Below, piece after piece: positions 1 to 51,463 of a stretch of DNA of 51,463 nucleotides. A program made the position numbers and the translations under genes. Location of the stretch: NCBI GenBank assembly GCA_022825745.1, contig JAJDWF010000103.1, forward strand, positions 1-51,463, written 5' to 3'. Under the pieces are notes generated by a model. It made no database searches. It was not told the origin of the DNA and saw only the letters and a program-made list of their open reading frames with translations. Numbering within the stretch: position 1 is the first letter of the stretch; the number at the start of each line of letters is the position of its first letter. Origin of the DNA: Dehalococcoidia bacterium (GTDB lineage Bacteria; Chloroflexota; Dehalococcoidia; Lucifugimonadales; UBA3495).

Positions 1-195
1 GTGGAAAGCCTGGAAGAGACCGAAGCGCGCCTGATGGCCGCCAACTCCAAGCCCATGGACGAGGTCAACCACGCTCTTCACGCCGGGATGACCGGCCCCC
101 GCACCCAGAACGTCGAGACCAAGTACGAGGGCCCCAACGGGGAGATGATCGACGTCTCCGAAACTGGTTGGGTTGGCACCCGCGGCCTCGACTGA
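1..195 (+). CDS. C-terminal fragment of an unidentified protein (5' end outside window)
   Basis: An open frame enters from the left edge and ends at TGA 193-195, giving 64 residues. The window begins with GTG, but this is probably just an internal valine codon. The fragment is hydrophilic (ARLMAANSKPMDEVNHALH, then GPNGEMIDVSETGWVGTRGL). I see no recognisable family motif, membrane segment or cysteine pattern. It is followed by 80 bp and then the first of two paralogous HicB-like/CxxC genes on the same strand. Family unknown; the frame is real mainly because it is open from the edge and ends just before a well-spaced downstream gene. Confidence 0.4.
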   Translation: MESLEETEARLMAANSKPMDEVNHALHAGMTGPRTQNVETKYEGPNGEMIDVSETGWVGTRGLD

Positions 196-275
196 TTCCC
201 GCTGCCACCCCCAGCGAACTCCTCTAATCAGAGACTGACCAGGGCGGCGCTTCGCGCGCTGCCCAAGGAGCAGCC

Positions 276-752
276 GTGAACACTCAGCCCAGGCAACTGA
301 CTTGCTACATCAAGAAAACGCGCTCCAACCCCGACATGTGGGAGGCATTCTGCGTGGAGCTCGACATCCCCGCCGTCGGCGATACTTACGAAGAAGTCGC
401 CGCGATGATGTATCAAGCCGTTGACAACTACATCGACTTCGTTTACCAGAACCAGCCCGACGATGAACAACGGTTGCTCTATCGTCCCATGCCCAAGGCG
501 GACGTTTGGAAGCTCCAGTTTGAAGAACGCTTCCTGCAGCGGCTGCCCTTCTCCAACCGCCAGGTCCGCAAGATCTTCCTCAACGCCGAGAAAGGCATTC
601 CCATCCAGCTGGACCCGCACTACACCGAGCTGTGCCTGACCTGCAAGAAGTACCGCAGCGTCGGCGAGTTTGAGGTGTTCCACGAACCCAACTCGGCATA
701 CGTGTGGTACGACAAGACCTGCAATGCCTGTAAGGGGGCTGGCGCGGCCTGA
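276..752 (+). CDS. HicB-like N-terminus with CxxC/CxxC C-terminus, tandem paralogue 1
   Basis: 158 residues starting at GTG with an AAGGAG Shine-Dalgarno just upstream. Residues about 8-55 look like the HicB/DUF1902 fold: WEAFCVELDIPAVGDTYEE followed by an amphipathic helix (YQAVDNYIDFVY). The C-terminal part has two CxxC pairs (CLTC and CNAC, about 30 residues apart), a spacing expected of a zinc ribbon or a redox pair. A close paralogue follows 60 bp downstream. HicB proteins are usually antitoxins or solitary regulators, but no HicA-like toxin is adjacent, so a toxin-antitoxin role is not supported. Function unknown; the fold assignment is an inference from pattern. Confidence 0.75.
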   Translation: MNTQPRQLTCYIKKTRSNPDMWEAFCVELDIPAVGDTYEEVAAMMYQAVDNYIDFVYQNQPDDEQRLLYRPMPKADVWKLQFEERFLQRLPFSNRQVRKIFLNAEKGIPIQLDPHYTELCLTCKKYRSVGEFEVFHEPNSAYVWYDKTCNACKGAGAA

Positions 753-812
753 TCCCACCACGTTCCAATCTCTTCGCGGCGACGACTCTCCGCGTTCCGC
801 CCGGGGCTGTCC

Positions 813-1289
813 ATGAATGCCAAACCGCGAAAGCTGACATGCTATATCAAAAAGACCCAGTCGGAGCCGGAAACCTGGGAAGGCTTCTGCGTTGACATCG
901 ACGTTCCGGCCATCGGCGATTCCTATGAGGATGTGGTTTCAAGTCTGTACGAAACGGTGGACAACTACATCAGCTACGTGTACGAGCGCCAGCCGGAGGA
1001 CGAACAACTGCTGCTGTACCGTCCGATGTCCGGCGGCGACGCTTTCAAGTTGATGATCCAGGAACGCATCCTCCAGCATCTCCCGTTTTCCAGGCTCCAG
1101 ATCCGCAAGGTCTTCATCAACGCCGACCGGGGCCTGCCCGCGCAACTCGACCCTCAATACACCCAGCTGTGCTTCGTGTGCCGAAAGTACCGGGACGTTG
1201 GGCTGTTCGACCTGTACCAGTCTTCCAACACCTCCTACGCCTGGTACGACACGGCTTGCCATATCTGCAAGCAGTCCGGCAGGGTGTAG
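813..1289 (+). CDS. HicB-like N-terminus with CxxC/CxxC C-terminus, tandem paralogue 2
   Basis: 158 residues, the same length as the preceding gene and collinear with it from KLTCYIKKT to the C-terminus. It keeps the HicB-like segment (WEGFCVDIDVPAIGDSYED) and both cysteine pairs (CFVC and CHIC). The conserved cysteines despite considerable divergence elsewhere indicate selection on a metal or redox site. The gene ends 10 bp before a strong bidirectional terminator that separates it from the converging thiolase operon. This is a tandem duplication; the molecular function is unknown. Confidence 0.75.
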   Translation: MNAKPRKLTCYIKKTQSEPETWEGFCVDIDVPAIGDSYEDVVSSLYETVDNYISYVYERQPEDEQLLLYRPMSGGDAFKLMIQERILQHLPFSRLQIRKVFINADRGLPAQLDPQYTQLCFVCRKYRDVGLFDLYQSSNTSYAWYDTACHICKQSGRV

Positions 1290-1299
1290 CGCCTACGCA

Positions 1300-1329
1300 A
1301 AACGGGCGGGTTTTCATTCCCGCCCGTTT
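1300..1329. terminator. bidirectional intrinsic terminator between convergent genes
   Basis: A perfect 11-bp stem (AAACGGGCGGG with CCCGCCCGTTT) encloses an 8-nt loop. It is followed on the plus strand by CTTTC and on the minus strand by a TTTT run. It lies between the 3' end of the CxxC paralogue and the 3' end of the DUF35 gene, so it probably serves both. Confidence 0.8.
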
Positions 1330-1349
1330 CTTTCGGCATGACGGCGTGG

Positions 1350-1769
1350 CTAGGCCGGCCTGAATACCAGTCCGGGTTCGTCGGGATCAATCTCGCTCAG
1401 GTCCAGCCGCAACGCCATCCCCGTCCGGATGTTTTGCGGATTGCTCGCGTCAACGCCGGCGATCCTCGCCGAAATCCGCGGGCCTTCTTCCAGCGTCACG
1501 ATGCCCGTGCAGTAGGGATTGTTCCGCCCGAACCCTTTGGCCTCCAGCGACGCCGGCGCCACCGAGATGCAGGTGAACGTGCTCAGCGTAGCGCGGCCGC
1601 TCAGCTCGTGCCACTCCATATCGTTGCTGTGGCTCACGGGATCAATCGGCCGCGCCTCGGCGTACACGTTGCCGTTCTCCCGGCAGCGCACACCCATGAA
1701 CTTGCCCTCTTTCAGGAACTCGTAAAACGACGCGGCATTGAACGGACGCGATGCAGTTTCGGTGGTCAT
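1350..1769 (-). CDS. DUF35 / OB-fold protein, thiolase partner
   Basis: 139 residues starting at the ATG 11 bp downstream of the thiolase stop. Proteins of the DUF35 (ChsH2-like) family have a short zinc ribbon followed by an OB fold. They act with SCP-2-type thiolases or with acyl-CoA hydratases in side-chain degradation. The N-terminal helix (FYEFLKEGKFMGVRC) and the OB-fold strands fit (TLSTFTCISVAPASLEAKG, then VTLEEGPRISARI). The zinc ribbon is degenerate: the usual two CxxC pairs are reduced to one cysteine in RCRENG. It is very likely co-transcribed with the thiolase and probably forms a complex with it. Confidence 0.8.
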   Translation of the reverse strand: MTTETASRPFNAASFYEFLKEGKFMGVRCRENGNVYAEARPIDPVSHSNDMEWHELSGRATLSTFTCISVAPASLEAKGFGRNNPYCTGIVTLEEGPRISARIAGVDASNPQNIRTGMALRLDLSEIDPDEPGLVFRPA

Positions 1770-1780
1770 GTTTAGGCCCC

Positions 1781-3055
1781 CTAGCTGCGCTGCAGCACGT
1801 TGACGACGCAGGTGCCGCCCGTGCCGCCCACGTTGTGCGTCAACCCGAATTCGAGGTTGGGGTTGTCCAACTGGCGCTCGCCGGCCTCGCCGCGCAGTTG
1901 CTTGTACACCTCGATTACCTGGGCAACGCCGCTGGCGCCCACGGGGTGTCCCTTGGCTTTCAGGCCGCCGCTGGTGTTGATGGGCCGGTCGCCCGTGCGT
2001 GCCGTCCGTCCTTCGTCCACCGCGTGCGGGCCTTCGCCCGGCGCGAAGAACCCCAGGTCCTCGCTGGCCACGATCTCGGCGATGGTAAAGCAGTCGTGGA
2101 CCTCGGCCAGTCCGATCTGCTCCGGCCCCACGCCGGCCATTTCGTAAGCCTGCGCCGACGCCACCTTGGCCGCGGACAGCGAAGTCAGCTCGTCCGCGTC
2201 GTGCAGCGGCCGCCCCGTGGCCTGCCCGATGCCTGCGATGCGCACGGGCTTGTCGGTGAACTGTTCGGCAATCTCGCTCGCCACCAGCAGCACGCAGGAC
2301 GCGCCGTCGGTGATTGGCGCGCAGTCGTACAGCCGCAAAGGCCAGGCGATCCAAGGGTTTGCCCGGGCGTCGTTCAGGAAGTCGAGTTCGTCCGCCCACT
2401 CCGGCACTGTCTCACCGCGCTGTTCGGCCCGCGCCTTGCGCCGTTCCATCATGTCCCTGATGGTCACCTGGAACTGCGCCTTGGGGTTCAGCTTGCCGTT
2501 CTCGTGGTTCTTGACCCCTACCTTCAGCAGGTGGTCCAGGTTGGTTTCGTACCGGTCCATGTGGGCCTTGGCGATGGCCCCGAAAATCCCCGGGAAGGTC
2601 AGGCCCGCCGGCACTTCGTACAACCCGTCGGCGGCGGACGCCAGCACGTCGGTCACGCCTTCCGTGGGCAGCGACGTCATCTTTTCCACGCCGCCCACCA
2701 GCACCACGTCGTACATCCCGCTGGCGATGGCCATCACGCCCTCGCGCAACGCGGACCCGCTGCTGGCGCAGGCGTTTTCCACCCGCGTGATCGGCGTCGG
2801 CGTCATGCCCAGCCAGTCGGCCATGATCGGCGCAGTGTGTCCCTGGTGCTCGAACAGGTCGGCGGAATAGTTCCCCAGGTAGCCGGCTTCAATGTCGGTT
2901 GCCGAGATGCCGGTGTCGATGTTCTCCTGCATGTCCTGGAACGCCTCGACGAACAGGTCGCGGCTCGACTTGTCGGGATACGCGCCGAACTGGGAAAGCC
3001 CGGCGCCAACAATGGAAACCTGCCGGGCCAGCCGGCGGGGTCGGGTAGTAGTCAT
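1781..3055 (-). CDS. thiolase family protein (SCP-2 type acetyl-CoA acyltransferase-like)
   Basis: 424 residues. Thiolases cleave 3-ketoacyl-CoA with CoA to acetyl-CoA and a shortened acyl-CoA. Visible catalytic elements are the nucleophile Cys96 in ENACASSGS, the histidine loop GGLKAKGHPVGASG, and the C-terminal GGTGGTC cysteine. The length and the GHP loop match the SCP-2 thiolase branch rather than the short PhaA/FadA type. An AAGGAG Shine-Dalgarno sits about 9 nt before the ATG. The DUF35 gene follows in the same transcript. Together they probably perform a terminal beta-oxidation step on an unusual substrate, but the substrate cannot be read from sequence. Confidence 0.92.
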   Translation of the reverse strand: MTTTRPRRLARQVSIVGAGLSQFGAYPDKSSRDLFVEAFQDMQENIDTGISATDIEAGYLGNYSADLFEHQGHTAPIMADWLGMTPTPITRVENACASSGSALREGVMAIASGMYDVVLVGGVEKMTSLPTEGVTDVLASAADGLYEVPAGLTFPGIFGAIAKAHMDRYETNLDHLLKVGVKNHENGKLNPKAQFQVTIRDMMERRKARAEQRGETVPEWADELDFLNDARANPWIAWPLRLYDCAPITDGASCVLLVASEIAEQFTDKPVRIAGIGQATGRPLHDADELTSLSAAKVASAQAYEMAGVGPEQIGLAEVHDCFTIAEIVASEDLGFFAPGEGPHAVDEGRTARTGDRPINTSGGLKAKGHPVGASGVAQVIEVYKQLRGEAGERQLDNPNLEFGLTHNVGGTGGTCVVNVLQRS

Positions 3056-3156
3056 TGAGATTGCTCCTTGCTTGCGTTTGCCAGGCTATCCTACACCGAA
3101 TCTAGCCATGATTGCCAGCGCGCTTGCCGGCCCGGACGGGAAGGCGTGAACGGCCG

Positions 3157-4506
3157 TTACAGCGGCGGGTTCAACTCCACGCCCATAGCCTCCTCGCACC
3201 ACCTTGCCGCCGCCAGCAGCCTCGCCTCGGCGAACGGCGATGCCACCATCTGGATCCCCAGCGGCAAACCCGATTCCGCCAGTCCCGACGGCAGCGCAAT
3301 CGCCGGCAGGCCGCAGGATGTCCACGGCCCCTGGAACGCCGGGTTGCCCGTATTCGTCCGGTCTGCCTGCGGCGGCTCCGGTGTGGCCGGCGACAGCAGT
3401 ACGTCGCAGCGTGCCGATAGCTGCTGCATGTCGTCGATGAATTCCCGCCGCCTCTCTAATGCGCGGGTATAGGTGATGCCGTCCACCTGCAAACCGGCCG
3501 CCAGCATCGCCCGCAGCTTGGGCTGATAGTCCTCCGCATGCTCTCGGTACATCGGCTCGTGGAACGCAGCGGCTTCCACTGACATGATCAACATCTGGTC
3601 CTCAAACGCGGACTCAATGCTGTCCGGCATCGGCAGTTCTTCGATCTCCGCGCCGGCCTGCGCGAGCAACTCCGCCACGCCGTCCAGATGCCGCCGGGTT
3701 TCAGTGTCGGCCTTCTCGTAGAAATACCGTCGCAGCAACCCGATGCGCGGCGCAGGCGGGTCCTGGATGGCCGAAAGATAGTCCCCCACCGGCTCGCGGG
3801 ACGACACCGGGTCCGATCCGTCCGGCCCGGCCATCACCTGTAACAGTAGCGCCGCGTCTTCCACCGTTCGCACCAGCCAGCCCACCGTGTCCAGGTTCCA
3901 GCTGACGGGTACCACTCCATAGCGGCTGACCCGCCCGAAGGTCGGCTTGAATCCCACCACGCCGTTGTACGCCGCCGGACGCAGCACCGATCCCACCGTC
4001 TGCGATCCCAGCGCCGCCGGACACATCCGCGAGGCCACCGCCACCGCCGACCCGCTGCTGCTGCCTCCCGGCGTGTGGGCCGCGTTCCATGGGTTGAACG
4101 TCGGCGAGGGGTCCAGGCAGGCGAACTCGGTGGTAACCGCCTTGCCTAACATAATCGCTCCGGCCCGCTTCAGCAGCTTCAGAGACGTGGCGTCGTAGTC
4201 GGGCACGAAGTCCTTGTACACCTCGCTGCCGGCGCGTGTCGGTATCCCGGCCGTATAGTAGATGTCCTTCATGCCGATGGGCACGCCATGCAGCGGCCCC
4301 AGGGTCCGGTTGCCGGATACGGCGGCATCCGCTGCCTTCGCGTCCGCCAGCACCGTCTCCCGGTCAACATAAACCCAGGCCTTGAGCCGGTCGTCCAGCG
4401 CGCCAATCCGTTCCAGGCACGCCTCCGCCAGCTCGTTTGCCGTAATTTCGCCGCCGTTGATCGCCCGCGCCGCCTGTGCCGCTGTCAATTCGTGAACGTT
4501 GGGCAT
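3157..4506 (-). CDS. amidase (amidase-signature family)
   Basis: 449 residues from the ATG at 4506; an upstream in-frame ATG would add 17 uncharacteristic residues. It belongs to the GatA/amidase-signature hydrolases, which cleave carboxamide bonds with a Ser-cisSer-Lys triad. Lys80 lies in GVPIGMK, the Gly/Ser loop in PGGSSSGSA (Ser149/150), and the nucleophile Ser173 in VGSVLRPA. The usual TGGSIR is altered to TVGSVLR, so the substrate is probably not that of true GatA. No gatB or gatC lies next to it. It is likely a cytoplasmic amidase acting on environmental amides. A sigma70-like promoter at 4587-4615 fits as its start. Confidence 0.92.
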   Translation of the reverse strand: MPNVHELTAAQAARAINGGEITANELAEACLERIGALDDRLKAWVYVDRETVLADAKAADAAVSGNRTLGPLHGVPIGMKDIYYTAGIPTRAGSEVYKDFVPDYDATSLKLLKRAGAIMLGKAVTTEFACLDPSPTFNPWNAAHTPGGSSSGSAVAVASRMCPAALGSQTVGSVLRPAAYNGVVGFKPTFGRVSRYGVVPVSWNLDTVGWLVRTVEDAALLLQVMAGPDGSDPVSSREPVGDYLSAIQDPPAPRIGLLRRYFYEKADTETRRHLDGVAELLAQAGAEIEELPMPDSIESAFEDQMLIMSVEAAAFHEPMYREHAEDYQPKLRAMLAAGLQVDGITYTRALERRREFIDDMQQLSARCDVLLSPATPEPPQADRTNTGNPAFQGPWTSCGLPAIALPSGLAESGLPLGIQMVASPFAEARLLAAARWCEEAMGVELNPPL

Positions 4507-4586
4507 GGTATTGGTTCTCCTGGCTCGTTCGAGCCTATGGGTTTGCTGGCCGGTCATCCCGAGTTTCTGATCTCCGCCATTGCGAA

Positions 4587-4615
4587 ACTATGAAGCTCGT
4601 CGTACCTCTGGACAA
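4587..4615 (-). promoter_or_regulatory. sigma70-like promoter for the amidase gene
   Basis: On the minus strand, TTGTCC (4610-4615) and CATAGT (4587-4592) are separated by exactly 17 bp, about 80 bp upstream of the amidase ATG. The match is 4/6 for each box, so this is plausible but unproven. Confidence 0.4.
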
Positions 4616-4630
4616 TAGTTGCCTTTGAAA

Positions 4631-4975
4631 TTAGCGGGCGCCGCCACCCCGCGGCTTGTCTTCGAATATGTTGACCATGCGGTCCCGCACTCCGCCGTAC
4701 CCTCTAACGTCCCGCAGGCCGCTGTCCACTTTCCTGGCGGTCTTCCTGGCGATGAACCCGATTACCCACTGAATCAACCGGTACAGCAAGTATAGCTGAA
4801 CGATGCCAACGAAAAAGTGCCAGAAAGTCAGCCCGCCTCCGGCGATTTCCACGCCGCCGCCCACGGACTGCGTCACCACCTGTCTGCCCAGGGCCATCCA
4901 GAAAAAGCTCCCGACCGTGGAGATCAGTGCAGTTTCCGCCGCCAGTTTCAACGCCGCTCTAACGTACTTCATCAC
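4631..4975 (-). CDS. small membrane protein of unknown function
   Basis: 114 residues beginning GTG-ATG (either could be the start). Two hydrophobic segments are visible: residues about 15-30 (ALISTVGSFFWMALG) and 48-75 (LTFWHFFVGIVQLYLLYRL then IQWVIGFIA). A positively charged tail follows (ARKTARKVDSGLR, RGGGAR at the end). The topology suggests a two-pass inner-membrane protein with a basic cytoplasmic tail. It lies between the two amidase genes on the same strand, 30 bp from the downstream amidase. No family recognised. Confidence 0.65.
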   Translation of the reverse strand: MMKYVRAALKLAAETALISTVGSFFWMALGRQVVTQSVGGGVEIAGGGLTFWHFFVGIVQLYLLYRLIQWVIGFIARKTARKVDSGLRDVRGYGGVRDRMVNIFEDKPRGGGAR

Positions 4976-5005
4976 TCCCCCTCCCTGACCGTCGGGCCGC
5001 GTCTG

Positions 5006-6427
5006 CTATACCCCCGGCGGCCTCCGCTCCCCCCAGTCCGTAGCCTGCTCGTAGGCGTAGGCCAGCCGGAACAGCGTCGTTTCGTCAAACGCCCGGCCCG
5101 CGATCTGCAAACCGATGGGCAGTCCCGACGCGGTGAAGCCGCAGTTGATGGACAGCGCCGGCAGGTTCGCCAGGTTGAACGGCGCGGTAAACCCCCGTCG
5201 GCCCTTGAAACCGGCGATCACATCGGCCTTCGTTCCCAACCCGGTGGTTTCGGGAATCAGCGTGGCCGGCACGGACGACGCCGGCATGATCAGCGCGTCA
5301 ACTTCCTCTAACGCTGCCACGATCTGTTGGCGCAGCGCCTCGCGCAGCCGCATGGCCTTCTGGTACGCCGTGGCTGGTATCACGCTGCCCATCAGCAAAC
5401 GGACCTGGTTGTTGTGGTCTAACTCCCGCAACCGGTCGGTCGATATGATGTCCCAGTTCAGCATCGCGGCGTCGCTGCTGATGATGGCGTAGGAAATCTC
5501 CGACGAGTTCACGATCAACGGCAGTGAAACGTCGCTCACCTCGGCGCCCAGCCGACCCAAAACGTCCGTCGCCGCGATCACCGCGTCCCGAACCTCCGGG
5601 TCATTGGCGTCCGTATGCACCCGCTCGGTAACGATGCCAATCTTGAGACCCTTGATGTCTCCGTCCAACGCCGCCGCATAGTTCGGCACTGGCACGTCCC
5701 ACGTCTGCGGGTCGTTGGGGTCATGTCCGGCGATGGCCGCCAGCGTATGCGCGCAGTCCGTCACCGTCCGCGAGATCGGCCCGGCGGTGTCCATTGACCA
5801 GCTGGCCCCAAACACCCCGTGCCGGCTCACCAGTCCCAGCGTCGGCCGTATGCCCACCAGCCCGCAGAACGCCGCCGGCCCCCGAATGCTGCCGCCGGTG
5901 TCCTCGCCCAGCGACGTGGCGCACAGAAACGCCGCCGTCGCCGCGCCTGATCCGCTGCTGGACGTTCCCGGATTGCGCCGGGTATCCCACGGGTTGCGCG
6001 GCCGGCCATACGGATGCCGGAAAGCGTCGCCGCTGGCGTACTCGCTCATGTTCAGCTTGCCCAGCAGCACCGTCCCTGCATCCTTCAGCCTCGTCATGAT
6101 CGTTGCGTCGGCGTCGGGTATGTTCTCCCCCAGGATAGTGGAACCGTTCGTGGTCAGGATTCCCGCCGTGTCGAACTGGTCCTTCACCGCTACCGGAACA
6201 CCGTGCAGCGGCCCGCGCCGATTGCCGGCCGCAATCTCGGCGTCCGCCCGACGCGCGTCCTCCCGCGCCCGGTCCGCCGTAACCGTGATGTACGACGCGT
6301 AGTTCCCGTCCAGCTCGGCGATTCGCTCAAGGTACGCTTCGGTCGCCTCTACCGATGAAATCTCGCCGGACGCGATCTTCTCGCCCAACTCCGTCGCCGA
6401 CAGGTAACACAGATTGTTGTCCGCCAT
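5006..6427 (-). CDS. amidase (GatA-like), coupled to a GatC-like subunit
   Basis: 473 residues with a complete amidase-signature triad: Lys82 in GVPVAVK, Ser156/157 in PGTSSSGSG, and Ser180 in EDTGGSIRGPA. The region around the nucleophile (AAFCGLVGIRPTLGLVSRHG) is close to GatA. However, the C-terminal half lacks features I would expect of a transamidosome subunit, and no gatB is present. The start codon overlaps the stop of the upstream GatC-like gene (TAATG), so the two are translationally coupled. Likely role: an amide hydrolase that uses a GatC-like chaperone or clamp. A genuine glutamyl-tRNA amidotransferase A role is less likely but not excluded. Confidence 0.9.
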   Translation of the reverse strand: MADNNLCYLSATELGEKIASGEISSVEATEAYLERIAELDGNYASYITVTADRAREDARRADAEIAAGNRRGPLHGVPVAVKDQFDTAGILTTNGSTILGENIPDADATIMTRLKDAGTVLLGKLNMSEYASGDAFRHPYGRPRNPWDTRRNPGTSSSGSGAATAAFLCATSLGEDTGGSIRGPAAFCGLVGIRPTLGLVSRHGVFGASWSMDTAGPISRTVTDCAHTLAAIAGHDPNDPQTWDVPVPNYAAALDGDIKGLKIGIVTERVHTDANDPEVRDAVIAATDVLGRLGAEVSDVSLPLIVNSSEISYAIISSDAAMLNWDIISTDRLRELDHNNQVRLLMGSVIPATAYQKAMRLREALRQQIVAALEEVDALIMPASSVPATLIPETTGLGTKADVIAGFKGRRGFTAPFNLANLPALSINCGFTASGLPIGLQIAGRAFDETTLFRLAYAYEQATDWGERRPPGV

Positions 6428-6630
6428 TATTGGGCCTCCTGCTTCCGCGCCGTCTCCGAAACGATGATCGGCAGCGGTTGGATGCCGGACACGTCCGGTT
6501 CTTCAATCGCCTCCAACGCCTCCAGCAGGCCGTTCAGCGACTCCCGCACCTCCGTCACCAGGTCATCGGGTATTGTTATGTTGGAAGCCTTGGCTAGGGC
6601 CAGCACTTCCCCGTCGGTCAAATCCGCCAT
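6427..6630 (-). CDS. GatC-like small protein
   Basis: 67 residues from the ATG at 6630, MADLTDGEVLALAKASNITI. GatC wraps around GatA and stabilises it in the Asp/Glu-tRNA amidotransferase. The expected GatC outline is present: a short N-terminal helix (LTDGEVLALAKASNI), a linker, a second helix (LVTEVRESLNGLLEALEAI) and an extended proline-containing segment (SGIQPLPIIV). It is shorter than canonical GatC (about 95 residues), and the usual DV...LREDV tail motif is missing. The 1-bp overlap with the following amidase gene supports a physical partnership. Confidence 0.65.
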   Translation of the reverse strand: MADLTDGEVLALAKASNITIPDDLVTEVRESLNGLLEALEAIEEPDVSGIQPLPIIVSETARKQEAQ

Positions 6631-6673
6631 AGTGTGCCTCCATTCAGTGCCCGTCCATCTTGCGTGTGCCAGG

Positions 6674-7732
6674 TTAAGGCATGGCCGGGCGAGCGTGGGC
6701 ATAATCGAAAAAGGCCGCCGAGACCAGGCTGTGCAGTTCTCGGCAGTGGGTCTCCAGCCGCGTCAACAGTCCCCGTTGGTCGTTGGTGTCGGGCCAGTCG
6801 TAATGCACCAGGGCCGCCAGCCGTCCGGCCAGGCGCCTGGCCGCTGCGTCGGAGCCCCGGTCCGGCCCCGGCGCGATGGCCGTCAGTTCCGCCGCCGCCA
6901 CGTCCAGCGACCGGCACAGCGAGTCCGGCAGCAGCGGGTCGGTGACCAGCAGGTCCAGCACCTGGGGCGGCGCTACCTCCACGCTGTACGCCCGGTTATA
7001 GGCCTCCACCGCGTGGTACATGCGTAGCAAAACGATCCAGTCGGATTCCGACCCTTCGGATGCCCCGGTGTAGTCCGGCGGAAACAGCTCAGTTTGCGCC
7101 AGGAATAAAGCCACCGCCAGCTGCGCGCGTTCGATGTACCGTCCCAACTGCATGAAGTGCCAGCCCTCGTCCCGGTACATGGTGGCGGCGGCCACGCCCA
7201 TGAAATTGTCGATGTCGGCGTCGATTTCCACGTAGAACGCTTCAGGAGATGCGTTCCAGATATCCAGGATGTCAACTTGCTGAATGCGGAGATAGGCCAG
7301 GTTCAGGGATCGCCACATTTCGGCGCTGATGCAGTGCCGCATCTGCCGCGCGTTCTCCCGGCCCATGGCAAAGCAGTTCCACACGGAATCGGGGTTGCTG
7401 CGCTCAAAGGTAAGGTCGTCGGCCAGGGTGAACGAGTCCGCCAGCGTGTACTCGTCCCCGCCGCTGCGCTGCCACGCCGCCGTGCCCGGCACGCCCATCA
7501 CCTGGAGCATTCCGGCGTTGGAATCGCCGTCGTTGCCGGGAAACAGGTCCGGCCCGCTCCCCGGCGGTTGTCGGTCCAGGCAGGAATAGATGCGGTTCCA
7601 CCCGTTGTAGATTTCGGCGATGGGCCGGTCAACCAGGGCTTCGGCCTGGAGACGCAGCAGCCGGCAGAGATGGTCGGCCCGCTCCAGGTAACGGCCCATC
7701 CAGTAGAGTCCCTGTGCGCTGCGAGCCAACAT
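6674..7732 (-). CDS. alpha-E domain protein (DUF403)
   Basis: 352 residues from the ATG at 7732, MLARSAQGLYWMGRYLERA, the typical N-terminus of alpha-E domain proteins. The protein is all-helical, with an ERA...RL motif at the start and an HFMQLGRYIERAQ repeat of that motif in the middle. Members are nearly always encoded beside a circularly permuted ATP-grasp protein, as here (5-bp gap), and often with a transglutaminase-like protease. They have been predicted in comparative genomics to take part in peptide or amide ligation. No transglutaminase gene is present in the window. Biochemical function is unestablished. Confidence 0.9.
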   Translation of the reverse strand: MLARSAQGLYWMGRYLERADHLCRLLRLQAEALVDRPIAEIYNGWNRIYSCLDRQPPGSGPDLFPGNDGDSNAGMLQVMGVPGTAAWQRSGGDEYTLADSFTLADDLTFERSNPDSVWNCFAMGRENARQMRHCISAEMWRSLNLAYLRIQQVDILDIWNASPEAFYVEIDADIDNFMGVAAATMYRDEGWHFMQLGRYIERAQLAVALFLAQTELFPPDYTGASEGSESDWIVLLRMYHAVEAYNRAYSVEVAPPQVLDLLVTDPLLPDSLCRSLDVAAAELTAIAPGPDRGSDAAARRLAGRLAALVHYDWPDTNDQRGLLTRLETHCRELHSLVSAAFFDYAHARPAMP

Positions 7733-7737
7733 CGCAA

Positions 7738-9183
7738 TCAGTCCTGGAGCACCCAGACGTCTTTCCCGCCGCCGCCCTGGCTGCTGTTCACGACCAGGCT
7801 GCCGCGCCGCAACGCCACCCGGCAAAACGCGCCGGGCACGATGCGAGTCTTGCGTCCATGCAGTATGAACGGCCGCAGGTCAACGTGGCGTGGCTCGAAG
7901 TTCCCTTCGATCAGGCAGGGAGACCGGGAAAGGTCCAGGGTCGGTTGCGAGATGAAGTCGTTGGGGTCAGCCCGGACTTGCTCCGCGTATTCGGCCCGCT
8001 CTGCGGGCGTGGCGTGCGGCCCCACCAGCATCCCGTAGCCGCCGGATTCACCCACCCGCTTGACCACCAGCTTGTCCAGGTTGTCCAGCGTGTATTCCAG
8101 GTCCTCGGAGTTGCGGCAGAGGTGGGTCTCCACGTTTTCCAGCAGCGGCTCTTCGTTCAGGTAGTAGCGCACCATGTCGGGCACGTATGCGTAAACGCTC
8201 TTGTCGTCGGCGACCCCGGTGCCGGGCGCGTTGGCCAGGGCCACATTGCCGGCCCGGTAGGCGTCCATCAGTCCGGGCACCCCCAGCACCGAATCCGAGC
8301 GGAACACCGAAGGGTCAAGGAAGTCGTCGTCCACGCGCCGGTAGAGCACGTCAATCCGTTGCAACCCGGTCGTGGTGCGCATGTACACGAAACCGTCCCG
8401 CACTATCAGGTCGCGTCCCTCCACCAGTTCGGCGCCGATTTCCCGGGACAGGAACATGTGCTCGTAGAACGCCGAGTTGTACACACCCGGCGTCAGCAGC
8501 GCCAGCCGGGGGTTTACCCTGCCGTCCGGCGCTAGTTCCAGCAGCGTTTCCTGCAGCAGCCGGCCGTAGTGCTCCACTTCCTGCACCCGGGAGTCCCGGT
8601 ACAGCCGGCGCAGGCTGGCCTTGGTCGCCTTGCGGTTGGCGATCATGTACGAAACGCCCGACGGCACGCGCAGGTTGTCCTCAAGCACGCGGAAGCCGTC
8701 GTTGGTGCGCACCACGTCGGTCCCGCACACCGCGACCCACGTGCCCTGCGGCGGGGTGAACCCGCGCATCTCCGGGCGGTAGTGGGGGCATTCGTACACC
8801 ACGTCCGCCGGTATAACGCCGTCCGCCACGATTCCGGCGTCGCCGTACACGTCCTGCAGGAACAGATTCAGCGTTCGCAGCCGCTGCGTCAGCCCTGCAT
8901 CCAGAAAATCCCACTCCGCCTTGGGCAGCAGCCGGGGGATGCAGTCCACGGGAATGATGCGCTCCTCAGCCTCCTCGTCTCCGTACACGGTGAAGGTGAT
9001 TCCCTCGTTGGAGAACGAGCGCGTCACCCGCTCCTGGACGCTGGCCAACTGCTCGCCTGAAAAATCCGAAAGCGCGTCGAACAGCCGCTGGCAGTGTTCG
9101 CGAGGCTCGCCTGCCGGAAGGAACATCTCGTCATAGACGCGTTCGTCGAGATTGTAGTCCTGGAATCGGTCTGGCGTGCTCAT
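7738..9183 (-). CDS. circularly permuted ATP-grasp protein (DUF404/DUF407)
   Basis: 481 residues from the ATG at 9183 (MSTPDRFQDYNLDERVYDEM). The family carries a circularly permuted ATP-grasp fold predicted to ligate amino groups to carboxylates using ATP. Recognisable segments are ERIIPVDCIPRLLPKAEWD, VVYECPHYRPEMRGFTPP, FRVLEDNLRVPSGVSYM, the nucleotide-binding VVKRVGESGGYGMLVGP, and DLRPFILHGRK near the C-terminus. It is the first gene of a two-gene unit with the alpha-E protein. The ligation product is unknown. The assignment to the family is strong; the substrate is not inferable. Confidence 0.93.
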   Translation of the reverse strand: MSTPDRFQDYNLDERVYDEMFLPAGEPREHCQRLFDALSDFSGEQLASVQERVTRSFSNEGITFTVYGDEEAEERIIPVDCIPRLLPKAEWDFLDAGLTQRLRTLNLFLQDVYGDAGIVADGVIPADVVYECPHYRPEMRGFTPPQGTWVAVCGTDVVRTNDGFRVLEDNLRVPSGVSYMIANRKATKASLRRLYRDSRVQEVEHYGRLLQETLLELAPDGRVNPRLALLTPGVYNSAFYEHMFLSREIGAELVEGRDLIVRDGFVYMRTTTGLQRIDVLYRRVDDDFLDPSVFRSDSVLGVPGLMDAYRAGNVALANAPGTGVADDKSVYAYVPDMVRYYLNEEPLLENVETHLCRNSEDLEYTLDNLDKLVVKRVGESGGYGMLVGPHATPAERAEYAEQVRADPNDFISQPTLDLSRSPCLIEGNFEPRHVDLRPFILHGRKTRIVPGAFCRVALRRGSLVVNSSQGGGGKDVWVLQD

Positions 9184-9211
9184 TGCGGGTCCAACCGTCG
9201 CTGGGGAATGC

Positions 9212-9256
9212 TCGGCAAGCGTAGCAAAGAATGCCCCACGGGACAAGGCAATGCCG
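9212..9256 (+). repeat. interspersed repeat relic, family R2-like
   Basis: CAAGCGTAGCAAAGAATGCC followed by CCACGGGACAAGGCAATGCC. A matching block lies at about 11600-11642, where CAAGCGTAACAAAGAATCCC is followed by CCACGCGACAAGCCAATCCC. The two copies are 2.4 kb apart, and both are in non-coding DNA. Confidence 0.6.
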
Positions 9257-9278
9257 GCGTGGCGCCGCCCCGCCCTTG

Positions 9279-9308
9279 TTGAGCCGCCGTCCGACAATGT
9301 GGTAACAT
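9279..9308 (+). promoter_or_regulatory. promoter for tRNA-Val
   Basis: TTGAGC (9279-9284) and TAACAT (9303-9308) are separated by 18 bp, and the tRNA 5' end is 14 bp downstream of the -10 box. Matches are 4/6 and 5/6. The position is right for a short 5' leader. Confidence 0.5.
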
Positions 9309-9322
9309 CAAGTCAGGAACGT

Positions 9323-9399
9323 GGGCGATTAGCTCAGTTGGTTAGAGTACTTGCTCGACACGCAAGAGGTCGGTGGTTCGAGTCCACCATCGCCCACCA
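9323..9399 (+). tRNA. tRNA-Val (anticodon GAC)
   Basis: 77 nt including an encoded CCA. The acceptor stem is GGGCGAT/ATCGCCC and the D stem GCTC/GAGT. The anticodon stem CTTGC/GCAAG encloses the loop TCGACAC, with GAC at 9357-9359. The T arm is GGTGG-TTCGAGT-CCACC. All stems pair, with one G-U in the D stem. The residue before the anticodon (position 33) is C rather than the near-universal U. The gene stands alone between divergently oriented genes and has its own promoter and terminator. Confidence 0.95.
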
Positions 9400-9420
9400 T
9401 TCGTTTACGTAGTCCGAACC

Positions 9421-9450
9421 GGGGCGCTCAGAACATCCCCTGAGCGCCCC
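9421..9450 (+). terminator. intrinsic terminator of the tRNA gene
   Basis: An 11-bp perfect stem (GGGGCGCTCAG with CTGAGCGCCCC) has an 8-nt loop and is followed by TTTCCTTT. It lies 21 bp after the tRNA CCA end. Confidence 0.8.
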
Positions 9451-9470
9451 TTTCCTTTGCCCGGCGCGCC

Positions 9471-11477
9471 TCACTCCTCCGCTTCTTCCGTCCCCTCCGT
9501 CTTTTCCCCTTCCCACGCTTCTACACTCGCCTCCGTCTCCTCCGTATCTTCCCAGTCTTCCGCCTCTCCCTCCACCACGTCCGCATCCTCCATCTCCGTC
9601 TCTTCCACTTCCTCCAATTCTTCCTCCACCTCCGGGCTGGGCATCCGGTACCCCACCCGCGGCACGGCGAAGATGTATTTCGGGCTGCTCGCCGTCTCCC
9701 CAAGCTTGCGGCGCAGCCGCCTCACGTACGTGCGCAGGTTGGCCCGTCCCGTGCGTAGCTCCGGCCGCCACAGTCGTTCGATCAGGTGGTCGAAGGTAAC
9801 CGTCCGCCCCGCGTTGAACGACAACTCGCAGATTAGCCGGTACTCGGTCGGGGTCAGCTGCACCTCCCGGTCCGCCACCGTGAGTTGGCGCCCCGCGTAG
9901 TCGATGGTCAGGTCGTTCAGCACGAAAGGCCCGACCGGAGATTCCCTGGCGGGCAGGTCGGGTGACCGCCGCAGCGCGTTGCGCACCCGGGCCACCAGCT
10001 CGGTGGTCGAAAACGGCTTGACCATGTAGTCCACCGCGCCGGCCTCCAGCGCCCGCACGATGGTCTCGTCCCGGTTGTAAGCCGACAGGAACACCACCGG
10101 CACGTTGGAGATGCGCAGGAACCTTTCCATCAGTTCAATGCCGTCGCCGTCGGGCAGCAGCAGGTCCAGCAGCGCCAGCTGAGGCCGTTCCGTCTCGAAC
10201 AGCCGCAGCGCCTGGCTGGGGTCGCCGGCCACCACCGGCGCGTAGCCGGCCCGGGTCAGCGCGGCCCGCACGCTGTGCAGGGTCACCGGGTCGTCGTCCA
10301 CCACCAGGATGCGCGGGCGCACTCCCGTCTCCCCGGCGGGCGGCCCGGTGAAACTGGTCGGCAGCGCCGGCCCCACCATTTCGGCCATCGGCAGGGTGAA
10401 AGTGAACACGCTGCCCTGGCCCACCCCCGGGCTGGCCGCCCGGATGCGTCCGCCGTGGGCCTCCACGATGCCCTTGCAGATCGCCAGCCCCAGGCCCGAA
10501 CCCAGCGCCGACGGGTCCCCGATGTCGCCCCGGTCGCTCTCCTCTAAGGCAGTTTCGTCAATGCGGGAGAACTTGCGGAACAGGAAAGGCATCCGCTCCG
10601 GCGCAATGCCCCGGCCCCGGTCGCTCACCGCGATGCTCACCTGGCCTTCCCCATCGGGCTCCGGCGCGGCTGCGCTGATCCGGATGGCCGTCTCCGCCGG
10701 CGAACTGCGGGCCGCGTTGGACAGCAGGTTGCCCAGCACCTGGGAGATGCGCCGCCGGTCCGCCCACACCAGGGGCAGGTCCGGGTCCAGGTCCAGGGTC
10801 AGGCTGCGCTCCGGGTACCCGGCCTGGAACGCGTTGCGGGCCTCGTCCACCAGGGAGGCCACCCGCACCGGCTCCGGAATCACCGACAGCTCGCCGCTCT
10901 CGATGCGGGCCACGTCCAGCAGCGAACCGATCAGGTCCCGCATCCGGTCGGCCTGCGACTCGATGATGCGCACGAACTGTAGCAGCTCGGTCGGGTCCAG
11001 CGAGTACAGCGATTCCCGCAGGTTCACCGCCGAGCCCTTGATCGAGGTTAACGGCCCCCGCAATTCGTGGCTCACCAGGCTCAGGAAGTCGGCCCGCAGC
11101 CGCTCCAGTTCATCCAGCGGCGACAGGTCCTGCAACGTGACCACCACCGTATCCACCTTGCCGTCGCCGCCCCACACCGGCGTCGCGTTGACCAGCACGG
11201 TGACGCTGCGTCCGTTGGGAACCGAGACGATGATCTCCTCGGCGCGCACTATCTCGCCGGCGGCCAGGATCCGGGCCAGCGGTACTTCCGCCAGGGAGAT
11301 TATCCGCCCATCGGCCCGCCGGTAGGTCAGCGAGTCCACGATCTGCTCCAGCTCGGCCCCCGGCTCCCGCAGGACCTCCAGCATCCGCCGGGTCTCCCGG
11401 TTCACGTACAGCGGCGTCCCCGTTCCCGCGTCAAAGACCAACACCCCCACCGGCGTGGTGTTGATCAGGGTTTCCAT
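9471..11477 (-). CDS. hybrid histidine kinase - receiver - winged-helix DNA-binding protein
   Basis: 668 residues from the ATG at 11477. Order of domains: a PAS-like sensor (about 1-115); HisKA with phospho-acceptor His137 in SLVSHELRGPL; HATPase with the N box (LGNLLSNAARS), DRGRGIAP and GSGLGLAICKG; a receiver (about 388-505) with DDD and phospho-acceptor Asp438 in LLDLLLPDGDG; an OmpR-type winged helix (about 515-605) ending LRTYVRRLRRKLG. The last 60 residues are an extremely Glu-rich tail. No transmembrane segment is visible, so sensing is probably cytoplasmic. Kinase and DNA-binding output sit in one chain, so phosphotransfer could be intramolecular. Target genes are unknown. Confidence 0.93.
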   Translation of the reverse strand: METLINTTPVGVLVFDAGTGTPLYVNRETRRMLEVLREPGAELEQIVDSLTYRRADGRIISLAEVPLARILAAGEIVRAEEIIVSVPNGRSVTVLVNATPVWGGDGKVDTVVVTLQDLSPLDELERLRADFLSLVSHELRGPLTSIKGSAVNLRESLYSLDPTELLQFVRIIESQADRMRDLIGSLLDVARIESGELSVIPEPVRVASLVDEARNAFQAGYPERSLTLDLDPDLPLVWADRRRISQVLGNLLSNAARSSPAETAIRISAAAPEPDGEGQVSIAVSDRGRGIAPERMPFLFRKFSRIDETALEESDRGDIGDPSALGSGLGLAICKGIVEAHGGRIRAASPGVGQGSVFTFTLPMAEMVGPALPTSFTGPPAGETGVRPRILVVDDDPVTLHSVRAALTRAGYAPVVAGDPSQALRLFETERPQLALLDLLLPDGDGIELMERFLRISNVPVVFLSAYNRDETIVRALEAGAVDYMVKPFSTTELVARVRNALRRSPDLPARESPVGPFVLNDLTIDYAGRQLTVADREVQLTPTEYRLICELSFNAGRTVTFDHLIERLWRPELRTGRANLRTYVRRLRRKLGETASSPKYIFAVPRVGYRMPSPEVEEELEEVEETEMEDADVVEGEAEDWEDTEETEASVEAWEGEKTEGTEEAEE

Positions 11478-11583
11478 GTCAACCCGGGTCTGCTGTATCA
11501 ATTTATCGTCCCTCAAAACCGCTGCCAAAATCTCACCGGCATTACGCGCAAATACACCGATTGCCACCGCCTTGCAGTGCCAA

Positions 11584-11642
11584 ACACAAAGCAAAATGCC
11601 ACGCAAGCGTAACAAAGAATCCCCCACGCGACAAGCCAATCC
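11584..11642 (+). repeat. interspersed repeat relic, family R2-like (second copy)
   Basis: CAAGCGTAACAAAGAATCCC then CCACGCGACAAGCCAATCCC closely matches the block at 9212-9256. It is non-coding. Confidence 0.6.
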
Positions 11643-11651
11643 CACACCCCT

Positions 11652-11690
11652 ACCGTCATTCCCGCGCAGGCGGGAATCCAGGCGGACCGG
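11652..11690 (+). repeat. interspersed palindromic repeat, family R1
   Basis: ACCGTCATTCCCGC, a 4-nt loop, then GCGGGAATCCAGGCGG: an 8-bp perfect inverted repeat ATTCCCGC/GCGGGAAT at 11658-11677. Degenerate relatives occur at about 29531-29555, 41191-41204 and 47186-47212. This looks like a widespread REP/MITE-like element. Confidence 0.75.
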
Positions 11691-11866
11691 GCAAGGCGGT
11701 CAGCACGTGGAAATCTAGGACTCAATATCGCAAACCTAAAACGCTCCGGCCGTAGCTCCGACGATCCTGAACCTCCCCGACCCGATCCAATCATCCAGCC
11801 GCAAGGAAAACCCCGCAACCGTCAAAAAGGAGCATCAATCGAAAATGGAAACCCTGCCAATGGAGT

Positions 11867-13912
11867 TCAGCAAGGATCCCGTCCGACATCCTCCAAATCG
11901 GCAGGGAGGTTCTCCCGTACGGAACTCAGAGTCTCCGCATCCGAGTCCGCGGCCGCGGTCAGGACTCCCTCGGCAACCGCTCTGGTCGCTTCGGACTCGG
12001 TGATGCCCAGTTCCGAGGCCATGCTGCGCGCAGCCGAGATAGCGGCGCGAGTGGCTCTCACCGGGTCGTTTCCCGATTCCAACGCTCCCTGCAGGATCCC
12101 GTAGCCGGTGCCGTATAGGGACTGGACCGGGTCCACCGCGACACGATCAAGAGCCCGCAGGGATCCTGCCATCGACGACTGGATAACCCCTTCCAATTGC
12201 TCCACCAGATCATCGCCGACGTGAAGCGTGCCGCGGGCAGCGTGCCTCGCCATTTCCATGCCGTGTTCACTCACATTTTCCACGCGGTTCATCGCCGCTC
12301 CCAGGGCCCTTGCCACCAGCGATTCGGCGTCTGACGCAAGGCGGCGTCCACGGCCGGCGGACGCCACCGCCGCCTGTGTGGATGCCGCCAGTTCGTATGC
12401 CATAACCCCAAAGGCCACGTCCGCGCCGGGAACACGCTTGATGTAGCCGTAGGAGGCTGCCGTAACGACGCCCGCGCCCGGCACCGAACTCACCGCCCTC
12501 ATCACCGGGTCCATTCCTGCGATCAGTTCGCGCATTGCCACCTCGCGGTCTTCGGCTCCCTCTTCTCTTAGCTGTGCCAGCAGATTCAGCGTCACAACGC
12601 CCAGGCAGAAAGAGATAACAAATAGGAAATCGATGCCCGTTAGCGTCAGTGCGGGCAATTCAATCACTCCGCCGGCGGAAGTCCAGTTCAGGTCAACGCG
12701 GAACAGGTGATTCTCAAAAAAGTCTGCCATGGCGCCGCCCACGATGGGTCCAATTCCCGCGCCCAAACCGGTCCCGATCCCAGCGATGCCGATGTACGAG
12801 GTGGCGTTGCCTTGGGGCGCAGTCTTCAGGGCAATGGTCTGGACGGTGAGCTGCACTCCGGCGGTGGCGACGCCGGCGAAAACGTGCAACACGGTGAGCA
12901 GCGGAATCGTGAGCAGGTGGCGCTCCGGGTTGGTGGTGAACACCCATCCGATAATGACCAGCAGGAACAGCGAGGACGACAGGGACATGACCGTCCTGCT
13001 GCCGAAACGGTCGGCCATGGCGCCCCAGACCCGAATGAACAGGACGTTGGCGACCTGGCTCAGCATCGTGAAGCCGATGACGATGGGCAGGGAGAGTCCC
13101 AGACGGGTCAGCATGTACACCGCGAAGAACGGCACCGCCAGGTTCATGGCGAAGTTCCAGAAGAACAGGAACTGGAACAGGCGCCGAAAGTCGGCATCTC
13201 GCAGCGGTTCCAGTATGATGGACCACGCCGAGCGATCGGACTCAGGAGCCGCCGGCATCAGCGGCTCCTTGCTGAACGAAACCAGGAGCGGGCCGATGAC
13301 CCCAAATGTCAGCCATCCGGCAATGAGCAGGAAGGAATAGGCGTAGATGGCCTGCTCTGGCGGCGCGAAACCCTGCCACCACCCGACGAAGAAGGACCCG
13401 GCCAATCCCACGATTACTACCGTCGCCGTCATGGTTCCCAGCCGCCGGCTGTAGAAGCGGCCTAACAACTCCGGGGGTATGAGGTCCCGCATCCAGCCGT
13501 TCTGACAGGTCACCCACACGGGATTGAACAGACCTCGTAGGGCCAGCAGGACAATCACGGCGGATGTCGCCAGGGAACCCGGCGTGTTTAATACGAAAGG
13601 CACGGCGGCGATGAACACCCATATCAACTGTCCCAGGAACCAGGCGGGAAGTCCGATAGCCTTGCGTTTGCGGAACCGTTCCACCGCCAGGATGGCGGGC
13701 AACTGCACCACCTGGGATACGGGCGGCAACGCGGCCAGGATGCCGACCTGGAGGTTGTTGGCGCCCAACGCCAGGGCGTAGGCGGCCATGAACCCGCCGC
13801 TGCCCAGGCTGAACATGGCGCCGCCCGTAACGGCGCCCCACATCATCAGCCGCCGGCTGCGCCGCGTTTCCTGAGGTGTCAGCGTAGGGCTGGGGAGGAA
13901 CAGTCCGAACAT
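11867..13912 (-). CDS. MFS transporter with long C-terminal soluble extension
   Basis: 681 residues. Residues about 20-450 contain some 12 hydrophobic helices in an MFS arrangement. Charged interhelical motifs are present after TM2 (VERFRKRKAIG) and after TM8 (GAMADRFGSRTVM). Residues about 455-681 form a hydrophilic, Ala/Glu/Arg-rich helical region (SDAESLVARALGAAMNRVEN, LGITESEATRAVAEGVL) not typical of MFS transporters. The start is 10 bp after the mgtE stop, so the two are co-transcribed. The substrate is unknown. The tail could anchor a partner or regulate transport; that is inference. Confidence 0.88.
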   Translation of the reverse strand: MFGLFLPSPTLTPQETRRSRRLMMWGAVTGGAMFSLGSGGFMAAYALALGANNLQVGILAALPPVSQVVQLPAILAVERFRKRKAIGLPAWFLGQLIWVFIAAVPFVLNTPGSLATSAVIVLLALRGLFNPVWVTCQNGWMRDLIPPELLGRFYSRRLGTMTATVVIVGLAGSFFVGWWQGFAPPEQAIYAYSFLLIAGWLTFGVIGPLLVSFSKEPLMPAAPESDRSAWSIILEPLRDADFRRLFQFLFFWNFAMNLAVPFFAVYMLTRLGLSLPIVIGFTMLSQVANVLFIRVWGAMADRFGSRTVMSLSSSLFLLVIIGWVFTTNPERHLLTIPLLTVLHVFAGVATAGVQLTVQTIALKTAPQGNATSYIGIAGIGTGLGAGIGPIVGGAMADFFENHLFRVDLNWTSAGGVIELPALTLTGIDFLFVISFCLGVVTLNLLAQLREEGAEDREVAMRELIAGMDPVMRAVSSVPGAGVVTAASYGYIKRVPGADVAFGVMAYELAASTQAAVASAGRGRRLASDAESLVARALGAAMNRVENVSEHGMEMARHAARGTLHVGDDLVEQLEGVIQSSMAGSLRALDRVAVDPVQSLYGTGYGILQGALESGNDPVRATRAAISAARSMASELGITESEATRAVAEGVLTAAADSDAETLSSVRENLPADLEDVGRDPC

Positions 13913-13922
13913 GAAGGTTCCC

Positions 13923-15302
13923 CTAAATGATTAGGCTGATGGCGGCGCTGGCGATGCCCAGGAAGAGCAGAAAACCGCACACATCCGTTGCGGTGGTCAC
14001 CACCACCGCCGAGGCGACTGCGGGGTCCACGCCGACGCGCCGCAGCAGCAACGGAACTCCCGCGCCAACCACTCCGGCCATGGCCATGTTTCCCAGCATG
14101 GCCACTCCTAACACCAGGGCCAGGCCCAGGTTCTGTTTCCATAACGCTGCTATCACCGCCACCAGCACGCCTAGCCACACGCCGTGAATCAGCCCCAGGA
14201 TCAACTCACGGGTCAGCAGTCGTCTGGCCCTCATGCCAACCAGTTCCCCCAGCGCCATGGCCCGTATGATGAGGGTCAGGGTTTGGGTGCCGCCGATCCC
14301 TCCCTGCCCGGCCACCACCGGCAGGAAGGCGGCCAGAACCACCACTCTGGCCAGCGTGGACTCGAACAGCGAAACCGTGAAGGCGGCCAGGAAGGTCGTG
14401 GCGAGATTGACCGTAAGCCACGGCAGCCGGGTGCGTATCGACCCCAGCAGCGGCCCGTCGGGGCTGTCCCCGGCCACGTTGGCTACCTGCAAAATCTGTT
14501 GAGTGTCCTCTGCAACGGACGCGCTGAGGAGGAACGTGGACGGAATCACCCCGATCAATCGTCCGTCATCCACCACGGGCAGTTGAGTCAGGTTGTAATG
14601 CCTCTGGAGCCGGGCGCACTCCTCCCTGGGGGTATCGGCGGATACCGGGGCCGTGCTGGGCATGATCAGGTCCTCTATCGGCACATCGTCCGACGACATT
14701 GCCAGGTCAATCATCGTCACCTGGCCGACCAGTTGGTCGTCGCCGTCAATCACGAAAACATGGGTGAAGTCGTGATCGTCGCGGGCCAGTTGGCGTAAAT
14801 TCGCGCGGGCCGCTCCCACTCGTTCATTTGGATGAACGGCTGGGAACCGGGTCACCATGAACCCGGCCGCGGTATCCAGCAAGTCAGTTTCAACCGCCGG
14901 ATCATCCGCAGGTTGTCCGATTGCTTCGGCTACTTCCCGGGCGTGAGGCCCGGGCAGGCGTCTCACGATGTCCAGAGCCGTTCGCGGGTTGACCTGGGCT
15001 AACGCTACGGACAGTATGCCGGTGCCCAACCGGGCGCTGACCCGGGCGGCCTGCACCGGGTTCATGTGCCGGAACATCCAGGCCACCGCGTCGGGTGTCA
15101 TTACCGCTACGATGGCTTCACGACTGTTGCGGGGCAGGGCGGCTACTATGTTCCCCATGTCGGCGGGATGCAGATGCCTCAGTCGTTCCCAGGCCGACCG
15201 TTCATCGCCATTCCGGATTAGCCTGCGAACCTCTCGGGCGATGATGGCAGCCTCGTCGGGAGTGATAATCGTTTCCGTGTACGCTGTCCCGGGCTCCACC
15301 AT
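13923..15302 (-). CDS. mgtE: magnesium transporter MgtE
   Basis: 459 residues with the MgtE layout: an N-terminal MgtE_N helical domain (about 1-130), paired CBS domains (about 135-255; VFVIDGDDQLVGQVTMIDL and LPVVDDGRLIGVIPST), and five membrane helices (about 285-459). Pore-family signatures are visible: PVVAGQGGIGGTQ, and VTTATDVCGFLLFLGIA, which contains the aspartate that coordinates Mg2+ in characterised homologues. It imports Mg2+ and is gated by cytoplasmic Mg2+ through the N and CBS domains. It is the first gene of a two-gene unit with the MFS transporter. A TATCAT -10-like box on the minus strand (15332-15337) may start it. Confidence 0.95.
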   Translation of the reverse strand: MVEPGTAYTETIITPDEAAIIAREVRRLIRNGDERSAWERLRHLHPADMGNIVAALPRNSREAIVAVMTPDAVAWMFRHMNPVQAARVSARLGTGILSVALAQVNPRTALDIVRRLPGPHAREVAEAIGQPADDPAVETDLLDTAAGFMVTRFPAVHPNERVGAARANLRQLARDDHDFTHVFVIDGDDQLVGQVTMIDLAMSSDDVPIEDLIMPSTAPVSADTPREECARLQRHYNLTQLPVVDDGRLIGVIPSTFLLSASVAEDTQQILQVANVAGDSPDGPLLGSIRTRLPWLTVNLATTFLAAFTVSLFESTLARVVVLAAFLPVVAGQGGIGGTQTLTLIIRAMALGELVGMRARRLLTRELILGLIHGVWLGVLVAVIAALWKQNLGLALVLGVAMLGNMAMAGVVGAGVPLLLRRVGVDPAVASAVVVTTATDVCGFLLFLGIASAAISLII

Positions 15303-15397
15303 GTCAAGACTCCTGCGAGGTGGGCACGCCTATGATACGTGTGTTCTTCCTGCGTAACGTGCGCCTACGGGAAAGACATCCCCTTCCCGGTCGTTTT

Positions 15398-15426
15398 GTT
15401 TTCTCAAACCTGCATTGGAGTATAAT
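15398..15426 (+). promoter_or_regulatory. sigma70-like promoter of the xdhC-mocA unit
   Basis: A perfect -10 box TATAAT lies at 15421-15426. The best -35 is weak (GTTTTC at 17 bp, or TTGTTT at 19 bp). It lies 49 bp upstream of the xdhC-like GTG start, with no other gene between. Confidence 0.55.
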
Positions 15427-15475
15427 AGCGAGTGTTGGTTAACCCCGCCGAATCAGGTCCCAGGCAGGTGATGTC

Positions 15476-16612
15476 GTGCGCGAAGTAATTCAGGAAGCGG
15501 TCAATCAGTTAGAATCCGGGAACCCCTGCGTGCTGGCCACGGTGGTTCGCACCAAAGGGTCAACCCCCCAGAAAGCCGGCGCCATGCTCCTCGTCCGCGA
15601 GAACGGCTCCGCCGTCGGCACCCTCGGCGGCGGCTGCGTGGAGGGCGACATCTGGTTCGCCGCCCGCGAAATCCTGCGCAACCACGGCGGCCCGGAATTC
15701 AAGGACTACTACCTCAACGAGGACATTGCCGCCCGCGACGGCCTGGTCTGCGGCGGCACCATGTACTTCTACCTGGAACCCTTCTGGGACACCGATGACT
15801 TTACCGACATCGGCAACGAACTGATCGGAGCCTACGACGGCGCGGAACCGGCCGCCCTGGCTACCATCGTTCGCTCCGAGGGCGACACCGCGCCCCTGGG
15901 CGCCAAGTTGATGCTCCGTTCCGACGGCTCGATTGCGGGCGGTATCGGAACCGTCGAACTCGATGAAATCGCGTTGGAGGCCGCCGGGCGCGTCGCCGCC
16001 GTCGGCGCCAACGAATCGGTCACCATAGACGACCAAACCGAGCTGTTCGTGGAGGGTTTCACCACCCCGCCCACGCTGGTCATGGTCGGCGGCGGACACG
16101 TCGGCAAAGCGACCGCCGACCTTGCTCATCGCCTGGGCTACCGGGTGTACATCGTTGACGACCGCGAGGACTTTTCCAATCCCGAGCGTTTCCCCTACGC
16201 CGAGGAAACCATCGTCGCGCCCTATACCGACTGGGCCCAGCACCTGGACATCAACGTCAACAGTTTCATCGTCGTGGCGTCCCGCGGCCACTGGTTCGAC
16301 GACGTGGCCCTGGAGTCGGCGTTGAGCACCCGGGCCCGGTACATCGGTTTGCTGGGCAGCCGGCGCAAGACGCTGATGATCTACCAGCGGCTGCTACAGG
16401 AGGGCGTCCCCCGCGAGCGGCTGGCCGAAGTCCGCGCCCCCATCGGCCTGGACATCGGCGCGCTCGAACCCGAGGAACTGGCCGTCAGCATCATGTCCGA
16501 GGTCATCATGGCCCGTCGCGGCGGCAAGGGTAGCCCCATGACCATGGATGACTGGTATCTGGAACGCGCCGAGCGCCGCGCCCACCGGGCGATGGGCCTC
16601 CCGGCGGACTGA
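15476..16612 (+). CDS. XdhC/CoxI family molybdenum-enzyme maturation protein
   Basis: 378 residues, GTG start. XdhC-type proteins bind molybdenum cofactor and help insert its sulfurated form into xanthine-dehydrogenase or CO-dehydrogenase-type enzymes. The N-terminal XdhC_CoxI domain (VVRTKGSTPQKAGAMLLV then GTLGGGCVEGDIW) is followed by the Rossmann-like C-terminal domain. That domain shows VMVGGGHVGKATADLAHRLG, SRGHWFDDVALESAL, YIGLLGSRRK and PIGLDIGALEPEELAVSI. It is followed after 57 bp by a MocA-like nucleotidyltransferase, the usual partner. The molybdoenzyme itself is not in the window. Confidence 0.93.
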   Translation: MREVIQEAVNQLESGNPCVLATVVRTKGSTPQKAGAMLLVRENGSAVGTLGGGCVEGDIWFAAREILRNHGGPEFKDYYLNEDIAARDGLVCGGTMYFYLEPFWDTDDFTDIGNELIGAYDGAEPAALATIVRSEGDTAPLGAKLMLRSDGSIAGGIGTVELDEIALEAAGRVAAVGANESVTIDDQTELFVEGFTTPPTLVMVGGGHVGKATADLAHRLGYRVYIVDDREDFSNPERFPYAEETIVAPYTDWAQHLDINVNSFIVVASRGHWFDDVALESALSTRARYIGLLGSRRKTLMIYQRLLQEGVPRERLAEVRAPIGLDIGALEPEELAVSIMSEVIMARRGGKGSPMTMDDWYLERAERRAHRAMGLPAD

Positions 16613-16636
16613 TCTACGCTCGCCCTGACATTATCC

Positions 16637-16665
16637 CCCGCTCGTCCTGAGCTTGTCGAAGGACG
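16637..16665 (+). repeat. interspersed repeat R3 (imperfect palindrome) overlapping a ribosome-binding site
   Basis: CTCGTCCTGAGCTTGTCGAA followed by GGAC resembles a repeat seen in many unrelated bacterial genomes, from memory. Here its AAGGA end (16659-16663) sits 6 nt before the TTG start of the next gene and is its only visible Shine-Dalgarno. Confidence 0.6.
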
Positions 16666-16669
16666 CAAT

Positions 16670-17326
16670 TTGCATCCCTTTACCTCCGCCATCCTCCTCG
16701 CCGCCGGGGTCTCTCGGCGCATGGGCACGCTCAAAGCCCTGCTGGACTGGCACGGGCGCCCGCTCATCATGCACCAGATCGTCACCCTCCGCGCCGCCGG
16801 GGCCGACGAGGTTGTCGTCGTCCTGGGGCACCGCGCCGACGAATTGCAGGCCCGCATCGGGGCAAACAGCGACGTGTACGCGGCGGGCAACGTGCGCTGC
16901 GTGATTAACACCCGCTACGCCGAGGGCAAGACCACGTCCATCAAGACGGGCCTGAGCGGGATTTCCACCGGGCCGGAACACGCCGGCCCCATCCTGATGC
17001 TCAACGTTGATCAACCGCGCAGCGTCAACGTGGTTCGCGCCGTTCTGGCCGCTCATGCGGACGCCGGCGCGCTGATCACCATCCCCACCTGTGGCGGAAA
17101 AGGCGGCCACCCCACCGCGGTCAGCCGCGTCCTGTACCCGGAACTGCTGGACATAACCGAAGGCACCCAGGGAATGCGGGCCGTGACCGAACGCCACAAA
17201 ACGGCGACTCAAAGGGTGGAACTGAACGCCCCCGAGCTGCTGTGGGACGTGAACACTCCCGAACAGTATCGGGCGGCCCTGGCCGAATCCGGGTCCGCCA
17301 ATCAGGAGGCGGGTCGCCCGGCCTGA
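16670..17326 (+). CDS. MocA/MobA-like molybdenum cofactor nucleotidyltransferase
   Basis: 218 residues, TTG start. The family transfers CMP or GMP from the nucleoside triphosphate to molybdopterin-Mo. The glycosyltransferase-A-like nucleotide-binding signature is present (ILLAAGVSRRMGTLKALLDW). NVDQPRSV replaces the usual CDQP metal-binding segment, followed by ITIPTCGGKGGHPTAVSR. Its position after XdhC fits a MocA-type CTP:molybdopterin cytidylyltransferase for a xanthine-dehydrogenase-family enzyme. The C-terminal proline-glycine tail is short. The unit ends in a strong terminator. Confidence 0.85.
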   Translation: MHPFTSAILLAAGVSRRMGTLKALLDWHGRPLIMHQIVTLRAAGADEVVVVLGHRADELQARIGANSDVYAAGNVRCVINTRYAEGKTTSIKTGLSGISTGPEHAGPILMLNVDQPRSVNVVRAVLAAHADAGALITIPTCGGKGGHPTAVSRVLYPELLDITEGTQGMRAVTERHKTATQRVELNAPELLWDVNTPEQYRAALAESGSANQEAGRPA

Positions 17327-17334
17327 CAAACTTC

Positions 17335-17372
17335 AAGGCCGGAACCCGATAAACAGTCGGTGTTCCGGCCTT
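17335..17372 (+). terminator. intrinsic terminator after the xdhC-mocA unit
   Basis: An 11-bp perfect stem (AAGGCCGGAAC with GTTCCGGCCTT) has a 16-nt loop and is followed by CTCTTGT. It starts 8 bp after the stop codon. The hairpin is symmetrical, but the minus-strand flank has only a weak T-run. Confidence 0.7.
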
Positions 17373-17690
17373 CTCTTGTCCCATCGCTTTTGCCGCGCAA
17401 TCCGGCTGTGCCCGGATGCTTCCGCCTTTTTCGGGAGCGCCTTGGCTGCGCTGCTTGCGGCGGTTGGCGTTGTCAGCGCCAGATGCGGCCCGCTCGATGC
17501 GGTTTCGCCCCCGTTGGCGGCGCCGCGGTGTCGTCACACTACATCGGCTCCGCCAACGGGGCGGTTACAAGGGAATTGCCAACTATGGTTCAGCGTTATC
17601 AGCGAAACCACTTCTAACCTCCTGTGATGACGACGGCGCTTTGCCATCGGGTTTCCGGTGTGTGGGGGTTCCCTGCAACCCCAGCACCTT
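17373..17690 (-). ncRNA. candidate structured transcript or leader in a gene-poor stretch
   Basis: No conserved protein is visible between 17327 and 17833. On the minus strand, a good promoter (17697-17725) would start a transcript near 17690. It carries a perfect AGGAGG, a GTG at 17611 opening a 25-codon peptide that ends at 17534, and then a perfect 12-bp inverted repeat (17550-17561 with 17509-17520). The peptide stop lies in the loop and overlaps a GTG of another open frame (GTGA). I do not recognise RNase P, tmRNA, SRP RNA, 6S or a known riboswitch. It could be an attenuator-type leader or a small RNA. The evidence is structural only. Confidence 0.25.
17509..17561. repeat. perfect 12-bp inverted repeat
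   Basis: CCCCGTTGGCGG (17509-17520) and CCGCCAACGGGG (17550-17561) are exact reverse complements with a 29-nt loop. No coding sequence explains them. Confidence 0.75.
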
Positions 17691-17696
17691 GAATAC

Positions 17697-17725
17697 ATAC
17701 TATAACGTATCGTGATGCTTGTCAA
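17697..17725 (-). promoter_or_regulatory. strong minus-strand sigma70-like promoter
   Basis: On the minus strand, a consensus TTGACA (17720-17725), a 17-bp spacer and TAGTAT (17697-17702). An overlapping TATAGT at 15-bp spacing is an alternative. It points away from the SsuD-like gene into the gene-poor stretch. Confidence 0.5.
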
Positions 17726-17833
17726 CACCCCCAGACCGCCAATTTTCCATGAATTTGCGCCGATTTTTCCCGCAGAAATCGCCAAATACGCTAGACTACT
17801 CGCCAATCGACGCAAGGCGGGAAAGCGATAGCA

Positions 17834-19036
17834 ATGAGCGACAGCATAGGCAACGGCGCGACGCCTGAGTTCACAGCCCCCAGCGTGTACGGCGACGATG
17901 GCGTCACTATCATCGGCATGATTGGCGTGGTGCGGGAAGCCGCCGCCAATCAGGGCGCCACCCTCAGCCTGTTCGGCGGCGGCATCAACCCCGGCGCCGA
18001 GGTTCCCTCTGGCGTTGACCCCGACTACATCCTCGATTTCGCCCGTACCCACGAGGACGCCGGATTCGACATGGTTCTCACCGGCTATTCGTCGTCAACC
18101 CCGGACGGTTTTGAAGTCGCCGGCTACGCCGCCGCCCACACCGAGCGCCTGGGATACCTGATCGCCCATCGCCCCGGCTTCGTCGCGCCCACCCTGGCCG
18201 CCCGCAAGGCCGCCACTCTGGACCAGCTTACCAACGGACGCATCGCGCTGCACATCATCACCGGCGGCAACGACGTTGAGCAGCGGCAGGATGGCGACTG
18301 GCTCGACCACGACGCCCGCTACCGCCGCACCGATGAATACCTGTCGGTGGTGCGCCGCATCTGGACCGAGCGCGAACCCTTTGACCATGAAGGCGAGTTC
18401 TACCGCTTGCAGGATGCCTACAGCCAGGCCCGCTGCCGGCAGCAGCCCCACGTTCCGCTGTTTTTCGGCGGCGCTTCCGACATCGCGCTGGACGTTGCCA
18501 GCCGCCGCGCCGATCTTTTCGCCCTGTGGGGAGAACCGCGCGCTTCCATTGCCCAGCGCATTGAGGATGTCAAAACCCGCGTTGCCGCCGCCGGCCGCGA
18601 TCCGTCGGAGATCAGGTTCAGCCTCTCGGTCCGCCCCATCCTGGCCGATACTGAGGACAAGGCCTGGGAGCGCGCGGAGCAGATTCTCTCCCGCATCAGG
18701 CAGGCCACCGCCGGCAGGATCACGCCCGGGGTTCCCACGCGCCCCCAGTCCGAGGGGGCGTGGCGCCTGCTGCGTTTCGCCGCAGAGGGCAACGTCCACG
18801 ACGAACGGCTTTGGATGCCCATTGCCGCCGCCAGCGGTGCGTCAGGCAGCACAACCTGCCTGGTTGGCACGCCGCGACAGGTCGCCGATTCGCTGCTGGC
18901 GTACTACGACCTCGGCTGCACCGCGTTCATCATACGCGGGTTCGACCCGCTGGCCGACGCCGCCGAATATGGCCGCGAACTCATCCCGCTCGTCCGCCAA
19001 GGCGTGGCGCAGCGCAACCGTCAGCTTGCCCGCTGA
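17834..19036 (+). CDS. LLM-class flavin-dependent monooxygenase (SsuD-like)
   Basis: 400 residues. Luciferase-like monooxygenases use FMNH2 and O2 to oxidise small organic substrates. The SsuD-type signatures are IALHIITGGNDVEQRQDGDW, the D-x-RYRRTDEYLSVVRRIWT helix and PLFFGGASDIALDVASRRAD. These are close to alkanesulfonate monooxygenase, which releases sulfite and an aldehyde, so C-S bond cleavage is a reasonable guess. The true substrate is not readable. A PLP aminotransferase gene follows after 36 bp. A flavin reductase would be needed in trans; a candidate lies at 25475-26089. Confidence 0.92.
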   Translation: MSDSIGNGATPEFTAPSVYGDDGVTIIGMIGVVREAAANQGATLSLFGGGINPGAEVPSGVDPDYILDFARTHEDAGFDMVLTGYSSSTPDGFEVAGYAAAHTERLGYLIAHRPGFVAPTLAARKAATLDQLTNGRIALHIITGGNDVEQRQDGDWLDHDARYRRTDEYLSVVRRIWTEREPFDHEGEFYRLQDAYSQARCRQQPHVPLFFGGASDIALDVASRRADLFALWGEPRASIAQRIEDVKTRVAAAGRDPSEIRFSLSVRPILADTEDKAWERAEQILSRIRQATAGRITPGVPTRPQSEGAWRLLRFAAEGNVHDERLWMPIAAASGASGSTTCLVGTPRQVADSLLAYYDLGCTAFIIRGFDPLADAAEYGRELIPLVRQGVAQRNRQLAR

Positions 19037-19072
19037 CCTAACCATCCTGCCAGATACCACCGGAGGCGCTCA

Positions 19073-20284
19073 ATGGTCGATTACGCATCCCTGTTCTCCA
19101 ACAACCTTCCCCGCTCGGTGTCGATGCCGGAGGGAAGTAGTGATCAAGTCAAATACATCTTTTCCATCACCAACGCCGTTCCCGAGGTAATCAGCGCCCG
19201 GAAATACCTGGACGCGATTGGCGCCGGCCTTGAATCCGGCGGCCCCGAATCACTGGCGGCCTACCCCCCGCCCACCGGTCACAACGGTCTGCGGGAACTC
19301 GTCGCGGAGCGTCTGGCCGCCAATCGAGGCTTTCACGCGTCGCCGGATGACGTATTCATTTCCGACGGAGCCGGCGGTGCGATCAGCATCATCCTGGACT
19401 CGTTCATCAACCCCGGCGACGCCATCCTGGTGGAAGAATTCACCTACATGGGCAGCCTGCGCATGATGCTGGAACGCGGCGCGGAACCTATCCATGTACT
19501 GTGCGACGAGGACGGGATGTTGCCCGACGCGCTGGAAGGGGGCCTGGCTTCCCTGGCCGACGCCGGCCGCCGGCCCAAGTTCGTCTGGATGATACCGGTG
19601 TACCAGAACCCGCTGGGATTCACTCCATCCGAATCCCGCCGCCGCGCTCTGCTGGACATTGCCCAACGTTACAACGTGCCGGTCCTGGAGAACGAGTCCT
19701 ACGCCGACTTTCGCATTGACGGCGACCCCCTGCCCACTGCTTTCTCCGGGCTCAGCGATCAGGGCGACGTGCTGTACGTGTCGTCTTTCACCAAGCTGCT
19801 CGGTTGCGGTCTGCGGGTGGGATTCGGCGTTCTACCGCCCGGCGTCCGGCAAGCGCTCCCGCAGGTCAACGCCGAAAACCTGCCGCGCCGGGGAGTCAGC
19901 CACCTGGCCACCATGATGGTGTACGAATACCTGCGCGAGCACGAGGCTGAGCATATCGAAACCGTGCGCAGCGCCTTGCAGGTCCGCCGCGACGCCATGC
20001 TGGACGCGCTGGAGCGTGACTTCCCGTCGTTCTGCGAGTGGACCCATCCCCAGGGCGGGATGCTGGTGTTCGTGCGCTTGCCGGAAGGCGCGGATACCTG
20101 GGCCACGCTGCCCAAGGCCACGGCGCGCGACGTAAAATACAACCCCGGCGGCGTTTTCCGCGCCGACCGGGGCCGCAACAACCACCTGAGGCTTACCTAC
20201 AGCCACAACTCTCCGGACGAGATCCGCGAAGGGGTCGCTCGCCTCGCCGAGTTGTTCCGTGAGGAAGGTTATTTCGAGGGATAG
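19073..20284 (+). CDS. PLP-dependent aminotransferase, class I/II (2-aminoadipate-aminotransferase-like)
   Basis: 403 residues. It carries the fold-type I aminotransferase pattern: a Gly-rich phosphate segment (ISDGAGGAISIILDSF), the substrate/PLP region MIPVYQNPLGFTPSESRR, the aspartate-like position in ENESYADF, and Lys241 in SSFTKLLGCGLRVGF, which forms the Schiff base. The VYQNPLG...R motif and length place it with LysN/MocR-like aminotransferases, without an N-terminal GntR domain. It is likely co-transcribed with the preceding flavin monooxygenase and may process the same substrate, which is inference. The gene ends 11 bp before the convergent selenoprotein gene. Confidence 0.92.
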   Translation: MVDYASLFSNNLPRSVSMPEGSSDQVKYIFSITNAVPEVISARKYLDAIGAGLESGGPESLAAYPPPTGHNGLRELVAERLAANRGFHASPDDVFISDGAGGAISIILDSFINPGDAILVEEFTYMGSLRMMLERGAEPIHVLCDEDGMLPDALEGGLASLADAGRRPKFVWMIPVYQNPLGFTPSESRRRALLDIAQRYNVPVLENESYADFRIDGDPLPTAFSGLSDQGDVLYVSSFTKLLGCGLRVGFGVLPPGVRQALPQVNAENLPRRGVSHLATMMVYEYLREHEAEHIETVRSALQVRRDAMLDALERDFPSFCEWTHPQGGMLVFVRLPEGADTWATLPKATARDVKYNPGGVFRADRGRNNHLRLTYSHNSPDEIREGVARLAELFREEGYFEG

Positions 20285-20295
20285 AAAGGCGGGCG

Positions 20296-20784
20296 TCAGC
20301 CTCTCAGCCGAGCCCGTTCGCGCCCCTCGATGAAGTGAACGGCTTCGTCCGGGCTGATCCGCCCCACCGGGCCGCTGGCGTACATCGCGCCCAGCACCGT
20401 TCCGCCGCGGCCCAGCAGGAATTCCGTCGGCTGGATATAACCGCCGCGGTCCTCCGACCACCAGGAACCCAAAAGGTCGGCGTCTTCCTTCGTCACGCCG
20501 TAGGCCATGGGGAACGTGACGCCGGACTTTTCCGCCATCTCCTGCACCAGTTCCCTGGGTTCCACGCTGGCGCCGACCATCGTGAGCCCCATCTCGGCCA
20601 GCGCATCCTTTTGCGATTGCCATGCGGCCAACTGCCGCGAGCAGTAGGGTCACCAAACGCCGCGATAGAACAGCACCGCCAAGTAGCGTGAGGACATGTC
20701 TCCGGGCAGGGCCAACTTGCCCCCGTCAATCAGGTCCAGCGTGATCGGGGGCAGTCGGTCGCCCTGTTGCAGTTTTTCGCCCAT
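20296..20784 (-). CDS. peroxiredoxin-like (AhpC/TSA-type) selenoprotein with in-frame UGA
   Basis: Reading UGA 20650-20652 as selenocysteine gives one 162-residue protein; otherwise the frame is split into two fragments that both match the same fold. The start is ATG 20784 with GAGGAAA upstream. Residues 36-48 read AVLFYRGVW-U-PYC, where known homologues have FYRGxWCPYC, so UGA replaces exactly the peroxidatic cysteine (residue 45), and the second Cys of the UxxC pair is kept. Downstream sequence continues the fold (GLTMVGASVEP, FPMAYGVTKEDADLLGSWW, PTEFLLGRGG). A SECIS-like hairpin follows the UGA. It probably reduces peroxides or disulfides and is probably co-transcribed with the flavin monooxygenase upstream (23-bp gap). 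Confidence 0.9.
20624..20638 (-). promoter_or_regulatory. candidate bacterial SECIS element of the peroxiredoxin-like gene
   Basis: In the mRNA a 5-bp perfect stem GCGGC/GCCGC encloses the loop AGUUG, with a G among its first two bases. Sixteen nucleotides separate the UGA from the apical loop, within the published bacterial consensus (16-37 nt). An outer UGC/GCA pairing across a small internal loop can extend it. Confidence 0.7.
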
Positions 20785-20807
20785 GGGATCAATTTCCTCG
20801 CGGCGGG

Positions 20808-22031
20808 TTAATCGCCCACCGCTTCGGCCGTCTCGGACTTGAGCTTTTCCGGCCACCACGGGTCGTCGTATTCGTTGAACATACCCTTCATGTGGGGCAT
20901 GACTTCGTTGGCGAACAGGTCCGTGTTCTTCTTGACCAGTTCCGGCGGCATGCTGCCAATCTGGAGCAGCACCATCAGGTGCCCGATGCGCAGCAACTCA
21001 CAGGCTTCGGTCAGCTTGCGGCGCACGGTTTCGGGGCTGCCGCCGATGACGTGTCCCTGCTCGATGTAGTCCTTCCAGCTGTTTTCCTTGGCCGTCCGCT
21101 GGGCCTCTTCGCCCATCTGGGGCCGCAACGACTTGCGGATGGAATCCAGCGAACGGTAACCGGGAGATTCGGCGAACGGCGGGTACACGCGCAGCATCTT
21201 TTCGTAGAAGTACTTGACGTGTTCCTCGTAGTCCTTTTCTGCCTGCTCGTCGGTTTCCGAAACGCAGACCAGTTGCAGGAAGCCCAAGCGGTGGGGGTTG
21301 TCGTCAATGCCCCGCTCGGCGACCCGTTCCCAGTAGCCCTTCACGATGTTGTAGCCCCGCAGGTAGCCGTAGTAGGACAGGTAGCAGTACACGTAGTCCC
21401 GGTCCAGCACCCAGTCCCACGTTTCCAGGCTGCCGGATCCCGGCACCCATACCGGCGGATGGGGCTCCTGCGTCGGCCGGGGCCAAATGCTGATGTAGCG
21501 CAGCTTGTTGTACTTGCCGTTGAAAATCGTGGGATGGTGCTGCGTCCAGGCTTGCATGACCACGTCGTGGGCTTCCGTGTGCCGGTCGCGCAGGGTGATG
21601 GGTACCTGCCCGTAGGAGAACGTGGTGTCCATGGCAGTCCCCACCGGGAATCCCGCCACCAGACGACCGCCGGAGATGACGTCGATCATCGCCATCTCTT
21701 CGGCGACCCGCACCGGGGGGTTGTAGAGCGCCAGGCTGTTGCCCAGCACGATCACCGCGCCGTTGTTGGTGCTGTTGGCCAGCACCGAGGCAATCAGGTT
21801 AGGCGACGGCATGATGCCGTAGGCGTTGTTGTGATGCTCGTTGACGCAGATGCCGTCGAAACCTACCTCGTCGGCGTACCGCAACTGGTCGATGTACTGG
21901 GCGTAGTACTCGTTGCCCTTGGCCGGGTCGAAGTTCTCGTTGGGCAGGTCCACCCATGCGGAATGGTGCTGCTCGGCGAAGTCGTCCGGCAGGTCCTGGT
22001 AGGGCATCAGGTGGAAAAAGGAGACTTTCAT
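20808..22031 (-). CDS. LLM-class flavin-dependent oxidoreductase (luciferase-like)
   Basis: 407 residues, ATG start. A luciferase-like TIM barrel with typical segments: DEVGFDGICVNEHHNNAYG, the PPVRVAEEMAMIDVISGGRL helix-strand, and PPVWVPGSGSLETWDWV. It differs clearly from the SsuD-like protein at 17834. This branch is close to flavin monooxygenases annotated in degradative pathways of marine Chloroflexota and actinobacteria, with unknown substrates. It is the first gene of a unit with the selenoprotein peroxiredoxin, which could detoxify H2O2 leaking from uncoupled flavin turnover (inference). A TAAAAT -10-like box on the minus strand (22080-22085) lies 49 bp upstream. Confidence 0.92.
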   Translation of the reverse strand: MKVSFFHLMPYQDLPDDFAEQHHSAWVDLPNENFDPAKGNEYYAQYIDQLRYADEVGFDGICVNEHHNNAYGIMPSPNLIASVLANSTNNGAVIVLGNSLALYNPPVRVAEEMAMIDVISGGRLVAGFPVGTAMDTTFSYGQVPITLRDRHTEAHDVVMQAWTQHHPTIFNGKYNKLRYISIWPRPTQEPHPPVWVPGSGSLETWDWVLDRDYVYCYLSYYGYLRGYNIVKGYWERVAERGIDDNPHRLGFLQLVCVSETDEQAEKDYEEHVKYFYEKMLRVYPPFAESPGYRSLDSIRKSLRPQMGEEAQRTAKENSWKDYIEQGHVIGGSPETVRRKLTEACELLRIGHLMVLLQIGSMPPELVKKNTDLFANEVMPHMKGMFNEYDDPWWPEKLKSETAEAVGD

Positions 22032-22139
22032 GGTCGCGAGTCCTTAGCGGCAACAACGCCGATTTTCAGTGTTTGTAGGATTTTAGCACAGGCCCTTGCG
22101 AGGTACTGATAGCGCAGCCTGGCCCCGGTGTCGCATCGG

Positions 22140-22982
22140 TTAGCTGCTGAGCCAGCCCTTCACCGCCGCTATGAAGTCGCCCGGGTTGTCCTCGAAGACC
22201 ATGTGCCCGGCTCTTTCAATCTCCACCAGGGTGCCTTGGGCGACCGTGTCGATCATCTGCCGCGCCGTCTCCTCGGTCAGCAGGTCGGTTTCCGTCCCGC
22301 GCACCACCAGCGTGGGGCACGTGATGCGTTCCAGGGCTGGCCAGAGGTCCACCGCCGGCGCGGCCGTGCCGTTGATGCGCTGTTCACGGATAGCCGGATC
22401 AAACTTCCAGCCGATTTTGCCGTCGGAGGTTTCGTAGGTCTGCCCGCCCAGGCGTCGCCGCATCACCGCTTCCGATGCGAACCGGTTGCCGCCCTGGACG
22501 TGGGCCAGGGCATCTTCGAAGTTGTCGAATTGGGGCGGCAGGTTGCGCAGTTCTTCGGTGATCCGGTTTCCGCCGGCCGGTTCGATGCGCGGCCCGATGT
22601 CCACGATGCAGAGGCGCTCCAGCCGTTCGGGATATTCGCCGGCGAAGGCCATGCTGTTCCGGCCGCCCATGGAGTGGCCGAACAGGATGAACTTGTCCAG
22701 GCCGATGGCGTCCACGAACCCGGCAAGGTCCGCCACAAAAGCCTCGGTGGAATAGTCGCCGCCGGGGGCGTGGTCGGTGTCGCCCCGGCCGCGCTGGTCG
22801 AGAGCGTACACGTGGTAATCGCCGCACAACGCTTCCGCCACGTCTTCCCAAACGTGGGCATGGCCGCGCAGGCCGTGGAGCAGCACCAGGGGCGGCGCGT
22901 TCTCAGCGCCCCATTCCAGGTAGTGGATGTTGATGCCATTGGCGGTGATGGTTTTGCTGTTGGGTTGCACTTGGGTAGTCAT
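22140..22982 (-). CDS. alpha/beta hydrolase
   Basis: 280 residues. A classical alpha/beta hydrolase: the oxyanion region LLHGLRGHAHVW, DQRGRGDTD, the nucleophile elbow GHSMGG (Ser104), a likely acid in VVRGTETDLL and the catalytic His in ERAGHMVFEDNP. The AAGGAGCAGCCGCC leader directly precedes the ATG. It follows the crotonase gene by 13 bp on the same strand, so the two are co-transcribed. Esterase, lactonase or C-C hydrolase are all possible. No cap-domain feature resolves the substrate. Confidence 0.92.
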   Translation of the reverse strand: MTTQVQPNSKTITANGINIHYLEWGAENAPPLVLLHGLRGHAHVWEDVAEALCGDYHVYALDQRGRGDTDHAPGGDYSTEAFVADLAGFVDAIGLDKFILFGHSMGGRNSMAFAGEYPERLERLCIVDIGPRIEPAGGNRITEELRNLPPQFDNFEDALAHVQGGNRFASEAVMRRRLGGQTYETSDGKIGWKFDPAIREQRINGTAAPAVDLWPALERITCPTLVVRGTETDLLTEETARQMIDTVAQGTLVEIERAGHMVFEDNPGDFIAAVKGWLSS

Positions 22983-22995
22983 GGCGGCTGCTCCT

Positions 22996-23784
22996 TTACT
23001 TCAGTTGCCAGTTCGGGCGACGCTTCTCCGCAAACGCCCGGGGGCCTTCCTTACTGTCCTGGGTCGTAAGAATGTAGTCGTAGGCCACGTAGGTCTTGGC
23101 GCTGATTTCGGCGATGGACATGTCCAGGCTGCTGTACGCCAGGTCTTTGATGGTGCGCACGGCAAGGGGCGCGTTTTGCGCGATGCTTTCCGCCATCTTG
23201 ATCGCTTCCGGCACCAGCTCGTCGGCGGGAACCACTTTGTTCAGGAAGCCCATTTCCTTGACGCGCTCGGCGGGCAGCAGGTCGGCGGTCATCACCAGTT
23301 CCAGCACGTTGGATATGCCGATCATCTTGGTAAGTTCCACCGCGAAGGGAGGCATCAGGCTCCACTTGGTTTCGGTGATGCCCAGCCGCGCGTTGTCGGC
23401 AGCCAGGCGAACGTCGCACATCTGGGCGATGGACCAGCCACCGGCGGCGGCGGCCCCGTTCACGGCGGCCACCAGCGGCTTCGCCGGGCGTTCCCACATG
23501 TGCGGCTTGTTGGGGGACATGCTGTTCTCGGCGCGGGCCTGCACGCCTTCGGCGTTGTCCGATGCGCGCTCTTTCAGGTCGCGTCCGGCGCAGAAATTGC
23601 GGCCGGCCCCGGTGACCACTGCAACCCAGGCTTCATCGTCCTCGTGGTCGAAGTGGTTGATGACTTCCTGGAGTTCGCGCCGGAGCTGGCGGTTGATGGC
23701 GTTGGAAGCCTCCGGCCGGTTCAGCGTGATAACGGCGACATGATTGTCGGTCCCGGTCTTTTCATAGAGTATGGTCTCAGGCAT
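22996..23784 (-). CDS. enoyl-CoA hydratase/isomerase family protein (crotonase)
   Basis: 262 residues. The crotonase fold is shown by TGAGRNFCAGRDLKER (oxyanion hole 1) and AAVNGAAAAGGWSIAQMCDV (oxyanion hole 2), followed by RLAADNARLGITETKWSLMP. The catalytic-acid position looks occupied by Thr/Lys-region residues (GITETKW) rather than the usual AxFxxPE glutamates. A reaction other than simple hydration, such as isomerisation or hydrolysis, is therefore possible. It is encoded between the HIT protein and the alpha/beta hydrolase in a four- or five-gene minus-strand run. Confidence 0.93.
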   Translation of the reverse strand: MPETILYEKTGTDNHVAVITLNRPEASNAINRQLRRELQEVINHFDHEDDEAWVAVVTGAGRNFCAGRDLKERASDNAEGVQARAENSMSPNKPHMWERPAKPLVAAVNGAAAAGGWSIAQMCDVRLAADNARLGITETKWSLMPPFAVELTKMIGISNVLELVMTADLLPAERVKEMGFLNKVVPADELVPEAIKMAESIAQNAPLAVRTIKDLAYSSLDMSIAEISAKTYVAYDYILTTQDSKEGPRAFAEKRRPNWQLK

Positions 23785-23837
23785 TGCGGTGTGGTCTCCT
23801 TGGTCAGGCGAATAGTAGTGAAGTTGCCGGCCGGTCG

Positions 23838-24197
23838 TCAGGCGTAATGTCCCAGGTATTGGCCGCCGATGACGTGCAGATGCCCGTGGGACTGGCTTTG
23901 CAACCCATCATAGCCGAAATTCGACAGGATGCGGAAACCGTTGGGGCAATACATGCAGCCGAGGGTAGCCGCCACGTCTCCGATTCGGGTCAGAATCCCG
24001 CTGCTCCACATCTCCAATTGAGTCATGTGGCGCTTGGGCATCACCAGCAGCATGATGGGCACCCACGTCAAGCGGTTGACAATGGCGATGATGTCATTGT
24101 CCAGATACCTGATTCGGGCCGGCTCGCGGCCGGCTACTATTTCGCAGAATACGCAATAAGGGGCGGTTGGCGACGGTGCGCCGTTGTGGTTAGTCAT
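23838..24197 (-). CDS. HIT family nucleotide-binding protein
   Basis: 119 residues. The histidine triad motif is H104-x-H106-x-H108 (SHGHLHVIGG). The N-terminal FCEIVAGREPARI and the VPIMLLVMPKRHM segment complete the HIT fold, and CVFC at residues 15-18 resembles the zinc-binding pair of several bacterial HIT proteins. Members hydrolyse nucleoside phosphoramidates or dinucleoside polyphosphates. It is first in the run with the crotonase and hydrolase and divergent from the TolB-like gene. Confidence 0.9.
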   Translation of the reverse strand: MTNHNGAPSPTAPYCVFCEIVAGREPARIRYLDNDIIAIVNRLTWVPIMLLVMPKRHMTQLEMWSSGILTRIGDVAATLGCMYCPNGFRILSNFGYDGLQSQSHGHLHVIGGQYLGHYA

Positions 24198-24269
24198 GCT
24201 GTCTCGTGCTGAACCTCGGTCGATGCGTCGTCCGCATCAAGTCCGGGTGATTGTAACGCATTTCGGGAC

Positions 24270-24299
24270 GCCGGCATTGGCGTTAATCTGCCGGCATTG
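24270..24299. repeat. 20-bp-phased direct repeats upstream of the TolB-like gene
   Basis: GCCGGCATTG occurs at 24270-24279 and 24290-24299, exactly two helical turns apart. It lies 30 bp before the -10 box of the divergent promoter region. This is suggestive of a dimeric activator or repressor site, unproven. Confidence 0.35.
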
Positions 24300-24328
24300 T
24301 ACGCAGTGGCGCAAACACGGGGGGACGC

Positions 24329-24334
24329 TATAAT
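24329..24334 (+). promoter_or_regulatory. -10 box for the TolB-like gene
   Basis: A perfect TATAAT lies 46 bp before the ATG at 24381. No good -35 box sits 16-18 bp upstream, so activator dependence is possible. The direct repeats at 24270-24299 lie just upstream. Confidence 0.45.
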
Positions 24335-24380
24335 ACGGCCACTTTCGCGCCGTTGTTGCGGCAACGGATGCTCACCGAGA

Positions 24381-25442
24381 ATGAAAGCCCAGATTGACAA
24401 GCCATCCCGTAACCGCAGGGCGTCGGTCATGCCCCGGCTGACGATTTTTGCCCTTGCAATCGCGTGCGCTGCGGCAGCGGTTGGCTGTTTTGTCGGGCAG
24501 TGGTTCGGCGGCGGCGACCTGCCTCAAGTCGCCTATATCTCCTCCGACGGAGAACGCGCCGAGGTACAGATCAGCCGGCCCGGCGGCGACGATCCAATCA
24601 GCATATCGCCCCGCAACGCCGTCGCTAAGTCCATTCGCTGGTCCCCCGGTCAGCGCTATCTGGCCTGGGTGGCCGGCGGCGATGTTGCCCTGTTGATGCT
24701 CTATGACCTCGAAACCGAAGAAACTCAGTTGCTGGTATCTGGCGTGGACGAATCGCAACCGCCGGTCTGGGCGCCCGAAGCCGACCGCATTGCGTATGTT
24801 TCGGATGGCGAGGATGCTCCGGACATTTACATGGTAGAACTGGCCACTGGCGAGCAAACCCGGCTCACGTTCAGCGATGAAAGGGAACAGATCGGGGATT
24901 GGTCGCCGGACGGCCAGTGGCTGGTCTTTACCCAGGAGGGTCGCGACGGGCTTTTGCTGCGCAATCCCACCGGCGTCAACCTTATCGAGCTCACCGACGG
25001 CGAGGACGTCAATCCGGTGTGGTCCCCCAAGGGAGATAGGATCGCCTTTTTGCGCGACAGCGGCGAGGGGCACGACATCTACGTTCTCCGTCCGACCAAA
25101 TCGGACGATTGGACCGACGATACCGACGAGTTGGCGGTGGCTGACGCCGAGTATGACGAAACGGCTCCGTCGTGGTCCGCTGACGGCCGCAGGCTCGCCT
25201 TTGTCGTTCGGTTCGACGACCAGTCCGAGATCTTCACCGTGTTGGTGGATGGCTCCGAACGTGAGCAGTTGACCTACAACACCGCCGACGACCTTATGCC
25301 CGACTGGTCTCAGTCCGGGGACAAGATTGCGTTTGTCTCTTTGGCTTACGGGAACTCCGAGATTCTGTACATGAACCGCGACGGTACGGAACAAACCCGG
25401 TTGACTGCAAACCAGGGGCTGGATACTCAGCCGGATTGGTAG
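24381..25442 (+). CDS. TolB-like beta-propeller lipoprotein
   Basis: 353 residues from the ATG at 24381. The N-terminus is basic and then hydrophobic (RLTIFALAIACAAAAVGC), ending in a lipobox AVGC, so it is a predicted lipoprotein. The rest is repeated WD40/TolB-like blades of the form PVWSPKGDRIAF, GDWSPDGQWLVF and PSWSADGRRLAF, about six copies, giving a beta-propeller. TolB proper works with Pal in the cell envelope of Gram-negatives. Here there are no tol/pal genes, so this is a surface or extracytoplasmic propeller of unknown partner. Confidence 0.88.
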   Translation: MKAQIDKPSRNRRASVMPRLTIFALAIACAAAAVGCFVGQWFGGGDLPQVAYISSDGERAEVQISRPGGDDPISISPRNAVAKSIRWSPGQRYLAWVAGGDVALLMLYDLETEETQLLVSGVDESQPPVWAPEADRIAYVSDGEDAPDIYMVELATGEQTRLTFSDEREQIGDWSPDGQWLVFTQEGRDGLLLRNPTGVNLIELTDGEDVNPVWSPKGDRIAFLRDSGEGHDIYVLRPTKSDDWTDDTDELAVADAEYDETAPSWSADGRRLAFVVRFDDQSEIFTVLVDGSEREQLTYNTADDLMPDWSQSGDKIAFVSLAYGNSEILYMNRDGTEQTRLTANQGLDTQPDW

Positions 25443-25474
25443 CGATCCGTTCCGCTGAGCAGCGCGCAGTTTTT

Positions 25475-26089
25475 ATGCTTGGGCCGGCCCCGGATATTGA
25501 CCCTGCCGATTGCGGGCCGATGCTCGCCGGGTTGAGCGCCCCTCTGGCCGCGGTGTCCGTCCGCTCGGGCGATGTTGTGAATGCCCAAATAGCGGTGGCG
25601 ATCACCGCCGCGTCCATCGTCCTACACCGTCCTCGGCTGATCGTCCAGATCTACCACACCAACTACACCCACGATCTCATCGCCGCCAGCGGTGTTCTCG
25701 CCGTCAACTTCCTGGACCGGGAACAGCTGCCGCTCATTTGGGAGCTGGGGATGCGTTCCGGCCGCGACGCCGACAAGATGCGGCAAGTCCCGTACACCGC
25801 CGGCGTTACCGGTTCCCCACTCATCGAAGGAAGTTACGGTCACCTGGACTGCCGCGTCGTCAACGCCATGGACGGCGGGGATATGACGGCGTTCCTGGTG
25901 GAGGTGTTGTCGGCCCGGACCAACGGGGGAGAGCGCATGACGTGGCGGGATGCGCACCCACGGTTGCCGCAGCATTGGGCGGACGAGTGGGACCGCAAGA
26001 TCGCCGGTGAGATTGAGGTTTCCCTGGCGAGCATGGGGCAAGTTGACCCGGCGGCGTGGGCGAATCCACCGGGCGCCTGGCCTCGCTAA
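25475..26089 (+). CDS. flavin reductase-like domain protein
   Basis: 204 residues from the ATG at 25475. A TTG at 25436, overlapping the previous stop, is an alternative giving 217 residues. The split-barrel flavin-binding pattern is visible: LAAVSVRSGDVVNAQIAVAI, the PRLIVQIYHTNYTHDLI segment, the conserved FLDREQLPL stretch and LIEGSYGHLDCRVV. Such proteins bind FMN and many supply reduced flavin to two-component monooxygenases. With two luciferase-like monooxygenases nearby, this is a reasonable source of FMNH2, though linkage is only by proximity. It could instead be a pyridoxamine-oxidase-like protein. Confidence 0.75.
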   Translation: MLGPAPDIDPADCGPMLAGLSAPLAAVSVRSGDVVNAQIAVAITAASIVLHRPRLIVQIYHTNYTHDLIAASGVLAVNFLDREQLPLIWELGMRSGRDADKMRQVPYTAGVTGSPLIEGSYGHLDCRVVNAMDGGDMTAFLVEVLSARTNGGERMTWRDAHPRLPQHWADEWDRKIAGEIEVSLASMGQVDPAAWANPPGAWPR

Positions 26090-26174
26090 TGATGCTACAA
26101 TGCCGGCGCCCGGCAGTTAGAACGCGCGGCATCTCCCGACTACATTGCCCTGACAACTGCCGGCGGAGCTTGAA

Positions 26175-27317
26175 ATGGATGCTGATATCAGCAACGTCGT
26201 TGCCCGGATTCACGATACCCCGGAACAGTCGGTCCTGGCCGTGGCTGGCGCCGGCAACTATGCCCTGGCCTGGTTGCTCGGGGTTGGTGGCGCGTCGCGT
26301 ACTGTGCTGGAAACTCGCGTTCCCTATGGCTACTTGGCGATGACGGATTTTCTGGGCGGGTACGCGCCCGACCAAACCGTCTCGGCCGACACCGCGCGTC
26401 GCATGGCAAAGTCGGCCTGGCAGCGAGGGATGGCTTTGCGCGAGGGCGATGCTCCCATAGTGGGGCTGGGCTGCACCGCTACCATCGCCACTGACCGCAC
26501 CAAGAGGGGCGACCACCGGGCCTTTATCTCGACTTGGGACAACGACAGGGTTACAACCGATTCCCTGATTCTGGAAAAGGGCCGGCGGGACCGCGCCGGC
26601 GAAGAAGATGTGGTGAGCCGGCTGGTGATCGCCGCTCTGGCCCGGGCCTGCGGCATCGACGCGGAGATTGACCTTCGGCTGGCTGCCGGAGAAAGCGTGG
26701 CTACTCAGGAGAGCGCGCATCCTGATCCAATAAGGCTGCTGCTGGACGGCGAAGTGAAGTGGGTGACTGTTTATCCCGATGGCAGTATGGCAGCGGAGGA
26801 CGCGCCGCCGGCCGCGCTGCTGCCCGGTTCGTTCAACCCCCTGCACCGGGGACACGTGGAGTTGGCTTCGGCGGCATCCCGGGCTTTGGGGGTTCCGGTG
26901 TCCTACGAACTGTCGGTGGTCAATGTCGATAAGCCTCCGCTGGAGGACGCGGAAATCCGCCGTCGTGTCAATCAGTTCAGAGACGTCGGAACGGTGGTGT
27001 TGACCGGGGCGGAGACCTTCCAGAAGAAAGCCCGGCTTTTCCCAGGTTGCGGTTTCGCAATTGGATGGGACACGGCAACCCGTCTGATCCAGCCCCGCTA
27101 CTATGGAGATTCGGAGACGGCGATGCTCACCGCGCTGGCGGAGATGTGGGGTTCGGGCTGCCGGTTCTCGGTGGCCGGCCGCGTCGATGACGCCGGCGTT
27201 TTCCGAACCCTGGCGGACGTCAACGTCCCGGCAGGTTTCCATCCGCTGTTCGCAGACATACCGGAAGGCGCTTTCCGGTCGGACGTATCGTCAACCGCAA
27301 TTCGCGGGGCCGGCTGA
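26175..27317 (+). CDS. fusion of a PncC/CinA-like domain with a NadD-like nucleotidyltransferase
   Basis: 380 residues, ATG with GGAG upstream. The N-terminal part (about 1-185) resembles the CinA C-terminal/PncC domain, which deamidates NMN (VGGASRTVLETRVPYG; IVGLGCTATIATDRTKRG). The expected catalytic SxTGG loop is replaced by AGAGNYALAW, so activity is doubtful. The C-terminal part (about 205-380) has nucleotidyltransferase motifs: GSFNPLHRGHVE (HxGH), IGWDTATRLIQPRYYG, and SSTAIRGAG, which is the ISSTxIR-type motif. A combined role in pyridine nucleotide recycling is inferred from the two halves; it could also be a solitary adenylyl- or cytidylyltransferase. Confidence 0.78.
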   Translation: MDADISNVVARIHDTPEQSVLAVAGAGNYALAWLLGVGGASRTVLETRVPYGYLAMTDFLGGYAPDQTVSADTARRMAKSAWQRGMALREGDAPIVGLGCTATIATDRTKRGDHRAFISTWDNDRVTTDSLILEKGRRDRAGEEDVVSRLVIAALARACGIDAEIDLRLAAGESVATQESAHPDPIRLLLDGEVKWVTVYPDGSMAAEDAPPAALLPGSFNPLHRGHVELASAASRALGVPVSYELSVVNVDKPPLEDAEIRRRVNQFRDVGTVVLTGAETFQKKARLFPGCGFAIGWDTATRLIQPRYYGDSETAMLTALAEMWGSGCRFSVAGRVDDAGVFRTLADVNVPAGFHPLFADIPEGAFRSDVSSTAIRGAG

Positions 27318-27318
27318 T

Positions 27319-27347
27319 TTGACACTGTGACAGGGCGTTGATACGAT
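27319..27347 (+). promoter_or_regulatory. promoter of the nuo operon
   Basis: A consensus TTGACA (27319-27324), a 17-bp spacer and TACGAT (27342-27347) lie 37 bp upstream of nuoA, just after the previous stop codon. Confidence 0.7.
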
Positions 27348-27383
27348 TTCGCTGTTTGAGCCTCAGTTTCGATTCGGCCAACA

Positions 27384-27806
27384 ATGCTGATTCCTCCGAA
27401 CATTCCCCTACTACAGGCGTTCAACCCAACCGACTACGCCGGCAACTGGCTGGCGGTGGTTATCGCCGTCGTCATCGCCCTGGCTGCCATCGGCGCCATG
27501 TTTGCCGGGTCGCAACTCCTTTCCGCGCGGCGTCGCTCGGCGGAGAAGCTGACCACCTACGAGTGCGGCATTCCGCCCACGCCTTTCGCGTGGTCCAACA
27601 TCAATATCCGCTTCTACATCTTCGCCATCCTGTTCCTGATTTTCGACGTGGAGGCGGTGTTCCTGTTCCCGTGGGCGGTGGTGTTCATCAAGGAGCAGGC
27701 AGCCGGCAACCCGATACCGTTCTACGCCATGTTGCTGTTCTTGGCCATGCTATTCTTTGCGGTAATTTACGGCTGGCGCAAGGGGGTGCTGGATTGGCAG
27801 AAGTGA
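27384..27806 (+). CDS. nuoA: NADH-quinone oxidoreductase subunit A (NuoA)
   Basis: 140 residues. A three-helix membrane subunit of complex I, identified by [20 protein letters not shown] followed by [20 protein letters not shown] and PWAV. It contributes to the membrane arm near the quinone site. It is the first gene of the operon, and its stop overlaps the proposed nuoB start (GTGA). Confidence 0.95.
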
Positions 27807-28396
27807 CCCCACAACCCGACCAGACTCCCTCTCCCCTGGCGTTGCCGCCGCAGCCCACCGAGATCATCCTCGGCTCTGGCAACCGGCCAGGCCCCAGTTT
27901 GCTCAACCAGGCTACGGAGGGGCGCGTGCCGGGTGTGATCACCGCTACCACCGACCAGCTCTTCGCCATGGCCCGCAAGTCGTCCCTATGGACGTTGAGC
28001 TTCGGGCTGGCCTGCTGCGCCATTGAGATGATCTCTACCTACATGGCGCACCACGACTTCGACCGCTTTGGCGTCGTCACCTGGCCGTCGCCCCGCCAGT
28101 CCGACGTGATGATCGTGGCCGGCACGGTGGTCAAGAAGATGGCAGAACCCATCCGGCTGCTCTACGAGCAGATGCCGGAGCCGAAGTGGGTTATCGCCAT
28201 GGGCAGTTGCGCCACCAACGGGGGGCCTTACTACCGTTCCTACTCGGTGGTGATGGGCGTTGACCACATAATCCCGGTGGACGTGTACGTGCCGGGCTGC
28301 CCGCCGCGCCCTGAGGCGTTGCTGTACGGCATTCTCAAACTCCAGGAAAAGATCATGGCGGACGCAGGAGACGGCAGTGCCTCGGCCCAGGCGTAA
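27803..28396 (+). CDS. nuoB: NADH-quinone oxidoreductase subunit B (NuoB)
   Basis: 197 residues from GTG 27803, chosen because it overlaps the nuoA stop by four bases. A TTG at 27794 would add three residues. The four ligands of the terminal [4Fe-4S] cluster N2 are seen: Cys71-Cys72 in GLACCAIEM, Cys136 in MGSCATNGG and Cys166 in VPGCPPRPE. It passes electrons to quinone at the interface with NuoD. A 45-residue Pro-rich N-terminal extension precedes the core. Confidence 0.95.
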
Positions 28397-28907
28397 CGCT
28401 CCGGAGGTTGAGGCAGAACCGCCTCCCGATCCCGTCGAACTTTTGTCGGCGGAGCAACGCACTACTCTCGATCACGCCATGGCCGCCCTGGCTGACTGGT
28501 CGCCCGTCGCCGGCGCTCTGGGCGATCTGCCCCAGGTCACGGTTCCCGCAAGTTCTATTGAATCCGTTTGCAACGTCTGCCGGGAAGACTCCGAACTGGA
28601 TTCACGGATGCTCCTTTGCCTGGCCTGCGTGGACTACCAGGAACGGTTTGAACTGGTGTATTTCCTGCAATCGCTGGAGCGGGAATGCTCGTTAGTTATC
28701 AAGACCTCAGTGCCATATGATACCCCCGAGTTGCCGTCGGTTTCCGCCGTCTGGCCGGCCGCCGATTGGTACGAACGCGAAGCCCACGACCTGTTTGGCG
28801 TCTCGTTCGTCGGCAACCCGGATCTGTCGCCTTTGTTGCTTTACCCCGAATTCGAGGGGTTCCCGGGCCGGAAAGAGTACGATTTCTACGACTACCGGGA
28901 GTTTTAG
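28377..28907 (+). CDS. nuoC: NADH-quinone oxidoreductase subunit C (NuoC)
   Basis: 176 residues, GTG start overlapping nuoB by 20 bp. The signature of the 30-kDa subunit is at the C-terminus: [20 protein letters not shown] then [20 protein letters not shown]. The N-terminal half is poorly conserved and has four unusual cysteines in the VCNVC...LLCLAC region. NuoC pairs with NuoD in the peripheral Q-module. After its stop, two non-nuo genes precede nuoD. Confidence 0.9.
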
Positions 28908-28953
28908 ATTGACCGGCGCCCACGAAAACGACTCCGAACGTGCAGAGGACCAG

Positions 28954-29229
28954 ATGCAGGAGAATGCCCCGGTCCAGTTAATGGCCCAGGTCCTGCCGGA
29001 TGGCCGTCGTTATATCGCCGTCGTGGACGGCCTGGAACTGGAAGGCGCCGGCCCCACGCCGGACGCGGCGCAGGAATCCCTGGTGCAGGCCGTGCGCAGT
29101 TGGCTTGAGCGGCTCGACACGACGGGCAAGCTGGGCGATGCGCTAGGCGTTGAATGCCTGGAGGAAGAAACCGAAATCGTCCTGCAGTTCATCGATGGCA
29201 ACGACGGGAATCGAGAGCTTTCCAAGTAG
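28954..29229 (+). CDS. small HicB-like protein inside the nuo operon (1)
   Basis: 91 residues from the ATG at 28954 (AGAGGACC upstream); a TTG at 28909 would add 15 residues. Its pattern is VQLMAQVLPDGRRYIAVVDG, then LELEGAGPTPDAAQESLVQA, then a helix (VRSWLERLDTT). This is the beta-beta-alpha outline of HicB/DUF1902-type proteins. There is no DNA-binding domain at the C-terminus and no HicA partner. It lies between nuoC and nuoD and is presumably co-transcribed. Function unknown. Confidence 0.65.
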   Translation: MQENAPVQLMAQVLPDGRRYIAVVDGLELEGAGPTPDAAQESLVQAVRSWLERLDTTGKLGDALGVECLEEETEIVLQFIDGNDGNRELSK

Positions 29230-29232
29230 GCC

Positions 29233-29511
29233 ATGGATCGCATCGTGTACCAGATCGAAGAATCGCAGGCCGGGCCAGGCTGGTCGGCTCACTGTCCCGA
29301 GCTTGAGGTAACCGCTTTTGGCGACAACCGCGATGAGGCGCGCACCGCGTTGCGGCGACAGGTGGGCGACTATCTGGAAGACTGCGAAGAAATGGGAATT
29401 CTGGAAGACACGCTGATCGAGGCCGGATTCTACGACAACGGCGAAGTATGGATGAGCAGTTTGGTGGAGCCGCCCCAACCCAGCATACGGTTTATAGGGT
29501 CGCCGTGTTAG
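29233..29511 (+). CDS. small HicB-like protein inside the nuo operon (2)
   Basis: 92 residues, ATG start 3 bp after the previous stop. The HicB-like core is clearer here: IVYQIEESQAGPGWSAHCPE then LEVTAFGDNRDEARTALRRQ, followed by VGDYLEDCEEMG. It is one of four HicB-like small proteins in this window. It is presumably translated from the nuo mRNA. A role in complex I assembly, or simply a passenger, are the alternatives. Confidence 0.75.
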   Translation: MDRIVYQIEESQAGPGWSAHCPELEVTAFGDNRDEARTALRRQVGDYLEDCEEMGILEDTLIEAGFYDNGEVWMSSLVEPPQPSIRFIGSPC

Positions 29512-29527
29512 CGTTAGCCAAGCCTTT

Positions 29528-29556
29528 GGGATTTCCGCGCCAGCGGCAATGACGGA
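29528..29556 (-). repeat. degenerate R1 repeat between hicB-like gene and nuoD
   Basis: On the minus strand it reads CCGTCATTGCCGC, TGGC, GCGGAAATCCC, matching the R1 family (see 11652-11690) with substitutions in both arms. It ends close to the nuoD start at 29559. Confidence 0.55.
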
Positions 29557-29558
29557 AA

Positions 29559-30707
29559 ATGTCAACCCAACCTGACACACTACCTGACATCCAGGCTGAG
29601 CGCGTTGACGCGCAGCCCGTGGAGATGCTGCTCAACATGGGGCCGCAGCATCCCTCCACCCATGGCGTGTTCCGCATGGTGCTCTGGGTGGACGGCGAGA
29701 AAATCGTTGACGTTGAGCCGCACATCGGCTACCTGCACCGAGGCTCCGAGAAACTGTGCGAAGGCGAGCAGTACCACCAGATCGTCACCCTGTTCGACCG
29801 GATGGACTACATCGGCAACTTCAACAATGAGCTGGCGTATTGCATGGCGGTTGAGAAGCTGATGGGGTTGGAAGTCCCCGATCGCGCCGAGTACCTTCGC
29901 GTCATTCTGTGTGAGCTGAACCGCGTCGCCAGCCACCTGCTCTACGTCGGCACCATGGGCCTGGACGCCGGCGCCATGACCCCAGTGATGTTTTCTTTCC
30001 GGGGCCGGGAACGGGTCCAGGCATTATTCGAGGCGGTTTCCGGCGCCCGCATGATGCACAACTACTTCCGCATCGGCGGTCTGAAGGAAGACGTGCCCGA
30101 CAATTTTGTTGAGTTGATGAACGAGCTGATGCCAATCCTCCGTGAGGACGTTGAACAGAGCGACCGGATTCTCACCTTCAATGAAATTTTCCTGTCCCGG
30201 CTCAAGGACGTCAGCCCGATCACGGCCGACGAGGCCATCGCGTTCGGTTTGACCGGCCCCATGCTCCGCGCCTGCGGCTACGAATATGACGTGCGCAAGG
30301 CGCAGCCCTATTCCGTCTATGATCGTTTCGACTTCGAGGTTCCGGTGGGACTGGACGGCGATTGCTGGGACCGCCATTGGGTGCGGGTCCAGGAGATGTA
30401 CCAATCCCTGCGGATCGTGGAACAGGCCATGGAGCAGCTGCCGGACGGTCCGGTGGCGTCGCCTTTGGGGCGCCGGCTCATCCGCCCGCCGGCCGGAGAA
30501 GCATACGTCCGCGCCGAAAACCCCCGAGGCGAAATCGGCGTTTATCTGGTGAGCGACGGCACCGACAAGCCCTACCGCCTCAAGGTGCGGCCCCCGTCAT
30601 TCTGCAACTTGTCGGCTCTGCGTCGCCTGCTGGCCGATACCTGGTTGGCCGACAGCGTGGTTGTGCTGGGTTCGCTGGACATCGTGCTCGGCGAGGTTGA
30701 CCGGTGA
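29559..30707 (+). CDS. nuoD: NADH-quinone oxidoreductase subunit D (NuoD)
   Basis: 382 residues. The 49-kDa subunit is recognised by LLNMGPQHPSTHGVFRMVLW, EPHIGYLHRGSEKL, the RVASHLL helix and KVRPPSFCNLSAL, ending SLDIVLGEVDR. It forms the quinone-binding cavity with NuoB. Its stop overlaps the nuoH start by 4 bp. Confidence 0.96.
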   Translation: MSTQPDTLPDIQAERVDAQPVEMLLNMGPQHPSTHGVFRMVLWVDGEKIVDVEPHIGYLHRGSEKLCEGEQYHQIVTLFDRMDYIGNFNNELAYCMAVEKLMGLEVPDRAEYLRVILCELNRVASHLLYVGTMGLDAGAMTPVMFSFRGRERVQALFEAVSGARMMHNYFRIGGLKEDVPDNFVELMNELMPILREDVEQSDRILTFNEIFLSRLKDVSPITADEAIAFGLTGPMLRACGYEYDVRKAQPYSVYDRFDFEVPVGLDGDCWDRHWVRVQEMYQSLRIVEQAMEQLPDGPVASPLGRRLIRPPAGEAYVRAENPRGEIGVYLVSDGTDKPYRLKVRPPSFCNLSALRRLLADTWLADSVVVLGSLDIVLGEVDR

Positions 30708-31816
30708 GTTTTCTGATCAGCATCGGTTGGAGCGCGCTCGGCTTGGCGGTCATGTTCGCCGTGCTGTCGGTGGTGGTGCTCTCGATGGTCTGGCTGGAGA
30801 GAAAGGCGCTGGGCCGGCTCCAACTGCGCTACGGCCCGACCCGCACCGGGAAGTTCGGCCTGCTGCAGCCCATCGCCGATGCCATCAAGCTGATCGTCAA
30901 AGAAGACATAATCCCCAACGATTCCGAGAAGGCCATATTCTGGGTCGCGCCGGTCATCGTGGTGGTGTCCGCCTTTGTCATCTGGGTGACCATACCCGGC
31001 GGCGACAGCGTGGTCATCAGGCACCTGCCGCTCGGCCTGTTCTACATCATCGCGTTCGCCGTCATTGGCATCTTGGGCCTGGTATTGGCGGGTTGGGGAT
31101 CGGCCAACAAGTACGGCATCATGGGCGGGTTGCGTTCTGCTGCTCAGTTGATTTCCTACGAGATCCCGGTCGTCCTGGTGGCGGCCGCGGTTGCAATCCT
31201 GGCGCAATCGCTGGACATGCGGGAGATCGTCGCAGCCCAATCCAGCTATCCGTACTTGGTGGTGCTGCCTCTGGGCCTGGTGATCTTTTTCATCGCCGGT
31301 TTGGCCGAAGTCGGGCGGACGCCGTTTGACATCTATCACGCCGAGAGCGAGGTCGTAGGCGGCCCGTTCGTGGAGTATAGCGGCGCGCACTGGTCGGTAT
31401 TTTTCCTGGCCGAGTACATCAACACCTTTGCCATCGCCGCCCTGACAGCGCTGCTGTTCCTGGGCGGTTGGGGCGGCCCGGCCTTGCCCGACGTGGTGTG
31501 GTTCCTGTTCAAGACTTACGCGGTGGTGCTGGTCGTATTCTGGGTGCGCGGCACGTTTCCACGTCTCCGCATCGACCAGTTGATGGCTTTTGCCTGGAAA
31601 GTGATGGTGCCCCTGTCCTTCTACACCGTTATCATCGCCGCCGTTTATCGTTTCTATGATTTGCCCTGGTGGAGCCTGACTATCCTTTCGCTGGCTGGCC
31701 TGGCGGTGGCCGGCTGGATTATTTACCGCCGGATGACGGCGCCGGCTCGGCGGGTAGTACAGATACGGGAACGCCTGGCCGCCCAACAGCGCGCCGCGCG
31801 GTCGTCAAGCACGTAG
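30704..31816 (+). CDS. nuoH: NADH-quinone oxidoreductase subunit H (NuoH)
   Basis: 370 residues, GTG start in a GTGA overlap with nuoD. Eight to nine membrane helices. Signatures are WLERKALGRLQLRYGPTRTG, LQPIADAIKLIVKEDIIP, AEVGRTPFDIYHAESEVVGG and VEYSGAHWSVFFLAEYIN. It links the quinone site to the proton-pumping arm. The C-terminal tail is unusually basic (RRMTAPARRVVQIRERLAAQ). Confidence 0.96.
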   Translation: MSFLISIGWSALGLAVMFAVLSVVVLSMVWLERKALGRLQLRYGPTRTGKFGLLQPIADAIKLIVKEDIIPNDSEKAIFWVAPVIVVVSAFVIWVTIPGGDSVVIRHLPLGLFYIIAFAVIGILGLVLAGWGSANKYGIMGGLRSAAQLISYEIPVVLVAAAVAILAQSLDMREIVAAQSSYPYLVVLPLGLVIFFIAGLAEVGRTPFDIYHAESEVVGGPFVEYSGAHWSVFFLAEYINTFAIAALTALLFLGGWGGPALPDVVWFLFKTYAVVLVVFWVRGTFPRLRIDQLMAFAWKVMVPLSFYTVIIAAVYRFYDLPWWSLTILSLAGLAVAGWIIYRRMTAPARRVVQIRERLAAQQRAARSSST

Positions 31817-31859
31817 CCGCCGTTGCTGGTATGATATTGACGATCGAAGGTAACTGACC

Positions 31860-32399
31860 ATGCTGGAAAGTCTGAAAGGAATGATGCTCACGTTGGCGTC
31901 CACGGTCACCGGTCTCCGGCGGCCGGTAACCCAGCAGTACCCCAAGCAGGCGACGCCGGTCAAACCGCGCTTCATGGGCTTTCCGGCGCTGACGTGGGAC
32001 GGCGAGATCAGCGAACCCTACTGCACCGGTTGCATGGTTTGCATCCGCAACTGTCCCACGCAGTGCATGTCGGCCAGCATGATGGACAACCCCAAGCACG
32101 CCGACGGGGACAGCAGCCGGCGCAAGATCGTCGATTACTTTGAAATCAACCTCAACCGTTGTATATTGTGCGGAATTTGCGTTGAGTACTGCAATTTCGA
32201 CGCCATAGTTATGAGCCACGAACACGAGATGAGCACCTACGCTCGCAACGGGGACCGGGTGGACCTGCCCGCGCTGCTGGAAATCGGCAAGAAATACCAG
32301 GACGCTACCGACTGGATTCCCCCTACCGTGTTGGCCAAACAAAAAGCCGACGCCGCGAAAGCCGCTGCGGGAGAACCCGCTGAGGCGTCCGACAACTAA
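31860..32399 (+). CDS. nuoI: NADH-quinone oxidoreductase subunit I (NuoI)
   Basis: 179 residues. Two [4Fe-4S] motifs are visible: CTGCMVCIRNCPTQC and CILCGICVEYCNFDA. The second has Asn instead of the usual Pro after its fourth cysteine. It carries electrons toward NuoB. The Ala/Glu-rich C-terminus (QKADAAKAAAGEPAEASDN) is a low-complexity tail. Confidence 0.95.
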   Translation: MLESLKGMMLTLASTVTGLRRPVTQQYPKQATPVKPRFMGFPALTWDGEISEPYCTGCMVCIRNCPTQCMSASMMDNPKHADGDSSRRKIVDYFEINLNRCILCGICVEYCNFDAIVMSHEHEMSTYARNGDRVDLPALLEIGKKYQDATDWIPPTVLAKQKADAAKAAAGEPAEASDN

Positions 32400-32431
32400 G
32401 CCGCCGTCCGGCCCGTCCACCGAGGATCAAA

Positions 32432-32737
32432 GTGCCCAGAGAAGACGAACGCTACCGCAACCTGTCGCCCCGGCACCCGCAGTACTGCACCTGCGTCGAG
32501 TGCGTGGAGAAGAGACTGCAGGGCAAAGACGATGGCCCGGTGGCGCGCGTCGGCGGACTGGTCGGTAAAATCGCCGGCAAGGCTGCCAAAGCCGGCAAGA
32601 TTGGCAAGGGCAAGAAACGCGGCAAGTCCGGGGGCTCCGGCAAAGCGCGTGGCCGCTCGCGCGCCGTGGGCGAACCGGTCCGCAAGCATAAAGCGGATTG
32701 CGAATGCGCGACCTGTACGCTCCTTAAGTCCATCTAG
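32432..32737 (+). CDS. small basic CxCxxC protein inside the nuo operon
   Basis: 101 residues, GTG start, 32 bp after nuoI and 37 bp before nuoJ. It has two near-symmetrical CxCxxC motifs, YCTCVECVEKRL near the N-terminus and DCECATCTLLKSI at the C-terminus. Between them is a Lys/Gly/Arg-rich low-complexity linker (KAGKIGKGKKRGKSGGSGKA). The six cysteines could bind zinc or an iron-sulfur cluster at one shared site. No family recognised. The position in the operon suggests a link with complex I, but this is inference. Confidence 0.65.
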   Translation: MPREDERYRNLSPRHPQYCTCVECVEKRLQGKDDGPVARVGGLVGKIAGKAAKAGKIGKGKKRGKSGGSGKARGRSRAVGEPVRKHKADCECATCTLLKSI

Positions 32738-32774
32738 CCGTCTGAGCCGCGAATCCGTTCTGGTTCTCCCGCCT

Positions 32775-33293
32775 ATGCAGCTTGCCCTGTTCATCATCGT
32801 GGCAATCTTCACCATCGGCGGCGCGTTAGGCGTGGTGGCCACTCGCAACGTAGTGCACGCGGCCCTGTTCCTGCTACTCTCCCTGTTGGGAGCCGCCGGC
32901 GCCTACCTGCTGTTGTTCGCCGAGTTCCTGGCGCTGGTGCAGGTGTTGATCTATGGCGGCGCGATCACCATCGTCGTGCTGTTTGCCGTGATGCTGACCC
33001 GCTCGTCCGAGTACCCACGCATCACCGACAACAAGCAGTGGCCACTGGCCTTGCTCACGGCGGCGGCGTTGTCCGGGGTGCTGGGAGCGGCGTTCTGGCT
33101 GGCCCCGGAGGTTGTTGCCGAACCGCAGGCGCCCGTCTTTAGCGACCTGGCGGCATCGCTGTTCACCAAGTGGGCCTTACCTTTTGAAATAGCCTCGCTG
33201 GTGCTCTTGGTTGCCCTCATCGGAGCAATCATCATCGCCCGCGCCCAGAACGTTGACGCACCCACCGATGCGTCGTCGGATGGCGAGGCGTAG
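32775..33293 (+). CDS. nuoJ: NADH-quinone oxidoreductase subunit J (NuoJ)
   Basis: 172 residues from the ATG at 32775. Five hydrophobic segments including GALGVVATRNVVHAALFLLL and the conserved FLALVQVLIYGGAITIVVLF. A membrane-arm subunit. The stop lies 6 bp before nuoK. Confidence 0.94.
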   Translation: MQLALFIIVAIFTIGGALGVVATRNVVHAALFLLLSLLGAAGAYLLLFAEFLALVQVLIYGGAITIVVLFAVMLTRSSEYPRITDNKQWPLALLTAAALSGVLGAAFWLAPEVVAEPQAPVFSDLAASLFTKWALPFEIASLVLLVALIGAIIIARAQNVDAPTDASSDGEA

Positions 33294-33299
33294 CCGCGC

Positions 33300-33620
33300 A
33301 TGGTTCCGCTGCTGTATTTCCAGCTTCTGGGGGCGGCCCTGTTCGGCATTGGCCTTTATGGGGTGCTGGCGCGCCGTAGCGCGGTCCTGATTGTCCTGTC
33401 CATCGAGTTGATGCTGAACGCGGTCAACATCAACCTGATTGCAGCGGCTTCTTACCTCAACGGCATCGGTCGATTCGATGCGTTTGACGGCCAGATAATC
33501 GCAATCTTCGTCATCACCGTGGCGGCTGCGGAGGTCGGCCTGGCCTTTGCCATCATCCTGCGGATGTACCGGAACCGCGGCACCGTCAACGTTGACGAAA
33601 TCAACATCCTGAAGTGGTGA
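33300..33620 (+). CDS. nuoK: NADH-quinone oxidoreductase subunit K (NuoK)
   Basis: 106 residues with three helices and the typical LIVLSIELMLNAVNINLIAA and AAAEVGLAFAIILRMYRNRG segments. These contain the two membrane glutamates of the proton channel. It is separated from nuoL by one base. Confidence 0.95.
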   Translation: MVPLLYFQLLGAALFGIGLYGVLARRSAVLIVLSIELMLNAVNINLIAAASYLNGIGRFDAFDGQIIAIFVITVAAAEVGLAFAIILRMYRNRGTVNVDEINILKW

Positions 33621-33621
33621 T

Positions 33622-35553
33622 ATGCCGCTGGCCTTTCTGATTCCCGTATTTTCGTTCGTCGCCTGTCCGCTGATTATACTGTTCCAGCGCTGGCTGCCCG
33701 GACGCGGCGCGCCGTTGGCCATCCTGGCTATCGGCGGCGGATTCGTCGTATGGGCGCTGGCCACTATCGGATTCCTGGGCGCATCACCGGATAACCCGGC
33801 TTGCGACGTGAGCGCTATCACTGGCGCGCTGACCTGCCATTTCAGCACCGATTGGTTCACGGCAGGCGTGCCCGGCAATGAAATCACCGACGTGATCCAT
33901 CTCGATTGGGGCATCCTGATAGACCCGCTGACCATCGTGCTGCTGGGCCTGATCACTTTCGTGGCCCTGGGCGTGCAGCTCTATTCCCTGGAGTACATGA
34001 AGGGCGATCCGCGGTTCGGCTGGTACTACGCCTGGCAGGCGTTGTTCGTAGCCGCGATGTTGACGCTGGCGTTGGCCGACAACTTCCTGTTGCTGTACAT
34101 TGCCTGGGAACTGGTGGGCCTGTGCTCTTACCTGCTGATTGGATTCTGGTTTGAGCAGCCGGGGCCGCGAGAGGCGGCGAAAAAAGCCTTCGTGGTAACG
34201 CGCATCGGCGACGTGGGCTTGCTGGTTGGCATCCTGCTGCTGTGGCTCAACGTGGGCAGTTTCAGCATGACCGACGCATTCGCCGCCGTTGCTGCCGGCG
34301 AGCTGAGCAATGGTGTAATTACGGCCGTCGCCATCCTGCTGCTGTTGGGCGCAATGGGCAAGTCGGCGCAGTTCCCGTTCCACGTGTGGCTGCCGGATGC
34401 CATGGAGGGCCCCACGCCGGTCAGCGCGTTGATCCACGCTGCTACCATGGTTATCGCTGGCGTGTACCTGGTAGCGCGGGCCTATCCCATATTCGCCGCG
34501 TCTCCTGAGGCATTGCTGATTATCGCGATCATAGGAATCATCACCGCCCTGGGCGCGGCCACCATCGCCCTGGTGTCCACCGACCTGAAACGAATCCTCG
34601 CCTATTCCACCGTGTCCCACCTGGGCCTGATGATGCTGTCGCTGGGCGCGGGGGGCTGGATAGCTGCCGTTTTCCACCTGATGGCGCACGGCTTCGCAAA
34701 GGCGCTGCTGTTCCTGGGCGCGGGCAGCGTGATGCACGGCGTGGGTGCGCACGGCGACGTGGACATCCGCCGGGTTGGCGGACTCCGCCGCGCCATGCCG
34801 TTGACGGCGACGGCGTTCAGCATCGGCGCGCTGTCGCTGGGCGGCATTCCGATTCTGTCCGGCTTCTGGAGCAAAGACGAAATCCTGCTGTCCGTCTCTC
34901 ACCACCTGCCGGCCATCTTCATCGTTCTGGCGTTTTTGACGGCGTTCCTGAGCGCGCTGTACATGGCACGTGCCATGTTCGTCGTATTCTTCGGGTCGGA
35001 GGGAGAAGACAGCCACCACGCCCACGAGTCGCCGATTTTGATGACCGGGGTGCTGGCGGTGCTGGCGGTGCTGGCGGTCGGGTTCGGCTGGATCGCGTTC
35101 AACTGGCCGGGGGCTTTCGGCGGATTCGGCAGCTTTGTTTTCTACGACCACGCCGAGGGGTTCCACTTCAATCCCTTGATTGCCGGGCTGTCCGTCCTCC
35201 TTGCCGTCGCCGCGTTTGCGTTGGCGTGGCTGGTGTACGTGCGGCGGGGCTGGTCCCATGAGTCGTTGCGTGCCAGGTTCGCCCCGGTTTTGCGCGTCGT
35301 GGAGAACCGCTACTACGTCGATGAGACGTACCAGTGGGTTATTGACCGGGTGGTGCTGACGGTGTCGGCGGCGCTGGCGTTTTTCGACCGGGCGGTGGTC
35401 AACGACGTGGGAATCAACGGCCCGGGCGATGTGGTGCGCAGAGTCGGCGTAGCCCTGCGGCTGCACGTAACCGGGCACGTATATTCGTATGCGCTGGTGG
35501 TTGCCTTGGGCGTCATCGCGCTGGCGATTTTCTGGTGGCTGCGGTCAGCATAG
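33622..35553 (+). CDS. nuoL: NADH-quinone oxidoreductase subunit L (NuoL)
   Basis: 643 residues. An antiporter-like pump subunit with about 16 helices; the signatures are WELVGLCSYLLIGFWFEQPG, FPFHVWLPDAMEGPTPVSAL and STVSHLGLMMLSLGAGGW, and LSGFWSKDEILLS. The C-terminal part has the lateral-helix region. The extra loop with SHHAHESP is common in NuoL proteins. Confidence 0.96.
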   Translation: MPLAFLIPVFSFVACPLIILFQRWLPGRGAPLAILAIGGGFVVWALATIGFLGASPDNPACDVSAITGALTCHFSTDWFTAGVPGNEITDVIHLDWGILIDPLTIVLLGLITFVALGVQLYSLEYMKGDPRFGWYYAWQALFVAAMLTLALADNFLLLYIAWELVGLCSYLLIGFWFEQPGPREAAKKAFVVTRIGDVGLLVGILLLWLNVGSFSMTDAFAAVAAGELSNGVITAVAILLLLGAMGKSAQFPFHVWLPDAMEGPTPVSALIHAATMVIAGVYLVARAYPIFAASPEALLIIAIIGIITALGAATIALVSTDLKRILAYSTVSHLGLMMLSLGAGGWIAAVFHLMAHGFAKALLFLGAGSVMHGVGAHGDVDIRRVGGLRRAMPLTATAFSIGALSLGGIPILSGFWSKDEILLSVSHHLPAIFIVLAFLTAFLSALYMARAMFVVFFGSEGEDSHHAHESPILMTGVLAVLAVLAVGFGWIAFNWPGAFGGFGSFVFYDHAEGFHFNPLIAGLSVLLAVAAFALAWLVYVRRGWSHESLRARFAPVLRVVENRYYVDETYQWVIDRVVLTVSAALAFFDRAVVNDVGINGPGDVVRRVGVALRLHVTGHVYSYALVVALGVIALAIFWWLRSA

Positions 35554-35571
35554 GCCAGGGCGCTGCTGAGT

Positions 35572-37089
35572 ATGTGGGATAACTTCGACCAAGTATCGCT
35601 GCTGCTGCTCGTCCTCGTGCCGCTGGCCGGGGCCGTGCTGGCGATGTTCCTGCCCAAAGACCGGCCCCGGGACGCCTGGCAGTTCGCCATCTTCGTCGCG
35701 GCAATATGCTTCGTGCTGTCCGTAATCGTATTCCTCCGCTACGACTACGCGGCGGGCGGTGTGCAGCTCGCCCGCGAATACGACTGGATTGGCCACCCCC
35801 TCAACATAACGCTGGACCTCGGGCTGAACGGAATCGGCGCGCCGCTGGTGCTGCTCAACGGCATTGTGTTGCTGGGGGCGGTGCTGATTAGCCAGACCAT
35901 CACCCGGCGCAGTCGCGATTTCTTCGTGCTGCTGCTGGCGTTGGGATCCGGCGTGTTCGGCGTGTTCATCGTCCGCGACCTGTTCTTCCTGTTCTTCTTC
36001 TACGAGTTGGCTGTGTTGCCCATGTACCTGCTCATCGGAGTGTGGGGGAGCAGTACCGATTTCGGCACCTTCCTGCGCACGAAAGAGTACGGCGCGATGA
36101 AGCTGATGCTGGTGCTGGTGGCGGGCAGCGTGCTCATCTGGATCGGAATTCTGGCTTTGTACGTGGCGTCGTCAGAGTCCGGAGCGCCGACCTTCAACAT
36201 CGACGATCTCGCGCAGTTGCAGCAGGCCGGAGAGTTCTCCCGCACCCTGGAACTGTGGGTGTTCCCGCTGTTTGCCGTGGGGTTTGGCATCCTGGCCGGG
36301 CTGTGGCCTTTCCACACCTGGTCGCCCGACGGACACGTCGCCGCGCCTACCGGCGTCAGCATGCTCCACGCCGGGGTGCTGATGAAGCTGGGCGCGTTCG
36401 GCATAATCCAGGTCGGCATGATCCTGACGCCCACCGGCGCGGAAGTGTGGATGCCGGTGTTGATCGGTTTGGGCACCGTCAACGTAATCTATGGGGCAAT
36501 TTCGGCGCTGTCCCAGAACGACTTGAAGTACGTCATCGGGTATTCCAGCGTGAGCCACATGGGATACGTGCTGATGGGGATTGCCACGCTGCACCCGGTT
36601 GGTCTGGCCGGCGCGGTGTTGCAGATGTTCTCGCACGGCATCATGACGGCCCTCATGTTCGCCATGGTCGGGGCGATTTACGAGCGGTCACACATCCGCG
36701 ATTCGCTCATTCTCAATGGCCTCATCAAGCGCATGGGCGTGACCACGTTCTTCTTTGCCATCGCGGGCCTGGCGTCCCTGGGCCTGCCGGGGCTGAGCGG
36801 GTTCATCGCCGAGTTCATGGTGTTCACCGGAGCGTTCCGCACCTACCTGCCGCTGGCGGTGCTGGGGGTTATCGGCGCGGCCATTACCGCCGTGTATATC
36901 CTGCGCCTGCTGGCCCGCTCGTTCTTCGGCGAGGCGGACCCGCAGTGGGACCACCTGACCGACGCCAGCCCGGTTGAGAAGGGAGTGGGCGCGGCCTTTG
37001 TCATCATCCTGATTGCCGTGGGAGTCTGGCCGGCCCCGCTGCTCAACGTCATCAATACCGGCGTGGAAAGTGCATTGGCCGTGTTTTAA
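35572..37089 (+). CDS. nuoM: NADH-quinone oxidoreductase subunit M (NuoM)
   Basis: 505 residues. The second antiporter-like subunit: FFLFFFYELAVLPMYLLIGV, KEYGAMKLMLVLVAGS, LWPFHTWSPDGHVAAPTGVS and GYSSVSHMGYVLMGI. The proton-channel Glu and Lys are present in these segments. Confidence 0.96.
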   Translation: MWDNFDQVSLLLLVLVPLAGAVLAMFLPKDRPRDAWQFAIFVAAICFVLSVIVFLRYDYAAGGVQLAREYDWIGHPLNITLDLGLNGIGAPLVLLNGIVLLGAVLISQTITRRSRDFFVLLLALGSGVFGVFIVRDLFFLFFFYELAVLPMYLLIGVWGSSTDFGTFLRTKEYGAMKLMLVLVAGSVLIWIGILALYVASSESGAPTFNIDDLAQLQQAGEFSRTLELWVFPLFAVGFGILAGLWPFHTWSPDGHVAAPTGVSMLHAGVLMKLGAFGIIQVGMILTPTGAEVWMPVLIGLGTVNVIYGAISALSQNDLKYVIGYSSVSHMGYVLMGIATLHPVGLAGAVLQMFSHGIMTALMFAMVGAIYERSHIRDSLILNGLIKRMGVTTFFFAIAGLASLGLPGLSGFIAEFMVFTGAFRTYLPLAVLGVIGAAITAVYILRLLARSFFGEADPQWDHLTDASPVEKGVGAAFVIILIAVGVWPAPLLNVINTGVESALAVF

Positions 37090-37094
37090 CCGCT

Positions 37095-38651
<1,557 letters not shown>

Positions 38652-39241
38652 GTCGGGTCAGGCGGCGAGCGGTAGTTTGGGTTCATAGGCGGCTGCTCCT
38701 TTGAGGGGGTGGTTTCGATTCGGGTATCCAGTCTGCCAGAGGCGAGGTTTGCCAGGGTTTCGGTCGTTGTCAGCCCCACGGCCGGGGGTTACGCAACTAT
38801 TTGACCTACTTTTTCGTGTACTCGGTGCGCTGGGTGCGCACTTGCGCGCGGGCTCGGTTGGACCCGGGGGCACCAGTGGGGCACGCGCCGGTGAGGAGTG
38901 AGGTCTTTGAGCGGCGTTGGCCACCTGGGCCGGTTGCGATTTTGGGTTCTGACGGTTTGGCCGTGTACGACCGGACGGTTGGCTGGATTCACCTCTGGCT
39001 GGCTAATGACTGGATTTTGGTGTGCACATGGTTATTATGAACGGGCGTTCTGTGCCGGGTCAAGGGACGGGTGTCAGTTGTTTGCATTTTGGGTGGGATG
39101 GATCGATGGCCAGAGACCGGGACAGGCGTGATTGACAGATATTCGCGAGAGGGATAGTTTTGACCCTGCACTATGCGTATGATGGGTGAGTACCGGTCAT
39201 TGTCAAGGCGGTGCAGCCAGCGATAAGGAGGTATAGGGCCA
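38652..39241. other. 590-bp gene-poor stretch between nuoN and the LRR gene
   Basis: I see no supportable gene. The plus strand is G/T-rich. Near 38682-38700 the minus strand carries the leader AAGGAGCAGCCGCC followed by TATG, as before the hydrolase gene at 22982, but only a short uncharacteristic frame follows. It may be the remnant of a minus-strand gene. Regulatory sites for the LRR gene lie at its right end. Confidence 0.4.
39132..39160 (+). promoter_or_regulatory. promoter of the LRR lipoprotein gene
   Basis: TTGACA (39132-39137), a 17-bp spacer and TAGTTT (39155-39160). A strong Shine-Dalgarno AAGGAGG follows at 39225-39231, 10 nt before the GTG start. Confidence 0.45.
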
Positions 39242-41089
39242 GTGTCAGGGTTGGTTAAGGCGGCATTCTTGCTTGGGATGCTCTGTGCGTTGACGGTCTC
39301 GATGACCGGGTGCAGCACTCCTGCTGATACCAAACCCACACCGGTTGTGCCGCAAACCGCCAGAGCCATGCCACCGGCAGAACCTTTAACCGACACTACA
39401 GCGGCTAATGCAACGAAACTGACGCCCATACACGCCGCTGATCGGGCCGCGTTGGTAGCACTCTACAACGATACGAATGGCGCAAACTGGTACAACAACA
39501 CCAACTGGCTGAGTGATGCGCCGCTTGATGAATGGCAGGGTGTTACTACTAACGAAAATGGACGCGTTACCGAAATCGACTTGGCGAACAACCGGTTGAC
39601 TGGTGAATTACCGTCAGAATTAGGAAATCTGGCCAACCTAATTAAGCTCCATCTCGGGGGCAATCAGGTGACCGGGGAGATACCGCCCGAACTAGGCCGC
39701 ATTGCTAGATTGGAGTGGTTAAGTCTCAGCAACAACCAGTTGAAGGGCGAGATCCCCGCGGAGTTGGAAACCCTCGTGTATTTGACTAACTTACGGCTGA
39801 GTAGCAATCACCTAGCAGGATGCGTACCAGTAGTTTTGCATAACGTTGACGGCAATGATCTGGCGAAATTGAACCTGGAACCTTGTAACCAGGGAACGCC
39901 CCTTTTTGATTCCACTGACCGGGCAGCGTTGACAGCGCTTTATCACTCAACGAACGGCCCAAACTGGAAGAAAAACGACAATTGGCTGAGCGACGCGCCG
40001 CTCGACCAATGGCATGGCCTTACCGCTACCCTTGATGGCAGAGTCATTGAATTATTGCTTGCTGACAACCAGCTACGAGGAGCGATACCAGGAGAATTGG
40101 GCGATCTTGCTGATTTGCGGGTGCTAAACCTCGGGCGTAACCAGTTGACGGGGCAAATCCCGTCACAGTTAGGGAACCTCGCTAATCTGCAAGATTTGCG
40201 CCTAGATTTCAACCAACTGTCCGGCGATATACCGCCTGAGCTGGGCAACCTTGCCAATTTGGGAATGCCATGGATTGACGACTATGGGTTCGCGGTTGAT
40301 GAAGGCGGGTTGCATCTCAGTTGCAATCAGTTAACGGGAGAAATCCCTGAGGAATTAGGCAACCTAGCGAATCTACGGGTGTTATCCATAGGATCCGATT
40401 TTTGTGTGCTCAATCACACCGTTCAAAATCAGTTAGCCGGGGAAATACCGGTAGAGCTGGCGAACCTTTCCAATCTGAACCAGCTGGACCTAAGTGGCAA
40501 CCGATTGACAGGTGAGATACCAGCGGAATTGGGTGATCTCACCAACCTGAAAGGGCTAATCCTCAGTAGTAACCAGTTGGCTGGGGATATTCCAGCGGAG
40601 GTCGGTAGCCTCGTCAAGCTAGAGTGGTTGTATCTGGGTAATAACCAATTGACGGGGGAAATTTCAACGGAGTTGGGGAGCCTTTCCAACTTGGGACATT
40701 TGGACCTCAACGGCAACCTATTGGCAGGCGGAATACCGGCCGAACTGAGTAACCTCTCTACTCTAAGCGGATTGAATCTCGGCGGCAATCAATTAACGGG
40801 CGAGATACCCGCGTGGTTGGGCGACATCATCAATTTGGCGTCGCTAGACCTCAGCAAAAACCAGCTGACCGGGACAATCCCGGCGGAGTTGGGTAAGCGC
40901 ACTAGAATGGCAGTCCTTGATCTCAGCGACAACCAGTTGTCGGGTGAGATACCAGCGGAGTTAGGCAACCTGACTGGCTTGTTTGTTTTAAAAATTAGCG
41001 GTAACCAGCTGAGCGGGTGCGTGCCGACCGCATGGCAACGTGTTAGCAACAGCGATTTGACGGACTTGGGGTTGCCGTTCTGCGAGTAG
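39242..41089 (+). CDS. plant-type leucine-rich-repeat lipoprotein
   Basis: 615 residues, GTG start with AAGGAGG. A lipoprotein signal (LLGMLCALTVSMTGC, lipobox MTGC) predicts surface anchoring. Two LRR-N cap modules, DRAALVALYNDTNGANWYNN (about residue 67) and DRAALTALYHSTNGPNW (about 227), each start a run of 24-residue plant-type LRRs (LxxLxLxxNxLTGEIPxELGNL), more than a dozen in total. The last repeats end in a Cys-containing cap (SGCVPTAW). LRR proteins mediate protein or glycan binding. The gene is clearly lower in GC than its neighbours (near 50% by eye) and codon usage differs, suggesting horizontal transfer. Confidence 0.9.
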   Translation: MSGLVKAAFLLGMLCALTVSMTGCSTPADTKPTPVVPQTARAMPPAEPLTDTTAANATKLTPIHAADRAALVALYNDTNGANWYNNTNWLSDAPLDEWQGVTTNENGRVTEIDLANNRLTGELPSELGNLANLIKLHLGGNQVTGEIPPELGRIARLEWLSLSNNQLKGEIPAELETLVYLTNLRLSSNHLAGCVPVVLHNVDGNDLAKLNLEPCNQGTPLFDSTDRAALTALYHSTNGPNWKKNDNWLSDAPLDQWHGLTATLDGRVIELLLADNQLRGAIPGELGDLADLRVLNLGRNQLTGQIPSQLGNLANLQDLRLDFNQLSGDIPPELGNLANLGMPWIDDYGFAVDEGGLHLSCNQLTGEIPEELGNLANLRVLSIGSDFCVLNHTVQNQLAGEIPVELANLSNLNQLDLSGNRLTGEIPAELGDLTNLKGLILSSNQLAGDIPAEVGSLVKLEWLYLGNNQLTGEISTELGSLSNLGHLDLNGNLLAGGIPAELSNLSTLSGLNLGGNQLTGEIPAWLGDIINLASLDLSKNQLTGTIPAELGKRTRMAVLDLSDNQLSGEIPAELGNLTGLFVLKISGNQLSGCVPTAWQRVSNSDLTDLGLPFCE

Positions 41090-41149
41090 GCTGCCGCGCC
41101 GAGGCGTGTCGGCGTGTCGGCTTGTCGGGATGGTATCGTGGTACGCTAG

Positions 41150-41207
41150 ATGGCGCGTAGCAATGCGTGGCAGTCTGTATTTCCTCGAAAGCGGGAATGA
41201 CGGTTTA
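41150..41207 (+). repeat. R2- and R1-type repeat relics in tandem
   Basis: GGCGCGTAGCAATGCGTGGC (41154-41173) resembles the R2 family. Then TTCCTCGAAAGCGGGAATGA with CGGT (about 41181-41204) is a degenerate R1 in reverse orientation. They fill most of the 150 bp between the LRR gene and the LOG-like gene. Confidence 0.6.
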
Positions 41208-41240
41208 TCGTGTTTTCATTCAACGAGAGGCAAACGTTCG

Positions 41241-41771
41241 ATGATCATTGCAGTTATTGGGAATTTTGACCCGCCGGCTCATGTGTACGCGCTGGCGGAG
41301 GCGGTCGGCAAGGAGCTGGCGCGGCGGGGGGTTACGGTGGTTTGCGGAGGGCTTACCGGGGTGATGGAGGCGGTTTGCAAGGGGGCGAAGTCGGAGGGCG
41401 GGACCACCATCGGGATTCTGCCCAGCGGGTCGCCGCATACGGCCAACGAGTACGTGGATATTCCGGTGGCCACCAACATGGGCTACGCGCGGAACGTGGC
41501 AGTGGTCAGCACGGGGCGCGCGGCTATCGCCGTGGGCGGCGCGTTTGGCACGCTGTCGGAAATTGCCTACGCGCTCAGCTACGGCATTCCGGTGGTGTCG
41601 CTGAACAGTTGGCCGCTGACCGTGCGGGGCGACGGCCTGCCCGTGGGCGACGGCTACATCGTCGCCGATAACCCAGTTGACGCGGTGGACAAGGCCATCG
41701 CCGCCGCCGAAGCCCGCACCGAACCCACCGGGACCGTCGCGTTCTCGCAACCAATCAGCGGAGAAGCCTGA
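41241..41771 (+). CDS. TIGR00725/LOG-like Rossmann-fold protein
   Basis: 176 residues from the ATG at 41241. The family shares the nucleotide-binding fold of LOG phosphoribohydrolases and lysine-decarboxylase-like proteins: [36 protein letters not shown] and [20 protein letters not shown], the position of the catalytic Glu. The PGGxGTxxE hallmark is altered to [10 protein letters not shown], as in the TIGR00725 branch. Its stop overlaps the enolase start by one base (TGATG), so the two are translationally coupled. Confidence 0.85.
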
Positions 41772-43066
41772 TGCCTGAAACTACCATCGCGTCCATCACC
41801 GCCCGCGAAGCCCTGGACTCTCGCGGCAATCCTACCGTTGAGGCTGAAGTCGCCCTGTCCGACGGCAGCGTGGGGCTGTCGCTGGTCCCGTCCGGGGCGA
41901 GCACCGGCAGCTACGAAGCACTGGAGTTGAGGGACGGCGACGCGGCTCGGTTCGGCGGCAGCGGGACGCTCACCGCCGTTGCCAATGTGAACGACCGCAT
42001 CGCGCCGGCGCTGGCCGGCGTGTCGCCTTTTGAGCAGGCCGACGTTGACCGCCGGCTCAACGAACTGGACGGCACGGACGACAAGAGCGGACTGGGGGCC
42101 AACGCCGTCCTGGCGGTGTCTATGGCGGCGGCGCAGGCCGCGTCGTCGGCGCAAGGCGGCTCGCTGTGGCGGCATCTGTTGGCCGGAGGGGACGTGACCC
42201 TGCCCGTACCGCTGCTCAACATCCTCAACGGGGGACGGCACGCCTCCAACTCCGCCGACGTGCAGGAGTTCATGGTCGCGCCGGCCGGGTTTGACCGTTT
42301 CGCCGACGCGCTGCGGGCCGGCGTGGAGATTTACCAGTCACTGAAGTCCATACTGCGCCAGGGCGGACACAACCTGAACGTGGGCGACGAGGGCGGGTTC
42401 GCTCCATCCCTGCCGTCCAATCGTGACGCCATCGAGGTGGTTTTACAGGCCATCGAGACCGCCGGCTATCGGCCCGGCGAGCAGGTGCATATCGCGCTGG
42501 ACGTGGCGGCGTCGGAGCTATGGAACGCCGACGCTGGCCGCTACGACCTCGAGCGAGAGGGCGTGTCGCTGACGGCCGGCGAGTTGGTGGACCTGTACGC
42601 CGGGTGGTGTCGCGAATATCCCATCATCAGCATTGAGGACGGGCTGGACGAGGACGATTGGGACGGCTGGGCCGCCATGACCCGTCGGCTGGGCGGCTCC
42701 GTACAGTTGGTGGGCGACGACCTGCTGGTGACCAACATCGGGCGGTTGCAACGGGGCATCTCGGAGTCCGCCGGCAACGCCATCCTGCTCAAGCCCAACC
42801 AGATTGGCACGTTGACCGAAACCCGCGCCGCCCTGGACCTGGCTCGCAACTCCGGCTGGACGGCAGTGATGAGCCACCGCTCGGGCGAAACCGAGGACAC
42901 CACCATAGCCGACCTGGCCGTGGCGTGGAACGTGGGGCAGATCAAAACGGGGGCGCCGGCGCGCTCGGAGCGGGTCGCCAAGTACAACCGGCTGCTGCGT
43001 ATCGAGTCAGAGCTGGGCAGCGCGGCGCGGTACGCGGGGATGGAGGTGTACGCCGGGTTGGGGTGA
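41771..43066 (+). CDS. eno: enolase
   Basis: 431 residues. It interconverts 2-phosphoglycerate and phosphoenolpyruvate. Metal ligands and catalytic residues are visible: [42 protein letters not shown] (Asp/Glu ligands), [22 protein letters not shown] (catalytic Lys) and [19 protein letters not shown]. The sequence is somewhat divergent (FMVAPAGF for the usual FMIMPxG), but all active-site parts are there. It is coupled to the upstream LOG-like gene. Confidence 0.97.
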
Positions 43067-43115
43067 TGCCAGCGGATAGACTGCTTTGCCAAACCGTCCC
43101 GCCGTGCTTTTGCGG

Positions 43116-43124
43116 TGGTATAAT
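43116..43124 (+). promoter_or_regulatory. extended -10 promoter for GAPDH
   Basis: TGGTATAAT (TG at 43116-43117, TATAAT 43119-43124), a perfect extended -10 with no clear -35 box. It lies 77 bp upstream of the GAPDH ATG. Confidence 0.6.
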
Positions 43125-43201
43125 CGCCACCGCCAGGCGCGCTGCGTCTCGCCTGTCCACTACCAATTGGCCATTACTGAACTGACGGGAGGCACACCGA
43201 G

Positions 43202-44212
43202 ATGGCGACGCGCATCGGTATCAACGGCTTTGGCCGCATTGGGCGGCTGGTGGCACGCGCGGCCCTTTCCGACACTTACCAGGACCGGCTGGACCTGGTG
43301 GCGGTCAACGGCACGGGCGACACCGATACCGCCGCTCACCTGTTCAAGTACGACAGCACCTACGGCCCCTACGCGGGAACCGTGGGAACCGACAACGGCA
43401 ACCTGGTTTTTGACGGCAAAACCGTCCGCAAATTCCAGCAGCCCGACCCGGCCAACATTCCCTGGTCGGAGATGGACGTTGACATTGTGGTGGAATGCAC
43501 CGGGGTTTTCACCGACGCCGCCAAAGCCGGCGCGCACATTGACAGCGGCGGTGCCAAGAAGGTGATCATCTCGGCGCCGGCCCGGGGCGCAGACGCGACC
43601 ATCGTGCTGGGCGTCAACGACGAGGTGTACCAGGGCGACGAGCATCGCATCATTTCCAACGCTTCCTGCACCACCAACTGCTTCGCGCCCATGGTGAAAG
43701 TGCTGCACGACGCGTTCGGCATCGAGCGCGGGCTGATGTCCACAATCCACGCCTACACCAACGACCAGAGCATCCTGGACCGCAACCATCGGGACCTGCG
43801 CCGCGCGCGCGCCGCCGCCCAGAACATCGTGCCCACCAGCACCGGGGCGGCCCGCTCCGTGGGCGTGGTGCTACCTGAATTGGAGGGCAAGCTGCACGGC
43901 ATCGCCTATCGAATCCCCACTTCCGTGGGATCCGTGACCGACTTCGTGGCCGACCTGAAGCAGAACGTGACCAAGGATGACATCAACGCCGCGTTCAAGA
44001 CGGCGGCGGACGGTTCCCTGAAGGGCATCCTGGAATACACGGAAGACCCCATCGTCAGTTCCGATATTCGCGGCAACACCCACAGCTGCATTTTCGACGG
44101 GTTGAGCACCATGGTGCTGGACGACAATATGGTCAAGGTGATGGGTTGGTACGACAACGAGTGGGGTTATTCCTGCCGCACCGCCGACCTGTGCTGCATG
44201 GTGGGCGGATAG
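43202..44212 (+). CDS. gap: glyceraldehyde-3-phosphate dehydrogenase
   Basis: 336 residues. A Rossmann NAD(P) site (GINGFGRIGR), the catalytic SNASCTTNC with Cys156, the phosphate-binding region GAARSVGVVLPE and the C-terminal GWYDNEWGYSCR identify type I GAPDH. The residue after Asn36, normally Asp in NAD-specific enzymes (VND), is Gly (AVNGTGDTDT). This, with Ser in GAARSVG, suggests relaxed or NADP preference. The enzyme could work in glycolysis or gluconeogenesis. It has its own extended -10 promoter. Confidence 0.97.
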   Translation: MATRIGINGFGRIGRLVARAALSDTYQDRLDLVAVNGTGDTDTAAHLFKYDSTYGPYAGTVGTDNGNLVFDGKTVRKFQQPDPANIPWSEMDVDIVVECTGVFTDAAKAGAHIDSGGAKKVIISAPARGADATIVLGVNDEVYQGDEHRIISNASCTTNCFAPMVKVLHDAFGIERGLMSTIHAYTNDQSILDRNHRDLRRARAAAQNIVPTSTGAARSVGVVLPELEGKLHGIAYRIPTSVGSVTDFVADLKQNVTKDDINAAFKTAADGSLKGILEYTEDPIVSSDIRGNTHSCIFDGLSTMVLDDNMVKVMGWYDNEWGYSCRTADLCCMVGG

Positions 44213-44236
44213 GCCGTACCGTCCGGGGTAATCGTA

Positions 44237-47200
44237 TTGAACGCGCTCCGGTCCCGCATACCTGGCCCCCTGCGTCATTTGTGGGGGGCTAATTTTTTGC
44301 TGGTGGCGCTGCTGGCGGTTGCGTTGGCGTTGCGCCTGTACGGGATCGACTGGGATGACGGCCACGGTTTCCATCCCGACGAGCGGTCGTTCTACATGCG
44401 GGCCGGCGATATGCTGTGCCTGCTCACGGCCGGGCTGGACACCGACGGTCCCTATTGCTCGGCGGCGCACCTGCGCTCCCTGCTGGCCGGCGACCAATTC
44501 CACGGGATCGAGCCGGGGCTGCCCGATCTGGGAACCGCGCTGTCCGCCGAGCGCAGCCCGCTGAATCCCCGCTGGTTCCCCCTGGGCAGCGCGCTGATCT
44601 ACGCTCTCGTCCTGCTGCGTACTTTGCTGGAGCCGTTCGTAGATTGGGGCGTAATAGAGCTTAGGTTCGCGGGGCGCACGCTGGCGGCGCTGGCCGACGT
44701 TGGATCCGTTTGGCTGCTTTACCTTATTGGCCGGCGCATGTACGGGAAATGGACGGGCATCCTGGCCGCCGCACTGACCACTTTCGCCGTCATTCACATC
44801 CAGCACGCCCACTTTTACCGGCCCGAGCCGTTCACCGTGTTGGCGTCGCTGTCTGCGTTGTGGGCGATGTTGCGGTTCGTAGATTCCGGGCGCGCCAGGG
44901 ACGGCGTGTTGCTGGGGGTGCTGGTGGGGCTGGCGATGGCGCCCAAGGTGTCGGTCGCGCCGATCCTGGCGCCCCTTGTGCTCACGTTCCTGTGGGTTGC
45001 CAAGGATCGCGCGCAACGAGAGTGGACGCAACTGAAGCCGGCTGACATCGCGCGTGTTGTCCCGGTGACCGCGCTGGCCGGCGTGGCGGCCCTGGCGACC
45101 TTTTTCATCACCACGCCCTACGCTTTCCTGGACTTCGCCAATTTCATCGGCGACATACGCGAGCAGGCTGGCATGGCCGGGGAGGCCGGCCGGTTCCCGT
45201 TCACATGGCAATATGCCGACACGCCGGCTTTCCTGTACCAGATTCGTCAAACGGCGGTTTGGGGACTTGGGCTGCCGCTGGGCATTGCCGTGTGGGTGGC
45301 GGTGCCCGTCACGGCATGGTTAGCTTGGCGCGGCGGCGTCAGCCAACGCTACGATCTGCTGCTGCTGGCGTGGGCGGTGCCCGCTTTTGTGTTCCTGGAG
45401 CTATTCGAGGTCAAGTTCCTGCGCTACGTGTTTCCGCTGATGCCGTTCTACATCCTGATGGCGGCGCGGATGCTGGTGGCTTTTGTGGTTTGGGGCCGGA
45501 GCCGTCAATGGCCGGTCGCTAGGGTCGCCGAACCTGCGCCCGACGACGCGCCGTTCTCGGAGGAGTGGCACGCCACGCCGCCCACCGTGGGCGACGATCT
45601 GATCTTCGACGAACCGCTGTTTGGCGACGATCCGTTCCCAGACGCGCCGTTTTCGGAGGAGTGGCACGCTACGCCGCCGCTGGCCGGCGCAACGGTCGCT
45701 GCGAATGCAGCGCGGCAATCCTCCGCACCTGTCATCGCGAGCGCAGCGTGGCAATCCCGTTGGAATGCAGTTGGTTCTCGCATCAACCGCTATGCCTATG
45801 CCGTCAGCGTCGCTACCGTCGGCATCGTCTTGGTGGCGACGGTCCTCTACGCCATCGCGTTCGTCGGCGTCTATGGCCGCACTCACACTGCCGTTGCCGC
45901 CTCGGACTGGATTAACGACAACGTTCCCCGCAATGCGTCCATCATCAACGGCGGTTCCTACTGGGACGAGCAGATACCCAACCTGCGCGGTTACGACGTC
46001 TGGACGTTCCCCGCCTATCACCCCGACCGGGATCTCGACAAAATCCCCGAACTGATCGAACGGCTGGCCGACGCCCACTACGTGGTCTTCTACTCCAACC
46101 GCGCCTATGGTTCGGTAGCGCGCCTGCCCGATGAGTACCCGCAGAGTTCCGCGTTCTACCGCCTGTTGTTCTCGGGAGATCTGGGCTATCAGCTAGTGCG
46201 GGCCTTTACGTCATACCCGACGCTGGCCGGCGTGCAACTGCGGGACGATCCCTATGGCCGGGCCGGGCTGGTAATGCCGCCCATCGCGCCGGACGGCAAC
46301 GACGGGCAGCCGGACGGCATCGTAATCAACCTGGGGTACGCCGACGAAAACGTTATCGGGTACGACCATCCGCAGGTGTTGATTTTCCGCAACGTGGAGC
46401 AACTGGCGGAGCGGCAGATACGGGACCGTATCAACGCGGCAGCAGAGTCCACGGCATCAACCGACGCCCCCCTGATGCTGTCGCCGTCCGCGCTGGAGGC
46501 GCAGCGGTCGGGTGGCACCTGGTCGGAGCTTTTCAACCGGAACGGTTGGGCCAATCGTGTGCCCTGGCTGTCGTGGCTGCTGGTGATCGAGCTGATCTGC
46601 CTGGCTGCCTTCCCGTTTACCTGGTGGTTGATGCGACCGCTGCCCGACCGGGGCGTCCTGTTCGCCCGTGTGCTGGGTTTGCTGCTGGTGTCGTGGGTGG
46701 CCTGGATGCTGGTGAACGTCGGCGTGTTGCGCTTTTCGGCGGGAACCGTGTGGCTGGCGATGCTCGTCGTTGCGATACCGTCCGCCGTTGTCCTCTGGCG
46801 ACAATGGCGACCGATACTTGACTGGCTGCGTGAAAAATGGCGGTTGGTGCTCACTGCTGAGGCGCTGTTCCTGCTGGCCTATCTTGCGTTCATCTTGGTG
46901 CGCGCCGCCAATCCCGACCTGTGGCACCCGTGGCGCGGCGGCGAAAAGCCCATGGAACTGGCCTACTTCACAGCGGTGGCGCGTTCCTCCGTGCTGCCCC
47001 CCTACGATCCCTGGTTCAGCGGTGGCTACCTGAACTACTACTACTGGGGTTATTTCATCCTCTCGGTTCCGGTGCGGCTCACGGGTATCCCGCCGGCCAC
47101 CGCGTTCAATGTTGCCGTGCCCCTGCTGTTTGCGCTGACGGCAGCGGGCGCCGGCTCGCTGGTGTACAACCTGGTAGAGGTCTCGGCTTTCCGGAGAAAG

Positions 47201-48991
47201 CGGGAATCCAGACGACGCATTTCCTTGGCACGGTGGGTTCCCGGCGGAGCGGCCATCGCCGGTGTTGCCGCCGCCGTCATGGCTACGGTGTCGGGCAATC
47301 TCCACGGGGTTGTTCAGCTGGCGGAGATGGCACAAAGGAAGATGCAGGGAATGGCTGCGCCCCTCTCAAGTTTCGATTTCTGGCGCAGTAGCCGGGCGAT
47401 ACCGGAAACCCCGGAATTTGAGCCATCGCGGCTTACTCCCTGGCTGGAAGCGGACAATTTCGTCGAAACGGGATTTCACATCACCGAGTTTCCGTTCTTC
47501 ACTTTCCTCTTCGCCGACCTCCATGCGCACATGATGACCATGCCCTTCGCCCTCCTGGCGTTGACGTTGGGGTTCGCCGTGCTGGTTGGCCTGAACCGGG
47601 CATCATTGCGCGCCCCATGGCCCTGGGCTGCCGTCTTGGTACTCGCCCTGGCGGTGGGCAGCCTGTGGGCGATTAATTCGTGGGAGTACCCGGCCTACGC
47701 TCTGCTGATGCTCGGGTGCGTAGCCGGGGCCGCGTGGATGATGCCGGGCCGGATCAGGACGCGCCTGGCGGTTGCAGCGGCGTTGAGCCTGTTGGCCCTG
47801 GCGGTGAGTTACGTTGCTTTCCTGCCATTCCATGCGGCGACGGAGACGTTCGGCACGGGTATCGAACCCACTCTTTGGCGCACTCCAATATCCAACTATC
47901 TGCTGATTCATGCTTTGCCGCTGATCGCGGCTGCGTGCCTGTTGTCCGCCACGCTGCCCCGCGCCATCGCTCCGGTGCTGGCGCGCGCAAAAGGGCAACG
48001 ATCCCTAGAGGCTCTGGACCAGTGGCTGCTGGTCGGCGTGGCCGTGGGCCTGCTCCTGGCCGGCTACTTCTGGGCGGCCGGGTTTATCACCGTCGGATTC
48101 CTCACCATCGCGCTCACGCTGACGGCGTGGGCGCTGGTGGCCTCCCTAGCGTCCGAAGAATATCCGGAGCGGCGCGCCGACCTGATGGCGCTGGCGATGC
48201 TGGCGATGGCCCTCGCTATCGGCATTGGTGTTGACCTCGTCCGCGTTGAGGGCGACATCGCGCGCATGAACACGCTGTTCAAGTATTATCTGGTGGCGTG
48301 GCTGTTGTTCGCAGCGTCCGGCGCTTACGGGCTGTGGCGAGGCTGGACGGCCGCCGCCACGGGCGGCAGATTCGTGCGCAACGCGCTCCGGGGAGTAGCG
48401 GCCGGCGTCCTTCTGGCCATCTTTGCCGGAACCCTGGTCTATCCCGCGCTGGCTACCCCGGTTCGCATCGCCGACCGGTTCAACCCTCTGCCGCCGACGC
48501 TGGACGGGACCGCCTGGATGCCGGCCGCCGTGTATCACCCGCCGGACTGGTGCGCCGAAACGCTCCTGGAACCCATCGAACTCAAATGGGATTACGAGGC
48601 GATTCGCTGGCTTCAGGACAACGTCTCGGGGACGCCGGTGGTGCTGGAAGGGCACGGCATCCAATACTGCTGGAACAGCCGCGTTGCGCAGTACACAGGT
48701 CTGCAGACCGTCCTGGGCTGGCCCTGGCACCAGCAGCAGCAGCGCGGCGACGGCGAAATCGTCCGCCGGCGCGCCCGGGACGTGGAGACCATGTACAACA
48801 CGCCCAGCCACGACCGGGCGCGGGAGTTGCTGGAACGGTATCGCATAAGCTACATCGTCGTCGGGGCTTTGGAACGCGGCTACTACGGCGAGCGGGGAAT
48901 TGCCAAGTTCGATGCTATGGTCGAAAAAGGTTCGTTGACCCTGGCCTACGGCAACGATGGCACGCGCGTCTATCGAGTGCGGGGTAATTGA
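44237..48991 (+). CDS. giant membrane protein: GT39-like glycosyltransferase fused to DUF2298 (Chlor_Arch_YYY)
   Basis: 1584 residues, probably TTG start. The N-terminal half (about 1-720) has a polytopic PMT/ArnT-like fold with the acidic HPDERSFYM loop and multiple hydrophobic helices, typical of polyprenyl-phosphate-sugar-dependent glycosyltransferases. The C-terminal half (about 760-1584) has the Chlor_Arch_YYY domain with the YYYWG motif (LNYYYWGYFILSVP, about residue 932). Residues about 425-510 form an acidic insert with a duplicated DAPFSEEWHATPP and repeat-derived sequence. A second insertion at about 983-995 (AFRRKRESRRR) is also repeat-derived. It probably modifies surface glycans or lipids. 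Confidence 0.85.
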   Translation: MNALRSRIPGPLRHLWGANFLLVALLAVALALRLYGIDWDDGHGFHPDERSFYMRAGDMLCLLTAGLDTDGPYCSAAHLRSLLAGDQFHGIEPGLPDLGTALSAERSPLNPRWFPLGSALIYALVLLRTLLEPFVDWGVIELRFAGRTLAALADVGSVWLLYLIGRRMYGKWTGILAAALTTFAVIHIQHAHFYRPEPFTVLASLSALWAMLRFVDSGRARDGVLLGVLVGLAMAPKVSVAPILAPLVLTFLWVAKDRAQREWTQLKPADIARVVPVTALAGVAALATFFITTPYAFLDFANFIGDIREQAGMAGEAGRFPFTWQYADTPAFLYQIRQTAVWGLGLPLGIAVWVAVPVTAWLAWRGGVSQRYDLLLLAWAVPAFVFLELFEVKFLRYVFPLMPFYILMAARMLVAFVVWGRSRQWPVARVAEPAPDDAPFSEEWHATPPTVGDDLIFDEPLFGDDPFPDAPFSEEWHATPPLAGATVAANAARQSSAPVIASAAWQSRWNAVGSRINRYAYAVSVATVGIVLVATVLYAIAFVGVYGRTHTAVAASDWINDNVPRNASIINGGSYWDEQIPNLRGYDVWTFPAYHPDRDLDKIPELIERLADAHYVVFYSNRAYGSVARLPDEYPQSSAFYRLLFSGDLGYQLVRAFTSYPTLAGVQLRDDPYGRAGLVMPPIAPDGNDGQPDGIVINLGYADENVIGYDHPQVLIFRNVEQLAERQIRDRINAAAESTASTDAPLMLSPSALEAQRSGGTWSELFNRNGWANRVPWLSWLLVIELICLAAFPFTWWLMRPLPDRGVLFARVLGLLLVSWVAWMLVNVGVLRFSAGTVWLAMLVVAIPSAVVLWRQWRPILDWLREKWRLVLTAEALFLLAYLAFILVRAANPDLWHPWRGGEKPMELAYFTAVARSSVLPPYDPWFSGGYLNYYYWGYFILSVPVRLTGIPPATAFNVAVPLLFALTAAGAGSLVYNLVEVSAFRRKRESRRRISLARWVPGGAAIAGVAAAVMATVSGNLHGVVQLAEMAQRKMQGMAAPLSSFDFWRSSRAIPETPEFEPSRLTPWLEADNFVETGFHITEFPFFTFLFADLHAHMMTMPFALLALTLGFAVLVGLNRASLRAPWPWAAVLVLALAVGSLWAINSWEYPAYALLMLGCVAGAAWMMPGRIRTRLAVAAALSLLALAVSYVAFLPFHAATETFGTGIEPTLWRTPISNYLLIHALPLIAAACLLSATLPRAIAPVLARAKGQRSLEALDQWLLVGVAVGLLLAGYFWAAGFITVGFLTIALTLTAWALVASLASEEYPERRADLMALAMLAMALAIGIGVDLVRVEGDIARMNTLFKYYLVAWLLFAASGAYGLWRGWTAAATGGRFVRNALRGVAAGVLLAIFAGTLVYPALATPVRIADRFNPLPPTLDGTAWMPAAVYHPPDWCAETLLEPIELKWDYEAIRWLQDNVSGTPVVLEGHGIQYCWNSRVAQYTGLQTVLGWPWHQQQQRGDGEIVRRRARDVETMYNTPSHDRARELLERYRISYIVVGALERGYYGERGIAKFDAMVEKGSLTLAYGNDGTRVYRVRGN
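45545..45678 (+). repeat. 96-bp-spaced coding direct repeats
   Basis: GACGCGCCGTTCTCGGAGGA (45545) and GACGCGCCGTTTTCGGAGGA (45641) start two copies that both encode DAPFSEEWHATPP within the giant membrane protein. It is a recent partial duplication. Confidence 0.8.
45697..45759 (+). repeat. two R2-type repeats inside a coding sequence
   Basis: GCTGCGAATGCAGCGCGGCA with ATCC (about 45699-45722) and GTCATCGCGAGCGCAGCGTG with GCAATCC (45731-45757). They are in-frame and are translated as NAARQSS and ASAAWQSR. They sit in the hydrophilic insert of the DUF2298 protein. Confidence 0.75.
47186..47212 (+). repeat. R1-type repeat inside a coding sequence
   Basis: CTTTCCGGAGAAAGCGGGAA with TCCAGAC, in frame in the DUF2298 protein, is translated as FRRKRESR. 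It shares GCGGGAATCCAG with the R1 copy at 11652-11690. Confidence 0.7.
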
Positions 48992-48996
48992 CCGTT

Positions 48997-49025
48997 TTGA
49001 CCGGCCCCAACCCTTACCCTATAAT
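48997..49025 (+). promoter_or_regulatory. strong promoter for the Gfo/Idh/MocA gene
   Basis: TTGACC (48997-49002), a 17-bp spacer and a perfect TATAAT (49020-49025). It begins 5 bp after the previous stop codon and 80 bp before the GTG start. Confidence 0.75.
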
Positions 49026-49076
49026 CGCGTTCGCTGCGCCGTTGCTGACAACCCTGCCGGCGCTGGAGGTACAACT

Positions 49077-50111
49077 GTGGCAATCGAATCCGTCCGCGTC
49101 GGCCTGATCGGCGCCGGCCGCAACACCCGAGACCGGCACATTCCCGGCTTCAACGACACTCCCGGCGTTGAGATTGGCGCCGTGGCCAACCGTTCCCGCG
49201 AGTCCGGTCAGCGCGTCGCCGACGCCTTCAACATCCCCACCGTCTATGACAGCTGGGAAGAACTGCTGGAGGACGAGAGTCTGGACGCGGTTTGCATCGG
49301 CACCTGGCCGTATATGCACCGCACGCTGACCACTGCCGCCCTGGCCGCCGGCAAGCACGTCCTCTGCGAAGCGCGCATGGCCATGAACGCCGCCGAGGCC
49401 CACGAGATGCTGGCCGTGTCGCAGCAGGCTCCCGGGCTGGTGGCCCAGATTGTGCCGTCACCCATGAGTTTCGGCATTGACGACCTGCTCATCCGCCTGA
49501 TATCCGAGGGATTCCTGGGCGAGTTGGTATCGGTGGACGTGCAATCCCAGACCGGCTTTGCCGACCGTGATTCCACCATGCACTGGCGGCAGGACCGTGA
49601 CCTCAGCGGGTTCAACATCCTGAACATGGGCATATGGTACGAGGCGATGATCCGCTGGGTGGGTCGGGCCACCCAGGTGATGGCCATGAGCAAAATCTCC
49701 GTGCCCCACCGCAGGGACGACGATGGCAACTGGCGTTCCGTTACCATTCCCGACACGGTGGACATCCTGTGCCGCCTGGCCAACGGCGCCAACGCTCACC
49801 TGCGGTTCAGCGCCTGCGCTGGCCTGTCGCCCGGAAACTCGGTGTGGCTGTACGGCACCGAGGGCACCATCCACGTGGACAACCAGATGAGGGTGTTCGG
49901 CGGCAAGCGCGGCGACCCCGAGTTGCAGGAAATCGCCAACCCGCCGGAAAGCCGCTACTCGTGGTCGGTCGAGCAGGAATTCATCGCGTCCATCCGCGAC
50001 GGCGCGCCCGTGCTGCGCACCCCGTTCAACATCGGCGTCCACTACATGGAGTGGACCGAAGCCGTAACCGTCAGCGCCCAAACCGGGGAGGCGGTGCATT
50101 TGCCGCTGTAG
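49077..50111 (+). CDS. Gfo/Idh/MocA family oxidoreductase
   Basis: 344 residues from GTG 49077 (GGAGG at 49065-49069). An N-terminal Rossmann NAD(P) fold (RVGLIGAGRNTRDRHIPGF, VANRSRESGQRVADAF, CIGTWPYMHRTLTTAALAAG) with KHVLCEARMAM replaces the usual EKP lysine motif by EAR. A C-terminal alpha/beta sheet domain follows (WRQDRDLSGFNILNMGIWYE). The expected Lys in EKP, often catalytic, is replaced by Arg, so activity may be unusual. Substrate probably a sugar or a related polyol. Confidence 0.92.
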   Translation: MAIESVRVGLIGAGRNTRDRHIPGFNDTPGVEIGAVANRSRESGQRVADAFNIPTVYDSWEELLEDESLDAVCIGTWPYMHRTLTTAALAAGKHVLCEARMAMNAAEAHEMLAVSQQAPGLVAQIVPSPMSFGIDDLLIRLISEGFLGELVSVDVQSQTGFADRDSTMHWRQDRDLSGFNILNMGIWYEAMIRWVGRATQVMAMSKISVPHRRDDDGNWRSVTIPDTVDILCRLANGANAHLRFSACAGLSPGNSVWLYGTEGTIHVDNQMRVFGGKRGDPELQEIANPPESRYSWSVEQEFIASIRDGAPVLRTPFNIGVHYMEWTEAVTVSAQTGEAVHLPL

Positions 50112-50138
50112 TCTCCCGGAACCGCGAAAGGAATGGAT

Positions 50139-50172
50139 AGGGGCGACCGTTTGAGTCGCCCCTGCTGTTTTT
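50139..50172 (+). terminator. intrinsic terminator between convergent genes
   Basis: A 9-bp perfect stem (AGGGGCGAC/GTCGCCCCT, 50139-50147 with 50155-50163) has a 7-nt loop and is followed by GCTGTTTTT. It ends the Gfo/Idh/MocA transcript. Confidence 0.8.
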
Positions 50173-50189
50173 CCTCGTGTCTTACTGGG

Positions 50190-50732
50190 TTATCTGTCCA
50201 CCAGGCAGGCGATCACTTGTGGGGCAGCCGTTGCTGCCCGTTCCGACAGTTCGCCGTCATTGAGGGTGACGATGGGGTGCTCGATGATGGCCAGGCCGTA
50301 CTCCGGGTCGCCGCGCATTCGGGACATGGCGTGCGCCTGGCTGATGAACGGACGGGTGGTCAACACGGTTGAGGGGATGCCCACCAGTTCGGTTTCCATT
50401 GCGTCGTGCACACTGCACGCGGTGCAGGACCCTCATTCAGCGGTAGCGTGTATTGCCACGTCGATGCTCTTGGCCGTGCGTTGCAGGTCCTCGATGCGGG
50501 CCGGCCACTGCCAGCCGCCCTTGTTGTGTTCTACCGTGCCGGCGATGTCATAACGCTCGCCGATGATGGCGGCGATGCGTCGCAGCAGGTCTTCCGAGTG
50601 GGGCTTGTTGTTGGCGAACAGCCCGATTACCCTGCCGTCGAGCGTCGCCGGCCGCTGCGCCAGCCGCGCCGGAGCCTGCGGCCCGTCGTCGCGGGGGTCC
50701 ATTGTGATGATTGAGGCGCCGTTTGTGGTCAT
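50190..50732 (-). CDS. UGSC-family selenoprotein with in-frame UGA
   Basis: Reading UGA 50433-50435 as selenocysteine joins two frames into a 180-residue protein from the ATG at 50732 (AGGAGG Shine-Dalgarno). Sec100 is in AIHATAE-U-GSCTACSVHDAME, exactly the U-G-S-C motif that defines the UGSC family, which was described from marine metagenomes. The N-terminal part (RVIGLFANNKPHSEDLLRRI) is a short sheet-helix unit, and downstream residues (TELVGIPSTVLTTRPFISQA) continue the family pattern. A SECIS-like hairpin follows the UGA. Function is unknown; a thiol- or selenol-dependent redox or reductive step is likely. A related upstream gene ends 42 bp before it. Confidence 0.9.
50405..50419 (-). 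promoter_or_regulatory. candidate bacterial SECIS element of the UGSC gene
   Basis: In the mRNA a 6-bp perfect stem CGUGCA/UGCACG encloses a GUG loop. Nineteen nucleotides separate the UGA from the apical loop, within the bacterial range (16-37 nt), with G as the first loop base. Loop size 3 is at the lower end. Confidence 0.65.
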
Positions 50733-50774
50733 TGGATAACCTCCTTTTGTCTCTCCAAGTCCTGTGGTAATAGG

Positions 50775-51463
50775 CTAGGGTACTGCCACCCGCCGCGTTA
50801 CCGAGCGGCTGCTGCCCCAGGTGCTAATCAGGGTGACGAACCCGCCGGCCATGCCGCCGCCCGGCAGGACGGTAATGCGGTCGGCGTCGGCTACTACCGG
50901 AACCATGCGGTCGTGGTCCAATTCGTGGCCCATGCGGTGCCAGCGCATCCACTCGGCCACCGGCAGCTGGGCCTTCTCGTGCAGGAACTCCGCCACCCGC
51001 TGCCGCGACCAGCCGGCTTCTGCGATGTGCAGCATGGCCTCCGGGCTGATGACGCAGATTACCTCGGGCATACCGGGGCCGAAAGCCAGCATGGAGTGGG
51101 CCACGGTGGTCAGAAAGTCGGCAGGATCCCGGTCGCCGTGCAGGGTGACCTGCAACGGCCCCAGCGTAGCGTAGGCGGTCACTATCGTGGCGTCGTCGCC
51201 GTAGCCCAGTTCCGAGGCCAGCGACGGCCAGGGGCTGATCGCCAGGTTCTCGGGGAAGCAGAACGTGATCTTGCCGGGATGCCCGAAGGTGCTGTTGTCC
51301 ATCACCACCGGAACCGACCCGTAGAAATTGGCCTTGAACAGGTTGACCGCCCGGCCGATGGCGGCGTTGGCCCGGCTGCCGTTGCCCATCATCTCGACGC
51401 CGCCGTTCATGCCGATGGCGTCGGCGTAGGGGCCGCTGACCATCGTGAGCACGGTCACGCCAT
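50775..51463 (-). CDS. conserved-looking protein upstream of the UGSC selenoprotein (5' end outside window)
   Basis: At least 229 codons are open to the right edge. A GTG at 51458 is probably internal because the frame continues with a Gly codon. Features are VSGPYADAIGMNGGVEMMG, VVMDNSTFGHPGKITFCFPE, LASELGYGDDATIVTAYATL, EVICVISPEAMLHIAEAGWS and an RWHRMGHELDHD stretch. No known fold motif is recognised. It precedes the UGSC gene by 42 bp on the same strand, so the pair is likely co-transcribed and may form one enzyme system. It is not a simple oxidoreductase by pattern. Function unknown. Confidence 0.7.
   Translation of the reverse strand, partial: GVTVLTMVSGPYADAIGMNGGVEMMGNGSRANAAIGRAVNLFKANFYGSVPVVMDNSTFGHPGKITFCFPENLAISPWPSLASELGYGDDATIVTAYATLGPLQVTLHGDRDPADFLTTVAHSMLAFGPGMPEVICVISPEAMLHIAEAGWSRQRVAEFLHEKAQLPVAEWMRWHRMGHELDHDRMVPVVADADRITVLPGGGMAGGFVTLISTWGSSRSVTRRVAVP

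Follow-up and report, generated by a model that had tools for sequence, protein, structure and literature searches.

Analysis of a stretch of 51,463 nucleotides from a Dehalococcoidia bacterium (contig JAJDWF010000103.1, referred to here as the window) revealed a gene that, judged from its sequence, is almost certainly a genuine UGSC-family selenoprotein of SAR202-type Chloroflexota. The UGSC family was known by 2008 at the latest and the window gene is a further member of it; the new lead is the pairing. UGSC is nearly always encoded beside an unnamed second protein, and the pair thereby looks like a selenium-dependent reductase. The following features have been identified:

50190..50732, minus strand: UGSC-family selenoprotein gene, 180 aa with selenocysteine (Sec) at residue 100 (translation, PF24696 match, pN/pS)
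50433..50435, minus strand: in-frame UGA read as selenocysteine (TGA in 9/9 close orthologues and 9/9 paralogues of the same genome)
50424..50435, minus strand: U-G-S-C motif, a U-x-x-C redox pair Sec100/Cys103 (sequence)
50405..50419, minus strand: SECIS-type hairpin CGUGCA-GUG-UGCACG, 6 bp with a GUG loop (kept pairs, synonymous constraint)
50740..50746, minus strand: Shine-Dalgarno sequence AAGGAGG, 7 nt 5' of the ATG, with a similar site in orthologues
50775..51463, minus strand: partner gene of an unnamed family of ~340 aa, last 228 residues and stop, cut by the contig end (translation)

The UGSC gene and the decoding of its UGA

The UGSC frame runs from an ATG at 50732-50730 to a UAA terminator at 50192-50190, and the UGA at 50435-50433 is its sole internal stop. 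The first-pass annotation had placed a UGSC-family selenoprotein at 50190-50732 without giving the strand; the locus holds, with the gene on the minus strand. The family assignment is borne out by the joined product, which matches the Pfam model UGSC (PF24696) at 142.5 bits (E 1.9e-41, residues 11-178), the gathering cut-off being 25 bits. As had also been described, a strong Shine-Dalgarno sequence precedes the ATG, and GGG UCC UGC (50432-50424) directly follows the UGA, giving A-E-U-G-S-C at residues 98-103. Sec/Cys100, Gly101 and Cys103 are invariant in the family alignment, and the window protein carries the U/C-G-S-C motif. It shares with the UGSC-containing selenoprotein family this motif, the size, and a UGA with a SECIS-type hairpin, but has E before U where the rest of the family usually has D. 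The NCBIfam equivalog NF041046 (UGSC_fam) scores 109.2 bits, under its curated cut-off of 125, and the window's UGSC is thus a divergent family member.

Both flanks of the UGA had been called coding, and purifying selection is indeed found on each side. Compared with nine close orthologues (L080-L088), pN/pS is 0.05-0.19 upstream of the UGA and 0.05-0.09 downstream, i.e. below 0.2 throughout, at a pS of 0.24-0.59; the segment 3' of the UGA is therefore selected as protein. The perfect 6-bp hairpin reported earlier at 19 nt after the UGA was recovered as well, but 19 nt is the distance to its apical loop, and the stem starts at 13 nt. All six pairs form in 101/103 distinct UGA-containing sequences, and compensatory variants occur at the fifth pair (C-G to G-C or U-A) and at the third (U-A to C-G). 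The strongest evidence for constraint on the hairpin at the RNA level comes from its codons: AGT encodes the +7 serine in 95/95 sequences, against a background share of 7.6% among the serine codons of these genes and the partner genes, and TCG encodes the +5 serine in 67/67 (background 0.193). The loci for this test were mostly retrieved by peptide pattern, which fixes the residues and leaves the codons free. Cys homologues retain two to six of the six pairs, and Rfam gave no SECIS match at its gathering threshold.

Homologues bear Sec or Cys at the position of the UGA, and the genome encodes SelA, SelB, SelD and a tRNA-Sec with anticodon TCA; the absence of either had been named by the first-pass annotation as counting against it. 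SelA was found in 122/144 genomes of relatives, and the nine UGSC-bearing genomes lacking a SelA match are all below 90% complete. The SelD gene of the same genome (L012 1501-2424, C57) has one in-frame TGA, and SelD is thus probably a selenoprotein too.

Standard gene calling terminates at the UGA, as it should if this codon were a true stop and the downstream frame a remnant. Selection past the UGA equals that before it, however, the UGA is invariant in orthologues and retained in all nine copies of the genome, and the hairpin codons are frozen. A genuine stop was ruled out by these frozen codons and the selection beyond the UGA, and its probability is negligible. The PF24696 match, the invariant UGA, the two-sided selection, the RNA-level constraint and the Sec machinery jointly argue for a genuine UGSC selenoprotein. 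The cell's own SelA, SelB, SelD and tRNA-Sec would decode the UGA at the hairpin just 3' of it, a step strongly supported in silico.

The product would be a three-layer alpha/beta protein of ~20 kDa in which Sec100, within U-x-x-C, starts a helix. In the predicted model (pLDDT 90.3) a strand-helix order is repeated five times and Sec100 follows strand 3 and precedes the next helix; the structural neighbours of the model are flavodoxin/Rossmann-like and unspecific. The model does not favour the thioredoxin-like fold proposed in 2008. No thioredoxin-fold or GrdB-type entry is present among the structural matches listed, an absence that is no proof.

The partner protein and its pairing with UGSC

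The partner gene ends 42 nt ahead of the UGSC ATG. Its truncated product matches the partner profile at 308.7 bits (profile positions 104-342), and a full-length orthologue adjoins UGSC in L080, L081 and other loci. On annotated plasmids, Cys-form UGSC genes likewise adjoin a hypothetical protein of ~340 residues. The partner was found beside UGSC for 9/9 copies of the genome itself, at 36/39 whole-genome loci, and at 75/80 loci of a second collection, two of whose five exceptions are near contig ends. Among 144 genomes, the UGSC-bearing and partner-bearing sets are identical (92 genomes). Copy numbers are equal in 73 of these 92, with a Spearman coefficient of 0.98, the P value of which overstates independence, as the genomes are related. 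Furthermore, UGSC and the partner are fused in a single frame in the same genome (L062), on an Acidovorax IncP plasmid (L064), and in Vibrio (L174), Sporomusa (L176) and Variovorax boronicumulans (L177). UGSC and its partner very probably constitute a functional unit, as far as sequence comparison can tell. From co-occurrence, adjacency and fusions we infer a physical complex, in which UGSC would work with the upstream-encoded protein as a two-subunit enzyme.

A fusion named UGSC/Unknown_1, in which a conserved domain is joined to UGSC, appears in a 2008 marine survey (PMC2398784, Figure S1A), and this domain may be the same as the present partner. The available part of that survey reports it as a fusion, with no mention of a near-obligate pairing; such a partner is also absent from the UGSC-family descriptions in the available parts of PMC2398784, PMC9402790 and PMC13188914.

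The partner has no meaningful match in Pfam or NCBIfam, and its near-invariant motifs are N-x-V-M-A-G-C, G-R-A-N-A-x-I-G-R-A and a C within K-x-x-x-C; Cys64 and Cys162 are conserved. Structural matches to its confidently predicted model (pLDDT 92.7) are weak (TM about 0.3, VIA-align Z at most 6.4): they are cyclic amide hydrolases and class I fumarate hydratase, while one part resembles chorismate mutase; none of these fold assignments was adopted. Searches by sequence for solved homologues gave nothing significant for UGSC or the partner.

The Sec-form fusion on the conjugative IncP plasmid of Acidovorax sp. T1 (L064 5992-8490) is annotated merely as a short hypothetical protein, and its partner end seems to be swapped for an unrelated, perhaps transposase, sequence. 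L087 carries an orthologue of the window UGSC with no partner within reach and a TrxR-like gene upstream, and in L092 the partner is split across frames, as if frameshifted. Plasmids of Halalkalicoccus (L067) and Halorientalis (L169) encode partner-size hypothetical proteins on both sides of UGSC, both confirmed as partner copies in L067; in Haladaptatus (L170) the partner is present and no UGSC motif was found nearby.

Paralogues and gene neighbourhoods

The genome holds nine UGSC copies, each with a single UGA, and family copy number reaches 13 per genome. Between the window's UGSC and the remaining eight, identity is 23-34%, and in the tree the nine are scattered among copies from other Chloroflexota, several long branches being uncertain; this separate placement and the low identity indicate old paralogues, which probably act on different substrates. 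The closest named loci belong to Chloroflexota metagenome-assembled genomes (88-96% identity), including one from a SAR202 cluster bacterium (91%), and several of these genomes look sponge-associated from their isolate names. A paper on SAR202 paralogue expansion (PMC6946804) has no word starting with "selen" in its main text, and among open-licence papers, some judged by title, none on SAR202 and selenoproteins or selenocysteine was evidently on the subject.

In other relatives, a UGSC gene on plasmid pFER4 of Paracoccus ferrooxidans (L171 4423-4992) contains an in-frame UGA, keeps its hairpin intact and has been annotated as two hypothetical genes; selB is found ~4.4 kb away on that plasmid. 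The Cys-form UGSC on a plasmid of Arthrobacter sp. ERGS1:01 (L065 5926-6738) bears a C-terminal NifU-like domain (27.2 bits).

The context of the window orthologues, their sequences being recognised by eye, gave no readable function from genes beyond the partner. On the plus strand of the window, a long open frame at 44237-48991 encodes 1584 aa, and its L089 orthologue looks by eye like a large membrane protein. Orthologues of the genome's copies L054 and L056 are found in L121-L145, and many of them have neighbours that by eye resemble genes for NuoE/NuoF/NuoG-type subunits and for an enzyme of the 3-hydroxyisobutyrate dehydrogenase type.

In other phyla, thioredoxin-type neighbours were found at six of about fifteen non-Chloroflexota loci. 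The gene order in Arthrobacter is trxB-trxA-partner-UGSC; trxB lies beside the pair in Arthrobacter, Variovorax SRS16 and Roseovarius, all three above the thioredoxin reductase (TrxR) cut-off, and TrxR-like genes adjoin it in Haloterrigena, Variovorax boronicumulans and, by a custom profile, a deltaproteobacterial metagenome-assembled genome. With few such genes per genome, a TrxR neighbour is expected by chance at under 1% of loci, a rough figure and not a formal test. At SAR202-type loci TrxR is adjacent in only 3/80. The remaining neighbours in other phyla concern organic-acid catabolism and uptake (CoA-transferases, tripartite tricarboxylate and TRAP transporters, PEP-mutase and ComA families), with no common substrate among them.

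Fusions with Met at the Sec position (D-M-G-T-S) are encoded on plasmids of Vibrio europaeus (L174 4374-6059) and Sporomusa termitida (L176 4323-6047). In both loci, aconitase X and DUF126 genes lie close by, and the L174 relative of aconitase X gave a below-cut-off match to cis-3-hydroxy-L-proline dehydratase. Not every relative, then, uses this redox residue.

The reductase reading and its alternatives

Profile comparison aligned UGSC with GrdB-type proteins of related genomes at a probability of 85-89% (E 2e-6 to 6e-6), Sec on Sec, while 25 column-shuffled controls reached at most 0.9% (E 0.064). The alignment spans mainly the Sec region, which on this basis appears remotely homologous to that of GrdB-type reductases; the PrdB profile matched weakly (10-16%). 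GrdB (glycine/betaine/sarcosine reductase) and PrdB (D-proline reductase), of the PF07355 group, thus resemble UGSC in a profile-aligned strand-Sec-helix element. These enzymes are two-subunit, as proposed for UGSC and its partner, and thioredoxin system genes occur in other UGSC clusters. Unlike GrdB, UGSC has no full GrdB domain: a Pfam scan gave no PF07355 match, and the NCBIfam GrdB/PrdB models scored only about 12 bits. The partner is also different. Its comparison with the GrdE profile gave E 0.86, a Pfam scan gave it no match, and it was ruled out as a GrdE/PrdA-type or GrdB part by the lack of profile similarity to GrdE, GrdB, PrdB and PrdA. Several relatives of the same family or order (L068-L076, L160-L167) hold full-length GrdB-type selenoproteins, some also GrdE/PrdA-type proteins; the genome itself has only a short PrdB-like match.

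The remote GrdB homology and the TrxA/TrxB neighbours in other phyla make it somewhat more than evenly probable that UGSC is the Sec/Cys subunit of a two-subunit, thioredoxin-fed reductase formed with the partner. The pair's most likely reaction would be the Sec100-dependent reduction of a small organic compound, after which thioredoxin and thioredoxin reductase would reset the Sec-Cys bond so formed. The best joint explanation, a Sec-decoded UGSC acting with its partner as a thioredoxin-reset reductase whose paralogues have different substrates, is considered moderately probable.

The Met-for-Sec fusions beside aconitase X genes weigh most against a purely reductase reading. They would fit a hydratase- or lyase-type enzyme acting on hydroxy or enol acids, with Sec as a secondary redox switch or nucleophile and not the site of net reduction; the partner's weak best matches, class I fumarate hydratases and cyclic amide hydrolases, and the aconitase X, PEP-mutase and ComA family genes among the neighbours point the same way. 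Those structural matches are poor, however, and redox turnover is favoured by the thioredoxin and TrxR neighbours and by a Sec/Cys residue that does not vary in most members, which leaves a hydratase or lyase unlikely. A stand-alone thioredoxin-like thiol oxidoreductase, reducing peroxides or disulfides beside an incidental neighbour, is more doubtful still. It follows the 2008 marine survey, the available part of which suggests a thioredoxin-like fold, and would suit the U-x-x-C motif and the TrxR genes nearby. The predicted five-fold strand-helix repeat is of flavodoxin/Rossmann type, however; the partner is near-obligate and matched in copy number; and the presence of several old paralogues in one genome hints at diverse substrates. 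The thioredoxin-fed reductase formed by UGSC and its partner is retained as the preferred reading.

UGSC accounts for 8.2% of selenoprotein genes in the available part of an updated ocean survey, which places it among the most abundant marine selenoproteins (PMC9402790), and a 2026 review, in its available part, describes such families as still largely uncharacterised (PMC13188914). The partner, the reductase-type Sec region, the thioredoxin neighbours and the Cys forms that occur naturally in haloarchaea and cultivable bacteria make the old UGSC question experimentally approachable. Tentatively, and at slightly under an even chance, UGSC and its partner may represent a Sec- or Cys-dependent, thioredoxin-fed reductase class, separate from the glycine and proline reductases, that has diversified within SAR202-type Chloroflexota, where one genome may carry up to 13 copies. 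If so, the truncation of gene calls at the UGA would have concealed it.
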